DNA of 64,000 nucleotides from an uncultured Sterolibacterium sp. (GTDB lineage Bacteria; Pseudomonadota; Gammaproteobacteria; Burkholderiales; Rhodocyclaceae): NCBI GenBank assembly GCA_903832735.1, contig CAILCO010000084.1, forward strand, positions 1-64,000. Reading direction: 5' to 3'. Below the pieces are notes generated by a model. That model saw only the letters and a program-made list of their open reading frames with translations, was not told where the DNA came from and made no database searches. The position numbers and the translations under genes are program-made. Shown one piece after another: positions 1-64,000 of the stretch. Every line of letters begins with the position of its first letter. The stretch's first letter is position 1.

Positions 1-118
1 CAATGTCCCGATGAGCCTTGCCAATTCTCTCGTCCTCATTTTGCATCTCCTGGCTCCAGCGCCCGTGCGCTATGTAGCCAGTATCCACTTCCACAGGCTC
101 GCTAGATGAGCCAGCCAC
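1..118 (-). other. possible 5' part of a minus-strand ORF running off the window (VAGSSSEPVEVDTGYIAHGRWSQEMQNEDERIGKAHRDI...)
   Basis: Open minus frame from a GTG at 118 to the window edge; no family recognised. Confidence 0.2.
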
Positions 119-169
119 GTTATTCGCTAAATGAGCCAAAAGTAAACACCCTCAACCAGGAATATCCTC

Positions 170-661
170 ATGATCAAACTGCATACCAACCACGGCGTCA
201 TCGACATCGAACTCGACGCCGAAAAAGCCCCCGAGACGGTGGCCAACTTCCTCGCTTATGTCAAGGCTGGGCATTACGACAACACGATCTTCCACCGCGT
301 CATCGACGGCTTCATGATCCAGGGCGGCGGCTTCACGCCGAACATGGAACAGAAGCCATGCCAGGCGCCGGTCAAGAACGAGGCCGGCAACGGCCTGAAG
401 AATGTCCGCGGCAGCCTCGCCATGGCGCGCACCTCGGACCCGCATTCGGCCACCGCACAGTTCTTCATCAACGTCGCCGACAATGCCTTCCTCGACTTCA
501 AATCGCCCTCCGGCAACGGCTGGGGCTATTGCGTATTCGGCCAAGTGGTCGAAGGCATGGATGTCGTGGACAAGATCAAGGGCGTCAAGACCGGAAGCAA
601 GAACTTCCAGCAGGACGTGCCGGTGAAAGAGGTCATCATCGAGCGCGCCGAACTCGTCTAG
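170..661 (+). CDS. ppiB: peptidylprolyl isomerase, cyclophilin type
   Basis: [55 protein letters not shown]...[15 protein letters not shown]: cyclophilin signature. Confidence 0.95.
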
Positions 662-672
662 GGCGGCGTGGC

Positions 673-1419
673 ATGCCGGCCGCGCTGTTCGTCTCCGACC
701 TGCATCTGTGCCCGACGCGGCCGGCCATCGTCCGGCTGTTTCTGGATTTCCTCGCCGATCAGGCGATGACGGCGGATGCGCTCTACATTCTCGGCGACAT
801 GTTCGACTACTGGGCCGGCGATGACGAACTCGCCGACCCCGATGACCCATTTGCCGCCTCGATCGCAGGCGCGCTGAAGGCCCTCGGCGACCGCGGCACC
901 CGGCTGTTTTTCATCACGGGCAACCGCGACTTCCTCGCCGGCGACGGTTTCGCCCGTGCCACCGGCATGACGCCACTCGAGGAACCGCATCTGGCGACCA
1001 TCGCCGGCGTGCCGACCCTGCTCCTGCATGGCGACACCCTGTGCAGCGACGATACGGCCTACCAGGAATTCCGCCGCGAGGTGCGCCGGCCGGCCTGGCG
1101 CGAAGCTTTCCTGGCCCGACCGCTGCCCGAGCGGCGGGCACAGATCGCGGCGCTGCGCGCGCGCAGCGAACAGGCGAAACTGGGCAAGAGCGCCGCCATC
1201 ATGGACGTCAATGCCGGGGCCGTCGCCGAGCTCCTGCGCGCTTACGGCTACCCGCGCCTGATCCACGGCCACACCCATCGGCCGGGATATCACGAACACC
1301 TCGTCGATACGCATCTCTGCCAACGCTGGGTGCTCGGCGACTGGTACGAAAAAGGCAGCTATCTCGCCTGCGACGAGCGGGGCTGCGCCACCCTACCCTT
1401 GCTGTCGACCAAGCTGTAA
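673..1419 (+). CDS. lpxH: UDP-2,3-diacylglucosamine diphosphatase
   Basis: [12 protein letters not shown]...LGDMFDYW...GNRDFL...HGDTLCSDD...HGHTHRP metallophosphoesterase motifs. The real start is inside the ORF that was called from 106. Confidence 0.93.
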
Positions 1420-1456
1420 TGCCCGTCGCGCTCGACCTGCCCACACGCCCCGGCCT

Positions 1457-3298
<1,842 letters not shown>

Positions 3299-3316
3299 GA
3301 TTAAGGCTCGCTCAAA

Positions 3317-3338
3317 GGCGGCGCGCTATGGCGCCGCC
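3317..3338. terminator. GC-rich hairpin between convergent recQ and rhlE
   Basis: GGCGGCGC...GCGCCGCC perfect 8-bp stem in the convergent intergenic gap. Confidence 0.5.
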
Positions 3339-3351
3339 CTGCTCATAGCAA

Positions 3352-4644
<1,293 letters not shown>

Positions 4645-4839
4645 GGGGTGACTCCTGGACTCCGCCCTGCATGCTTGGCACGCACCAGTCTGGACGAAAT
4701 CGCTTACGGGGTAAGACGCGGAAAGAGAATCTAAACGCGGCGCGCGGCAAACAGACTGATGGGAAGGCCCCGCGGCGCGCAGTGTATCACCCCCGGCCGG
4801 TCGCGGGTGGCAAATATTCAGGCCCGTTTCAGACCCGTG

Positions 4840-6015
4840 TTAGACCAGCGCCAGCCCCCGGGCGAGATCAGCCTCGATGTCGCTCACCGCTTCGAGGCCC
4901 ACCGCGATGCGTAACAACCCCTCGCCTATGCCTGCTGCGGCTCGCGCCTCGGCCGTGATGCGACCGTGGGTGGTGCTGGCCGGGTGGGTGATGGTGCTCT
5001 TGGTGTCACCGAGATTTGCCGTGATCGACAACAGCTTGCAGTGATCGACGACGCGCCAGGCGGCTTCCCGCTCGCCCTTGACCACGAAGGACAGGATCGC
5101 GCCACCGCTGGCCTGCTGGCGCATCGCCAGAGCGTGTTGCGGGTGCGAGGCCAGGCCCGGGTAGAACACGCGCTGGACCGCGGGTTGCGCTTCCAGCCAA
5201 CTGGCCAGTCTGAGGGTATTGGCCGACTGCGCCTCCATGCGGATCTTCAAGGTCTCCAGGCCCTTCAGGATGATCCAGGCGTTGAAGGCCGAGAGCGTCG
5301 GGCCGGTAGTGCGGAGGAATTTCAGCACCTCGTCGGTCAGAGATTTCCTGCCGAGCACGGCGCCGCCCAAGACGCGGCCCTGGCCGTCGAGATACTTGGT
5401 GGCGGAGTGGATGACCAGGTCGGCGCCAAGTTGCAGCGGACGTTGCAAGGCCGGCGTGCAGAAGCAGTTGTCGACGGCCAGCAGCGCGCCGCCGGCATGG
5501 GCCACCGCCGCAATGGCGGCGATATCGAAGACCTCGGTGAGCGGGTTGGAGGGCGTCTCGATGAACACCAGTTTGGTCTTCTCGGTGAGCGCAGCGCGGA
5601 ATTTCTCGGGCTCGGTACCGACGACGAAGGTGGAGGACACACCAAACTTGGGCAGGATGTTGCCGAACAGTTGCTGGGTCGCGCCGAAGATGCTCTGCGA
5701 TGCGACGACATGGTCGCCGGCCTTCAGCAGCCCCATGGCCATGGCCAGGATAGCGGCCATGCCCGAGGCGGTGGCGACGCAGCCTTCGGCACCTTCGAGC
5801 GCGGCGAGGCGATCGGCGAACATGGTCACCGTCGGATTGGTGAACCGGGAATAAACATTACCCGCTTGGTCGCCGGAGAAGCGCAGCGCGGCTTGCGCGG
5901 CGCTGTCGAAGACGTAGCTGGAGGTCAGGTAGAGCGCCTCGGAATGCTCATTGAACTGACTGCGTTCCTGCCCGGCGCGAACCGCCAGGGTCTCGAATTG
6001 AAAATCTTCGCTCAT
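4840..6015 (-). CDS. metZ: O-succinylhomoserine sulfhydrylase
   Basis: Cys/Met metabolism PLP enzyme motifs (YSRFTNPT, SATKYLDGQGRVLGGA); located next to purF. Confidence 0.9.
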   Translation of the reverse strand: MSEDFQFETLAVRAGQERSQFNEHSEALYLTSSYVFDSAAQAALRFSGDQAGNVYSRFTNPTVTMFADRLAALEGAEGCVATASGMAAILAMAMGLLKAGDHVVASQSIFGATQQLFGNILPKFGVSSTFVVGTEPEKFRAALTEKTKLVFIETPSNPLTEVFDIAAIAAVAHAGGALLAVDNCFCTPALQRPLQLGADLVIHSATKYLDGQGRVLGGAVLGRKSLTDEVLKFLRTTGPTLSAFNAWIILKGLETLKIRMEAQSANTLRLASWLEAQPAVQRVFYPGLASHPQHALAMRQQASGGAILSFVVKGEREAAWRVVDHCKLLSITANLGDTKSTITHPASTTHGRITAEARAAAGIGEGLLRIAVGLEAVSDIEADLARGLALV

Positions 6016-6018
6016 GAT

Positions 6019-7542
6019 TTATCCCGAGGTCACGAGATTGAGGTCGAGTTGCGCGCTCTCACCTTCGTCGTCGGGCCCGCTGGCGCCGTCGCGGCGCGCC
6101 GAATCGATGCTGGAGAGATATTCGACGGTGACATCGCCGGTAATGTAGTGGCCATCGAAACAGGAGGTCTCGAAGCAGCCGATGCCCGGATTGACCGCGG
6201 AGAGCGCCGCCTTGAGCCCGTCCAGATCCTGGTAGATCAGGGCGTCGGCGCCGATCTCGCGGCGGATTTCGTCGTCGCTGCGATCCGAGGCGATAAGTTC
6301 GGAACGGCTCGGCATGTCGATACCATAGACGTTGGCATAGCGCACCGGCGGCGCCGCCGAAGCGAAATATACCTTGCGTGCGCCGGCCTCGCGCGCCATC
6401 TGCACGATCTCCCGGCTGGTGGTGCCGCGCACGATCGAGTCGTCGACCAGGAGCACGTTCTTGCCCTTGAATTCCTGGGCGATGGCGTTCAGCTTCTGGC
6501 GCACCGACTTTCGTCTTGTCGCCTGACCGGGCATGATGAAGGTGCGACCGATATAGCGATTCTTGACGAAGCCTTCGCGGTACGGGAGGTTCAGCCGCTT
6601 GGCCAGTTCCATGGCCGACGGCCGGCTCGAATCGGGGATCGGCATCACCGTGTCAATCTCCAGATGCGGCATGGTGTGCCTGATTTTCTCGGCGAGAAAT
6701 TCGCCCATCTTGAGTCGGGTCTCATACACCGAAGTTCCATCGATCAGCGAGTCGGGTCGGGCCAGATAGACGAATTCGAAAATGCACGGTGCGTGCATGG
6801 TGCGTTCGGCGCACTGGCGACTGACGAAGTTGCCCTGGATATCGATCAGCACCGCTTCGCCCGGCGCCACGTCGCGCAGGATCTTGAAGCCGAGGGTATC
6901 GATGGCCACGCTCTCGGAGGCCACCAGATACTCGCAGCCCGCCTCCGTCTCGTTCTTGCCGATAATCAGCGGCCGGATGCCGTAAGGATCGCGGAACGCG
7001 AGCAGGCCATAGCCCGAGATCATCGCCACCACGGCATAGGCGCCCCGGACACGGCGATGGACGCCGGCCACGGCCTTGAAGATGGTCTCGGCATCGACCT
7101 GATACTTGGTCGAGGCGGCCTGCAACTCGTGCGCTAGGACATTGAGCAGCACTTCGGAATCGGAATTGGTGTTGATGTGCCGCAGATCCTGCAGGAAGAT
7201 GTCCTGCTTGAGCTGCGCGGTATTGGTCAGATTGCCGTTGTGCGCCAGGGTCAGGCCGAACGGCGAATTCACGTAGAAGGGCTGCGCCTCAGCGGCGTTG
7301 AAGGCGGAGCCGGCGGTCGGGTAGCGACAATGACCGATGCCCCAGTTACCCACCAGGTTGAGCATGTTGCGGGTGCGGAAGACATCGCGCACCAGTCCCG
7401 GCCCCTTGTGCATGTGGAAGCGCCCGCCGTCGGCGGTGGCGATGCCGGCCGCATCCTGGCCGCGGTGCTGCAGCACTTGCAATCCGTCATAGAGTAGTTG
7501 ATTGACGGCTGTTGTCGCGACGACACCGATAATTCCACACAT
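6019..7542 (-). CDS. purF: amidophosphoribosyltransferase
   Basis: MCGIIGVVATTAVNQLLYDGLQVLQHRGQDAAGI; PRPP motif LLVDDSIVRGTTSREIV. Confidence 0.97.
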   Translation of the reverse strand: MCGIIGVVATTAVNQLLYDGLQVLQHRGQDAAGIATADGGRFHMHKGPGLVRDVFRTRNMLNLVGNWGIGHCRYPTAGSAFNAAEAQPFYVNSPFGLTLAHNGNLTNTAQLKQDIFLQDLRHINTNSDSEVLLNVLAHELQAASTKYQVDAETIFKAVAGVHRRVRGAYAVVAMISGYGLLAFRDPYGIRPLIIGKNETEAGCEYLVASESVAIDTLGFKILRDVAPGEAVLIDIQGNFVSRQCAERTMHAPCIFEFVYLARPDSLIDGTSVYETRLKMGEFLAEKIRHTMPHLEIDTVMPIPDSSRPSAMELAKRLNLPYREGFVKNRYIGRTFIMPGQATRRKSVRQKLNAIAQEFKGKNVLLVDDSIVRGTTSREIVQMAREAGARKVYFASAAPPVRYANVYGIDMPSRSELIASDRSDDEIRREIGADALIYQDLDGLKAALSAVNPGIGCFETSCFDGHYITGDVTVEYLSSIDSARRDGASGPDDEGESAQLDLNLVTSG

Positions 7543-7552
7543 AAAGTTCCAC

Positions 7553-8044
7553 CTATCTATAACGAATCCGCTGCGCCACCGTCCGCGGCAACCAGGGTCT
7601 TGCTGCCAGCACCGCTGTTTCCATCGGCGGCGCAAGCCAGGCCTCTCGCCACCAGGGCTGCCGGGGCAGATCGGACAACCCGCAAACCAGAACCACAGCC
7701 AAAGCCATCAACACGCCGCGCAAGACGCCAAACATGGCGCCCAGAAAACGATCCGCGAGCCCCAGACCGACCGCGCGCAGTAGGCGCGAGAGCAGGAAGC
7801 GGGCGAGTGCGAATACCAGCAGCGTCGCCATAAACACCGCGACGAAACCAGCCGCGGCCCGCCAAGCCGGCTCGCCGAGCCAAGGACTCAACATCTCCGC
7901 CGCGGCCTGGGACCACGCCCGCGCGGCAAAGAAAGCCGCCACCCAGGCCACCAAGCCGAGAACCTCGCTGACCACGCCGCGCCACAGGCCGAACACGGAC
8001 GACAAGGCAATCACCGCCAGCACTGCGTGGTCGAAGCCGGTCAT
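7553..8044 (-). CDS. cvpA: CvpA family protein
   Basis: MTGFDHAVLAVIALSSVFGLWRGVVSEVLGLVAWVAAFFAA membrane protein upstream of purF. Confidence 0.9.
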   Translation of the reverse strand: MTGFDHAVLAVIALSSVFGLWRGVVSEVLGLVAWVAAFFAARAWSQAAAEMLSPWLGEPAWRAAAGFVAVFMATLLVFALARFLLSRLLRAVGLGLADRFLGAMFGVLRGVLMALAVVLVCGLSDLPRQPWWREAWLAPPMETAVLAARPWLPRTVAQRIRYR

Positions 8045-8047
8045 GCG

Positions 8048-8713
8048 CTATTGTTGCGCCACGATGCCGCCCTGCGGCCCTCCGGCGCCGATTTTCTTCA
8101 ACTGGGCCTGGGCCTTTTCCGCCGCCATGCGCGTCGCGAACGGACCGCTGCGCACACGCGTCCGCGGGCCCTGCGCGGTATCCACTTGTTCAGTGTAGGC
8201 CGGGTAACCCAGTCCCTTGAGTTTGGCCAGTAAATGCTTGACGTTGCCCTGGTCCTGGTAGGCGCCCAACTGGACAACCCACTGTTCATGGTTCGCTTCG
8301 GGCTTGCCATCGGACTTAACATCGGGCTTGCTCGGCGGCGCCGTCGATTTGACTTGCGCGGCTGGGGCGGCCGACGGTGCGGACGCAGGGGTTGGCGCAA
8401 CGGGCTTGGGTGATTCTGTATTATTCTCGGGCGCGGGCGGCTCCGCTGCGGGCGGGGCCGGGATGGCAGCGGGTTTCGCCAGCGCAGCAGCAGGCGCGGT
8501 GGCGACATTCAAGGGCGGCCCAGCGGCATCCTGGCCCGGGATGCGGATCTGGATATCCTGGGTGAGCGGCCTGGGCTCCTGATCCATCACCATGGGCAGC
8601 ACGATGACGGCAAGCAAGGCCAGCGCCACGGCACCGACGAGACGCCGCCGCGCACGCTTCTTGAGTTCCAGTTGCCCGTCTTGCGCCGGGTCGATTTCCG
8701 CCATGGAGTTCAC
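8048..8713 (-). CDS. SPOR domain-containing protein (DedD-like)
   Basis: Single TM, Pro/Ala-rich linker, C-terminal QLGAYQDQGNVKHLLAKLKGLGYPAYTEQV SPOR repeat. Confidence 0.88.
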   Translation of the reverse strand: MNSMAEIDPAQDGQLELKKRARRRLVGAVALALLAVIVLPMVMDQEPRPLTQDIQIRIPGQDAAGPPLNVATAPAAALAKPAAIPAPPAAEPPAPENNTESPKPVAPTPASAPSAAPAAQVKSTAPPSKPDVKSDGKPEANHEQWVVQLGAYQDQGNVKHLLAKLKGLGYPAYTEQVDTAQGPRTRVRSGPFATRMAAEKAQAQLKKIGAGGPQGGIVAQQ

Positions 8714-9993
8714 GCCTTTCGCGCCAATTCGCGCAGGACATCCGCAACCGTAAGGAAGGATCCGAAGACTAGAATTCTATCACTTTCGTTGGCGGTCCCT
8801 CGCGCGTGACGAAAGGCGGCAGCTGGTCCATCGAACTGCGGCAGCGACTCCGTGATGCCCATTTCCCTGAGCATCTGCGCCACTTCAGCCGCTTCCGCGC
8901 CACGCGGTCCAGGCAACGAACAAGGCAGCCAGCGAGTAATGCGATCCTTGATCGCGCTGACCACGGCGCGGATATCCTTGTCGCGCAGCATGCCGAATAC
9001 CGCCCAGGTTTCGGGATGGAAGGCCATGTTGCCGAGGTTGTCGGAAAGCGCCCGCGCCGCCTGAGGATTGTGGGCGACATCGAGCACGATCGTCGGCCGT
9101 CCGGGCAGCACCTGGAAGCGCCCGGGCAATTCGACTTCGGACAGGCCGCGGCGAATGTCCTGCATCGCCACCGGCAGGCGCGCCGCCAACGCCTCCAGGG
9201 CCGCCAGGGCGCTGCTGGCATTGTGCAACTGGTGCACGCCATGCAAGGCAGGGTAAGCCAGGCCGCTCTTCTTGCCGGCGCGACTGCGGTATTGCCACTG
9301 ACTTTCCTGGCGCAAGTAGCCGAAGTCGCGGCCCAGCACCTGCAAATCGGCGCCTATCGCCAGCGCATGGGCGACCAGGCTTTGCGGCGGCTCGCGGTCG
9401 CCGCAGATCGCTGGCCGCCCGGCACGAAACACCCCGGCCTTCTCGAAACCTATGGCCTCGCGCGTATCGCCCAGATATTCGGTGTGATCGAGCTCGATGC
9501 TGGTGACGATGGCGCAATCGGCGTCAAAGCAGTTGACCGCATCGAGCCGGCCGCCCAGGCCGACTTCGAGGATGACGGCATCCACCCGCTCAGCGCCGAA
9601 GCATTGCCACGCCGCCAGGGTACCGAACTCGAAATAGCTCAGATTCACTCCGCCGGCCGCCTGTCTTGCCGCTTCCACGCTGGCAAAGGCAGTGCAAAGG
9701 ACGGCATCGCTGGCGGCCATGCCACCGATTCTGACGCGTTCGTTATAGTCCAGCAGATGCGGAGAAGTGTAGAGCCCGACGCGATAACCGGCGGAACCGA
9801 GTATGCATTCCAGCATGGCGCAGGTCGAACCCTTGCCGTTGGTGCCGGCGACCGTGATCACCGGCACGGCCTGCAGCACGCCAAGATGCGCCGCTACGGC
9901 CGCTACGCGGGAGAGTCCGAGCGTTATCCCCGCCGCCCCCTGCGGGTGCCCCGCCTCAAGATGGGCGAGCCAGGCGGAAAGCGAGTCAGGCAT
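8710..9993 (-). CDS. folC: bifunctional folylpolyglutamate synthase/dihydrofolate synthase
   Basis: [40 protein letters not shown]. Confidence 0.95.
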
Positions 9994-10852
9994 GCAGCGC
10001 CGGCAAGCGCTGTAGCAGACAGAGCAGGGAGGCGAGCTTGTCGCGCAATTCGCGGCGATCGACGATCATGTCGATGGCGCCCTTTTCGAGCAGGAACTCG
10101 GCGCGCTGGAAGCCCTCCGGCAGCGTCTCGCGGACCGTCTGTTCGATCACCCGGGGACCGGCGAAACCGATCAGCGCCCCCGGCTCCGCGATAACCACGT
10201 CGCCGACGAAGGCGAAGCTCGCCGAGACGCCGCCCATGGTTGGATCGGTCAGCAGGGTGATGAAAGGCAGTTGGTGCTTGGCCAGGAGCGATACCGCAGC
10301 AGTGGTTTTAGCCATCTGCATCAGCGAGAACAGCCCTTCCTGCATCCGCGCGCCGCCTGAGGCGGTAATGCAGACAAACGGCAACTGGCTCTCGATGGCG
10401 CAATTGACGCCGCGCACGAAGCGCTCGCCGACCACCGAGCCCATCGAACCGCCCATGAATTCGAATTCAAAACAGGCGATCACCAGAGGCAGGGTCTTGA
10501 TCGCACCCTGCATCACCACCAGCGCATCGGACTCGTCAGTGTCCGCCTGGGCGGCGACGAGGCGGTCAGGATAGCGCTTGCTGTCCTTGAACTTCAGCGC
10601 ATCGACCGGAATCACCTCGGCACCGATCTCGAAGCGCCCCTCCGGGTCGAGCAGCAGATCGAGCCGCGGCCGCGCCCGAAGTCGATGGTGGTGGCCGCAC
10701 TTGGGGCAGACGCCCTGATTGGCTTCGAGGTCGGAACTGTAGAGCACCGACTCGCAGGCCGGGCACTTGCACCACAAGCCCTCGGGAATCGACTTGTGAG
10801 CGCCTTCGGCGCGTTTGATCTTCGGCGGCAGGAGCTTCTGCAGCCAACTCAT
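9986..10852 (-). CDS. accD: acetyl-CoA carboxylase carboxyltransferase subunit beta
   Basis: Zinc ribbon [48 protein letters not shown]. Confidence 0.97.
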
Positions 10853-11652
10853 CGCGACACCTCGTCGATCGCAGCGCGAATGCCGCGCAGGAAAGCGGTG
10901 ACGCGAAGCGTTGCCTCCGCCCTGGGGGAGTTTTCTATTTCCTCGATGATGCGGCTGCCAATCACCACCGCGTCTGCGATCACCGCGATCTTCGCGGCGC
11001 TCGCCGCATCACGGATGCCGAAGCCGACGCCGACCGGCATGCCGACTTTCCGCCGGATCTCGGGAATGCGTCGCGCCACTTCGGCGTAGTCAACCTGGCC
11101 GGCGCCGGTCACCCCGGTCAAGGAGACGTAGTAGATGTAGCCGCTGCCGGCCGCTGCCACTTCGCCGAAGCGGCGCTCTATCGAAGTCGGCGCGAGCAGG
11201 AATATCGGATCGATGCCGGCGCGCCGCAAGCCTGCGGCGAACTCCACGCATTCCTCAGGCGGATAGTCGACGGTCAACACCCCATCGACGCCGGCGGCCG
11301 CGGCGTCGATGGCGAAGTCGCTGCCGTAGGCTTCGAGCGGATTCGCGTAGCCCATCAGGACAATCGGCGTGACGGTGTCTTCAGTGCGAAAACGGCGCAC
11401 GATGGCGAGCACGCCCCTGAGATTCATGCCGTTCTTCAAGGCCCGCTCGCTGGCGCGCTGGATGGTCGGACCGTCGGCCATCGGGTCGGAGAAGGGTACG
11501 CCCAACTCGATGATGTCGGCGCCGCCCTCGACCAGCGCCCGCAGCAGGGGCAACGTCAGTTCGCCATCGGGGTCGCCTGCGGTAATGAAGGGGATCAGCG
11601 CGCAGCGGTTCTGCGCCTTGAGTTGTTCGAATGTTTTCCGGATGCGCGACAT
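10849..11652 (-). CDS. trpA: tryptophan synthase alpha subunit
   Basis: [11 protein letters not shown]...[29 protein letters not shown]; start trimmed from the longer ORF. Confidence 0.96.
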
Positions 11653-11654
11653 GA

Positions 11655-12863
11655 TCAGAACACCATCCCGGATTGTTCGGTGACGGTATGCATGTCCTTG
11701 TCGCCGCGGCCGGAGAGATTGACCAACAGCAACTTGTCGCGACTCAGGGTCGGTGCGAGTTTGGCGGCATAAGCCAGGGCATGCGCCGACTCCAGCGCCG
11801 GGATGATGCCCTCGAAACGACAAAGGGCGTGGAAGGCCGCCAGGGCCTCTTCGTCGGTCACTGCGACATACTCGGCGCGGCCGCTATCCTTGAGCCACGC
11901 ATGTTCGGGACCGACCCCCGGATAGTCGAGCCCAGCGGAGATCGAGTGCGTCTCGATAATCTGGCCATGCTCGTCCTGCATCAGATAGGTGCGGTTGCCA
12001 TGGAGCACCCCGACCGGGCTGTTGGTGGTCAAGGGCGCCGCATGCCGGCCAGTCTCCAGACCGTGGCCGGCGGCCTCGACGCCGATCAGGTGCACGCCGG
12101 GGACATCGATATAGGGATAAAAGATGCCCATGGCGTTCGAGCCGCCGCCGACGCAGGCGATCACCGCGTCGGGTTGCCGACCGGCCACTGCGGGCATCTG
12201 GGTCCTGCATTCCGTGCCGATCACCGACTGGAAATCGCGCACCATCATCGGATAAGGATGCGGGCCGGCAACCGTGCCGATGATGTAGAAGGTATTGGCG
12301 ACGTTGCTGACCCAGTCGCGCATCGCCTCGTTCAAGGCATCCTTGAGCGTCTTCGAACCGCTCTCCACCGGCACCACGGTGGCGCCGAGCAGTTTCATCC
12401 GGTAGACATTGGCGGCCTGACGCCGGATATCCTCCGAGCCCATATAGACGACGCATTCCATGCCGTATCTTGCCGCCACCGTGGCCGTGGCCACGCCATG
12501 CTGGCCCGCGCCGGTTTCCGCGATCACTCGCGGCTTGCCCATGCGCCGAGCCAGGATCGCCTGACCGATGCAGTTGTTCACCTTGTGGGCGCCGGTATGG
12601 TTGAGATCCTCGCGCTTCAGGTAAATCTGCGCGCCGCCCAACAGCGCCGACCAGCGCTTGGCGTGATAAATCGGGCTGGGCCGGCCGACGTAATGTTCGA
12701 GGTCGTACTCGAACTCGGCACGAAAAGCCGGATCTTGCTTCGCCGCGGCATAGGCGGCGGTCAACTCGGCGAGCGCCGGCACCAGCGTCTCGGCGACGAA
12801 ACTGCCGCCAAAACGGCCGAAGTGGCCGGATCTGTCGGGAAGATTGTAGGGAAGCTCAGACAT
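11655..12863 (-). CDS. trpB: tryptophan synthase beta subunit
   Basis: [45 protein letters not shown]. Confidence 0.98.
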
Positions 12864-13479
12864 CGGTACTTCTCACTCCAGCTATGAATTCTGCGATCAA
12901 CTTCGCATCCTTGATGCCGCCGGCGCTTTCCACGCCGCTGCTGACATCCACTGCCCAGGGCCTAACGGCGGCCAGCGCGGCCGCGACATTGCCGGCATGA
13001 AGTCCGCCCGAGAGGATCAGCGGCAGCGGCAAACTCTCAGGGATCAGACGCCAGTCGAAGGTCTTGCCCGCGCCTCCGTAGCTATCGACATGGGCATCGA
13101 GGAGCAGGCCGCAGGCGCCCGGGAACGACTCGGCGTATTCTAGCAAATCGAGCCCCGGCCTGACGCGCGCGGCCTTGATATAGGGCAGGCCGAACTGCGC
13201 GCAATAGCCATCGTCCTCCTCGCCGTGGAACTGCAGCAACTGCAGCGGCACCGCCTTGAGAATTGACTGCACAACCCTTGCGTCCTCATTCACGAACAGA
13301 CCGACCGAGGTCACGAACGGCGGCATCAAGCGCGCCAGCTGGGCGGCCCGCGGAGCGCTAAGGTAACGCGGACTGGGCGGATAGAAGACCAGACCCAACG
13401 CGTCGGCGCCCAGCAGGGCCGCGCTGCGCAAATCCTCTTCGCGCGTGATGCCGCAGATTTTTATGCGCGTGCGGGACAT
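12856..13479 (-). CDS. trpF: phosphoribosylanthranilate isomerase
   Basis: [43 protein letters not shown]. Confidence 0.96.
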
Positions 13480-13502
13480 AGTTTATGAATGGGGAACGCG
13501 CC

Positions 13503-14294
13503 CTAGCGAAGCGGCAAAGGCGCGATGATACGACCCTCGTCGGGCAAGCACCAGCGCGATTCGTATTCGGCCCCGGCAAAATAGAGGCCGGCCGGCGAAA
13601 AGGTCGGGGCGGCCCGGCCGCGGTCACGACCCGCCAGGACTTCGGCCAGCCAGACTGGCGGATGTTTGCCCCGGCCCACCGCGACCAGGGCGCCGACCAG
13701 GTTGCGCACCATGTGGTGGAGAAAGGCATTGGCGCGGAATTCGAATACCACCATGTCTCCGGAGCGACTGATCTCCGCCTGGGAGAGCGTTTTTATCGGG
13801 GATTTGGCCTGACACTCGGCGGCGCGAAAGGCGGAAAAGTCGTGCTCGCCGAGGACATGGAGGCAGGCGCGGCGCATCTCGTCGACATTGAGACCGTGGT
13901 GATACCAACCCATCCTGCCATGGTTCAGGGCAGGTCGTACCGAGTGGTTGTGCAATAGATAGCGGTAGCTGCGCGAGCGCGCCGAAAAACGGGCGTGAAA
14001 CTCGGCGCCGACCGGTTGCGCCCAGCGCACTGCCACCTGGTCGGGAAGATGCGCGTTGGTGCCGCGCACCCAGGCACTGTCCGGGCGCATTGCCTGCGTA
14101 TCGAAATGCACGACCTGACCGAGCGCATGGACACCGGCATCGGTACGACCGGCGCAAACGACCCGCAGCGGCGCGCCGGCGACCTCGGCCAGAGCCCTCT
14201 CCAGATTGTCCTGTACTGTGTTGCCGTCAGGCTGCGACTGCCATCCGTGAAATCCTGCGCCGTCATACTCGAGGCCGAGCGCGATCCTGACCAT
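13503..14294 (-). CDS. truA: tRNA pseudouridine(38-40) synthase
   Basis: [39 protein letters not shown]. Confidence 0.96.
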
Positions 14295-14313
14295 AGCCTA
14301 GGCCGGATAATGC

Positions 14314-17103
14314 TTAAGCGAGTTGGGCGAGACGGGTGCGGGCGACTGCCTGCTGGTCGGAATTACCCTCTTTGGCGACTTCCTGCAACAGTTCGCGCGC
14401 GCCTTCCTTGTCGCCCATTTCTTCATAGGCATGAGCGAGTTCGAGCTTGGTGGCCACTTCCTCGAAGGCCGCGACCGGCGTTCCGGGCACGGCGGGCTCG
14501 ATGGATTCGGCCGGTTCGGCAGCCGGCAAGGCGTCGAAATCGAGACTGATCTTGGACAGATCCACTCCCGCCGGAACCTGCGGCAGTTGAGTCGCAGGCT
14601 GCGCCGCGACTGCGGCCTCATCGGCGCCAAGGTCGATTTCAGGCACGTTCAGTCCGGTGCTGGTAAGCTCGATCATCATCAGTTCTTCGGCGGCAGCGGG
14701 CTGATCCTTGGCCGGCACAGACAGATCGAGATCGATGTCGGCCGGGGATTCCACTTCGGACTCGGTCATGCTCGAGGGCATGACCAGCGTCTCCATCCCG
14801 GAATATGCGGGCCCCTGGTCACTGCCGCCGGGACTCAGTTCGAAGTCCAGAGACATGTCCTCTGGCACAGCCATTTCCGCTGCCGGCGGCGCCATACTCG
14901 CGGGCTCGGCAACTGGACCGGCAACGAGCCCTGCAGCAGGCTCGGGCATGCCTAGATCGAGATCGAAATCGAGCTTGCTGGGGTGCTCGTCGGTTGCTGG
15001 CGAAGCAAACCCCGGTCTGGCCAGGGGCTGGGTTTCGATCGACTCGTAGATCTGCGCCAGTTCGCCAGGAAGGGTCAATCTGGCCCCTTCGGCGGCCGGC
15101 AAGGACAGGGATGACCCTTTGGATTCCCGGAGCGCTTCCGGCGCGTCTGGGACGGTTTTACGGCCATACAGAGGGTTTTCCGGATCGATCTTCTGGACCA
15201 GGATCGCCGCCTTCTCCCAGTCGGGTCCGGTGCCGCCGGTCTGCCTGTAGAGTTCGCCGGCAACTGCCGCGAACGGCTTGAGACTCTTGCGCGCGGCGTA
15301 GATTTCCAGCAGCTTGAGCTGAATCGCCGGCCGCGTCGGATCGGCCTTCTGCGCCTCCAGGAGGATTTCCTCGGCCTGCGTATCGCGACCGTAGGCCATG
15401 TAGACATCGGCCTCGGCGACCGGATCGACCCCCTCGTCACTGTCGAGCGCCGCCATGCCGGACTGGCTGAAGTCGGTGGTCAGCGAGCTTTGACTGGTAT
15501 CGACGCTTTGTCCGCCGGTGGCGCCAAAGACCGAGTGGGCCGGAACATTGGGCTCGATGACGGTATGGTCCGATTCGGAGAAAGCGGCAAGTTGCCGCCT
15601 GCGCCAGACCGAGAAACCAAGATAGCCCAGGAGCAAAGCGATGATACCGCCACCGCCATAGACTAGCGCGGGATTGTCCTCGACGAAACTGGGTGGGGGC
15701 GCGGGCGGCAATAGCGGTTTCGCCGGTGGCGCCAGCTTGAGCGGCGGTGCCGGCTTCGAGGGCGCTTGTTCGACCGGCTTATCGACCACCGGCTCGCCCT
15801 TCGATGCCTCCGCCACGGCCACTGCCGGTGTCACCGGCTGTTCCGTGGCTTTCACGGGGGCCGCCGCGGCAGGCAGCGCCGGCGCGGGGACCGCCGGGGT
15901 CGCTGGCTTGACAGCCTGGGCCTCCGCCTGCTTCTGCAGGTCGACCATGCCTTGGCTCTTCAGTTCGACCAGTTTCCTGAGATCGTTAAGATTCTTCTCG
16001 AGTTCGGCAATCCGGCTATTCGCCTCCTTGAGCGCCTTGTCCCGGGCCACCAGATCCTCTTCAATCGCCGTCATCCGTACGCTGCCCGCCTTGCCGGCAG
16101 CGGTTTTGCCATCCTTGGCCGCGGTGCTGACTTCGAGCTTGTCGCTGCCTGCGGCTTTGGCCTGCGCCTTGTCCTCGACCCGGGGCAGGATCTTGCCGCT
16201 CACCGATTGCTTCGCCGGAGTCTCCTTCGGCACGGCGGTGGCGACCGCACCGGCGAGTTTCCTGCGATATGCTTCGAAATCGGCGGATTGAGCAACGACG
16301 GTCTTCTTCGCTTCGCTCTGGCTGACCGAAGACGCCGCCTCAGCAGCGGGAATGCTGAGTATCTTTCCGGCCACCAAGCGGTTCATGTTGCCGCCTTCGA
16401 AAGCATCCTTGTTATGGCTGAACAACGCGACCAGCACCTGGTCCAGACTGACGCCCTCCGGTTTGACTTCCCGGGCTATCTTGGCCAAGGTATCGCCGCG
16501 CTGCACGACCCGAGTCGGCACGACAATGCGCTCCTGCACTACCGGCTTCGCTTCGGCAACGCGAGGTGACGGCGGAGGCGGGGACGGCTGCTTTGCCGCT
16601 GCTGGAGTCGGGGCGCCGACCGGTGCGACCGCTGCTGCCGACGGCGTCCTGGCGGCGGGCAAGGTGGCGGGGACGGCCACCGGCTTCTGCAGGAATTCGG
16701 GCGGATCGAGCAGGAAAGTATATTCGCGCACCAAGCGCCCAGAGGCCCAGTTGAGCTCCACCAGCATATCGAGAAAGGGTTCGTTGATCGAGCGCTCGGA
16801 ACTCAGGCGCAGGAAGGCTTGACCATCCGCTCTCTGATCGACGTTGAAACGGATCCCGGAGAGCGCCGCGGCGTATTCGATTCCTGCCTGCTTGAAGGCC
16901 TCCGGAGCTGCCATGCGCGCCGACAGCGAGACAAGCTCCTCGCGGCTGGCGCTGATATCGAGCTCGGCGCGTAGTGCTTGCCCGAGCACCGAAAGCACGG
17001 TCAGTTTGCCTAGACCGGCGGCATCGGCGGCAAGCGGCAGCACTGCCAGGGCAACCGCGAGCGCGGAAGCCTTGAGTCGCATTGGCAGGGTCGAATTATT
17101 CAC
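14314..17103 (-). CDS. fimV: FimV-like protein with LysM domain and TPR C-terminus
   Basis: Signal peptide, GLGKLTVLSVLGQALRAELDI, VVQRGDTLAKIAREVKPEGVSLDQ LysM, acidic repeats, C-terminal KLELAHAYEEMGDKEGARELLQEV. Confidence 0.9.
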   Translation of the reverse strand: MNNSTLPMRLKASALAVALAVLPLAADAAGLGKLTVLSVLGQALRAELDISASREELVSLSARMAAPEAFKQAGIEYAAALSGIRFNVDQRADGQAFLRLSSERSINEPFLDMLVELNWASGRLVREYTFLLDPPEFLQKPVAVPATLPAARTPSAAAVAPVGAPTPAAAKQPSPPPPSPRVAEAKPVVQERIVVPTRVVQRGDTLAKIAREVKPEGVSLDQVLVALFSHNKDAFEGGNMNRLVAGKILSIPAAEAASSVSQSEAKKTVVAQSADFEAYRRKLAGAVATAVPKETPAKQSVSGKILPRVEDKAQAKAAGSDKLEVSTAAKDGKTAAGKAGSVRMTAIEEDLVARDKALKEANSRIAELEKNLNDLRKLVELKSQGMVDLQKQAEAQAVKPATPAVPAPALPAAAAPVKATEQPVTPAVAVAEASKGEPVVDKPVEQAPSKPAPPLKLAPPAKPLLPPAPPPSFVEDNPALVYGGGGIIALLLGYLGFSVWRRRQLAAFSESDHTVIEPNVPAHSVFGATGGQSVDTSQSSLTTDFSQSGMAALDSDEGVDPVAEADVYMAYGRDTQAEEILLEAQKADPTRPAIQLKLLEIYAARKSLKPFAAVAGELYRQTGGTGPDWEKAAILVQKIDPENPLYGRKTVPDAPEALRESKGSSLSLPAAEGARLTLPGELAQIYESIETQPLARPGFASPATDEHPSKLDFDLDLGMPEPAAGLVAGPVAEPASMAPPAAEMAVPEDMSLDFELSPGGSDQGPAYSGMETLVMPSSMTESEVESPADIDLDLSVPAKDQPAAAEELMMIELTSTGLNVPEIDLGADEAAVAAQPATQLPQVPAGVDLSKISLDFDALPAAEPAESIEPAVPGTPVAAFEEVATKLELAHAYEEMGDKEGARELLQEVAKEGNSDQQAVARTRLAQLA

Positions 17104-17207
17104 TTGGCATCCCTATCGCGAATCTTTCATAGGTAATCAACATAACATCAGCAGCTTAGCGGCGCAAGGCAAGCTTCACCCCGCCAAGGCAGCGACCCGC
17201 ACGAGGC

Positions 17208-18317
17208 TCAGTCGAGCAGGATACGCAGCATCCGCCGCAGCGGCTCGGCCGCTCCCCACAATAATTGATCGCCGACAGTGAACGCGGAAAGATACTCCGG
17301 GCCCATGGACAACTTGCGCAGGCGCCCGACCGGCACGGTCAGCTTGCCGGTGACGGCAGTCGGGGTCAACTCCTTGATCGTCACCTCGCGCTGATTGGGC
17401 ACGACCCTGACCCAGTCGTTGTGCCCCGCGAGCAGTTCCTCGATATCAGCCAGCGGAACATTCTTTTTGAGCCGGATGGTCAGCGCCTGTGAATGGCAGC
17501 GCATCGCGCCGATGCGCACGCAAAGACCGTCGACCGGGATAGGCGTGACTTCCCGTCCAAGAATCTTGTTGGTCTCGGCCTGACCCTTCCATTCCTCCTT
17601 GCTCTGCCCGTTGCCCAGATCCTTGTCGATCCACGGGATCAGCGAACCGGCCAGGGGCACACCGAAGTGGGTCGTCGGGAAACCGTCGTCACGCAGGATG
17701 CCGGCCAGTTCACGATCGATGTCGAGAATCGCCGAGGCCGGATCGTTCAGCAGCGGCGCCACGACGCGGTGGGCCTCGCCCATTTGCTCCAACAGCTCGC
17801 GCATGTTCTGGGCGCCGGCGCCCGAGGCGGCCTGATAGGTCATCGAGGTCAGCCAGTCGACGAGGCCAGCCTTAAACAGCCCGCCCAGGGCCATCAGCAT
17901 CAGACTGACGGTGCAGTTGCCGCCGATGTAATTGTTCACTCCGCGGGCAAGAGCCGCATCGATGACATCGCGATTGACCGGATCGAGAATGATGATGGCG
18001 TCACTTTGCATGCGCAGCGTCGAGGCTGCGTCTATCCAGTAGCCGTTCCAGCCGGCGGCGCGCAGTTGCGGGAAAATCTCGCTGGTGTACTCGCCGCCCT
18101 GGCAGGAGATGATGATGTCCATCTTCTTCAGATCCGCTACGCTTTTCGCGTCCTTCAGTTTCGCGCCACCCTGGATGAAACTGGGAGAATCGCCGCCGAT
18201 ATTCGACGTCGTGAAGAACACCGGCTCGATCAGGGCAAAGTCATTTTCCTCGCGCATGCGCTGCATCAGAACCGAACCCACCATGCCACGCCAACCGACC
18301 AGACCTACTCGTTTCAT
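17208..18317 (-). CDS. asd: aspartate-semialdehyde dehydrogenase
   Basis: [52 protein letters not shown]-type motifs. Confidence 0.96.
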
Positions 18318-18336
18318 GATCATGCTTTCCTAAAGT

Positions 18337-19392
18337 TTACAAGACTGCGAGAACCGCGTCGCCCATCGCCCTGGTGCCGACCTGGCGCGTGCCCGGCTCA
18401 AAGATGTCACTGGTGCGAAAGCCCTGCGCCAACACCTTGCGCACCGCCGCCTCGATACGCTCGGCGGAACCCGCCTCGTTGAAGGTATAGCGCAACATCA
18501 TCGCCGCCGAGAGTATGGTCGCCAGCGGGTTGGCGATGTCCTGGCCGGCGATATCCGGAGCCGAACCGTGGATCGGCTCGTAGAGCCCGAACTTGTGTTC
18601 GTTGAGCGATGCCGACGGCAGCATGCCAATCGAACCGGTGAGCATCGAGGCTTCGTCGGAGAGAATGTCACCGAACATGTTGCCGGTGACGATGACATCG
18701 AACTGCTTCGGGTTCTTCAGAAGTTGCATGGCGCAGTTATCGACATACATGTGCGACAGTTCCACGCCCGGATATTCGCGACCGACCGCGCTGACCACTT
18801 CGCGCCAGAGTTGCATGGTGTCGAGCACGTTGGCCTTGTCCACCGAGCACAGCCGGCCGCCGCGCTTGGCCGCCGCCTGGAAGCCGACATGGGCGACGCG
18901 CCTGATTTCCGATTCCGAATAGCGCATGGTATCGAAGCCTTCGCGCTCGCCGTTTTCCAGCACGCGAATGCCCCGCGGCTGGCCGAAATAAATGTCGCCG
19001 GTCAGTTCGCGGATGATCAGGATGTCGAGCCCGGCGACCACCTCGGGCCTGAGGCTGGAGGCCTGAACCAGTTCTGGGTAAACCAGCGCCGGACGGAAGT
19101 TGGCGAACAGGTTGAGCGCCTTGCGCAGGCCGAGTATTGCCTGCTCCGGACGCAACTCGCGGGGCAGCGTATCGAGACTGAAATCGCCGACCGCGCCGAA
19201 CAGGATGGCATCGGATTGCCGCGCCAGCCTCAGCGTGGACTCCGGCAAGGGATGACCGAGCGCCCGGTAGCCGGCGCCCCCGACGGGCGCCTCGGTCAAC
19301 TCGAAGTTCAGGTCGAGCGCACTCAGGACGCGCAGCGCCTGGGTGATGATTTCCGGGCCGATACCGTCGCCGGGTAGAACACAGATTTTCAT
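18337..19392 (-). CDS. leuB: 3-isopropylmalate dehydrogenase
   Basis: [53 protein letters not shown]. Confidence 0.97.
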
Positions 19393-19394
19393 GT

Positions 19395-20042
19395 TCATTT
19401 ACTTTCGGAAAACAGCCAGGGCTGTTCGATGCGACGGACAGCCTCGAATTCGCGAATCTTGTCGGCGTGGCGCAGGGTAAGACCGATGTCGTCGTAGCCG
19501 TTCAGGAGACAGAACTTGCGGAAGGCATCGACCTCGAAGGCGAGCGCCTTGCCATCGGGCCGGGTTACGCTCTGCGTCTCGAGATTGATGCGCAGTTTGT
19601 AGCCCGGCGCATGCAGCGCCTGATCGAACAGCGCATCGACCTCCACCTTGGCCAGGCGGATCGGTAGCAGGCCATTCTTGAAGCAGTTGTTGTAGAAGAT
19701 ATCGCCAAAGCTGGTCCCGATCAAGGCCCGCAAGCCGTAATCCTCCAGCGCCCAGGGCGCGTGCTCGCGCGAGGAGCCGCAACCGAAGTTGTCGCGCGTG
19801 AGGAGGATGGCGGCACCGCGATAGCGCGGCTGATTGAGCACGAAGTCGGGATTGGGCAGACGCATGGCAGGATCCTGGCCGGGCTCGCCGTGATCCAGAT
19901 AGCGCCACTCGTCGAACAGGTTCTGGCCGAAGCCGCTCTTCTTGATCGACTTCAGGAACTGTTTGGGAATGATCGCATCGGTGTCCACATTGGCGCGATC
20001 GAGCGGCGCCACGAGCGCCTCAAGTTGGGTGAATTTTCGCAT
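19395..20042 (-). CDS. leuD: 3-isopropylmalate dehydratase small subunit
   Basis: [39 protein letters not shown]. Confidence 0.96.
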
Positions 20043-20056
20043 GGTCATCCTCGGTC

Positions 20057-21472
20057 TCAGAGCAACACTCTGACGTCGGCAAAATGGCCGGCGATCGCAG
20101 CGGCGGCGGCCATCTGCGGGCTTACCAGATGGGTACGGCCGCCATTCCCCTGGCGGCCCTCGAAATTGCGGTTCGAGGTTGAGGCACAACGCTCCCCGGG
20201 CTCCAGGCGGTCATCGTTCATCGCCAGGCACATCGAGCAACCCGGCTCGCGCCACTCGAAGCCGGCCGCCACGAAGATCTTGTCCAGCCCTTCCGCCTCG
20301 GCCTGCCGCTTGACCGGACCGGAACCGGGCACCACCAGTGCCAGCTTGACGTTGGCGGCAACGCGGCGGCCCCGGACGACGGCCGCAGCAGCGCGCAGAT
20401 CCTCGATGCGCGAATTGGTACAGGAACCGATGAACACCTTGTCAAGCTTGATCGCAGTCATCGGCGTACGCGGTGCGAGGCCCATGTACTGCAGCGCGCG
20501 CGCCACGCCTTCGGCCTTGACCGGATCGGCGAAATCCTCCGGTGCGGGCACGGCACCGGCAATGTCGGTGACCATCTCGGGCGACGTGCCCCAGGTCACC
20601 TGCGGTACGATCTGCCCGGCATCGAGCAGCACTACGGCGTCAAAGTGCGCGCCGGGATCGCTCTTGAGATGGCGCCAGACGGCCACCGCGCGCTCCCATT
20701 GTTCGCCAGCAGGCGCCAGGGGGCGGCCCCTGAGGTAATCGATGGTGGTGTCATCGACCGCAATCATGCCGGCGCGCGCGCCGGCCTCGATCGCCATGTT
20801 GCACAGGGTCATGCGGCCTTCCATCGATAGTGCGCGGATGGCGCTGCCGGAAAACTCCATGGCGTACCCGGTACCGCCGGCGGTGCCGATCTTGCCGATC
20901 AGGGCCAGCGCGAGATCCTTCGCGGAAACGCCGCGGCCCAAGAGGCCATTGACTTCCACCGACATGCTCTTGGATTTTTTTTGCAGCAGGCATTGCGTCG
21001 CCAGCACATGCTCGACTTCCGACGTGCCGATGCCGTGGGCGAGACAGGCGAAGGCGCCATGCGTGCTGGTGTGCGAGTCGCCGCAGACTACGGTCATGCC
21101 CGGCAGGGTCGCGCCCTGCTCGGGACCGATGACATGGACGATGCCCTGGCGCGGATCGCGGAATGGGTAATAGGCCAGCGCGCCATATTCCCGGATGTTG
21201 CTGTCGAGCGTCTGCAACTGCAGGCGTGAAGTCTCGTCGGCGATCCCTTCCAGCCCCTTCTCCCAGCCCTTGGTCGGTGTGTTGTGGTCGGCGGTGGCAA
21301 CGATGGAACCGACGCGCCAGGGGCGCCGCGCCGAGAGTTTGAGTCCTTCGAAAGCTTGCGGACTGGTCACTTCATGGACCAGGTGTCGATCGATATAGAG
21401 CAGCGCGGTGCCGTCCGCCTCCTGGCGGATCAAATGATCGTCCCAAAGCTTGTCGTAAAGCGTCTTCGGCAT
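20057..21472 (-). CDS. leuC: 3-isopropylmalate dehydratase large subunit
   Basis: [61 protein letters not shown]. Confidence 0.97.
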
Positions 21473-21578
21473 GTCTGCGCTTCCTGCAGAAAATGAAATG
21501 ATTATCGCACAGCTTAGCGCCGCATCGCCGCCCATGGAGCCGGGAGGCGGGGAGTTTCCGGCAGCCGCGGAGCATCGT

Positions 21579-22727
21579 TCAAACCGTCTCGGGCGCCGGC
21601 CGCTCGGCGTTGCCGCGCCAGACCAGGAGCAACCCCGCCAGGGCGAACAGGGAGCCCAGCGTATAGGTCCAGCCGGGGCCGAACGCCTCCCAGGTCTGGC
21701 CGCTCGCCAGAGCGCCGAGCATGCCGCCGGCTCCGAACGAGATGCTGCCATAGAGCGCCTGGGCGCGTGCCTGCTGGCCGCCCGGGAACCAGCGATGAAG
21801 GGCGGCCACAGTCGCCGCGTGGCAGACGCCGAAGGTGGCGCCATGGAGCAATTGCGCCGCGGAGAGCAGCAGGATGGAGTCGGCGGCCCAGCCTATCACC
21901 AGAAAACGCACGATGGCGCAGGCAAACGAGAACATCAGAAGGTGCTGCAACGAATAGCGCCGGAGCAGGCGCGGCATCACCAGAAAAACCAGGATCTCGG
22001 CCAGCACGCCCAACGACCAGAGCGCGCCGACGACGGTCTTGCCATAGCCGTGATCGACCAGGTGGATCGAATAGAACACATACAGGGGACCATGCGCCGC
22101 CGACATCAGAAAGCTCGCAAGGAGCAGCGAGAACACCTTCGGGCGGCGCAGCGTGGCGATCAGTTCCAATGCCGGCAAGTCGCTCTGCTTGCGCCGTGTC
22201 GCCGGTAGCACCAGGGCGCAAGCGAGTATGCCCGCGAGCAAGGCGACGGCCACCCAAAGCAAGGCGGCAATCGGCCATGCGTCGAGCAGCCAGCCGATGC
22301 CGGTCACCGCAATGATGAATCCGACCGAACCCCACATGCGGATAGCGCCATAGCGCTCCGCATGCCGCTCGAGATGCCCGAGCGTGAGCGCCTCGACCAG
22401 CGGCAACGAAGCGCTCCAGAAGAAGGACATGAAGACCATGGAGAGAAACAAGCCGGAGAAACTGGTGGTGAAAAAGAAGCCGATGAAGCCGACCACGCTC
22501 ATAGCCGCGGCAACCCGCACGATCCGGGTTTTATCACCGAGCCCATCGGCCAGCCATCCCCAGAGGTTGGGTGCGACAAGCCGCATCACCTGCATCAGGG
22601 ACAGCAGCACGCTGATATCCCAGGCGTTGAAGGCCAGGGATTGCAGGTACAAGGCGAAATACGGCGAGAAGGCGCCAATGAAGGCAAAGTAGAAAAAATA
22701 CCAGGCCGACAGGCGCCAGTAAGGCAT
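21579..22727 (-). CDS. MFS transporter, HcaT/3-phenylpropionate-type
   Basis: 12-TM pattern; N-terminal [27 protein letters not shown]. Confidence 0.8.
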
Positions 22728-22764
22728 TGAAGTGGCCTGGGGTCAGCCGAAAATCAGCCGGAAC

Positions 22765-23865
22765 TCAACCGACTCTGCCGGGGATCTTCGGTGTCGGGCA
22801 GTCCACGTCGGCGCATTGGGCGCGATGGCGCAAGGCGTGATCGATCAGCACCAGCGCCAGCATCGCCTCGGCGATCGGCGTGGCGCGGATGCCGACGCAG
22901 GGATCGTGGCGGCCGTGGGTTTCCACCATCACCGGCTTGCCGAGCATGTCGATCGAACGCCTGGGCAAGCGGATGCTCGAGGTCGGCTTGATGGCGATGC
23001 TGACGACGATGTCCTGGCCGCTGGTAATGCCGCCGAGCACGCCGCCGGCATTGTTGGAAAGAAAACCGGCCGGCGTCAGCTCATCGCCGTGTTCGCTGCC
23101 GTGTTGTTCGATGCAGGCGAAACCGGCTCCGATCTCGACGCCCTTGACCGCGTTGATGCCCATCATGGCGCTGGCGAGGTCGGCGTCGAGCCGGCCGTAG
23201 ACCGGCTCGCCCCAGCCCACCGGCACGTTCTGCGCCTCCACCGTGATTCTCGCGCCGACCGAGTCGCCCGCCTTCCGTAGCTCATCCATGGTGTCTTCGA
23301 GCAGCGGCACGATGTCCGGATCCGCGGCGAAAAACGGATTGCCCCGGACCGACTCCCAGTCCTTCAGCGGAATGACGATAGAACCCAACTGCGCCATCCG
23401 TCCGCGAATCACGATGCCATAACGGCTGTTCAGCCATTTTCGGGCGATGGCGCCGGCGGCAACACGCACCGCCGTCTCGCGCGCCGAGGCGCGGCCGCCG
23501 CCGCGGTGGTCGCGTATGCCGTATTTCTGCCAGTAGGTGTAGTCGGCATGGCCGGGGCGGAAGGAATTCGCGATGTTGCCGTAGTCCTTGCTGCGCTGAT
23601 CCTGGTTGCGGATCAGCAGGGCGATAGACGTGCCGGTGGTCTTGCCCTCGAACACGCCGGAGAGGATCTCGACGGTGTCGGGCTCGCGCCGCTGGGTCAC
23701 ATGACGCGAGGTTCCCGGCCGGCGCCGGTCGAGTTCCGCCTGAATGTCGAGTTCGGACAAATCCAGTCCCGGCGGGCAGCCATCGACCACGCAGCCGATC
23801 GCCGGGCCATGCGATTCACCGAAGGAAGTGACGCAAAAAAGGGTGCCGAAAGTGTTGCCGGACAT
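22765..23865 (-). CDS. aroC: chorismate synthase
   Basis: [50 protein letters not shown]. Confidence 0.97.
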
Positions 23866-23875
23866 CTTGACCGCC

Positions 23876-25570
23876 TCAGTGTATGGCTATGTCCACCGAG
23901 TTTAGCACCGCTGTGTCGCGCAAGGCGCGGCGCAGGATCTTGCCGACGTTGGTCTTGGGCAATTCGATGCGAAATTCGACCTGGTGCGGCACCTTGTAGC
24001 CGGTCAGGCTTTCCTTGCAGTGGGCAATGAGCATTGCGGCGGTGAGCGCCGGATCGCGCCTGACCACGAAGATTTTCACCGCCTCACCGGATTTCTCGTC
24101 CGGCACACCGACCGCCGCCACTTCCAGCACGCCCGGATGCATGGCGACGACCGCTTCGACCTCGTTCGGATAGACGTTGAAACCTGAGACGATGATCATG
24201 TCCTTCTTGCGGTCGACGATGCGCAGGTAGCCCTGCTCGTCCATCACTGCCACATCGCCGGTACGCAGGAAGCCGTCGGCCATGAACACCTTGGCGGTCT
24301 CGTCGGGCCTGTTCCAGTAGCCCTTCATCACCTGCGGCCCGCGTACGCACAACTCGCCAGCCTGGCCGAGCGCCAGGTCGCGCCCCTCTTCATCGCGGAT
24401 CGCCACCTCGGTGGACGGCAGGGGCAGACCGATCGAACCGTTGTAGTCCTTGAGGTCGAGCGGGTTGATGGCCACCGCCGGCGAGGTTTCCGTCAAGCCG
24501 TAGGCCTCGACCAGAGTGTTGCCGGTGACCTGCTGCCATTTGTCCGCCACCGCCTTCTGCACCGCCATGCCGCCGCCCAGCGAGATGCGCAACTGGCTGA
24601 AATCGAGCGAGGAAAAGTGGGCGTCGGCCAGCAGCGCGTTGAACAGGGTATTGACGCCGGTGATGGTGGTGAATCGGTATTTCGCCAACTCCTTGACGAA
24701 ACTGGGGATGTCGCGCGGATTGGTGATCAGCACATTGGTCGCGCCGAGCTTGAAATAGACCAGGCAGTTCGCGGTCAGCGCGAAGATGTGATAGAGCGGC
24801 AGCGCGGTGATCACGATCTCTTCGCCCTGATGCAGAAAAGGTTTTAGCCAGGCATGCGCCTGGAGCAGGTTGGCGATAATGTTGCCGTGGCTGAGCATCG
24901 CCGCCTTAGCCACGCCGGTGGTGCCGCCGGTGTATTGCAGGAAGGCGATGTCCTCATGATCGGCCGGAACCGGCAGGAAGCTCCTCCCGGCGCCGCGTGC
25001 CAGCGCATCGTTGAAGGTGACGGCCTGCGGCAGGCGGTAAGCCGGGACCATCCTCTTGACATGCCTGACGACGAAATTGACCAGGGCGCCCTTGGGGAAG
25101 CCGAGCATGTCGCCCAGGCCAGTGACGATGACATGCCTGATCCCGGTCCGCGCCACGACCTCCTGCAGGACGTGGGCGAAATTCTCGAGTATGACGATCG
25201 CCTCCGCCCCGGAATCCCGGAGCTGGTGCTCGAGTTCCGGGGCGGTATACAGCGGATTGCAATTGACCACGGTATAGCCGGCGCGCAAGGCGCCGAAGAT
25301 GCATACCGGGCACTGCAGCACATTGGGCATCATGACGGCGATGCGCGCGCCTTTCGCCAACCCCAGCACGGACTGGCAATAGGCGGCGAAGTCGCGCGTC
25401 AGCCGATCCAGTTCGGCATAGCTGATCGCCCGGCCCATATTGACGTAAGCGCTACGAGCCCGGAAATCCCTGACGCTGCGTTCGAACAATTCGCCTATCG
25501 AGGCGAACTCATCGACAGCTATCTCCCCGGGAACCCCCGGGGGATAGCTTTTCAGCCAGATCTTTTCCAT
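23876..25570 (-). CDS. fadD: long-chain-fatty-acid--CoA ligase
   Basis: [23 protein letters not shown]-binding motif; [37 protein letters not shown]. Confidence 0.93.
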
Positions 25571-25607
25571 TTCAACTCCGCCGCCGCCCGCTCTGCCGCG
25601 CCGGCAA

Positions 25608-25931
25608 TCAGCGCTCGAGCAAGCCCAGCTTGTCCTTCACCTTCTGCCACTGGTCGGCGTCCGGCGAGGGTTCCTTGCGCGCGATGATAGGTTTCCAGTG
25701 TTTGGCCAATTCGGCATTCAAGGCAATGAACGAGGACTGTTCCGCAGGCACGTCGTCCTCGGCGTAGATGGCCTCCACCGGGCATTCGGCGACGCACAGG
25801 GTGCAGTCGATGCACTCGTCGGGATCGATGACCAGGAAATTTGGTCCTTCGCGAAAGCAATCGACTGGGCAGACATCGACGCAGTCGGTGTACTTGCACT
25901 TGATGCAGGATTCCGTCACTACATAGGTCAT
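25608..25931 (-). CDS. fdxA: 7Fe/8Fe ferredoxin
   Basis: [55 protein letters not shown]. Confidence 0.95.
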
Positions 25932-26022
25932 TGCGCGCACCTTCGTTAAATATCAAGGCTTGAAGTATAAGCGAACCATCCTCGGTCAGCCAATAATGCC
26001 GTAAGCAAAAAATAGTGTCTCC

Positions 26023-26035
26023 GCATATTGTATGC
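26023..26035. promoter_or_regulatory. inverted repeat GCATA-TTG-TATGC in AT-rich intergenic region
   Basis: Perfect 5-bp arms between divergent fdxA and HTH gene; possible operator. Confidence 0.25.
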
Positions 26036-26137
26036 TGATCGAATAGCATTTATACTAAAGGGGTAGGACTAAGGTAATAACAAATAACCCCCTGTATTAT
26101 CACGATGTATTAAATCTTTACTCATAAGGACCCGATC

Positions 26138-26434
26138 ATGAAAAACATCGAGAACGTAGACGCCCGCGAGATCCGTCGCAAACTCGGCATCAATCAGCAG
26201 CAGTTCTGGTCAAAGCTGGGCGTCACCCAGAGCGGCGGCTCCCGTTACGAAAGCGGACGCAACATGCCGCGTCCGGTGCAGCAGTTGCTACGCTTGGTCC
26301 ATGTCGAGCAGATCGATATCGGCAAGGTGAAGCGCGAGGACTTCGAGATCGTCGAGTTCCTGAAATCCCAGGACCCGGAGCTCTACAAGTCGCTCAAGAA
26401 GCAGGCGCGCAGCAAGGCCAAGAAGGCGGCCTAA
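26138..26434 (+). CDS. helix-turn-helix (XRE-like) DNA-binding protein with Lys-rich tail
   Basis: REIRRKLGINQQQFWSKLGVTQSGGSRYESGRNMP HTH; tail KKQARSKAKKAA; SD-like aagga upstream. Confidence 0.8.
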   Translation: MKNIENVDAREIRRKLGINQQQFWSKLGVTQSGGSRYESGRNMPRPVQQLLRLVHVEQIDIGKVKREDFEIVEFLKSQDPELYKSLKKQARSKAKKAA

Positions 26435-26447
26435 GCGGCGGCAGAAG

Positions 26448-27293
26448 CTAAGGACTGACCGCGACGGTCAGTCCCGTTGCGCGTATCCGTCTCGCCCATG
26501 CCTCCAGCCATTCGGCCGGCAGGCGGGCGAGGCGTGGCGCCTCAGTCTGTTGCGAGGCCCGCGCAAGTCCATAGAGATGCACGCCGGCGATGCGGCCTTC
26601 GGTCTGCGCCAGGATCTCCAGCAACGCGCCGAGTTCGGCCTCACCGGGCGGGATCCCGTCAAGCGCGAAACAGCAGGTCTGCACCCAGGTCGGGCAGCGT
26701 TCGGCGCACAGGCGCAAACGCCGCGAGATCTGCTTCGGGTCCAGATCGACGCCATTGATGCGGCGGATCGCGTCCCGGGTTCCCGCATCCACCTTGAACC
26801 AGACCTCGCCATTAAGGCTGCCCAGGCGCGCGATGCCGTCTCTGACCGCTTGGCGCTCCAGTTGGCTGCCGTTGGTGATCAAGCGCAGCTTTATCTTGCC
26901 CGCGAGACCCGCATCGGCCAGCACCCGCGCTACTACTTCCAGGGCTTGGGGAAATTCCCGTGCGCTGGCGGGTTCACCGTTGCCCGAGAAGGCGATGTCC
27001 TCGATACGCCGTTCGGATTCTGCCACGCGCGCGAACATGAAGTCGCCGTGCAGCGCTTCGTCCAAAAACAGTCGCAGTTCCCGCTCCAGCAAAACCAGAT
27101 CGATCACCGGCGCACGGCCGCGTATCAGGTTGGGCACCTGGCAATAGATGCAACGCCAATTGCAGGCATTGTTCGGGTTGAGATTGATGCCGATGGAGAC
27201 GCCGCCGGCGCGGCGCGAGACCACTGGATAGACGTAGGTCATGCCGGCGCTATCGCGGCTGTGATCGGAAATGACGAGCGGTGTCCGGTTCAT
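26448..27293 (-). CDS. radical SAM protein
   Basis: NLNPNNACNWRCIYCQVPNLIRG (CxxxCxxC context); FSGNGEPASAREFPQALEVV; start trimmed from longer ORF. Confidence 0.88.
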   Translation of the reverse strand: MNRTPLVISDHSRDSAGMTYVYPVVSRRAGGVSIGINLNPNNACNWRCIYCQVPNLIRGRAPVIDLVLLERELRLFLDEALHGDFMFARVAESERRIEDIAFSGNGEPASAREFPQALEVVARVLADAGLAGKIKLRLITNGSQLERQAVRDGIARLGSLNGEVWFKVDAGTRDAIRRINGVDLDPKQISRRLRLCAERCPTWVQTCCFALDGIPPGEAELGALLEILAQTEGRIAGVHLYGLARASQQTEAPRLARLPAEWLEAWARRIRATGLTVAVSP

Positions 27294-27368
27294 ACAACGA
27301 CTCTTGCCGGGAAAAGGGGATGTTATAATCGCCCGCCATCCCCCCGCCGGCAAGACATTTCGCAAACC

Positions 27369-27827
27369 ATGCAGATCACCCGCCGCCTCGAATTCGACGC
27401 GGGCCATCGCATCCCCGATCACCAAAGCCAGTGCCGCCATCTGCACGGGCACCGCTACGCCATCGAGATCACCCTCTCGGGAGAGATCATCGCGATCAGC
27501 GGCGCGCCGGCAAACGGCATGGTCATGGACTTCTCGGAGATCAAGTCGCTGGCCCGGCGGCATCTCGTCGACGCCTGGGACCATGCCTTCCTGGTATACC
27601 GCGGGGACGTCGCGGTGGTCGATTTCCTCGCCACCCTGAGCGGCCACAAGACCGTCCTGCTCGATGCCGTGCCGACCGCCGAGAACCTCGCCGCCTGCGC
27701 CTTCGCCACCCTGGACGCGGTTTATCGCGACAATTACGGCAACCATCTGCGCCTGGAACGGCTACGCCTCTACGAGACGCCCAATTGCTGGGCCGACGCC
27801 CAGCGCAGCGATCTCAACCGGAATTGA
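27369..27827 (+). CDS. queD: 6-carboxy-5,6,7,8-tetrahydropterin synthase (PTPS family)
   Basis: MQITRRLEFDAGHRIPDHQSQCRHLHGHRYAIEITLSG; MVMDFSEIKSLARR. Confidence 0.93.
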   Translation: MQITRRLEFDAGHRIPDHQSQCRHLHGHRYAIEITLSGEIIAISGAPANGMVMDFSEIKSLARRHLVDAWDHAFLVYRGDVAVVDFLATLSGHKTVLLDAVPTAENLAACAFATLDAVYRDNYGNHLRLERLRLYETPNCWADAQRSDLNRN

Positions 27828-27848
27828 TTTTCTTCAAGGGGGAATGCC

Positions 27849-29477
27849 ATGCTCGGACAAATGATGAACCTGCCGCTGATGATCTCCAGCCTGATCCAGC
27901 ATGCCGACAGTTTTCACGGCGACGCCGAAATCGTCTCGCGCCTGCCCGAAGGCGGCATCCACCGCTACACCTACCACGATGCGCACCGCCGCTCACGCCA
28001 ACTGGCCAACGCGCTCCTGTCCCTGAACGTCAAGATGGGCGAGCGCATCGGCACCCTGGCCTGGAACAGCCATCGCCACCTCGAGATCTACTATGGCGTC
28101 TCGGGCATGGGCGCGGTCTGCCACACCATCAACCCGCGCCTGTTTCCCGAGCAGATCGCCTACATCGTCAATCATGCGGAAGACGACTACATCTTCTTCG
28201 ACATCACCTTCGCCGCGCTGGTCGAGAGCCTTGCCCCGCACTGTCCGCGGGTCAAGGGCTGGGTGGCGCTGTGCAGCCACGCGCACCTGCCCAAGTGCGA
28301 CAACATCGCCAACCTGCTGGCCTACGACGATCTGGTCAACGCGCACTCCGATGACTACCAGTGGCCGGAGTTCGACGAGAACACCGCCTCCTCCCTGTGC
28401 TACACGTCGGGGACCACCGGCAATCCCAAGGGCGTGCTCTTCTCGCATCGTTCGACGGTGCTGCACGCCTACGGCTCGGCATTACCCGACGGGCTCAACC
28501 TGTCGGCGCGCGACGCGGTGCTGCCTGCGGTGCCGATGTTCCATGTCAATGCCTGGGGTCTGCCCTACAGCGCCGCCATGGCCGGCGCAAAATTGGTGAT
28601 GCCCGGTGCGCAGCTCGATGGCGCCAGCCTCTATGAACTGTTCGAAGCCGAGCAGGTGACCATCTCCGCCGGCGTGCCGACGATCTGGCTGAGTCTGCTG
28701 CAGCACCTGCAAACCAACAGGCTCAAACTGTCGACCATCAAGACCCTGGTGATCGGCGGCTCCGCCGCGCCGCCGGCGATGATCCGCGCCTTCGACGAGG
28801 ATTACGGAGTCACCGTCAATCATGCCTGGGGCATGACCGAGATGAGTCCGCTGGGTACGGCCAATACTTTCAAACGGAAGCACCTTTCCCTCCCTGCCGC
28901 CGAGAAAGACAAGATCCGCGTGAAGCAGGGACGGCCGCTCTATGGCGTGCAGATGAAGATCGTCGACGGCGCCGGCAAGACCCTGCCCAACGACGGGCAG
29001 GCCTTCGGCGACCTGCTGGTGCGCGGGCCCTGGACGATCAGCAGCTACTACAAGGGCGAAGGTGGCAATCCCCTGATCGACGGCTGGTTTCCCACCGGCG
29101 ACGTGGCCACGCTCGACCCCGACGGCTACATGCAGATCACCGACCGTTCCAAGGACGTGATCAAATCGGGCGGCGAATGGATTTCCTCGATCGACATCGA
29201 GAATCTCGCCGTGGCCCACCCGGCGGTGATGGAAGCCGCCGTGATCGGCGTGGCCCACCCGAAATGGGACGAGCGGCCGCTGCTTCTGGTCATCCGGAAA
29301 AAGGACATGGCCGTGACGCGCGAGGAAATGCTCGAATTCATGCGCGACAAGATCGCCAAATGGTGGCTGCCCGACGATGTCGTATTCGTCGCCAGCCTGC
29401 CGCACACGGCCACCGGCAAACTGCTGAAAACCAGGCTGCGCGAGGATTATCGCGACTACAAATTGCCGACTGCCTGA
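27849..29477 (+). CDS. acyl-CoA synthetase, AMP-binding family (fatty-acyl-CoA ligase type)
   Basis: [57 protein letters not shown]-terminal [18 protein letters not shown]. Confidence 0.92.
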
Positions 29478-29501
29478 CCGTACAACGAACAAGGAACAGC
29501 C

Positions 29502-30161
29502 ATGCTGAAACTTTGCGGATTCTCCGCCAGCAACTACTACAACAAGGTCAAACTGGCCCTGCTCGAAAAGGGCATTGCCTTCGAGGAAGAGACGATTTTT
29601 CCGTCCCAGGACGAAGCCTTGAAAAAGGACTCGCCGATGGGCAAGGTGCCCTTCCTGCGCACCCCGAACGGCGTTCTCACTGAATCGCAGGTGCTTGTCG
29701 AGTATATCGAGGACAGCCATCCGCAGCCGCCGCTCTATCCGGCCGACGCCTTCCTGCGCGCCAAGTGCCGCGAACTGATCGAGCACCTCGAACTGCATCT
29801 CGAGCTGCCGGCGCGGCGCCTCTATCGCGCGGCCTTCTTCGCGGGCAGCCTCTCCGACGAGGTCAAGAGCGAGGTCGAGAAACTGATCGTCAAAGGCTTG
29901 AATAGCCTGGCCCATCTGGCGCGTTTCGAGCCCTACATCGCCGGCGCGGAATTTTCCCACGCCGACTGCGCCGCCTTCGTGCATCTGCCCCTGGTCTCGC
30001 AGGCAACGAAAAGAATCTACGGCCGCGACCTGGTCGAGGCATTACTGCCGCGCGCCCAGCCCTATCTCGAGTTGATCTCCGGCCGCGCTACGGCGCAGCA
30101 AGTGAACGCCGACCGCAAACTTGCGATGGAAGCCTTCGCGGCCTCAAAGGCCAGGCAGTGA
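29502..30161 (+). CDS. glutathione S-transferase family protein
   Basis: MLKLCGFSASNYYNKVKLALLEKGIAFEEE; GKVPFLRTPNGVLTESQVLVEYIED. Confidence 0.9.
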   Translation: MLKLCGFSASNYYNKVKLALLEKGIAFEEETIFPSQDEALKKDSPMGKVPFLRTPNGVLTESQVLVEYIEDSHPQPPLYPADAFLRAKCRELIEHLELHLELPARRLYRAAFFAGSLSDEVKSEVEKLIVKGLNSLAHLARFEPYIAGAEFSHADCAAFVHLPLVSQATKRIYGRDLVEALLPRAQPYLELISGRATAQQVNADRKLAMEAFAASKARQ

Positions 30162-30634
30162 GCCAGACTTACAAGTACTACTGGGAGGATTTTCCCGTCG
30201 GCAGCACGCGCGAACTGGGCGGCATAACACTCTCCCAGGAAGACATCGTGCGCTTCGCCACGGAGTTCGACCCGCAACCTTTCCATGTCGACGAAGCCGC
30301 GGCCAGACAATCGAGCTTCGGCGGCATCATCGCCAGCGGCTGGCATACCTGCTCGCTGGCGATGCGCATGATCTGCGATGCCTATCTCCTAGACGCCGCA
30401 AGCCTGGGTTCGCCCGGCCTGGATAACGTCAGGTGGCTGAAACCGGTGCGCCCCGGCGACACGCTGCGGCTGATCTGCACGGTTCTCGAGGCGCGGCCGC
30501 TGGCGAGCAATCCGCAGGCCGGCCTGGTCCGCACGCAATGGCGGATGTTCAAGCAGACGGACGAATGCGTGATGGAAATGGACGGCTACAGCATGTTCGG
30601 CCGCCGGCCGGAAAACGAAGTGAGGACAAGATGA
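30158..30634 (+). CDS. MaoC family dehydratase
   Basis: GTG start overlapping GST stop; FATEFDPQPFHVDEAAARQSSFGGIIASGWHT hot-dog hydratase motif. Confidence 0.9.
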   Translation: MSQTYKYYWEDFPVGSTRELGGITLSQEDIVRFATEFDPQPFHVDEAAARQSSFGGIIASGWHTCSLAMRMICDAYLLDAASLGSPGLDNVRWLKPVRPGDTLRLICTVLEARPLASNPQAGLVRTQWRMFKQTDECVMEMDGYSMFGRRPENEVRTR

Positions 30635-31239
30635 TCGCGAACGAGATGATGGAACAACTGCGTATCCGCAAGTTGGTCGAGGATTGGGCGCTGTGGCGCG
30701 ATGCCGGAGACTGGGAGCGCTTCCGCACGGTCTGGCACGACGACGGCGTGATGATGGCGACCTGGTTCCAGGGACCCGCAGAGAGCTTCATCCAGGTGAC
30801 CCGCGAGGGTTGGGACAAGGGCGTGAGCATCCTGCACTTTCTCGGCGGCTCGACTATCGACGTGGTCGGAAACCGGGCCATCGCCCAGACCAAGATGACC
30901 ATATCGCAGCGCGCCACGGTCGATGGCGTGGTCTGCGACGTGGTCTGCACCGGGCGTTTCTACGATTTTTTCGAGCAGCGCGATGGCCGCTGGGGATTCG
31001 TCCTGCGCCAGCCGATTTACGAGAAGGACCGGCTCGATCCGCTTGACCCTGCGGCCAGGCTGGAACTCGACTCGGAACTGCTCGCCCGGTTCCCGGAAGG
31101 CTATCGGCATCTGGCCTATCTGCAGACCAAGATCGGCTTTTCCATCAAGCCCGACATGCCCATGCTCAAGGGTCCGTCAGTCGAACGCCTATACGCCCGA
31201 GGCGCGGCATGGCTGGCCGGTCAGCCGCTGGAAATGTAA
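30631..31239 (+). CDS. nuclear transport factor 2 / SnoaL-like family protein
   Basis: LRIRKLVEDWALWRDAGDWERFRTVWHDDGVMMATWF; RFYDFFEQRDGRWGFVLR cone-fold pattern. Confidence 0.8.
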   Translation: MIANEMMEQLRIRKLVEDWALWRDAGDWERFRTVWHDDGVMMATWFQGPAESFIQVTREGWDKGVSILHFLGGSTIDVVGNRAIAQTKMTISQRATVDGVVCDVVCTGRFYDFFEQRDGRWGFVLRQPIYEKDRLDPLDPAARLELDSELLARFPEGYRHLAYLQTKIGFSIKPDMPMLKGPSVERLYARGAAWLAGQPLEM

Positions 31240-31261
31240 CAACACAAATAAGGGAGCCACC

Positions 31262-31723
31262 ATGCCGAAAACCGAAATCGCCAGACTCGAAGACCTCGCG
31301 GGCCGCGTCGGGCAGGAGCTGGCGGTCAGCGACTGGCTGACCATCACGCAGGAGCGCATCAATCTGTTTGCCGAAGCCACCGGCGACCACCAGTGGATCC
31401 ACGTGGATGTGGCGCGTGCCGCCCGGGATTCGCCTTATGGCGGGACCATCGCCCATGGCTATCTGACGCTCTCGCTACTGGCCAGATTCGTTCAGGAGAG
31501 CATCAAGGTCGGCAACGTCCGCATGGGCGTCAACTACGGCCTCAACCGGGTGCGTTTCACGTCGCCAGTCAAGGCGGGACAAACCGTGCGCGCCCACTTC
31601 AAACTCGCCGCCTTCGAGGAAATCGCCGGCGGCGCCCAGGTCACCTGGAGCGCCACCGTGGCCATAGAGGGCAGCGAAAAGCCCGCCTGCATCGCCGAGA
31701 TGGTTTCGCGCTGGTATACCTGA
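31262..31723 (+). CDS. MaoC family dehydratase (second copy)
   Basis: WLTITQERINLFAEATGDHQWIHVDVARAARDSPYGGTIAHGYLTLSLL. Confidence 0.93.
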   Translation: MPKTEIARLEDLAGRVGQELAVSDWLTITQERINLFAEATGDHQWIHVDVARAARDSPYGGTIAHGYLTLSLLARFVQESIKVGNVRMGVNYGLNRVRFTSPVKAGQTVRAHFKLAAFEEIAGGAQVTWSATVAIEGSEKPACIAEMVSRWYT

Positions 31724-31726
31724 GCC

Positions 31727-31751
31727 GCCCCACAGGGACTTCCTGCGGGGC
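31727..31751. terminator. hairpin between convergent maoC and CBS genes
   Basis: GCCCCaCAGG-gactt-CCTGcGGGGC, 9 of 10 pairs. Confidence 0.5.
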
Positions 31752-31775
31752 GTCCATCAATTCTTTGATGACCAG

Positions 31776-32207
31776 CTAGCGCAGTTCCTGGATATGAATG
31801 CGCCGTTGCGCTTCGGAGACGAACTCCTCCAAGTCCGGATCCAGCGCGTTGCGCGACGAGACGATGCCGACCGGCTTGCCGTTCTCGATCACCGGGACAT
31901 GGCGAAAACCGTTCTCATGCATCATCAGCAGGGCCAGGCCGAATGGCTTGTCAGGACTGACGGTCAGCGGAGCGGCGGTCATCACCTCGGACAGGCAAGT
32001 CGTCTGCGGATCGAGTCCGCGTGCGATGACGCGGAATACGGCGTCGCGCTCGGTAAAGATCCCTGCCAGGCGCCCGGCTTCGACGACCATGACCGCGCCG
32101 ACGTTCTTCGCCGCCATCAACTCCGCGGCCTGACTGACGGTGGTCGGCGGCGGCGCAGTGAGGATCTTCTTCTTGTCCATGACAGTCTTGATCGGCAGAT
32201 TGAACAT
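31776..32207 (-). CDS. CBS domain-containing protein
   Basis: Two CBS repeats: AAELMAAKNVGAVMVVEAGRLAGIFTERD and ALLMMHENGFRHVPVIENGKPVGIVSSRNAL. Confidence 0.92.
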   Translation of the reverse strand: MFNLPIKTVMDKKKILTAPPPTTVSQAAELMAAKNVGAVMVVEAGRLAGIFTERDAVFRVIARGLDPQTTCLSEVMTAAPLTVSPDKPFGLALLMMHENGFRHVPVIENGKPVGIVSSRNALDPDLEEFVSEAQRRIHIQELR

Positions 32208-32428
32208 CGCGGTCTCCCTGATTTTTTATGATATGCGCGCGCCATCATGGCTATATCGTGGCCAGATGGCTGGGCGGGGTGTTCTGTTCTTGCATAGTCC
32301 CCGCCGCTCCCGGATGATAGCGACGGCGACTTGCGCGACTTTGACCACGATCAACGTTTGCGCAACTGGGCCGTAGCGCCTGATAGTCATTTCTGCAGGC
32401 CGATGAACACCTTTTCCAGGGAGACTCC

Positions 32429-33178
32429 ATGAACATCCGCATGACCGTCTTGACAGCCCTCGCAGGACTGCTGCTCGTGCCGGCGGGGTACGCCGCCGAG
32501 ATCACCGTTCTCAGTGCCGGCGCGATCGAACCGGGCCTGAAGGCCGCCGTGACGGCCTATCAGAAGGCAAGCGGCGACGCCGTGAAGATCAGCTTCGCAA
32601 CGGCGCCGCAGATCCAGAAACGCCTCGAAGGCAGCGAAACCTGGGATGTGCTGATCGCACCGCCGGCCATTCTGGAAGGCTACGCCAAGAGCGGGAAGGT
32701 CGGCGCGGAAAGCGTCGCCCTGGGTCGGGTCGGGATGGGCGTCGCGGTGCGCCCGGGTGCGGACCTACCCGACATATCGAGCGCCGAGGCACTGAAGCGC
32801 GCTATCCTGAACGCGGAATCGATCGTCTTCAACCGCGCCTCGACCGGCCTGTATTTCGAAAAAGTGCTGAAGCAGATGGGCATATCCGCAGAGGTCGAGG
32901 GCAAGACCACGCGCTACGCAGACGGCGCCGCGGTGATGGAGCACGTGCTGAAAGGCCATGGCCGCGAGATCGGCTTCGGCCCGATCACCGAGATCCTGCT
33001 GCAGCGCGAAAAGGGCCTGCGCCTGGTCGGCCCCTTTCCGGCGGAAGTGCAGAACTACACGGCCTACTCGGCCAGCCTTATGAGCAGCGCGGCGCAAAGA
33101 GCTGCGGCGCGCAATCTCGTGGAATATCTCGGCAGCCCGGCCGGCAAGGCGATTTTCGTCGCGGCCGGCGTCGAGTAA
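32429..33178 (+). CDS. ModA-like substrate-binding protein (molybdate-type periplasmic binding fold), copy 1
   Basis: Signal peptide; ITVLSAGAIEPGLKAAVTAYQKASGDAVKISFATAPQIQKRLEGSETWDVLIAPPAIL. Confidence 0.85.
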   Translation: MNIRMTVLTALAGLLLVPAGYAAEITVLSAGAIEPGLKAAVTAYQKASGDAVKISFATAPQIQKRLEGSETWDVLIAPPAILEGYAKSGKVGAESVALGRVGMGVAVRPGADLPDISSAEALKRAILNAESIVFNRASTGLYFEKVLKQMGISAEVEGKTTRYADGAAVMEHVLKGHGREIGFGPITEILLQREKGLRLVGPFPAEVQNYTAYSASLMSSAAQRAAARNLVEYLGSPAGKAIFVAAGVE

Positions 33179-33275
33179 GCATGGCGAAAGTGGTCATGAA
33201 ACGGCGATTGACACTCGGAGACACGCCGGGCATATTGCCGGCGGTCACAGTCAAATTCCAAACGGGGAGAACACG

Positions 33276-34037
33276 ATGAAAATGAGTTCACTCGCGCTAC
33301 TCACGAGCGCCGGCTTTGCACTATCGCTAGCGCTGTGCGGCGGAGTACAGGCGGCCGAAATCAGGGTCCTGAGTTCCAACGGCGTGAAGACCGTGCTGGA
33401 GGAACTCGCCCCGCAATTCGAGAAGGCGACGCGGCACAAGTTGCTGCTCAACTTCGCCCCGGCCGCGGAACTGAAAGCGCAGATCGAGAAGGGCGAAGCA
33501 TTCGACCTGACCATCCTCACCGCCGCGGGAATCGACGACCTGATCAAGCAGGGCAAACTGGTCGCGGCGACGCGCAGCGACTTCACCCGCTCGGGTGCCG
33601 GCGTGGCGATCAAAAAAGGCGCGGCCAAACCCGACCTAAGTTCGGCGGAGGGTTTCAAGCGCACGCTGCTGGCGGCGAAATCGATCGCCTATGTCGGCCA
33701 GGGCGCAACCGGCGTCACGATAAACCGGATCATCGAGCGCTTCGGCATCGCCGCTGAGATGAAGGCGAAGACCATACCCCTGTCCGGAATTTCCGCCGCG
33801 GATGCGGTGGCCATGGGCGAGGCCGAACTCGGCTTCACCCAGATCAGCGAAATCCTGCCGGTCGCGGGCGCCGAACTCGCCGGCCCGCTGCCGCCGGAGG
33901 TCCAGGTCTATACCGTGTTCACGGCCGCGGTCGGCGGCAACGCCCGTGATTCGGCGGTGGCCATAAGCCTGATCAAATTCCTCACCGCGCCGGCCGCAGC
34001 CCCGGTGATCAGGGCAAAGGGCATGGAACCCGGTTAA
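33276..34037 (+). CDS. ModA-like substrate-binding protein, copy 2
   Basis: Signal peptide; IRVLSSNGVKTVLEELAPQFEKATRHKLLLNFAPAAELKAQIEKGEAFDLTILTAAGIDDLIKQGKL; clear paralog of the preceding gene. Confidence 0.87.
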   Translation: MKMSSLALLTSAGFALSLALCGGVQAAEIRVLSSNGVKTVLEELAPQFEKATRHKLLLNFAPAAELKAQIEKGEAFDLTILTAAGIDDLIKQGKLVAATRSDFTRSGAGVAIKKGAAKPDLSSAEGFKRTLLAAKSIAYVGQGATGVTINRIIERFGIAAEMKAKTIPLSGISAADAVAMGEAELGFTQISEILPVAGAELAGPLPPEVQVYTVFTAAVGGNARDSAVAISLIKFLTAPAAAPVIRAKGMEPG

Positions 34038-34042
34038 CCCGC

Positions 34043-34085
34043 ATGGCTCCTGAACCACCCCACATGACGGTATGGCTGGGCGTCG
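34043..34085. repeat. dispersed intergenic repeat, copy A
   Basis: ATGGCTCCTGAACCACCCCACATGACGGTATGGCTGGGCGTCG matches 61794-61838 with a small indel and several substitutions. Confidence 0.5.
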
Positions 34086-34246
34086 GGGCCAGGCCATGGT
34101 CATCGAAAACCGTGCCAGCCGGTTCGCCCACGGCCTTCGGCAAACTGATCGCCGGAGGAACCGCGATATGGGCCTTGCTTATCAATCGGTCCGGCGCCCG
34201 TTCGAAATAGGGCGAGAAGTACCTTGTTGCCCCCCGAAGAATCCCG

Positions 34247-34275
34247 TTGCATGGGAAATATTCCCATTGTAGAAT
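34247..34275 (+). promoter_or_regulatory. candidate promoter TTGCAT-N17-TAGAAT with palindrome ATGGGAA-ata-TTCCCAT in the spacer
   Basis: -35-like 34247-34252, -10-like 34270-34275, 7-bp-arm inverted repeat at 34251-34267. The -35 match is weak. Confidence 0.35.
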
Positions 34276-34281
34276 GAAACC

Positions 34282-34421
34282 GGCGGATGTCTGAAAAAGA
34301 GATCCTGAAGCTGAGGCTCATTCCAATTCCTTGCAGGAAAGGGATTTCGGCTTCTGACGCGATTTCGATAGTGCGGTGCCGCAGGGGCCTGAACAGACTC
34401 CGGGTTCCTGCGGTTTTTTTT
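34282..34421 (+). ncRNA. candidate small RNA of about 140 nt (promoter-like element upstream, intrinsic terminator downstream)
   Basis: Bounded by the candidate promoter and a terminator at 34379-34421; the + ORF beginning at 34287 reads through the terminator and resembles no family. Confidence 0.3.
34379..34421 (+). terminator. rho-independent terminator
   Basis: CCGCAGG...CCTGCGG followed by TTTTTTTT. Confidence 0.7.
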
Positions 34422-34431
34422 CGACAGCGTC

Positions 34432-34570
34432 CTAGCTCTCCTGCTGCAGAGCGTCGAACTCCGCCGGCGGCAACGGGCGGCCGAACAGATAGCCCGGAAA
34501 GGCCTGGCAACCGCTTGCTGCAAGAACATCGCGCTGCGCTTCGCTCTCCATTCCCTCGGCGATGACCGCA
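34432..34570 (-). pseudogene. 3' remnant of an EAL-domain (c-di-GMP phosphodiesterase) gene
   Basis: Minus translation [45 protein letters not shown] matches the EAL C-terminal consensus; upstream residues (GYRGQYRP) do not, and the frame reaches a stop at the DUF2147 gene. Confidence 0.8.
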
Positions 34571-34623
34571 GGCCGGTATTGCCCTCTGTATCCTGCGGCG
34601 CTGTGGGCGCTTTCACGGAGGAA

Positions 34624-35064
34624 TCAATCGGACATCCTTCGCCAGCGTTGTGTCCGGCCGAACAGCGGCACGCCGATATAGCCGCGCACATCCAGGGTCT
34701 TGCTGTCGCGCAATTCCAGCTTGCTCTGATAGGTCTTGCCGTTCTCCGGATCGAGGATCTCGCCTTCCCATCTGTCTCTGCCTGCATCCCTGACCTCGAG
34801 AACCTGCAGTCCCAGTATCGCCTGTCCATGAAGTTTACCGTTGCATGCCGTGCACAGCGGCGGCGCCATCCCGGGCGGCAAATACAGCTCCACAATCCTC
34901 CCGGTCAGGAGATTGCCCACTCGCCGGATTTCGATCACCGAACTGGGCAGGCCATCGTCATCGTCAAGCTGCAACCAGCGGCCGGAAATTCCGCCGGCGC
35001 CGATATCGGCAAAGGCAAGACAGGAGATCCACAGGGCCAGCAGAAACAGCCCGCTTCTCATCAT
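34624..35064 (-). CDS. DUF2147-like secreted protein
   Basis: GISGRWLQLDDDDGLPSSVIEIRRVGNLLTGRIVELY...ILGLQVLEVRDAGRDRWEGEILDPENGKTYQSKLELRDSKTLDVRGYIGVPLFGRTQRW. Confidence 0.85.
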   Translation of the reverse strand: MMRSGLFLLALWISCLAFADIGAGGISGRWLQLDDDDGLPSSVIEIRRVGNLLTGRIVELYLPPGMAPPLCTACNGKLHGQAILGLQVLEVRDAGRDRWEGEILDPENGKTYQSKLELRDSKTLDVRGYIGVPLFGRTQRWRRMSD

Positions 35065-35074
35065 GTTCGCCTGC

Positions 35075-35872
35075 TCATGGCCGCACCGCCGGAGTTTCCA
35101 CCTTCATCCCGCGCCAGCGCCACATCAGGAACAGTTCGAGGTCGACGAATTCCGGCGAACCGTAGGCGTAGGCTTGCGTGCGTGTCCCACTGAGGCAGTT
35201 GCGCAGGCGCCGCTCCAGCGATCCGAGCCCTTGCCATTCGAGGCGGTAGAGCGGATAGCCGCCGGGGTCGGCCTGGGTGATCGGATTGCCGGCCAGCTTT
35301 TTGTCCCAATGCTCGTCGTGACATTGCGCGCAGGACAGGTTGAGCTGGCCCTGGCGGCGATTGAAAATTTCCCGGCCGGCTTCGAGGAAGGGCCGGGTGC
35401 GTTCGTCGATCGCGACTGCGATCGGCAGGCCGCGCGATTGCAATCCGAGATAAGCGGCGAGCGCCAGCAGATTCGCGCTCTCGTAGGCCAGCGCCGGCGC
35501 GTGCTGCCGCTCGCTGCGGCAGATGTTGATGCGCTGCGCAAGGTTCACCGGCCGTCTCTTCGCCGGATCGTAGGCCGGATAGCGCGCCGCGACGCCCTTC
35601 ATGGACTGACGTGCATCGCCGTGGCAATCGGAACAGGCGCGATCGGCGCTACCGGCCCTGGCATTCCACAGCGCTTCGCCGTCCTTCACCCAGAGCATGG
35701 CGGGATTGACGCTGTCGTCATCCTGCATCGCACGCGTCTCGCGACTCATGAAGTCGTAGCCGGAGCGACGCAGGGCGAGCGGGATTTCGCCGGCAGAGAT
35801 GGGAATGGCAGAGAGCATGGCCGCCAGAAACAGCGCCAGAACCGCCGCCCGCCGATCGCCGCTCGCGCTCAA
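35075..35872 (-). CDS. soxA: sulfur oxidation c-type cytochrome SoxA
   Basis: Signal peptide from TTG start overlapping the soxZ stop; two CxxCH motifs (CSDCHG, CAQCHD); C-terminal RLRNCLSGTRTQAYAYGSPEFVDLELFLMWRWRGMKVETPAVRP. Confidence 0.88.
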   Translation of the reverse strand: MSASGDRRAAVLALFLAAMLSAIPISAGEIPLALRRSGYDFMSRETRAMQDDDSVNPAMLWVKDGEALWNARAGSADRACSDCHGDARQSMKGVAARYPAYDPAKRRPVNLAQRINICRSERQHAPALAYESANLLALAAYLGLQSRGLPIAVAIDERTRPFLEAGREIFNRRQGQLNLSCAQCHDEHWDKKLAGNPITQADPGGYPLYRLEWQGLGSLERRLRNCLSGTRTQAYAYGSPEFVDLELFLMWRWRGMKVETPAVRP

Positions 35873-36195
35873 GTGACGGCTATGGCCGCGCTCTCGGTGA
35901 CCGAGAAGCCGTTGTCGCCGATCCAATTGAAGACCAGCGTGCCGCTCTCGGTCGCGACCGTGAAAAAAGCCAGGTAGGGATTGGCGGAAATCGCCGGATA
36001 GAGATCGGCGCTGAACACCTCGACGCCGTTGTAAGTGCACGCGAACTGCGTGACGATGTCGCGCGGGATCAGGGTACCCAACTGGGTGCGGCGAAATCCG
36101 GGCTCCATGGGATGGCCGACGATCGCCTTGATCTCGATGATCTCGCCGTGGCGGGCGCTGGCCGGAACCGTGATCAAGGCGCGGGCCACGGTCAC
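35869..36195 (-). CDS. soxZ: thiosulfate oxidation carrier complex protein SoxZ
   Basis: ARHGEIIEIKAIVGHPMEPGFRRTQLGTLIPRDIVTQFACTYNGVEVFSADLYPAISANPYLAFFTVATESGTLVFNWIGDNG. Confidence 0.93.
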   Translation of the reverse strand: MTVARALITVPASARHGEIIEIKAIVGHPMEPGFRRTQLGTLIPRDIVTQFACTYNGVEVFSADLYPAISANPYLAFFTVATESGTLVFNWIGDNGFSVTESAAIAVT

Positions 36196-36665
36196 AGTTC
36201 CTCGAGACAGGCCGCGAGGGTCACCACGACATCCGCACTGCCCGAGCAGAAAGTGCCATCGCTCATCTCGCAGAGGGCGACCACCGTCTGCGTGTCGGCC
36301 AGACGGATCCGCGTCGCGACGCTGGCCCGGCCGGCGCGCGGACCGAGGCGGAAGGTGGCGACGTTGGGCTGGGGATTCTTCTCGGTGAACACATGGATGG
36401 TCTTGACATGGTCACGCGCCGTCATCGGACTGTCCACCCTGACCGTCAGCGCCACGGTATTGCCATTGTCGACCAGCGGCGGCAGTTCCAGCGTCACCCG
36501 GCCCTTGGCTACCGGCGCGCCGCCCACGACCTTGCGCATGGCATCGGACATCTCCGCCACCGTCGCATCCGCCGGCTCGAACGCGAGAACCGCAGCGACG
36601 CCGCCGGCGGCGAGCAGGAAGCGGCGGCGGGAATTTGCTGGGCGTCTGCGTTCTTTCATGGACAT
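36192..36665 (-). CDS. soxY: SoxY-like carrier protein with atypical C-terminus
   Basis: Tat-like RRRFLLAAGGVAAVLAF; VTLELPPLVDNGNTVALTVRVDSPMTARDHVKTIHVFTEKNPQPNVATFRLGPRAGRASVATRIRLADTQTVVALCEMSDGTF; ends VVVTLAACLEEL*. Confidence 0.88.
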   Translation of the reverse strand: MSMKERRRPANSRRRFLLAAGGVAAVLAFEPADATVAEMSDAMRKVVGGAPVAKGRVTLELPPLVDNGNTVALTVRVDSPMTARDHVKTIHVFTEKNPQPNVATFRLGPRAGRASVATRIRLADTQTVVALCEMSDGTFCSGSADVVVTLAACLEEL

Positions 36666-36667
36666 CT

Positions 36668-37084
36668 CTATTCGCGCAAGGTCAGAAGATATGCCACCAC
36701 GTCCTCGATCTGCTCCGCGCTCAATATCGGTTTGCCCTGGTAGGCGGCGGCGACCCGGGAAAGCCCCTCGGTCCTGTGGTAAGCCGGCATGATCGTCGCT
36801 GCGTTGCGGCCGGCGTCGACCATTTTCAGACGCAGTTGGCCTTCCGACAAACGACCTCCGACGCCACGCAAATCGGGGCCGAGATCGCCTTGGAAACGCT
36901 CTTCCGGAAATGGTCCGCTGTGACACAACAGACACAGACCGACCCGTCGATCGACGACTATCATGCGGCCGCGCGCCGGGTCGCCCCGGGCGCCGGTCAG
37001 GGAATCCGGCAGCGCAGCGCCATCGCCGACGTTGCATACACAGGAGGCGATGGCGAATGCGCCGGCGATGGCAGACTTTTTCAG
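36668..37084 (-). CDS. soxX: sulfur oxidation c-type cytochrome SoxX
   Basis: CLLCHS heme motif; GDLGPDLRGVGGRLSEGQLRLKMVDAGRNAATIMPAYHR...PILSAEQIEDVVAYLLTL. In-frame signal peptide upstream of the first ATG implies a CTG start at 37084. Confidence 0.85.
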   Translation of the reverse strand: MKKSAIAGAFAIASCVCNVGDGAALPDSLTGARGDPARGRMIVVDRRVGLCLLCHSGPFPEERFQGDLGPDLRGVGGRLSEGQLRLKMVDAGRNAATIMPAYHRTEGLSRVAAAYQGKPILSAEQIEDVVAYLLTLRE

Positions 37085-37091
37085 GGCGGCC

Positions 37092-39293
37092 CTACGCCAG
37101 TTCTATGCCGTGACTCTTCAGCGGGAAAGAGCGGATGCGCTTGCCGGTCGCAGCGAAGAAGGCGTTCAACACCGCCGGCGCGGCGACGCAGATCGTCGGC
37201 TCGCCGACCCCGCCCCAGAATCCGCCGGAGGGAATGGCAATGGCCTCGACCTTGGGCATCTGGGCGATGCGCATCGAGTCATAGACATGGAAGTTATCCT
37301 GTTCCATGTGGCCGTCCTTGACCGTGCACTCTTGGTTGAACAGCGCGGACAAGCCATAGACGAAGGAACCGGCGACCTGCCGTTCGATCTGCGCCGGGTT
37401 CACGGCATAGCCGCAATCTGTGGCGCCGACCAAGCGGTGAATCTTCACCTTGTTGCCGTCTTTGACCGAGATCTCGGCGCAGGCCGCGACATAACTGCCG
37501 AAGCCTCTGAAGTGGGCAATGCCGCGGAACCGGCCCTTGGGCGCGGGTTTGCCCCAGCCGGCCTTGGCGGCCACGGCCTTCAATACCCCGAGGGAGTTGG
37601 CATGATCCGTCATCAGTTTGAGGCGGAATTCGAGCGGATCCTGGCCGGCCGTATGAGCGAGTTCGTCGATGAAGCACTCGAGGAAAATGGCATTCTGGTT
37701 GATGTTCACGCCGCGCCAGAATCCCGGCGGCACATGCGTGTTGCGCATCGCATGGTCGATCAGCAGATTCGGAATGGTGTATTCGAAGGAGTGCTCGCCC
37801 TTCGGCCAGAAACCCTGAAAGGTGGCCGAGTCCGCGCCGTTCTTTTCCAGGGCCTCGGGACGCGCCGAAGTGAGAATCGACTGCCCCGACAAGCGGATAT
37901 GCAGACCGGAAAGATTGCCACCGGCATCGAGCGCCCCGGTCAATTTCGCCTGCATTACCGGGTGATACTTGCCGTGGAGCATGTCCTCCTCGCGCGACCA
38001 GAGCAATTTCACCGGCGTGCCCGGCATCTCCTTGGCGATCAGCACCGCCTGGCGCACGAAGTCGGTGAAGCCGCGCCGGCCGAAGCCGCCGCCGAGCAGA
38101 TATTTATACACTTCGCACTTGCCCACCGGCAGCCCGGAGGCCTCGGCGGTAGCGGCAAGCGCCGCTTCGCCGTTCTGCGTGCCGCACCAGACCTCGCAAC
38201 GCTCGGCGGTATAGAGCGCCGTCGCGTTCTGCGGCTCCATGGTCGCGTGATTGAGGAAGGGGTAGCTATAGACCGCCTCGATCTTCTTCGCCGCGCCGGC
38301 GATCGCCGCGTTGATATCGCCATTCTGGTTGAACGCGAAGGCCTTGTCGGCGGAGAGTCCTTCCTTCAGGATCTCGGCGATCGAAGCGGAGGACACCTTG
38401 ACGTTCTCGCCGCCGTCCCATTCGATGACGACGGCCTCGAGCGCGCTCTTGGCGTGCCACCAGGTCTCGGCAATGACGGCGACCGCGTTGTTGTCCACCG
38501 TGACGATCTTCTTCACTCCTGGCATGGCCTGCGCCTTTGCCGAATCGACGCTCTTCACCTTGCCGCCGAACACCGGGCAGGCCTTGACCGCAGCATTGAG
38601 CATGCCCGGCAGCTTCACGTCGATGCCGTAAGCCTGCTTGCCGGTCAGCTTGTCCCGGGTATCCAGTCGCTTCACCGGCTTGCCGATCAGCTTCCAGTCT
38701 TTCGGATCTTTGAGAACGATGTCCTTCGGTACTTCCAGTTTCCCCGCGGCATCGGCGACGTGACCGTAGGTCGTCTTGCGGCCAGAGGGCTTGTGTGTGA
38801 TGGTGCTGTTGGCGGCAACGCATTCCGCAGCAGGCACCTTCCATTCATTGGCGGCCGCCTGGACCAGCATCATCCTTGCCGCCGCGCCGCCCTTGCGTAC
38901 GTAATCGTGCGAAGTCCGGATGCCGCGACTGCCGCCGGTGCCGAAGTCGCCCCAGATGCGCTTTCTAGCCACGTTCTGACCCGGCGTCGGATATTCGGTG
39001 GTGACCTTGGACCAGTTGCATTCGAGTTCCTCGGCGACCATTTGCGCCAGGCCGGTCAGCGTGCCCTGTCCCATCTCGGAGCGGGCGATGCGGATGACCA
39101 CCGTGTCGTCCGGGCGGATCACCACCCAGGCATTGACCTCGGGCGCCTGGCTGGCAGACGCCTCGGCGGCATCGGCGCTCGCGGGTCCGCCGAAGGGAAG
39201 GTTCAGGGCTAGCATCAGGCCGCCGCCGACTGCGGCGCTGCCGACCAGAAAATTGCGACGGGCGATATCTTGCGGAGCGTTGATCATGGTCAT
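37092..39293 (-). CDS. molybdopterin-dependent oxidoreductase, xanthine oxidase family large subunit (IorB/aldehyde oxidoreductase-like), Tat signal
   Basis: ARRNFLVGSAAVGGGLML Tat; IRIARSEMGQGTLTGLAQMVAEEL; LLGGGFGRRGFTDFVRQAV; GGVGEPTICVAAPAVLNAFFAATGKR with catalytic GEP. Confidence 0.93.
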   Translation of the reverse strand: MTMINAPQDIARRNFLVGSAAVGGGLMLALNLPFGGPASADAAEASASQAPEVNAWVVIRPDDTVVIRIARSEMGQGTLTGLAQMVAEELECNWSKVTTEYPTPGQNVARKRIWGDFGTGGSRGIRTSHDYVRKGGAAARMMLVQAAANEWKVPAAECVAANSTITHKPSGRKTTYGHVADAAGKLEVPKDIVLKDPKDWKLIGKPVKRLDTRDKLTGKQAYGIDVKLPGMLNAAVKACPVFGGKVKSVDSAKAQAMPGVKKIVTVDNNAVAVIAETWWHAKSALEAVVIEWDGGENVKVSSASIAEILKEGLSADKAFAFNQNGDINAAIAGAAKKIEAVYSYPFLNHATMEPQNATALYTAERCEVWCGTQNGEAALAATAEASGLPVGKCEVYKYLLGGGFGRRGFTDFVRQAVLIAKEMPGTPVKLLWSREEDMLHGKYHPVMQAKLTGALDAGGNLSGLHIRLSGQSILTSARPEALEKNGADSATFQGFWPKGEHSFEYTIPNLLIDHAMRNTHVPPGFWRGVNINQNAIFLECFIDELAHTAGQDPLEFRLKLMTDHANSLGVLKAVAAKAGWGKPAPKGRFRGIAHFRGFGSYVAACAEISVKDGNKVKIHRLVGATDCGYAVNPAQIERQVAGSFVYGLSALFNQECTVKDGHMEQDNFHVYDSMRIAQMPKVEAIAIPSGGFWGGVGEPTICVAAPAVLNAFFAATGKRIRSFPLKSHGIELA

Positions 39294-39297
39294 CCCC

Positions 39298-39747
39298 TTA
39301 GGCCTTGGCTGCGGCATGAATGGCTTCGCGTACTTGCTGGAAAGTCCCGCAGCGGCAAATGTTGGTGATCGCGCCGTCGATATCCGCATCGCTGGGCTTC
39401 GGTTTTTCCTTTAGCAGAGCCGTCACCGCCATGATCATCCCCGGCTGGCAATAGCCGCATTGCGGCACATCGTGATCGAGCCAGGCCTTCTGCACCTTGG
39501 AGAGCACGTCATTGGTGGCGATGCCTTCGATGGTCGTGATTTTCTTGCCTTCCGCAGCGCTGACCGGGACGGAACAGGAGCGCACCGCCTGGCCGTCGAT
39601 ATGCACGGTACAGGCGCCGCACTGCGCAATGCCGCAGCCGTATTTGGTGCCGGTCAGCCCGGCCTGTTCCCGGATCGCCCAGAGCAGTGGCGTAGTGGGA
39701 TCGACATCGAATTCGTGGGATTTACCGTTGATCGTCAGGCGTGCCAT
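39298..39747 (-). CDS. (2Fe-2S)-binding subunit of xanthine oxidase family enzyme (IorA-like)
   Basis: [53 protein letters not shown]. Confidence 0.95.
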
Positions 39748-39819
39748 TCCAGTTTCCCCTTTAACATGAAGGATGCGATTCTGCTGCATCCCGAATTGAA
39801 GTGCAATACTTACGCTACG

Positions 39820-41298
39820 CTACTGGCTGACCATCCTCGGCCTCTCGTCGAAGACCCAGGTGCGGGTGATATCGATGACATCGTAATTACGTTTGAGATC
39901 GGGCGGAAAGGCGGAAAAGGGCGCGCTCATCTCGACGATCCGGCGTACCGCATCGTCCATGTCCCGTTGGCCGCTGCTCTTGTCGATGTGCAGGCTGGCC
40001 AGGGTGCCGTCGCTGTTGATGCTCACGGTGACCACCAGCGGTTCATAGAACCTGTCCTTGGACACGCGCGGGTAATTCAGGCTGCCGATGCGTTCGACTT
40101 TCTGCCGCCAGCCCTCACCGTAGAAAGCTAGCTGGATGTTTCGCGGATCTGCGCCGAGGATGCCCGCCCTGCGCCGCTGCTCGCCCTCGGGCCGAAGGTT
40201 GACCGGAGGTCCCGGGAAACCGCTTCTCGCCTGATCGAGGGCACGCCTGGCGAGGGATGTCCCCAGCGACTCCGACCGCCCCGCACGCTCCTGCCCGGCG
40301 CCGCCGGCCGACTCCTGGCGCCCGCGCGCCAGCTCCGCGTCCCGCGCCCGTTCCAATGCCTCCTGACGCGCCGCAGCCGCCTGCTTCTGCGCCGCGGCCT
40401 TCGCCTGATCGAGCTTTGCCTGTTCGAGTTTCGCCTGTTCGAGTTTCGCCTGTTCGAGCTTCGCCTGTTCGAGCTTCGCCTGATCGAGCTTTGCCTGATC
40501 GAGCTTCGCCTGATCGAGTTTCGCCTGTTCGAGTTTCGCCTGTTCGAGTTTCGCCTGTTCGAGCTTCGCCTGATCGAGCTTTGCCTGATCGAGCTTCGCC
40601 TGTTCGAGCTTCGCCTGTTCGAGCTTCGCCTGATCGAGCTTTGCCTGATCGAGCTTCGCCTGATCGAGCTTCGCCTGATCGAGCTTCGCCTGTTCGAGCT
40701 TCGCCTGTTCGACCCGCTTGCGCTCCGCGGCTTCCTGGCTGGCGGGGACGGCCTGCGGCAACTCCTCAGTCTTCTTAGGCAGGATGTTGCGCACCTCTTG
40801 CGCTGGCGCCGGCTCGGCGCGAACGTCCTCTTCTCTGGCCTGCGGCGTGACGGGCACGGCCCACGTGCTTTCCGCCTCCGTGCTGAGAATTTCATTCTCT
40901 TTCGGCGCAAGCTTCGCTGCATGGACGACGGCAGGGCGCGCAGGCTCCGCGACCTCAGGCGGCTGTTCCCGTGCCTGATGCAGGCTGACCGTCGCCGCTT
41001 GCGTCAGCGCCGGAGCCGGCGCAGGCGAAGCCGCCGGTTTTTCTTGCCGCGCTTCGGGCCGCGGCCTCGGGCTGATTCGGGCCGACATCGTGCTCATGTC
41101 CAGTTCCGTCGCCGCGATCAGTGCCGGGGCCGGAGCGACCAGGACCGCCTGGATCGAGGGCGCCGCCTCACGCGAGAAGGCCGACCACGGCAAACCATTC
41201 GTTGGTTCGCCGAATTGCAGCGAAATGATCAACGCATGGAACAGCAGACTCGCAACCAGGGATCTTGGCAGGTAGCCAGCCTTGCGCGCGTTGGGCAT
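39820..41298 (-). CDS. TonB-family energy transducer-like protein with long KL(E/D)QA repeat linker
   Basis: N-terminal TM (SLVASLLFHALIISLQF), Pro/Ala/Glu-rich linker, pentapeptide repeats, C-terminal TonB-type domain (YPRVSKDRFYEPLVVTVSINSDGTLASLHIDKSSGQRDMDDAVRRIVEMSAPFSAFP). Confidence 0.85.
   Translation of the reverse strand: MPNARKAGYLPRSLVASLLFHALIISLQFGEPTNGLPWSAFSREAAPSIQAVLVAPAPALIAATELDMSTMSARISPRPRPEARQEKPAASPAPAPALTQAATVSLHQAREQPPEVAEPARPAVVHAAKLAPKENEILSTEAESTWAVPVTPQAREEDVRAEPAPAQEVRNILPKKTEELPQAVPASQEAAERKRVEQAKLEQAKLDQAKLDQAKLDQAKLDQAKLEQAKLEQAKLDQAKLDQAKLEQAKLEQAKLEQAKLDQAKLDQAKLDQAKLEQAKLEQAKLEQAKLEQAKLDQAKAAAQKQAAAARQEALERARDAELARGRQESAGGAGQERAGRSESLGTSLARRALDQARSGFPGPPVNLRPEGEQRRRAGILGADPRNIQLAFYGEGWRQKVERIGSLNYPRVSKDRFYEPLVVTVSINSDGTLASLHIDKSSGQRDMDDAVRRIVEMSAPFSAFPPDLKRNYDVIDITRTWVFDERPRMVSQ
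40405..40710. repeat. 15-bp tandem repeat (about 20 units) encoding KL(E/D)QA
   Basis: Repeated GAGCTTCGCCTGTTC / GAGCTTCGCCTGATC units on the + strand; translated minus-strand array counted as 20 KL[ED]QA units after VEQA. Boundaries approximate. Confidence 0.95.
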
Positions 41299-41361
41299 GG
41301 GAGAACGAATCCTGGATGGGTGCGCTATCTTACCCCGCGAGCCCGCGGCATGTCGCCAGCT

Positions 41362-43086
41362 TCACCCCGCATCGCCTCCGTCGCGATCGACGATCGTCGG
41401 AACCGCGGAGGCGAACCTGGCGTTGGAAAGATCGACGCCGATCAGCCGGGAAACGCGGATCGGGGTCCCCGCCTCCTGGAATTTCTCGATCGCGGTGTGC
41501 GCCGCCCGGTCGGCCACGGTCGCCCTGCTGCGCAGCCGCACGTACTCGGCCCAGGAAGAAATGATGAAGCGTTCGACGAATCGTCCCTCTTCCGCAATGT
41601 CGGCGAATACCCGCCAGCTCATGGCGCCGTTGCGGCGCCGGGTCGGCTCCACGGCGCGGATGGCGTGCAGGAATTCCTCGCGTTGCGCGCGCGGAATCCG
41701 GTATTCCACCTGGACCAGGACCGGGCCATCGTCGGCCATCGGTTGAAGCGCCATGGCCAGTTCCGGTAGTTGGAATCCGGGCGTCACATCCGCCTCGCTG
41801 CCCAGGACCACGCGAATCCGGTAGCTCAAGCCCTGCATGATGACTAGGGCCAGCGCCGAAATGGCCAGCGCGACATGCGTTCCCGTCGCCGACGCCAACG
41901 TACCCCAGAGTATGCTGCCTACGGCCAGGCTGGCCTGAACCGCGACGATGCTGGTGCCCACCGCCCGCGCCCGCACCCAGGCCGGGGCGGTGCTCTGGGT
42001 GCCGGCCGTCAGGCTGGCGAAGACGCACACCCAGGCCATGCCCGCGGCGTATGTTCCCAGCACCGCGAGGACCGTGGAATCGGTGGCGGCGATCAGCAGG
42101 ATGGCCAGGATCCACAGCAGGATGGCCGAGAGCACGACCGTATGCAAAGGCCGGCGACGCAACTGCGATGGGATCGAAATCGCCCCGGTCACCGCGCCCA
42201 GCCCGAACCCCGCGGAGAGCAAACCGAAGCCGCCGGCGCCGAGATGGAGCTGATCGCGAGCGAGCACGGGCAGCAGCGCCCAGAATGCGCTGGCGCAAAC
42301 AGCGAAACTGAAATTGCGGAAAACCAGCGCGCGCATTCCCGGTGAATGACGGACGAAGCGCATGCCGGATAGCACGCCGGAGAGCAGTCTTTCCGGCACG
42401 CCGGGCAAGTTGCGGGCACGCGGTTTCAACTGGCGCGCGGCGTGGATCATGATGGTGAAGCAGACGGCGCTGACGAGAAATGCGCTGCCGGAGCCCGCCC
42501 AGGCGGCAATCGCCCCAGCCAGTGCCGGACCGGCGGCGCGGGCGACATTGAAAGCCACGGCGCCGAGCGCGACGGCACGGTGCAGATCCCTGGGCGGCAC
42601 AAGTTCATTGACGTTGGCTTGCTGCGCAGGCTGGTAGAAGGTGAAACCCACCCCGACCATGAAGGTGAGCAGCAGCAGGGACGGCGGATTGATCCAGCCG
42701 GTCAGGGTGATGGTGCCGAGCGTGGCCGTGGCCACGAGCAAAACGGATTGCGCGACGAGGATGATCTTTCGTCTGTCGACGATGTCGGCCAGCGCCCCGC
42801 CGATCAGTCCGAAGAGCAGTGTCGGCGCGGTGCTCGCCGTCTGCACCAGGGCGACCATCAGCGGCGATGGCGTGATCGTCGCCATCAGCCATGCGGCCAC
42901 GGTCGCCTGCATGGTGTAGCCCAGGGCCGAACCGATGGTGCCAAAATAGAAGTGGCGGAAACCCAGGTGCCTGAGCGGCGACGATTCCTTCAGTTCGGCC
43001 AGGAGCGATGAAAACGGATTATTCACGCTGCGCTTGTGGACTCGCTTCGCCTTACCACGGCGCGATGACCTCGGCGAGCCGGGCAT
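41362..43086 (-). CDS. MFS transporter (EntS/DUF894-like) with C-terminal extension
   Basis: FRHFYFGTIGSALGYTMQATVAAWLMATITPSPLMVALVQTASTAPTLLFGLIGGALADIVDRRK. An alternative GTG start at 43026 is plausible. Confidence 0.85.
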   Translation of the reverse strand: MPGSPRSSRRGKAKRVHKRSVNNPFSSLLAELKESSPLRHLGFRHFYFGTIGSALGYTMQATVAAWLMATITPSPLMVALVQTASTAPTLLFGLIGGALADIVDRRKIILVAQSVLLVATATLGTITLTGWINPPSLLLLTFMVGVGFTFYQPAQQANVNELVPPRDLHRAVALGAVAFNVARAAGPALAGAIAAWAGSGSAFLVSAVCFTIMIHAARQLKPRARNLPGVPERLLSGVLSGMRFVRHSPGMRALVFRNFSFAVCASAFWALLPVLARDQLHLGAGGFGLLSAGFGLGAVTGAISIPSQLRRRPLHTVVLSAILLWILAILLIAATDSTVLAVLGTYAAGMAWVCVFASLTAGTQSTAPAWVRARAVGTSIVAVQASLAVGSILWGTLASATGTHVALAISALALVIMQGLSYRIRVVLGSEADVTPGFQLPELAMALQPMADDGPVLVQVEYRIPRAQREEFLHAIRAVEPTRRRNGAMSWRVFADIAEEGRFVERFIISSWAEYVRLRSRATVADRAAHTAIEKFQEAGTPIRVSRLIGVDLSNARFASAVPTIVDRDGGDAG

Positions 43087-44095
43087 GCGTATGAACCAGG
43101 CGATCGGGCTCCTGCGCCGACATCATGGCGCTGTCGCCCGCCCCGGTGAGCACCGCCACGACGCGCACACCGGCCGCACGGCTGGCCTCTATATCGACCG
43201 GGGTATCGCCGACATAGATCGCCTCATCGGCGCTCGAGCGCAATTCCCTCAGCCCCTTCAGGAGGCCCTCGGGGTCCGGCTTGCGTCGGGAGACGTCGGC
43301 GCCGAGCACGACGCAGTCGAAGCGCTCGAGGATGCCGTCCTCGCGCAGCAGTTCCAGCACTTCCGGCCGGGCGCCGCTGACGATGCCCAGCACGATGCCC
43401 TGCCGCGTCAGCGCATCGAGCGTCTCGGCCAGCCCCGCGAACACCCGGCCATGCTCGCGCAAGGTCTCGGGCCACTGACGGGCGGCATGGGCGGACATCG
43501 CCGCGATGATGGCCTCGCCGTCCGTGCAATCGTCCGGCACGACGGCCTTCCAGAAGTTGCCCCCGGTCGCCAGCGAATGGCGCACATGCGCCTCGGTCAC
43601 TTCGAAGCCATACTGCCGGGCGGCAATTCGCGCTATCTCCAGGTAGGCGCCGACGGAGTCGACCAGCGTGCCATCGATATCGAAGAGTACCGTTTTCGCC
43701 TTGAGCGGACCGCACAGTTCCAGGCTGAGTGGGCTGCCTTCGGCCAGGGAGAGATGCCGGCGCAGCGGCAGAGCCGAGACAACCTCGACCTTGTCTTGCG
43801 GATAGGCCGCCAGGTCCGGCAGCACCACCGCTGCCGGGATCCGGCCGTTGACCCGCACCGGATAACAACGGGCGCTGCAAAAGGCGTCATCCGCCGCCGC
43901 CATGGCCAGTCCCGGCGTGTTGCGCCAGTTCCGCCAGCGCTGCCGGTTGTCCTCGTCGCCGAGCGCGAGATTGACCGTGCCGGGATAAGGATCGATCCCG
44001 GCCAAAGCGATCAGCTGTTGCCGCACCCAGGCAATCTGCGTGAACTCCGCGGCCTGCCCCAAGCCGCACACCAAGCGCCCTTCGAGCAGCGTCAT
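43052..44095 (-). CDS. fusion protein: archaeal-type CTP-dependent riboflavin kinase domain (DUF120) + HAD-family phosphatase
   Basis: N-term MTLLEGRLVCGLGQAAEFTQIAWVRQQLIALAGIDPYPGTVNLAL...CYPVRVNG...AAVVLPDLAAYPQDKVEVVSALPLRRHLSLAEGSPLSLEL; C-term KTVLFDIDGTLVDSVGAYLEIA...GIVSGARPEVLELL...RKPDPEGL...IYVGDTPVDIEASRAAG. Confidence 0.85.
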   Translation of the reverse strand: MTLLEGRLVCGLGQAAEFTQIAWVRQQLIALAGIDPYPGTVNLALGDEDNRQRWRNWRNTPGLAMAAADDAFCSARCYPVRVNGRIPAAVVLPDLAAYPQDKVEVVSALPLRRHLSLAEGSPLSLELCGPLKAKTVLFDIDGTLVDSVGAYLEIARIAARQYGFEVTEAHVRHSLATGGNFWKAVVPDDCTDGEAIIAAMSAHAARQWPETLREHGRVFAGLAETLDALTRQGIVLGIVSGARPEVLELLREDGILERFDCVVLGADVSRRKPDPEGLLKGLRELRSSADEAIYVGDTPVDIEASRAAGVRVVAVLTGAGDSAMMSAQEPDRLVHTHARLAEVIAPW

Positions 44096-44126
44096 GAGCG
44101 TATATCTCCAGGTCTCCGCGAGCGGA

Positions 44127-44363
44127 TCAGGCGGCCTTGTTCTTATCGTTCCAGAACAGCAGCGCACCGTGACCATCGTCCAGCGAATAGCTGCGCGAGA
44201 CGAGGATCCAGCCCCGCAGTTGTTCAGTCGAGATCATCTGGTCGAGTTCACGCTTGTCGTCGGCGACAAGGCGCAGCTGACGCGTGGCACGCCTGGTAGA
44301 AACATCCGCAGGCATGATGCTGGGTTTGACGGCGATACGGTGGAGTTGGGCTAGGGTTTCCAT
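44127..44363 (-). CDS. small hypothetical protein (78 aa)
   Basis: ORF immediately upstream of the DUF120-HAD fusion, same strand; no family recognised. Confidence 0.5.
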   Translation of the reverse strand: METLAQLHRIAVKPSIMPADVSTRRATRQLRLVADDKRELDQMISTEQLRGWILVSRSYSLDDGHGALLFWNDKNKAA

Positions 44364-44504
44364 GATCGCTCGCGATTATCCGGAAAGCATCACTCTATTC
44401 CCTTGCCGGGCTATTCCTAATGCCAATTTGCGGCGGAATTCCCGCTCTGATCGGCTAATAGGGCAACGGACAGGGGGCTGTGGCCAGAACGCAAGGGGCG
44501 CGCA

Positions 44505-44858
44505 CTAGCCGCATAAGTTTCGAGGGCATTGCGTCTTGCAGGCGCAACAGAGGTAAGTGGCCGCATCCATGGCGCGCATCTTCTCCAGCCGGGATTCCGC
44601 GTCGTAGCAGCGCTGGCAGTAGGGGCCGGTCTTCTTGCCGTTGTCGACACGGTAGTAGGCGATGCCGTCAGACTTGAGTTGCCCGTCCTGTACAAGTCCA
44701 GTCGTCATCGAATGCGAATGAACTTGATCACTGCGCGCAGAGATCTGCAGTTGGCGCAAAGTGGCAGCCCCGTGCAAGGCCGTGAATTGTTCTTGGGCCT
44801 CGACCACAGCACCCCGCTTCAACAGCTCGAGTATGTCGTCATAGTTAAGCAATTTCAT
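44505..44858 (-). CDS. small zinc-ribbon-like hypothetical protein
   Basis: IAYYRVDNGKKTGPYCQRCYDAESRLEKMRAMDAATYLCCACKTQCPRNLCG paired CxxC motifs. Confidence 0.65.
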   Translation of the reverse strand: MKLLNYDDILELLKRGAVVEAQEQFTALHGAATLRQLQISARSDQVHSHSMTTGLVQDGQLKSDGIAYYRVDNGKKTGPYCQRCYDAESRLEKMRAMDAATYLCCACKTQCPRNLCG

Positions 44859-44966
44859 GTGTATCCTAGAGGCGGTGATTTTTGCTGAATCCTTGATGAT
44901 GACCTGGCGGCGCTATCGTGCTTATCATCTGGTCAGGCAGTCACTCAACAACCATGAGCCAACACC

Positions 44967-45440
44967 ATGATCCGCAAAACGCTGATATTGATTTCCCTCC
45001 TCGTTGCCGAAATTTCTTTTGCTGCGCCACAAAGCCCGACGATTGCGCCCGTCGAAATTGTCAATGTCGCGTTCGGCATCTTCGACGATAGTACCCCGGG
45101 CGAACTGCATTTGGATCCTACGGATATTATTCCCCGCAAAGCGGGGCAGCGTTTTGGCTGGGTCATGGAAGTCCGCACCGCGCAACACAGTTTGGCCGTC
45201 CGGGAAGAGTATCTCCAGCCCGGCTTGCCCAGGATCGAAGCGGCCACCGACGCATCCAGCGAAAGCCTGAATATTCCCAACGAACGGCACATCCAGGCAG
45301 GCCAGCGGCAACTCGTACCGGTGAACGGCAAGATCTACGGCATATGGGTCGTCGGCCCAAACGAGCCTGCCGGCCATCGCCTGCTCCATGTCGTCATAGA
45401 AGAAAAACTGGGGGCAAGCTTCGAGTACGAAGTGAAATAA
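44967..45440 (+). CDS. hypothetical secreted protein
   Basis: Signal peptide MIRKTLILISLLVAEISFAAPQ; remainder lacks recognised motifs. Confidence 0.6.
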   Translation: MIRKTLILISLLVAEISFAAPQSPTIAPVEIVNVAFGIFDDSTPGELHLDPTDIIPRKAGQRFGWVMEVRTAQHSLAVREEYLQPGLPRIEAATDASSESLNIPNERHIQAGQRQLVPVNGKIYGIWVVGPNEPAGHRLLHVVIEEKLGASFEYEVK

Positions 45441-45598
45441 GTAGTCCGCGATCAGCGGTGAATTGCTCGATGCCTTTGACCTGGCGATAGCCTCGACATT
45501 GACGGCGCGGTGTTCGCCACACGGCATTGAGGTTGGCATTACCGCTTATCGGAGGGCGCAGGCCAGGGCAGCCCGGCCGCCCCTCCGCCACGGGTTGC

Positions 45599-46054
45599 TT
45601 ATGCCGCCTTGCGCTCTAGAACCTGCACGTTATTGTCGCCATCGATGACAATCTTGCGCGGCTTCAGGGCTTCCGGAACCTCTCGTACCAACGCAATCTT
45701 GAGCAGGCCGTTGTCCAGGGAAGAACTGACCACCTTGACCTGGTCAGCGAGCTTGAAGCGATGTTCGAAATCCCGCGTAGCGATGCCACGATGCAGGTAG
45801 GTCGTATTCTGCTCGACCTTCTGCTTGCGGCCGACGATCCTCAGATTGTCGCCTTCGACCTCGATGTCCAGTTCGGAACGATCAAACCCCGCGACCGCCA
45901 TGCTGATGCGGTACTGGTCTTCCGCCACCAACTCGATGTTGTATGGCGGGTAACTGGGCTGCGCCTCGGTGCGCTGGGCATCGTGAATCAACTGGGCTAG
46001 GCGGTCAAAACCAATAGCCGAGCGGGAAAGGGTGTTCAGATCAAAAGCACGCAT
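45599..46054 (-). CDS. Hsp20/alpha-crystallin small heat shock protein
   Basis: YPPYNIELVAEDQYRISMAVAGFDRSELDIEVEGDNLRIVGRK...YLHRGIATRDFEHRFKLADQVKVVSSSLDNGLLKIALVREVPEALKPRKI. Confidence 0.95.
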   Translation of the reverse strand: MRAFDLNTLSRSAIGFDRLAQLIHDAQRTEAQPSYPPYNIELVAEDQYRISMAVAGFDRSELDIEVEGDNLRIVGRKQKVEQNTTYLHRGIATRDFEHRFKLADQVKVVSSSLDNGLLKIALVREVPEALKPRKIVIDGDNNVQVLERKAA

Positions 46055-46293
46055 GAGTATATCCTCCGGGAAAAAAGCGATATGGAATTACGGGCCTCGG
46101 TTGAGCACCCGTGCACCGGATATATGCCCGGGATGGGTCGTTTCAAGTACTTGAAATATCGCCGACAGTCCCCATGATGTTCAACTTTTTGTTGCCCCTG
46201 GAGCACTGCAAGGCATTTGGAAAAAGTCGCTCATCCCATTCAGTTGCATTGCTTGCGGTCGTGCCGAGAATAAGACGAGCTACAATTCGGCGA

Positions 46294-46614
46294 ATGACAC
46301 AGACCTTGATTCTCCACGCCGACGCGCCACCAAAACCGGAGGAAGGAAAGCCCTGCAATGGCTGCGGCTGGTGCTGCGTAGCGGAGCGCTGCCCAGTATC
46401 GTGGTTGTTCCTGCCGCTCGGCAAACGAGCATGCACAGCGTTGGAATGGGACGGCGAAATGCGTCGTTACCTCTGTGGCCTGGTCACTCATCCGGCGAAG
46501 CACGTCGGCTGGTTGCCACGACGATGGCAAGACCAATTCAGCCGCTGGTTCGCCTATCGCATCGCCGCCAGCAGAGGCTGTGATTTCGCTGCAAGGGAAG
46601 ATAGCGCCGCATAG
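46294..46614 (+). CDS. YkgJ-like cysteine-cluster protein
   Basis: KPCNGCGWCCVAERCPVSWLFLP...GKRACTALEWDGEMRRYLCGL. Confidence 0.75.
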   Translation: MTQTLILHADAPPKPEEGKPCNGCGWCCVAERCPVSWLFLPLGKRACTALEWDGEMRRYLCGLVTHPAKHVGWLPRRWQDQFSRWFAYRIAASRGCDFAAREDSAA

Positions 46615-46693
46615 ATGCCACGACAACCACATGGAAAAGCCCGCATTATCAGGGGACTTACCTGCCACCTGCTGACTACGTTGGATCTTAACT

Positions 46694-46783
46694 TGGCGGA
46701 GGGTGTGAGATTCGAACTCACGGACGCCTTGCGACATCGACAGTTTTCAAGACTGTTGGTTTAAACCGCTCACCCAACCCTCC
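46694..46783 (-). tRNA. tRNA-Ser (anticodon UGA)
   Basis: Reverse complement GGAGGGTTGGGTGAGCGGTTTAAACC...CAGTCTTGAAAACTG...GTTCGAATC...ACCCTCCGCCA: acceptor stem closes, long variable arm, encoded CCA. Confidence 0.95.
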
Positions 46784-46990
46784 GCAGGAGGCCTGCATTC
46801 TGAACGGTGACGACTAGCTTGTCCATCCCCGTGGGGCAGCGAAATGCCCGTATGTGCTATCGTGGCTTACTCACCCGGCGGGAAAAGTTTACAATTGCCC
46901 CGCTGGACAAAGTCAGAAACTTTTCCCATGCTGGCGAGTCTGAATCGAAGTCGGCTCTTTGTTGGCCCATACATTGGAGGATCCACCGCT

Positions 46991-47680
46991 ATGCAACCGA
47001 ATTTCCAGACCTACAACCAGACGCAAGACGTCGCGCAGTTGCAGAACCGCGTGCTGCGCAACACCTATCTGCTGCTGGCCGTATCGATGGTACCTACGGT
47101 GCTCGGCGCCCTGATCGGCGTGCAGATGGGTTTCTCGTTCATGACCGGCAGTCCGATGATGGGCTTCCTGCTGTTCCTGGGCATCGCCATGGCCTTCATG
47201 TATGGCATCGAGAAGACCAAGGAAACCGGCATGGGCGTCGTGCTGCTGCTCGGCTTCACCTTCTTCATGGGGCTGATGCTGTCGAACATCCTGCGGGCGG
47301 CGCTGGGCTTTTCCAACGGCGGCATGCTGATCGCGATGGCGGCCGGCGGCACCGGCGCGATCTTCTTCACCCTGGCAGGCATCGCCTCCACGACCCAGCG
47401 CGACTTTTCCAGCATCGGCAAGTTCCTCTTCGCCGGCGTGATCCTGCTCCTGGTCGCGTCGCTGGCCAATGTCTTCTTCCATATCCCGGCGCTGGCGCTG
47501 GCCGTCTCGGCGATTGCCGTGGCGATCTTCTCGGCCTACATCCTCTACGATATCAACCGCATCGTGCATGGCGGCGAGACCAACTACATCTCGGCCACGC
47601 TGGCGGTCTACCTCGACGTCTACAACATCTTCGTGAACCTGCTGAACCTGCTGATGATCTTCAGCGGCCGGCGCGACTAA
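46991..47680 (+). CDS. Bax inhibitor-1/YccA family membrane protein
   Basis: VLRNTYLLLAVSMVPTVLGALIGVQMG...LYDINRIVHGGETNYISATLAVYLDVYNIFVNLLNLL. Confidence 0.93.
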   Translation: MQPNFQTYNQTQDVAQLQNRVLRNTYLLLAVSMVPTVLGALIGVQMGFSFMTGSPMMGFLLFLGIAMAFMYGIEKTKETGMGVVLLLGFTFFMGLMLSNILRAALGFSNGGMLIAMAAGGTGAIFFTLAGIASTTQRDFSSIGKFLFAGVILLLVASLANVFFHIPALALAVSAIAVAIFSAYILYDINRIVHGGETNYISATLAVYLDVYNIFVNLLNLLMIFSGRRD

Positions 47681-47686
47681 CTAGTC

Positions 47687-47737
47687 GTCGGGCTGAAGCC
47701 CGACCTACCCTAGGGCGGCTTACTTAAGCCGCCCTAG
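47687..47737. repeat. two adjacent palindromes (REP-like plus 13-bp-arm hairpin)
   Basis: GTCGGGCTgaAGCCCGAC (47687-47704) and CTAGGGCGGCTTA-ct-TAAGCCGCCCTAG (47710-47737), in the gap between convergent genes. Confidence 0.8.
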
Positions 47738-47758
47738 TCGTTTCCAGCGTGTGCGTTT

Positions 47759-49054
47759 CTAGCGCGTGAATAGCGCGATCGATTCGACGTGCGAGGTCTG
47801 CGGAAACATGTTGGCGATGCCCGCGCCGCGCAGCCTGTAGCCCTGCTCATGGACCAGTACCGCAGCGTCCCGCGCCAATGTCGCCGGACTGCAGGAAATG
47901 TAGACGATGGTCGCAGGCGCGTTGGTGCCCAGCGCCTTGACCAGCGCAATCGCGCCATCACGCGGCGGGTCGATCAGCATCTTGTCGAAGCTGCCCAGCG
48001 CGGCGATGCTCTCCGGGGTGGCCTCGAACAGGTTGGCGACGCGAAATTTCGTGTTGCCGTCCAACCCGTTCAGTGTCGCGTTGGCCTGCGCCTGCGCCAC
48101 CAGCGCAGCAGCACCCTCGACGCCGACCACCTGCGCGCCGCTCCTGGCGATCGGCAGGGTGAAGTTGCCCAGGCCGCAGAACATGTCGGCGATGCGCTGG
48201 TGCTTTTCCGGCGCCAGGAGCGCCATCGCGCGGCGCACCAGCATGCGGTTGATGCCGTGGTTGACCTGGGTGAAATCCAGCGGCGAAAAGCGCAATTCGA
48301 TGGCGAACTCGGGCAGGGTATAGGCCAGCGGCGGCGCGCCCTTGGGATGAAGCAGAGAGAGCGAGGCCGGCCCGCCCGGTTGCAGGTACAGCGTCAAACT
48401 ATGCCGCTCGGCAAACTCGCACAGGCGGCTCTCGTCACCGGCGCTGACAGTCTCCAATACGCGCAGCACGAGAACCTTCTGGCTGTCGCCGATGGCGACC
48501 TCGATTTGCGGGATACGGTCGGGAATCGACAGGCCGGAGATCAGGCCGCGCAGTTCAGGCAACAGTGCGGAAATATCCGCCGGCAACACTTCGCAAGACT
48601 CCATGGCCGCGACATAACTGCTGCGCTTCTCGTGAAATCCGACCAGCACGCCGCCCTTCTTCGGTACCAGCCGCACCGACAGCCGCGCCCGCTTGCGGTA
48701 GCCCCAGGCCGGACCGTAGATCGCCGGATACAGCACTTCGGGGTGCAAACGGCCGATATGCCAGAAAGCGTCCTCGAGCACGCGCTGCTTGGCCGCTGCC
48801 TGGGCCGCCGGCTCCAGATGCTGCATGCTGCAGCCGCCGCAGATGCCGAAATACCGGCAGCGCGGTTCACTGCGCTGTGCGCTGGGCTGCAGAATGCTGA
48901 GCGCAGTTGCCTGCTCGTAACTGGGCTTTCTGCGGAAGCTGGAATACTCGACTTCCTCGCCGGGCAAGGCGCCCTCGATGAATATCGTCTTGCCTTCGAC
49001 GTGGGCGACGCCGCGACCTTCGTGGTCTAGCGATTCTATGATGGCGATCGGCAT
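47759..49054 (-). CDS. rlmD: 23S rRNA (uracil(1939)-C(5))-methyltransferase
   Basis: TRAM-like N-term; CRYFGICGGCSMQHL; DMFCGLGNFTLPIA; IDPPRDGA; VYISCSPATLARD. Confidence 0.95.
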   Translation of the reverse strand: MPIAIIESLDHEGRGVAHVEGKTIFIEGALPGEEVEYSSFRRKPSYEQATALSILQPSAQRSEPRCRYFGICGGCSMQHLEPAAQAAAKQRVLEDAFWHIGRLHPEVLYPAIYGPAWGYRKRARLSVRLVPKKGGVLVGFHEKRSSYVAAMESCEVLPADISALLPELRGLISGLSIPDRIPQIEVAIGDSQKVLVLRVLETVSAGDESRLCEFAERHSLTLYLQPGGPASLSLLHPKGAPPLAYTLPEFAIELRFSPLDFTQVNHGINRMLVRRAMALLAPEKHQRIADMFCGLGNFTLPIARSGAQVVGVEGAAALVAQAQANATLNGLDGNTKFRVANLFEATPESIAALGSFDKMLIDPPRDGAIALVKALGTNAPATIVYISCSPATLARDAAVLVHEQGYRLRGAGIANMFPQTSHVESIALFTR

Positions 49055-49138
49055 GGCGGCGGGAATCGGGAAAAGCGCGATTATATGCGACCTTCAATTC
49101 GTGATCTGTGAGAACATTTCGCTCCGCTATTCTTATCC

Positions 49139-50353
49139 TTGACTGCCATGAAGCGATCGCTGTCTTCCGTCCTCGCCTATGCCGCACTGATCGTCTGCGT
49201 GGCGATGGGCATAAGGCACTCCTTCGGCCTGTTCCTCGGGCCGATGAGCGCCGATCACGGCTGGAACCGCGAAGTGTTTTCCTTCGCCATCGCCCTGCAG
49301 AACCTGATGTGGGGCGCGGCGCAGCCCTTCGCCGGCCTGCTTGCCGACCGCTACGGCGCGAAGCGCGTGCTCTGGGCCGGCAGCCTGCTCTACGTCCTGG
49401 GCCTGATCGGCATGGCCTGGTCGTCCACCGCCAGCGGCTTTGCCGCCAGCGCCGGCCTGCTGATCGGCATCGCGCAAAGCGGCGTCACCTATAGCGTGGT
49501 GTTCTCCGCGATGGGTCAGCTCGTGCCGGCGGAAAGACGCAGTTGGGCGATGGGAGTGGTGGCCGCCGCGGGCTCCTTCGGCCAGTTCCTGATGGTGCCG
49601 GTGGCTGCCGGTCTGCTCGGCGGTCTGGGCTGGTTCGGCACGCTCCTGGTGTTCGCCGCCGGCGCCACCCTGATCATGCCGCTAGGCGCCGCGCTCGGCA
49701 AAGGACTCGCCCCCGCGGCCGCGGCCAGCGGCGGCCAGAACGCCCGGCAGGCGCTGGCCGAGGCATCCTCGGACCGTGGCTTCGTGTTGCTCACCCTGGG
49801 CTATTTCGTCTGCGGCTTCCAGGTGGTGTTCATCGGCGTGCATCTACCGACCTATCTGCTCGACAAGGGCTTGTCCGGCAATGTCGGCGTGACCGCCCTG
49901 GCGCTGATCGGCCTGTTCAATGTCTTCGGCACCTACACCGCCGGATTTCTCGGCGGGCGCTTGCCGAAACGCTATCTCCTCGCCGCCATCTATTCTTTGC
50001 GCAGCGCCGTGATCAGCCTGTTCCTGCTGCTGCCGCTGTCGCCCCTGACGGTCTATCTCTTCGCCGCGGCCATGGGCCTGCTCTGGCTGTCGACGGTGCC
50101 CCTGACCAGCGCCGTGATCGCCCAGATTTTCGGGGTGCGCTTCCTCGGCATGCTCTCGGGCTTCGTCTTCTTCAGCCACCAGATCGGCAGCTTCCTCGGC
50201 GTCTGGCTGGGCGGGCGACTGTTCGACCGCAACGGCAATTACGATCTGGTCTGGGGCATCTGCATAGCATTGGGTGTTATCGCGGCGCTGCTCAATCTCA
50301 ACGTCGACGAGAGCAGCCTGGCCTCGCGCCGGACGCAGCCCGCCGTTGCCTAG
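49139..50353 (+). CDS. MFS transporter (oxalate/formate- or YbfB-type)
   Basis: 12-TM pattern; MGIRHSFGLFLGPMSADHGWNREVFSFAIALQNLMWGAAQPFAGLLADRYGAKRVL. Confidence 0.87.
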   Translation: MTAMKRSLSSVLAYAALIVCVAMGIRHSFGLFLGPMSADHGWNREVFSFAIALQNLMWGAAQPFAGLLADRYGAKRVLWAGSLLYVLGLIGMAWSSTASGFAASAGLLIGIAQSGVTYSVVFSAMGQLVPAERRSWAMGVVAAAGSFGQFLMVPVAAGLLGGLGWFGTLLVFAAGATLIMPLGAALGKGLAPAAAASGGQNARQALAEASSDRGFVLLTLGYFVCGFQVVFIGVHLPTYLLDKGLSGNVGVTALALIGLFNVFGTYTAGFLGGRLPKRYLLAAIYSLRSAVISLFLLLPLSPLTVYLFAAAMGLLWLSTVPLTSAVIAQIFGVRFLGMLSGFVFFSHQIGSFLGVWLGGRLFDRNGNYDLVWGICIALGVIAALLNLNVDESSLASRRTQPAVA

Positions 50354-50368
50354 CGCCGCCTGACTCGA

Positions 50369-50716
50369 ATGTTCGAACGCCATAGCGCCGCGCTGGCTCC
50401 GCGCGGGGTATTCCTCTCCCGCCTGGGCCTGTCCTTTGCCGGAGGACTGGCCGTGATCCTATTCTCCCTGGCCTGGGGCATGGCCGGCTACCACTATTTC
50501 GAAGGGCAGGCCTGGATCGACGCCTTCGTCAATGCGGCGATGCTGCTCTCGGGCATGGGGCCCTTGGCATCGCCGCAAACCAACGCGGGAAAGCTCTTCG
50601 CCGGCCTCTATGCCCTGTATAGCGGCTTCGTCGTCCTGATCGCCGCGGCCATCGCCTTCGCGCCGGTGATACACCGCTTCCTCCACCGCTTCCATCTGGC
50701 GGAGGGGCGGGATTGA
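50369..50716 (+). CDS. small two/three-TM membrane protein with degenerate ion-channel-like pore region
   Basis: WIDAFVNAAMLLSGMGPLASPQTNAGKLFAGLYALYSGFVVLIAAAIAFAPVIHRFLHRFH. Confidence 0.7.
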   Translation: MFERHSAALAPRGVFLSRLGLSFAGGLAVILFSLAWGMAGYHYFEGQAWIDAFVNAAMLLSGMGPLASPQTNAGKLFAGLYALYSGFVVLIAAAIAFAPVIHRFLHRFHLAEGRD

Positions 50717-50726
50717 CTCCGCCTGC

Positions 50727-51506
50727 TCAGTTAGCTACTTGGCTCGCAACTAAGCGCTGGCGCCGCGCCTCGTAAAGACAGATGCCGCTGGCCACTGAGA
50801 CGTTGAGGCTCTCGACGCTGCCCTGCATCGGAATCCGTGCGAGCCTGTCGCAGGTCTCGCGGGTCAACCGGCGCAAGCCGCCGCCTTCGGCGCCGAGCAC
50901 CCAGGCGAGCGCCCCAGTCTGATCGACCGAGTAAAGATCGCCCTCGGCTTCGGCCGCGGCACCGATGGTCAGGATCTCGCGCTCGTTCAATTCGCGCAAG
51001 GTGCGCGCCAGATTGGTCACGGTGATGAACGGTACGCTCTCGGCGGCACCGCTGGCCACCTTGATGGCCGTGGCATTCAGGCCGCAGGCGCGATCCTTGG
51101 GCGCAATCACCGCGTGCACGCCGGCGGCATCGGCGACGCGCAGGCAGGCGCCGAGATTGTGCGGATCCTGCACGCCGTCCAGTACCAGCAGCAAGGCCGG
51201 TTCGGCCAGAGTATCGAGAACGTCGTCGAGCTTGAGCACGCGTTGCGTCGCCGCGACCCGTGCGACCACACCCTGGTGGCGGGCGCTTTGCCCTCCGGCC
51301 CCGGGCACCCCGCCGGCCATCCCGTCCAGTCGCGCCGCCGCCGACAGGATCAGATGCACGCCATGGGTTTCGGCCAGTTTGATCAGATCCCGGGCGCGGC
51401 CGTCCGACCGCTCCTGGTCGAGGAAGATCTCGCGCACGTCGTCCGGACTGTGGCGCAGCTTGGCTATGACGGCGTGGAAGCCGTAGATGAAACGCTGTTC
51501 AGCCAC
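50727..51506 (-). CDS. rlmB: 23S rRNA (guanosine(2251)-2'-O)-methyltransferase
   Basis: YGFHAVIAKLRHSP; LLVLDGVQDPHNLGACLRVADAAGVHAVIAPKDRA; SpoU motifs VLGAEGGGLRRLTRE and SLNVSVASGICLYE. Confidence 0.96.
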   Translation of the reverse strand: MAEQRFIYGFHAVIAKLRHSPDDVREIFLDQERSDGRARDLIKLAETHGVHLILSAAARLDGMAGGVPGAGGQSARHQGVVARVAATQRVLKLDDVLDTLAEPALLLVLDGVQDPHNLGACLRVADAAGVHAVIAPKDRACGLNATAIKVASGAAESVPFITVTNLARTLRELNEREILTIGAAAEAEGDLYSVDQTGALAWVLGAEGGGLRRLTRETCDRLARIPMQGSVESLNVSVASGICLYEARRQRLVASQVAN

Positions 51507-53769
51507 GACGCTTGCCCTTCTTCGCAGTGCTCTTGCCGAGGCCAGGTTTCGCCTCGGCCTTGGTTTCGACCAGGCGGAAATCGATCTTGTTGGTCTCCAG
51601 ATCGGCGCGCACCACTTGCACCCGCACCCGATCGGATAGACGGTAGCGCTTGCCGGTGCGCTCGCCCAGCATCACGTGGGCGGCTTCGTCGAAGTGGAAA
51701 TAGTCCGTGCCGAGTTCCGAGACATGGACCAGCCCTTCGACGAAAACCTCGTCCAGGGCGACGAAGATGCCGAAGGGCACGACCGACGAGATACTGCCGG
51801 AGAATTCCTCGCCGACGCGATCCTGCATGTAGTAGCACTTCAGCCAGGCTTCCACGTCGCGCGTCGCCTCGTCGGCGCGCCGCTCGGTCATCGAGGCATG
51901 CATGCCGATCTCTTCCCAAGCATTCTCGGTGGCTTTCGGCAGGTATTTCTTGCGCCCGATCACCGCCTTGATGGCGCGGTGGATGAGCAGATCGGGATAA
52001 CGTCGGATCGGCGAAGTGAAGTGGGTATAGGACTCGTAGGCGAGCCCGAAATGGCCGACATTTTCAGGGCTATAGACCGCCTGGCGCAGCGAGCGCAGCA
52101 TCACCGTCTGGAGCAGTTGCTTGTCCGGCCTATCCTTGATGCTCTCCAGCAGTTGGGCGTAATCCTTGGCGGATGGCGAGTCGCCGCCGGAGAGTTGCAG
52201 GCCGAAACCGCCGAGGAAGTCGCGCAGCTTGGTCAGCCGCTCCGGGGTCGGGCCCTCATGCACACGGTACAGCGCCGGATGGCCGTGCGCCTTGAGATAT
52301 TCCGAGGCGCAGACGTTGGCGGCGAGCATGCACTCCTCGATCACCCGATGGGCGTCGTTGCGCTCGTATGCCTCGATGCGCGCGATCTTGCCCTGGTCAT
52401 CGAAGATCATGCGCGTCTCCAGGGTCTCGAAATCGATCGCGCCCCGTTTCGCCCGCGCCTTGACCAGCACGCGGAAGAGCGCGTCGAGATTTTCCAGATG
52501 CGGCAACAGCGCAGCCAATTTCTCGCGCGCGGCGACATCCTTTTCGTACAAGGCGGCAGCGACCTCGGTGTAGGTCAGCCGCGCATGCGAGAACATCACC
52601 GCCGAATAGAAACGGTAACCGGTGATTTCGCCGCTGGCCGTCACCGTCATGTCGCAGACCATGCAGAGGCGTTCCACCCCCGAGTTGAGCGAGCACAGTC
52701 CGTTGGAGATCTTCTCCGGCAGCATCGGGATCACCCGGCGCGGAAAGTAGACCGAGTTGCCGCGCTGATAGGCTTCGCTGTCGAGCGCGCCTCCCGGCTG
52801 GACGTAATGCGAGACGTCGGCGATCGCCACCACCAGACGATAGCCTTTGCCCGAGCGCTCGCAATACACGGCGTCGTCGAAGTCCCGCGCGGTCTCACTG
52901 TCTATGGTCACCAGCGGCAGACTGGTTACATCCTCGCGGCCCTTCCAGTCGGACTTCTTCACTTCCTCGGGCAGCTTCTTCGCCTCGGTCAGCGCCTCCC
53001 GGGAAAACTCGTAAGGCAGTTCGTGCTTGCGCAGCGCAATCTCGATCTCCATGCCGGGATCGGCGTAATTGCCGAGCACTTCGACGATGCGTCCGATCGG
53101 CTGCGACTGGCGACTCGGCTGCTCGATGATCTCGACCATCACCACTTGTCCGGCGGCAGGCTTCAAGGCGCTGCCCTGCTCCGGCGGCGCAAGCAGGACG
53201 TCCTGGCTGATGCGGCGGTTTTCCGCCACCACGAACCAGACGCCGTGTTCGCTGAAGACGCGACCGACGACACGCGTGTTGGCCCGCTCCAGCACCTCGA
53301 CGATCTTGCCCTCCGGGCGGCCACGGCGATCGACGCCGACCACGCGGCAGATGGCGCGGTCGCCGTGCAGCACCTTCTCCATTTCCTTCGGGCCGAGGAA
53401 GAGGTCGGCGCCGCGCGACACCTCGCCGTCGGGTACGAGGAATCCGAAACCGTCGGCGTGGCCCTCGACCCGGCCCCGAATCAGGTCCGCCTTGTCCGGG
53501 ATCAGCCAGGCGCCGGCGCGGTTCTGTAGCAACTGACCTTCGCGCGCCATCGCCCCCAGGCGGCGCTGGAAGGCGACCAGCTCTGTAGAGGTGACGTCGA
53601 GCAGTTCGCAGATCCGCTCGGTCGTGAGCGGCACGCCGTGCCCGGCCAATATCCCCAGGATATATTCCCGGCTGGGCAAGGGATGTTCATATTTCTCAAG
53701 CTCGCGCGCGAGGAACGGGTCGGCGCGTCGGATGCGGCTGAGTTTCGAGATTTTGACTTTGTTTGACAA
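51499..53769 (-). CDS. rnr: ribonuclease R
   Basis: TIDSETARDFDDAVYCE; VAIADVSHYVQPGGALDSEAYQRGNSVYFPRRVIPMLPE; ASYTHFTSPIRRYPDL-type motif; S1 domain. Confidence 0.97.
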   Translation of the reverse strand: MSNKVKISKLSRIRRADPFLARELEKYEHPLPSREYILGILAGHGVPLTTERICELLDVTSTELVAFQRRLGAMAREGQLLQNRAGAWLIPDKADLIRGRVEGHADGFGFLVPDGEVSRGADLFLGPKEMEKVLHGDRAICRVVGVDRRGRPEGKIVEVLERANTRVVGRVFSEHGVWFVVAENRRISQDVLLAPPEQGSALKPAAGQVVMVEIIEQPSRQSQPIGRIVEVLGNYADPGMEIEIALRKHELPYEFSREALTEAKKLPEEVKKSDWKGREDVTSLPLVTIDSETARDFDDAVYCERSGKGYRLVVAIADVSHYVQPGGALDSEAYQRGNSVYFPRRVIPMLPEKISNGLCSLNSGVERLCMVCDMTVTASGEITGYRFYSAVMFSHARLTYTEVAAALYEKDVAAREKLAALLPHLENLDALFRVLVKARAKRGAIDFETLETRMIFDDQGKIARIEAYERNDAHRVIEECMLAANVCASEYLKAHGHPALYRVHEGPTPERLTKLRDFLGGFGLQLSGGDSPSAKDYAQLLESIKDRPDKQLLQTVMLRSLRQAVYSPENVGHFGLAYESYTHFTSPIRRYPDLLIHRAIKAVIGRKKYLPKATENAWEEIGMHASMTERRADEATRDVEAWLKCYYMQDRVGEEFSGSISSVVPFGIFVALDEVFVEGLVHVSELGTDYFHFDEAAHVMLGERTGKRYRLSDRVRVQVVRADLETNKIDFRLVETKAEAKPGLGKSTAKKGKRRG

Positions 53770-53813
53770 TTTGGAGAATTCCTATAAAATTCGCGCCTCT
53801 TTACTTCGTACCT

Positions 53814-53898
53814 GCCCAGGTGGCGGAATTGGTAGACGCACATGGTTCAGGTCCATGCGCCGCAAGGTGTGGGGGTTCGAGTCCCTTCCTGGGCACCA
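53814..53898 (+). tRNA. tRNA-Leu (anticodon CAG)
   Basis: GCCCAGGTGGCGGAATTGGTAGACGCACATGGTTCAGGTCCATG...GTTCGAGTC...CCTGGGCACCA; encoded CCA, class II variable arm. Confidence 0.96.
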
Positions 53899-53914
53899 AG
53901 CTCCAAACAAAAAT

Positions 53915-53941
53915 AGCCGATTCATAGAATCGGCTTTTTTG
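53915..53941 (+). terminator. rho-independent terminator after tRNA-Leu
   Basis: AGCCGATTC-ata-GAATCGGCT followed by a T run. Confidence 0.9.
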
Positions 53942-53950
53942 TCGTCCGCG

Positions 53951-55276
<1,326 letters not shown>

Positions 55277-56443
55277 CTATTCCAAGGATACTGTTTGCCA
55301 GCGCCCGTCCCGATAGGCCAGCCGGCGGTCGCAGCCGGCCTCGGCCCAGTCGGCGTCATGCCCCGGCAGGGCATCGACGACGATCTCGCCGGCTGCACGC
55401 AGGGCCGCCACCGCCTGCCCGAGCAGCAGGTCTTCGGGCGCGCAAGGCGCCAGGATCATGCCCGGCGCTGCAGCGTGCGGCGCTAGGCGGACCAGTTCGC
55501 GCAAGTCGAGGCTGAAGCCGGTGGCGGCCCTGGCCCGGCCGAAGGACAAACCGACTTTGTCGTAACGGCCGCCCAGGGCGATGGCGCCGGGATGGTTGGC
55601 GGCATAGGCGGCAAAGACGACGCCGCTGTGATAGTGGTAACCGCGCAGGTCGGCAAGATCGAAGCTGACCGGCAAGTCCTTTACCGACCGCGCCAGCGCC
55701 GCCAACTCGGCTAACGCGGCGCTGATTTCGGGAAGTGCCGGCAGACGAGCCGCCGCTGCGGCCAGGCCGTTGCTGCCGCCATAGCATTCGGGAAGCGCCA
55801 GGAGCGCCGAACGGAAGGGCTCTGCGATATGCGCGCCTTTGACTATCTCGCGCAGCGTCGGCAAGTCCTTCGCCTGCAACACGCCGAACAGTTCCAGTTC
55901 GAGATCGGCATCCAGGCCGGCGCCGGCAGCCAACGCCCGGAATACCCCGACATGACCCAGGTCGATGCGACTGGCGGCGACGCCGGATAATTGCAGCGCC
56001 AATACCAGCAGGCGAATGATTTCGGCATCGGCATCGGTGCCGGCATGGCCGTAGAGTTCGATGCCGATCTGCAACGGTTGGCGCGAGGCGGTCAGTGCCG
56101 CCGGCAGGGTGTGCAGCACGCTGCCGCAATAGCATAGCCGAGTCACGCCGCTGCGGTTCAACAGATGCGCGTCGATGCGCGCGACCTGCGGCGTGATGTC
56201 GGCACGGATGCCGAGGGTACGGCCGGAAAGCTGATCGACCAGTTTGAAAGTGCGCAGATCCAGATCGCGGCCGCTGCCGGTGAGCAGCGACTCGACGTAT
56301 TCCAGCAGCGGCGGAATGACGTACTCGTAGCCATGACCGCGAAACGCATCGAGCAGGCGGCGGCGCAGGACTTCCACCTGCCAGGCCTCGGCCGGCAGAA
56401 CGTCCTCGATCGCTTCGGGCAGAAGCCAGCGACGCATGGTCAT
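55277..56443 (-). CDS. hisZ: ATP phosphoribosyltransferase regulatory subunit
   Basis: HisRS-like fold without full synthetase motifs: [44 protein letters not shown]; between purA and hflC. Confidence 0.92.
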
Positions 56444-56523
56444 TGGTCTCTACCGGCGCAGGGCCGCCTCTTCCTCGGGGCCAGGACGGGAATTCGGCGA
56501 GTACCGCTCGCCGCCGTCATGGC

Positions 56524-56547
56524 GGGCCGACTGCGCAAAGTCGGCCC
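56524..56547. repeat. palindrome GGGCCGACT-gcgcaa-AGTCGGCCC
   Basis: Perfect 9-bp arms between hisZ and the DUF2065 gene. Confidence 0.75.
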
Positions 56548-56573
56548 TGGGACGAGGGCTGGGGTATAGGTCG

Positions 56574-56762
56574 TCATTTGAAAATCGTCAGAAGGATAAG
56601 CCCGACCAGAATCGAGGACAGGCCGAGAAAACGCAACTGTCCATCGGACAGTTCGGTCATGCGGCGGAAGCCTTCGCGCCATACCTTGGGCACGAGGAAC
56701 GGCAGCAGGCCCTCGAGCACGAGCATCAGCGCGAACGCCAGAAGCAAAGTGGAACGCATCAC
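56574..56762 (-). CDS. DUF2065 family small membrane protein
   Basis: LLLAFALMLVLEGLLPFLVPKVWREGFRRMTELSDGQLRFLGLSSILVGLILL; typical neighbour of hflC. Confidence 0.92.
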   Translation of the reverse strand: MMRSTLLLAFALMLVLEGLLPFLVPKVWREGFRRMTELSDGQLRFLGLSSILVGLILLTIFK

Positions 56763-57637
56763 TTTCCGTTCTTGCCGCTGCCCTTCAGATACTTGAAGAA
56801 CTCGGAACTAGGATCGACCACCATGACGTCGCTCTTGTTCTTGAAGCTCTGACGGTAAGCTTCGAGGCTGCGGTAGAAACTGTAGAACTCGGGGTTATGA
56901 CCGAAGGCCTGGCCGTAGATCGAAGTCGCCTTGGCATCGCCTTCGCCCTTGGTGCGCTGGGCGTCCCGGTATGCCTCGGCGATGATGATCTCGCGCTGCC
57001 GATCGGCATCCGCCTTGATTTTCTCGGCCTCTGCCGCGCCCTTGGAACGCAGTTCGTTGGCCACGCGCTTGCGCTCCGTCTCCATGCGACGGAACACCGA
57101 GTCGCTGACTTCCTGTGGATAGTCAACCCGTTTCAGGCGAACATCGACGATCTGTACGCCAATGGCGCGGGCGTCCGCATCTGCCTTGGTGCGCACCGCA
57201 TCCATGATCTTCTCGCGCTCGCCGGAGACGACCTCGTGCACGGTGCGCTTGCCGAACTCCTCGCGCAAGCCGGCATTGACCGTCTGCGACAAGCGGATGT
57301 GGGCACGCGTTTCGTCACCCTGCACCGAGATGTAGTACTGCTTGACGTCGATGATGCGCCACTTGACGAAGGCATCGACCAGCATCGGCTTCTTCTCGGC
57401 CGTGATAAAACGCTCCGGGTCGGCGGCATCGTAGGTGAGGATACGCTTGTCGAAGAAGCGGACATTCTGGATCAGCGGCCACTTGAAGTTGAGCCCCGGG
57501 TCCTTGATGACTTCCTTGATCTCACCCAACTGGAAAATGATCGCGTACTGGCGCTGGTCCACGTTGAAAATAGCGGTCGCCAGCACCACCAGGGTGAACA
57601 GCAGGGCAGCGGCGGCAAAGGGCAGGTTGCGGCGCAT
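56759..57637 (-). CDS. hflC: protease modulator HflC
   Basis: SPFH domain: FNVDQRQYAIIFQLGEIKEVIKDPGLNFKWPLIQNVRFFDKRILTYDA. Confidence 0.95.
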   Translation of the reverse strand: MRRNLPFAAAALLFTLVVLATAIFNVDQRQYAIIFQLGEIKEVIKDPGLNFKWPLIQNVRFFDKRILTYDAADPERFITAEKKPMLVDAFVKWRIIDVKQYYISVQGDETRAHIRLSQTVNAGLREEFGKRTVHEVVSGEREKIMDAVRTKADADARAIGVQIVDVRLKRVDYPQEVSDSVFRRMETERKRVANELRSKGAAEAEKIKADADRQREIIIAEAYRDAQRTKGEGDAKATSIYGQAFGHNPEFYSFYRSLEAYRQSFKNKSDVMVVDPSSEFFKYLKGSGKNGK

Positions 57638-58893
57638 CAGCGGTCTCCCCGTTCGCGGGAGCGCAGCGCATCGCGCGAACGCAGCGCCGCCTGGCTATCC
57701 GGCTTGTCTAGCTGCGGCGGCACGTCGCCCGAGGGCGGCGCCGACTGGCGCACCGCCACTTCCGGAACAGCCGCTACAGCGGGAGCCGCCGCGGTTGCGC
57801 CTGCCGCCTGCATCAGTTTGTCGAGCGGCAGGTAGAGCAGGTTGTTGCCGCCCTTCGCATCGATCATGATTTTGCTGGAGTTGGACAGGACCTGCTGCAC
57901 GGTGTCGAGGTACATGCGCTGCCGCGTCACTTCAGGCGCCTTGCTGTATTCGGACAAAATCTGTTTGAAGCGGCTGGCCTCGCCTTCGGAATTGGCGACG
58001 ACGCGACTCTTGTAGCCATTGGCTTCCTCGAAGAGACGCGAGGCCGCACCGCGCGCCCGGGGTATTACATCGTTGGCATAGGCCTGCCCCTCATTGACCT
58101 GACGATCCCGGTCCTGACCCGCCTTGACCGCATCGTCGAAGGCTGCCTGGACCTGCTCCGGCGGCTGCACGTTCTGCAAGGTCAGTTTCGAGACCAGGAT
58201 GCCGGTCTTGTAGCGATCGAGGATTTCCTGCATCAATTTGCTCGCCTGGGTAGCCACCTGTTCACGGCCCTCGTAGAGGGCGAAGTCCATCTTGCTCTTG
58301 CCAACGATCTCGCGCATGGCCGCCTCTGCCGCCTGCAGCACAGAATCATCGGGATTGCGATTGCTGAACAAATATTCCTGAGGATCCTTGACGAACCACT
58401 GCACGGCAAACTGGATGCTGACGATATTTTCATCATCGGTGAGCATCAACGCCTCTTTCAACACCCGGTTCTTGTCCGAGCCGCGGTAACCGATCTCGAC
58501 CACGCGCACGTCGTTCAGGCGGACGATCTCATTCGTCTGCACCGGATAAGGTAGACGCCAATGCAATCCAGGCTCGGTCGTCTGGGAATAACGGCCGAAG
58601 GTTAATACCACGCCGCGCTGGCTGGCTTCGACGATGTAGAAGCCGCTGGCCAGCCATACCACCAGCACCAGAACGGTGAGGAGGCCGATGCCGCCGCCGA
58701 ATTGGCGCAGATTGAAAGGCGGCCGCGGCTCACCGCCACCGGCCCCGCCGCCTCCCGCTCCGCCTTTCCTGCCGAACAGCGCTGACAGACGCCGGTTTAC
58801 GTCGCGCCACAGTTCTTCCAGGTCCGGCGGTCCGCCGCCCTTGTTGCCACCGGGATCGGGTTTATTTCCCCAACCGTGGTCGTTTAGCGACAT
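57637..58893 (-). CDS. hflK: FtsH protease activity modulator HflK
   Basis: MSLNDHGWGNKPDPGGNKGGGPPDLEELWRDVNRRL; SPFH domain ASQRGVVLTFGRYSQTTEPGLHWRLPYPV. Confidence 0.95.
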   Translation of the reverse strand: MSLNDHGWGNKPDPGGNKGGGPPDLEELWRDVNRRLSALFGRKGGAGGGGAGGGEPRPPFNLRQFGGGIGLLTVLVLVVWLASGFYIVEASQRGVVLTFGRYSQTTEPGLHWRLPYPVQTNEIVRLNDVRVVEIGYRGSDKNRVLKEALMLTDDENIVSIQFAVQWFVKDPQEYLFSNRNPDDSVLQAAEAAMREIVGKSKMDFALYEGREQVATQASKLMQEILDRYKTGILVSKLTLQNVQPPEQVQAAFDDAVKAGQDRDRQVNEGQAYANDVIPRARGAASRLFEEANGYKSRVVANSEGEASRFKQILSEYSKAPEVTRQRMYLDTVQQVLSNSSKIMIDAKGGNNLLYLPLDKLMQAAGATAAAPAVAAVPEVAVRQSAPPSGDVPPQLDKPDSQAALRSRDALRSRERGDR

Positions 58894-58955
58894 CAGAATA
58901 CCTGCGATCACTGGTCTGCTTTCAGGAGTCAATCATTACGCCGGCTAGGGCGATA

Positions 58956-60080
58956 TCAGGCAGCATCGGCCTGGGATGGCATTCGTGAAGCATGTTCGCG
59001 CGCCGCCTCGGCCAAGGTCGCACGAAGCAGATCGACGCCTTCGCCGCTCATGGCACTCAAACGAACGCGCGAAATTTTAGCATATTCGTCACGCTCCACC
59101 CCGGGCGCGGCCGCGGTGGCGTCGATCTTGTTCCAGATCAGGATCTGCGGCACGCTGGCTGCGCCGATTTCGATCAGGACTTTGTTCACGGCGTCGATCT
59201 GCTGCTGACGATCGGCACTGGCCGAATCGACCACATGCAGCAGCAGGTCGGCACTGGCCGTCTCTTCCAGGGTGGCCTGGAAAGCGGCGACGAGGGAGTG
59301 CGGCAGATCGCGGATGAAGCCTACCGTATCGGAGATCACGATCTGCCCTGCCCCGGCCAGGAACAGGCGGCGGGAAGTGGTGTCGAGTGTGGCGAAGAGC
59401 TGATCTGCGGCCAGACTCCCGGCCTTGGTCAGCGCGTTGAACAGAGTCGACTTCCCGGCGTTGGTATAACCGACGAGCGAGACCGCCAGCAGATCGCGTT
59501 TGATTCGCGCCCGACGCTGCACGGCACGCTGGCGTTCGAGCTGCTGCAGTCGCTCCTTGAGCAGGGCGACGCGCTTGCCGAGCAACCTCCTGTCGGTCTC
59601 GAGTTGGGTTTCGCCCGGACCGCGCAAGCCGATGCCGCCTTTCTGTCTTTCGAGGTGGGTCCAACCGCGCACCAGGCGCGTAGACAGACGCTGCAACTGA
59701 GCCAACTCGACTTGCAGCTTGCCTTCGTGGCTTTTCGCGCGCAAGGCGAAGATATCGAGGATCAGCGCGGAACGATCGATGACGCGGCAGTCCAGCGCCT
59801 TTTCCAGATTGCGCTGCTGCGCCGCTGAGATTTCATGGTTGAAGATCACCAGTTCGGCTGCGTGAGCACGCGCAGCAACGGCGATCTCCCCGACCTTGCC
59901 ACGACCTGCAAATGTGGCGGCATCGGGCGCCTGGCGCCTGCCCTGCACCAGAGCTTTTTTCCTGGCGCCAACGCTGGCAGCAAGCAATTCAAATTCTGCC
60001 AGACGCTCGGCATAATCACCGGCGCCGAAATCCAGTTGCACCAGAATGGCACTCTCGCCGCTTGCGGGACGTTCAAACAT
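58956..60080 (-). CDS. hflX: GTPase HflX
   Basis: GIGLRGPGETQLETDRRLL; VSLVGYTNAGKSTLFNALT; start trimmed to MFERPASGESAILVQLDFG. Confidence 0.95.
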   Translation of the reverse strand: MFERPASGESAILVQLDFGAGDYAERLAEFELLAASVGARKKALVQGRRQAPDAATFAGRGKVGEIAVAARAHAAELVIFNHEISAAQQRNLEKALDCRVIDRSALILDIFALRAKSHEGKLQVELAQLQRLSTRLVRGWTHLERQKGGIGLRGPGETQLETDRRLLGKRVALLKERLQQLERQRAVQRRARIKRDLLAVSLVGYTNAGKSTLFNALTKAGSLAADQLFATLDTTSRRLFLAGAGQIVISDTVGFIRDLPHSLVAAFQATLEETASADLLLHVVDSASADRQQQIDAVNKVLIEIGAASVPQILIWNKIDATAAAPGVERDEYAKISRVRLSAMSGEGVDLLRATLAEAAREHASRMPSQADAA

Positions 60081-60120
60081 GCATGTGGCCAGGGCTAGAC
60101 CCGGCGCCCCGACGGGGACA

Positions 60121-60357
60121 TCAATCCTCGCCGTCGTCCTGGGCGATGGACACCGGACGGGCCGGGACCACCGTGGAGATGGCGTGTTTGTAGACCATCT
60201 GCGTGACCGTGTTCTTGAGCAGCACCACGTACTGATCGAAGGAGTCGATATGGCCTTGCAACTTGATGCCATTGACCAGGTAGATCGAGACCGGAATATG
60301 CTCCTTGCGTAGCGTATTCAGAAACGGGTCTTGTAATAGTTGCCCTTTATTGCTCAT
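60121..60357 (-). CDS. hfq: RNA chaperone Hfq
   Basis: [65 protein letters not shown]. Confidence 0.98.
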
Positions 60358-60450
60358 GGTGGTCCTCTATTCTGGTTCTTGAAAGACTAATGTAAAACAT
60401 TTTCGCTGCCTATACCAGAACGTCAAATCACTGGACGTCGGCATTCGGCC

Positions 60451-61773
60451 TCAATTCCGAACGAAGGGGTTCGTCGAGGTCTTGAACTGAACCCGCAGGG
60501 GCGTGCCCTGCAGTTGGAACTGTTCCATGAAGGTCCGCTCCAGGTAGCGCCGATAGCTGTCCGGCACATGCTCCAGAGCGTTGCCGTGAATCACGATAAT
60601 CGGCGGATTGCTGCCTCCCTGGTGGGCATAGCGCAACTTCGGCCGGGTGGCACCGTGGCGCGGCGGCTCCTGCTTGGCGACCGCATCCTGCAATGCGCGC
60701 GTCAGCTGCGGCGTCGGCAATTTGGCCATGGCGGCGGCCCACGCGCGGTCGACCGAGGCCAGCAAGCCATTCACGCCTTCGCCCTTCAACGCCGAAACAT
60801 AATGGATGCGGGCGAAGCCGAGGAAATTCAACTTGCGCTCGATGTCTTGCTTGATCTGGCTGCGCCGGTATTCATCGACCGCATCCCATTTATTCACCGC
60901 CAGCACCAGGGCGCGTCCGGCCTCAATGGCGAAACCGGCGATATGCGCATCCTGATCCGAGATCTCCTGGCTAGCGTCCACCATCAGCACCACCACGTTG
61001 CACTGTTCCACCGCCTGCAGGGTTTTGATCACCGAGAATTTCTCTATCGTCTCGAACACCTTGCCGCGGCGTCGCAGCCCTGCCGTGTCGATCAGTGTAT
61101 AGGCACGGCCGTTGCGCTCGAACGGCACTTCGATCGCGTCGCGCGTCGTACCCGGCATGTCGAAGGCGATGACCCGCTCTTCGCCAAGCAGGGTATTGAT
61201 CAGCGTGCTTTTTCCGACATTGGGGCGCCCTGCGACGGCGACGCGGGGACCCGGGCCAACTTCCGGTTCTTCACGCTCTTCCGGGAAGGGCGAAAGCGCT
61301 TCCTCGACCAGCTCGCGCACCCCCTCGCCGTGCGCCGACGAAATAACCAGCGGGACGCCGCAGCCGAGTTCGTGGAACTCCGCGGCAAACACCGCGCGGT
61401 TAACCCCCTCGCCCTTATTCACCACCAGCAACAGCGGCCGGCCGCTCTTTCTCAGGCGATCGGCGATGACCTTGTCCTGAGGCGTGACCCCGGCCCGGCC
61501 ATCGACGACGAAGAGCAGGACGTCGGCCTCGGCGATTGCCGCTTCCGCCTGACGCGCCATCTCGTGCAGGATGCCTTCCTTGGCCTGAGGTTCGAAGCCG
61601 CCGGTATCGACGACCAGATAGGGCCTGTCGCCCTGGCGACCATGGCCGTAATGGCGGTCGCGCGTGAGTCCTGGAATATCGGCGACCAAGGCATCTCGGG
61701 TCTTGGTCAGCCGATTAAACAGCGTTGACTTGCCGACGTTGGGGCGTCCAACTATGACCAGCGTGGGCTTCAA
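60451..61773 (-). CDS. der: ribosome biogenesis GTPase Der
   Basis: Two G domains: [19 protein letters not shown] and [22 protein letters not shown] start with GGGAG upstream. Confidence 0.97.
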
Positions 61774-61793
61774 TGAGTCTCCCTCTAACTTTC

Positions 61794-61838
61794 ATGGCTC
61801 CGAAGAACCACCCCGCATGATGAAATGGCGGGGCGTCG
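61794..61838. repeat. dispersed intergenic repeat, copy B
   Basis: ATGGCTCCGAAGAACCACCCCGCATGATGAAATGGCGGGGCGTCG, similar to 34043-34085. Confidence 0.5.
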
Positions 61839-61959
61839 TAATGCTTCAAGCGGGCAAAGGTCCGGCCGTGCCCGCCCCTCCCACCCCCCTCGCGGGGAGG
61901 CTACCAACCGGCTCGCTGCGCTCGAACCTCACACTGCTCGCTTGACAACGTATTTCACA

Positions 61960-63111
61960 CTAATGCACGGACAGGGAATACAGGCCGCCGTTTCTGGTCT
62001 GCACCAGGAAGTTCCCGTCCACGATGCGCTGCGGCTGAGCGGAGATGGTACTGCCATCGGTGGCCAGGCGCGCCGCGAAGGCACCGTCGCCGCTATTCAA
62101 AAGATGCACGAAGCCCTGATAATCCGCCACGGCGACATGCTTGCCCAGGGCAAGGGGACGGGACAGGCCGCGCATCAGCAGCTTGTCCTGCTTCCACAAA
62201 CTGGAGCCATTGGCCCGATCGAGCGCCAGGATCGCACCCTTGTCGTCGCTGACATAGACGCTTTTCGCATCCATGTCGAGGCCGGCGATGCTGGATATCT
62301 CTCGCGACCAAAGTTGGCTGCCGTTGTTCATGTCAAAACAGGCGACCCGCCCCTGATAGGCGACGGCGCAGACTTCGCGGCCGTCGACGACAGGCACGCT
62401 GGTAATGTCCGCGATACGTTCAAGCTCCGTGGCGCCCTTGGGCTGCGCGACCGTCGCCTCCCACAATGCCGAGCCATTGGCATTGGCCACCGCGACCAGT
62501 TTACCGCCCGGGAAGCCCGCCAGGATGGCGTTGCCAGACAACAACACGCCGACATTGCTGCGCAGGGCGAGGGCCGGGGTGCTGCGCTGGTAGACCCAGC
62601 GCCGTTTACCGTTGGCAGCTTCGAAAGCGAATAATCGCGAATCGCCGCTGCGCACGACCACGAGCCCATCGCCGACCGCAGGCGCCGCCAGCACTTCGGA
62701 GCTGACACGCGCAATCCATGCCGTCTGTCCCGTTTGCGCATCGAAGGCCAGCACCTCGCCCTTGGGCGTTCCGATCACGACCAGTTTGCCGTCGCTGCCG
62801 ACCCCGCCGGACAAGCCTTGTCCTGCATTGATGCGCCAGACCTGGCGGCCGCCGTCGAAGCGCGCCAGCGTGCCGTCGCGGTCCGCCGCATAGACACTTT
62901 GCCCAACCAGCGCCGGAGTGAATATGGTTTCTTCGCTAGCTCCGACATTCGCTTGCCAATTCACGTGGAGTTCCGCCGTCGCGGTGATCGGGGTGAGCGG
63001 CGCGATCTTGGGTCCGCTCGAGGAAAACGGGTTGAACTTGTCGAGGGTCGAACAGCCGCCCGCGAGCAAGCCCAGCAATATCACCGGAAGCCAGCGACTG
63101 CAGGGTCTCAC
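61960..63111 (-). CDS. bamB: outer membrane protein assembly factor BamB
   Basis: Lipoprotein signal (LLAGGCS); PQQ-like beta-propeller repeats (VYAADRDGTLARFDGGRQVWR). Confidence 0.95.
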   Translation of the reverse strand: MRPCSRWLPVILLGLLAGGCSTLDKFNPFSSSGPKIAPLTPITATAELHVNWQANVGASEETIFTPALVGQSVYAADRDGTLARFDGGRQVWRINAGQGLSGGVGSDGKLVVIGTPKGEVLAFDAQTGQTAWIARVSSEVLAAPAVGDGLVVVRSGDSRLFAFEAANGKRRWVYQRSTPALALRSNVGVLLSGNAILAGFPGGKLVAVANANGSALWEATVAQPKGATELERIADITSVPVVDGREVCAVAYQGRVACFDMNNGSQLWSREISSIAGLDMDAKSVYVSDDKGAILALDRANGSSLWKQDKLLMRGLSRPLALGKHVAVADYQGFVHLLNSGDGAFAARLATDGSTISAQPQRIVDGNFLVQTRNGGLYSLSVH

Positions 63112-63773
63112 GACTGGGGCCCCAACGACTCGCGCTTGATCTGCAACACTTCGCGGTAAGCGCTGCGGCGCTGCTCCGCCGCGCCCTTCTCGGCTTCGTC
63201 GAGTTTGGCCAGCGCTGCGTCATAGGCTACCTTCGCTTCTGCGTTCTTGCCCTGGGCGGCGAGGATGTCGCCCTTCTGCTCGGCGTAGCGCGGCGCAAAC
63301 GGCGCCGCGGGCTCGGCTGCAAGTTGCTTCAGCGCTTCATCGTAGGACTTCTCGTCCTCCAGCACTGCCGCCAGGCGCAGCCGCGCCAGGTCGCGCAATT
63401 CCCGGTCCTTGGCATGTTCTGCGGCCCAGGCGAACTGCAGTTTGGCGGTCTTTAGGTCGCCGCTCTCGGTCTGCGCCTTGGCCGACAGCAGCGCCGCAAG
63501 GCCGGCATAGGTGGTCGAGGAGAACTTGTCGATCAGTTCGCCGGCCGCCTCGCGCGCTTTCTTGGCATCGTGTGCAGCGACCGCCTGTTCCAGCGCGCCA
63601 TACACGGCTCCGGCCTGCGCCGCCTGGCTACGCTGCCACCAGTTCCATGCCTGCCATGCGACCATGCCCAGCGCGACTGCGACGACGAGCGCCGTCACCA
63701 GATTGCCGTACTGCTTCCACCAGGTCTTCAGTTCGTCGAGCTGTTCCTGTTCTTCGAGGTCATACACCGCCAT
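63108..63773 (-). CDS. YfgM-like TPR membrane protein
   Basis: MAVYDLEEQEQLDELKTWWKQYGNLVTALVVAVALGMVAWQAWNWWQRSQ; next to bamB and hisS. Confidence 0.92.
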   Translation of the reverse strand: MAVYDLEEQEQLDELKTWWKQYGNLVTALVVAVALGMVAWQAWNWWQRSQAAQAGAVYGALEQAVAAHDAKKAREAAGELIDKFSSTTYAGLAALLSAKAQTESGDLKTAKLQFAWAAEHAKDRELRDLARLRLAAVLEDEKSYDEALKQLAAEPAAPFAPRYAEQKGDILAAQGKNAEAKVAYDAALAKLDEAEKGAAEQRRSAYREVLQIKRESLGPQS

Positions 63774-64000
63774 GTTCGTCTTCCCAATCAAAAAGTAGTT
63801 CGCCGATCGCCTCGGCGAGTTGATCGAATGCCACCCGCCGCTGTTGCTGCGATTCGTCGCGCAACGGCTTCAGCGATACCTCGTTCGCAGCCGCCTCGAT
63901 GTCGCCGATGATCACGGCGAGCGCCGCGCCCGAGGCATCGGCGCGTTTCATTTGCGCCTTGAAGCTGCCGCCGCCGCAATGCAGTTGCACCGCGAAAGCG
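63760..64000 (-). CDS. hisS: histidine--tRNA ligase, C-terminal part (truncated by window)
   Basis: Anticodon-binding domain end ADASGAALAVIIGDIEAAANEVSLKPLRDESQQQRRVAFDQLAEAIGELL; hisS-yfgM-bamB-der synteny. Confidence 0.9.
   Translation of the reverse strand, partial: AFAVQLHCGGGSFKAQMKRADASGAALAVIIGDIEAAANEVSLKPLRDESQQQRRVAFDQLAEAIGELLFDWEDEHGGV

Follow-up and report, generated by a model that had tools for sequence, protein, structure and literature searches.

A gene joining an archaeal-type riboflavin kinase (DUF120) domain to a HAD phosphatase, and the association of bacterial DUF120 proteins with UbiX and UbiD

The window, a 64,000 bp stretch of a Sterolibacterium contig, contains a fused gene at 43052..44095 on the negative strand. 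It encodes a protein of 347 amino acids. In brief, the N-terminal part is a DUF120 (RibK-type) domain, PF01982, the CTP-dependent riboflavin kinase family (residues 9-125; 43721..44071, negative strand), and the C-terminal part is a HAD-IA phosphatase, HAD_2, PF13419 (residues 136-315; 43151..43690, negative strand). The open reading frame begins with ATG, and a Shine-Dalgarno-like GGAG lies 10 bases upstream. The AlphaFold (AF2) model of the whole fusion protein has a pLDDT of 95.7 and a pTM of 0.93. A first-pass annotation made from the sequence alone had placed a DUF120/RibK domain and a HAD phosphatase in one protein, and profile, sequence and fold searches confirm this.

Downstream of the fusion gene is an MFS_3 exporter gene (PF05977; 41362..43026, negative strand). 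Its probable GTG start lies 25 bases past the fusion stop codon, and the two genes are likely co-transcribed. The frame at 39820-41298 encodes a protein with long AKLDQ/AKLEQ-type repeats followed by a TonB-like C-terminus. Neither ubiX nor ubiD was found beside the fusion gene or elsewhere in the window. The exporter, an Hsp20 gene and the other neighbors were considered as clues to function and set aside, as they are not conserved at three loci of related genes (L050, L042 and L044).

The match to PF01982 in a Pfam scan of the fusion protein scores 82.8 bits (E 2.5e-23), against a gathering cut-off of 25. A phmmer search with the DUF120 half retrieved the solved riboflavin kinases MJ0056 (1e-8) and Thermoplasma RbkR (2e-7), and a search of solved riboflavin kinases with a 21-member profile reached 8e-25. 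Modeled alone, the DUF120 half gives a pLDDT of 92.5 and a pTM of 0.86. The top Foldseek matches of this model are 5TRD (TM 0.85) and 2VBU/2VBV (TM about 0.78; 0.79 for 2VBU), which is the RibK fold. The fusion protein scores below the NCBIfam equivalog cut-offs for riboflavin kinases (42.9 versus 168 bits for ribK_Meth; 68.9 versus 279 bits for PRK14165).

A residue comparison of PF01982 members showed that T40 and N42 (T-x-N) and E104 are invariant and that R112 is found in at least 90% of the members. We take T-x-N to be the metal-binding motif, and the roles of T-x-N and of the conserved Glu and Arg are presumed from the structure of MJ0056. The window protein keeps GxG, T40/N42, E104 and R112. 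Compared with archaeal RibK, the bacterial members retain GxG, T-x-N and the Glu of the IE/VE motif, and almost all of them also have the Arg of the LR motif. The outcome named as refuting in the first-pass annotation, which included loss of nucleotide and metal ligands across all homologs, did not occur: the metal-binding and acidic kinase residues are retained. In the archaeal GxGEGR nucleotide loop GxG is kept in the window protein, whereas GEGR reads GQAA. The Arg of this loop is also missing from some archaeal members, and its EG is kept in stand-alone bacterial members but altered in the fusions. Most bacterial members lack the full archaeal GEGR loop, the Thr before a YPxDK stretch (KTY/RTH segment) and the Glu after LR. 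A Cys (C73 in the window protein) and the YPxDK-type stretch itself are present in bacterial members and absent from the five archaeal sequences compared; the Cys is invariant among the UbiD-linked bacterial DUF120 members. As far as residues can tell, the bacterial pattern would agree either with a kinase whose pocket is altered or with a derivative that handles prenylated FMN (prFMN).

The HAD_2 match of the C-terminal half scores 116 bits (E 2.7e-33), and the HAD motifs are intact: DIDGT (139-143), VSG (239-241), RRK (270-272) and GDTPVD (296-301). Foldseek matched this half to 3D6J (TMt 0.82). Its closest named relatives are the phosphoglycolate phosphatase and Bacteroides pyrophosphatase families, and it falls below the curated cut-offs of both (TIGR01449, 105.8 versus 180 bits, for the phosphoglycolate phosphatase). 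In a tree of 23 HAD domains the fused HADs lie to one side of 14 background HADs, with long branches and a background that was picked by similarity to the window. This tree does not settle whether the HAD partners in the two fusion orders described below would have a common origin.

Is the fusion protein the riboflavin kinase of the cell? The genome encodes an ordinary Flavokinase (PF01687, ribF) on contig C69, which is the sole PF01687 match of the genome, and thus the fusion is an extra gene. Flavokinase genes were also found in ten other DUF120-bearing genomes checked, as a partial match in one of them (G357). Replacement of RibF by DUF120 was rejected, since none of the DUF120 genomes checked lacks a Flavokinase gene, and the fusion protein is probably not the housekeeping riboflavin kinase.

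PF01982 is rare in this group of bacteria. Matches were found in 8 of the 369 class genomes, weak and partial ones in two cases, and in 2 of 399 genomes of a phylum-wide draw. No DUF120 relatives were found in the phage collection. The DUF120-HAD order occurs in the window, at L050 (71% identity), at L049, where the contig end truncates the gene, and at L042 of genome G120. The reverse order, HAD-DUF120, occurs in G357, G262, G150 and three more genomes of one family. A third kind, histidine phosphatase-DUF120, is encoded in a Bacillota genome (L061, 1999-3048; PF00300 E 2e-57, PF01982 E 3e-24). The histidine phosphatase of L061 is alpha-ribazole phosphatase-like, and its host genome has 12 UbiD genes. 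Bacteria thus encode three kinds of DUF120-phosphatase fusion besides stand-alone DUF120. As the histidine phosphatase fold is unrelated to HAD, the joining of DUF120 to a phosphatase occurred more than once. In a tree of DUF120 domains the four N-terminal fusions do not group together.

Weak PF01982 matches in G180 and G681 (L008 and L040) lack the T-x-N motif and look like a separate group; the frame in G180 runs into a glycosyltransferase-like region. The sequences suggest that this divergent PF01982-like domain may be a separate family.

The first-pass annotation had offered a convergent kinase/phosphatase pairing on flavin or another phosphorylated metabolite, or a repurposed DUF120 sensor domain controlling the HAD. 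A pairing linked to flavin still explains the data best, and the three kinds of fusion add weight to it. A DUF120 domain that senses flavin or a nucleotide and regulates the phosphatase would agree with the partly changed kinase residues, and archaeal DUF120 domains are also fused to DNA-binding regulators (L064-L067; PDB 5TRD). The sensor reading is nevertheless less supported, because DUF120 also exists alone inside catabolic operons, among them ubiX operons. The phosphatase partners moreover have two unrelated folds, a pattern more in line with chemistry on related metabolites than with a single allosteric design. We regard a sensor as unlikely.

Prenylated flavin serves as a cofactor in reactions that add CO2 to aromatic rings or remove it from them. 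PF01982 and UbiD were both searched for in the same set of 369 class genomes. At least four UbiD genes were found in 7 of the 369 genomes, and these seven include all six genomes in which the DUF120 domain is complete (Fisher p = 2e-12; 1e-7 with families collapsed). The weak matches in G180, G681 and G216 (partial, sub-threshold) were omitted from this count; adding those that belong to the class set, G180 and G216, gives p = 6e-11. The exception is G368, which is UbiD-rich (at least eight copies) and has no PF01982 match. The six genomes span four families, three of them belonging to one family, so shared ancestry alone is insufficient to explain the association. Among genomes with the DUF120-HAD order there are 11 UbiD genes in the genome of the window, 14 in G120 and 30 in the genome of L050; among those with HAD-DUF120 there are nine in G357, five in G262 and five in G150. 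The Bacillota genomes with DUF120 have 12 (G932) and six (G933), and 148 other genomes from the phylum of G932 have at most five each.

At all 12 distinct loci examined, L047 and L060 being counted as one locus, the stand-alone proteobacterial DUF120 gene shares an operon with ubiX and with ubiD paralogs. The gene directly follows ubiX at 11 of these loci and a ubiD at L041. The operons are of the phenylphosphate-carboxylase type, with UbiD paralogs, the ppc delta HAD, UbiX, DUF120, often a PNPOx-like or NUDIX gene, and a PaaK-like ligase. The annotated plasmid pAZKH of Azoarcus sp. KH32C encodes ppcB, ppcD, ppcA, ppcG, UbiD, UbiX, DUF120 and a NUDIX hydrolase, with ubiX and DUF120 (WP_015451796.1) overlapping by 4 bases. 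This plasmid independently confirms the ubiX-DUF120 operon pattern.

Other genes recur in these operons. NUDIX hydrolase genes lie beside ubiX or DUF120 (L098, 12452-12997; L041, 8730-9464; L091, 7096-7689), and it is possible that their products act on DMAPP or FAD. A PNPOx-like gene lies right after DUF120 at L051 (10359-10910), with equivalents at most stand-alone loci; a prFMN reductase or maturase is a possible role for its product.

The fusion genes have a more varied context. HAD-DUF120 lies immediately downstream of a ubiD in all three fusion-bearing genomes of one genus (G357, G929 and G930); the identity of this UbiD was confirmed, and the gene differs from those of the stand-alone operon type. 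In two genomes a small conserved protein is encoded directly downstream of the HAD-DUF120 that lies beside ubiD (L043, 8950-9390; L096, 5533-6039), and its L043 copy has no Pfam match. The fusion does not adjoin ubiX or ubiD in G120, in G262 or at L050. In G120 the stretch read of the ubiX/phenylphosphate cluster contains no separate DUF120, and the fusion is the sole DUF120 of this genome.

The association of DUF120 with UbiX and UbiD is the main result of this work and goes beyond what the first-pass annotation had proposed. It is strong but not unlimited evidence, since it is a correlation and the stand-alone bacterial members are close kin from a single operon type. The same kinship, and the location of the window fusion away from ubiX and ubiD, would suit a by-product of lifestyle, in which anaerobic degraders of aromatics gain both gene families and the fusion protein acts on an unrelated phosphorylated metabolite. 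We consider this improbable, as the association recurs in four families of the class, in two phyla and in several gene arrangements.

In the genome of the window, ubiX is located on contig C83. It adjoins an isopentenyl-diphosphate isomerase gene, with UbiD genes on either side (L089, 8309-9665, the isomerase gene being directly upstream of ubiX); the isomerase passes the NCBIfam equivalog cut-offs. The arrangement looks like a dedicated cluster for supply of prFMN substrates. The pairing of isomerase and ubiX, together with the pyrophosphatases among the relatives of the HAD half, would be in keeping with a HAD that makes dimethylallyl monophosphate (DMAP) from DMAPP, the fusion then supplying both UbiX substrates, FMN and DMAP. 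PaUbiX is DMAP-specific and has Phe181, and the His-type UbiX of O157 and the Gln-type UbiX of A. niger are able to use DMAPP (PMC6541611). At the position of F181, UbiX has His in the fusion genomes, whereas in the stand-alone operons it has Gln. As these two types accept DMAPP (PMC6541611), a supply of DMAP is not required by that criterion. A DMAPP phosphatase, weakened by this residue test, appears very unlikely.

With the observed domain identities, folds, catalytic motifs, both fusion orders, co-presence with RibF and the strong UbiX/UbiD association in view, we suggest that the fusion protein is an accessory flavin kinase/phosphatase that serves the prFMN (UbiX-UbiD) system, to which we give a probability of about 0.5. 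The RibK half would be a kinase, presumably with CTP as donor. Its most likely substrate is riboflavin, or a form of the cofactor at the riboflavin level, which it would phosphorylate to the FMN level that UbiX needs. The HAD half most likely dephosphorylates a flavin or a precursor: FMN, spent prFMN, or the pre-riboflavin ribitylaminouracil phosphate. Between them, the two halves would provide UbiX with new or recycled FMN, a direction of flux that we infer, and UbiX would prenylate that FMN for use by the cell's many UbiD decarboxylases.

Alternatively, the DUF120 domain may bind or re-phosphorylate the prenylated flavin itself, in rescue, maturation or delivery of the cofactor, much like LpdD or PhdC, which have other folds, with the HAD clearing damaged cofactor. 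The association is with prFMN users and not with general flavin genes, the domain departs from its archaeal counterparts at several residues, the Cys is invariant in UbiD-linked bacterial members, and LpdD and PhdC are known as accessory prFMN proteins (PMC10865409, PMC13040415). The T-x-N metal site and the conserved Glu and Arg are nevertheless retained, as a kinase would retain them, and we hold this alternative to be rather doubtful.

For the bacterial DUF120 proteins as a whole, we lean slightly towards a dedicated and previously unrecognized part of prFMN metabolism. In this reading a kinase, either alone or joined to a phosphatase, would make, rescue or recycle the FMN/prFMN pool for UbiX and UbiD, and it would have evolved as an archaeal-type RibK domain was repeatedly fused to phosphatases whose folds are unrelated. 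UbiD enzymes catalyze reversible aromatic carboxylation, which is central to anaerobic degradation of phenol and other aromatics and has drawn interest for CO2 fixation. The enzyme is often difficult to obtain in active form, since the supply of its cofactor and the maturation step are only partly understood. A conserved RibK-type gene that overlaps ubiX in a phenylphosphate-carboxylase operon, and whose annotation goes no further than DUF120, is a concrete candidate for a missing supply or recycling step, and the fusions suggest that removal of phosphate is part of the same step. No paper linking a riboflavin kinase with UbiX/UbiD was found in the open-licence PMC literature; a report elsewhere is possible.

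Among known systems, LpdD and PhdC resemble the fusion protein in the helper role proposed for the UbiX-UbiD system. The fold of LpdD is proteasome-chaperone-like (PMC10865409), PhdC is a maturase that binds flavin (PMC13040415), and neither is described as RibK-like in the available text of these papers. Phosphoglycolate phosphatase and the Bacteroides pyrophosphatase agree with the C-terminal half in fold and in catalytic motifs, whereas the window HAD is fused and scores below the family cut-offs. The plant FMN hydrolase/riboflavin kinase also joins a HAD phosphatase to a riboflavin kinase. Its kinase has the RibF/Flavokinase fold (PF01687), for which the Pfam scan of the fusion protein gave no match. 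The convergence with the plant enzyme that the first-pass annotation had proposed stays an analogy, because the kinase fold differs. RibK of Methanocaldococcus jannaschii, MJ0056, has the same Pfam domain, the same fold (TM about 0.8 to 2VBU/2VBV) and the same GxG, T-x-N, E and R positions. Identity in the fold alignment is 22%, however, the GEGR loop and several conserved residues are changed, and the window protein is bacterial, fused to a HAD, and found in an organism that already has RibF. In RbkR of Thermoplasma acidophilum (3CTA/5TRD), the best structural match (TM 0.85), the RibK domain is likewise one half of a two-domain protein; its partner is a DNA-binding winged helix, whereas the partner in the window protein is a phosphatase.
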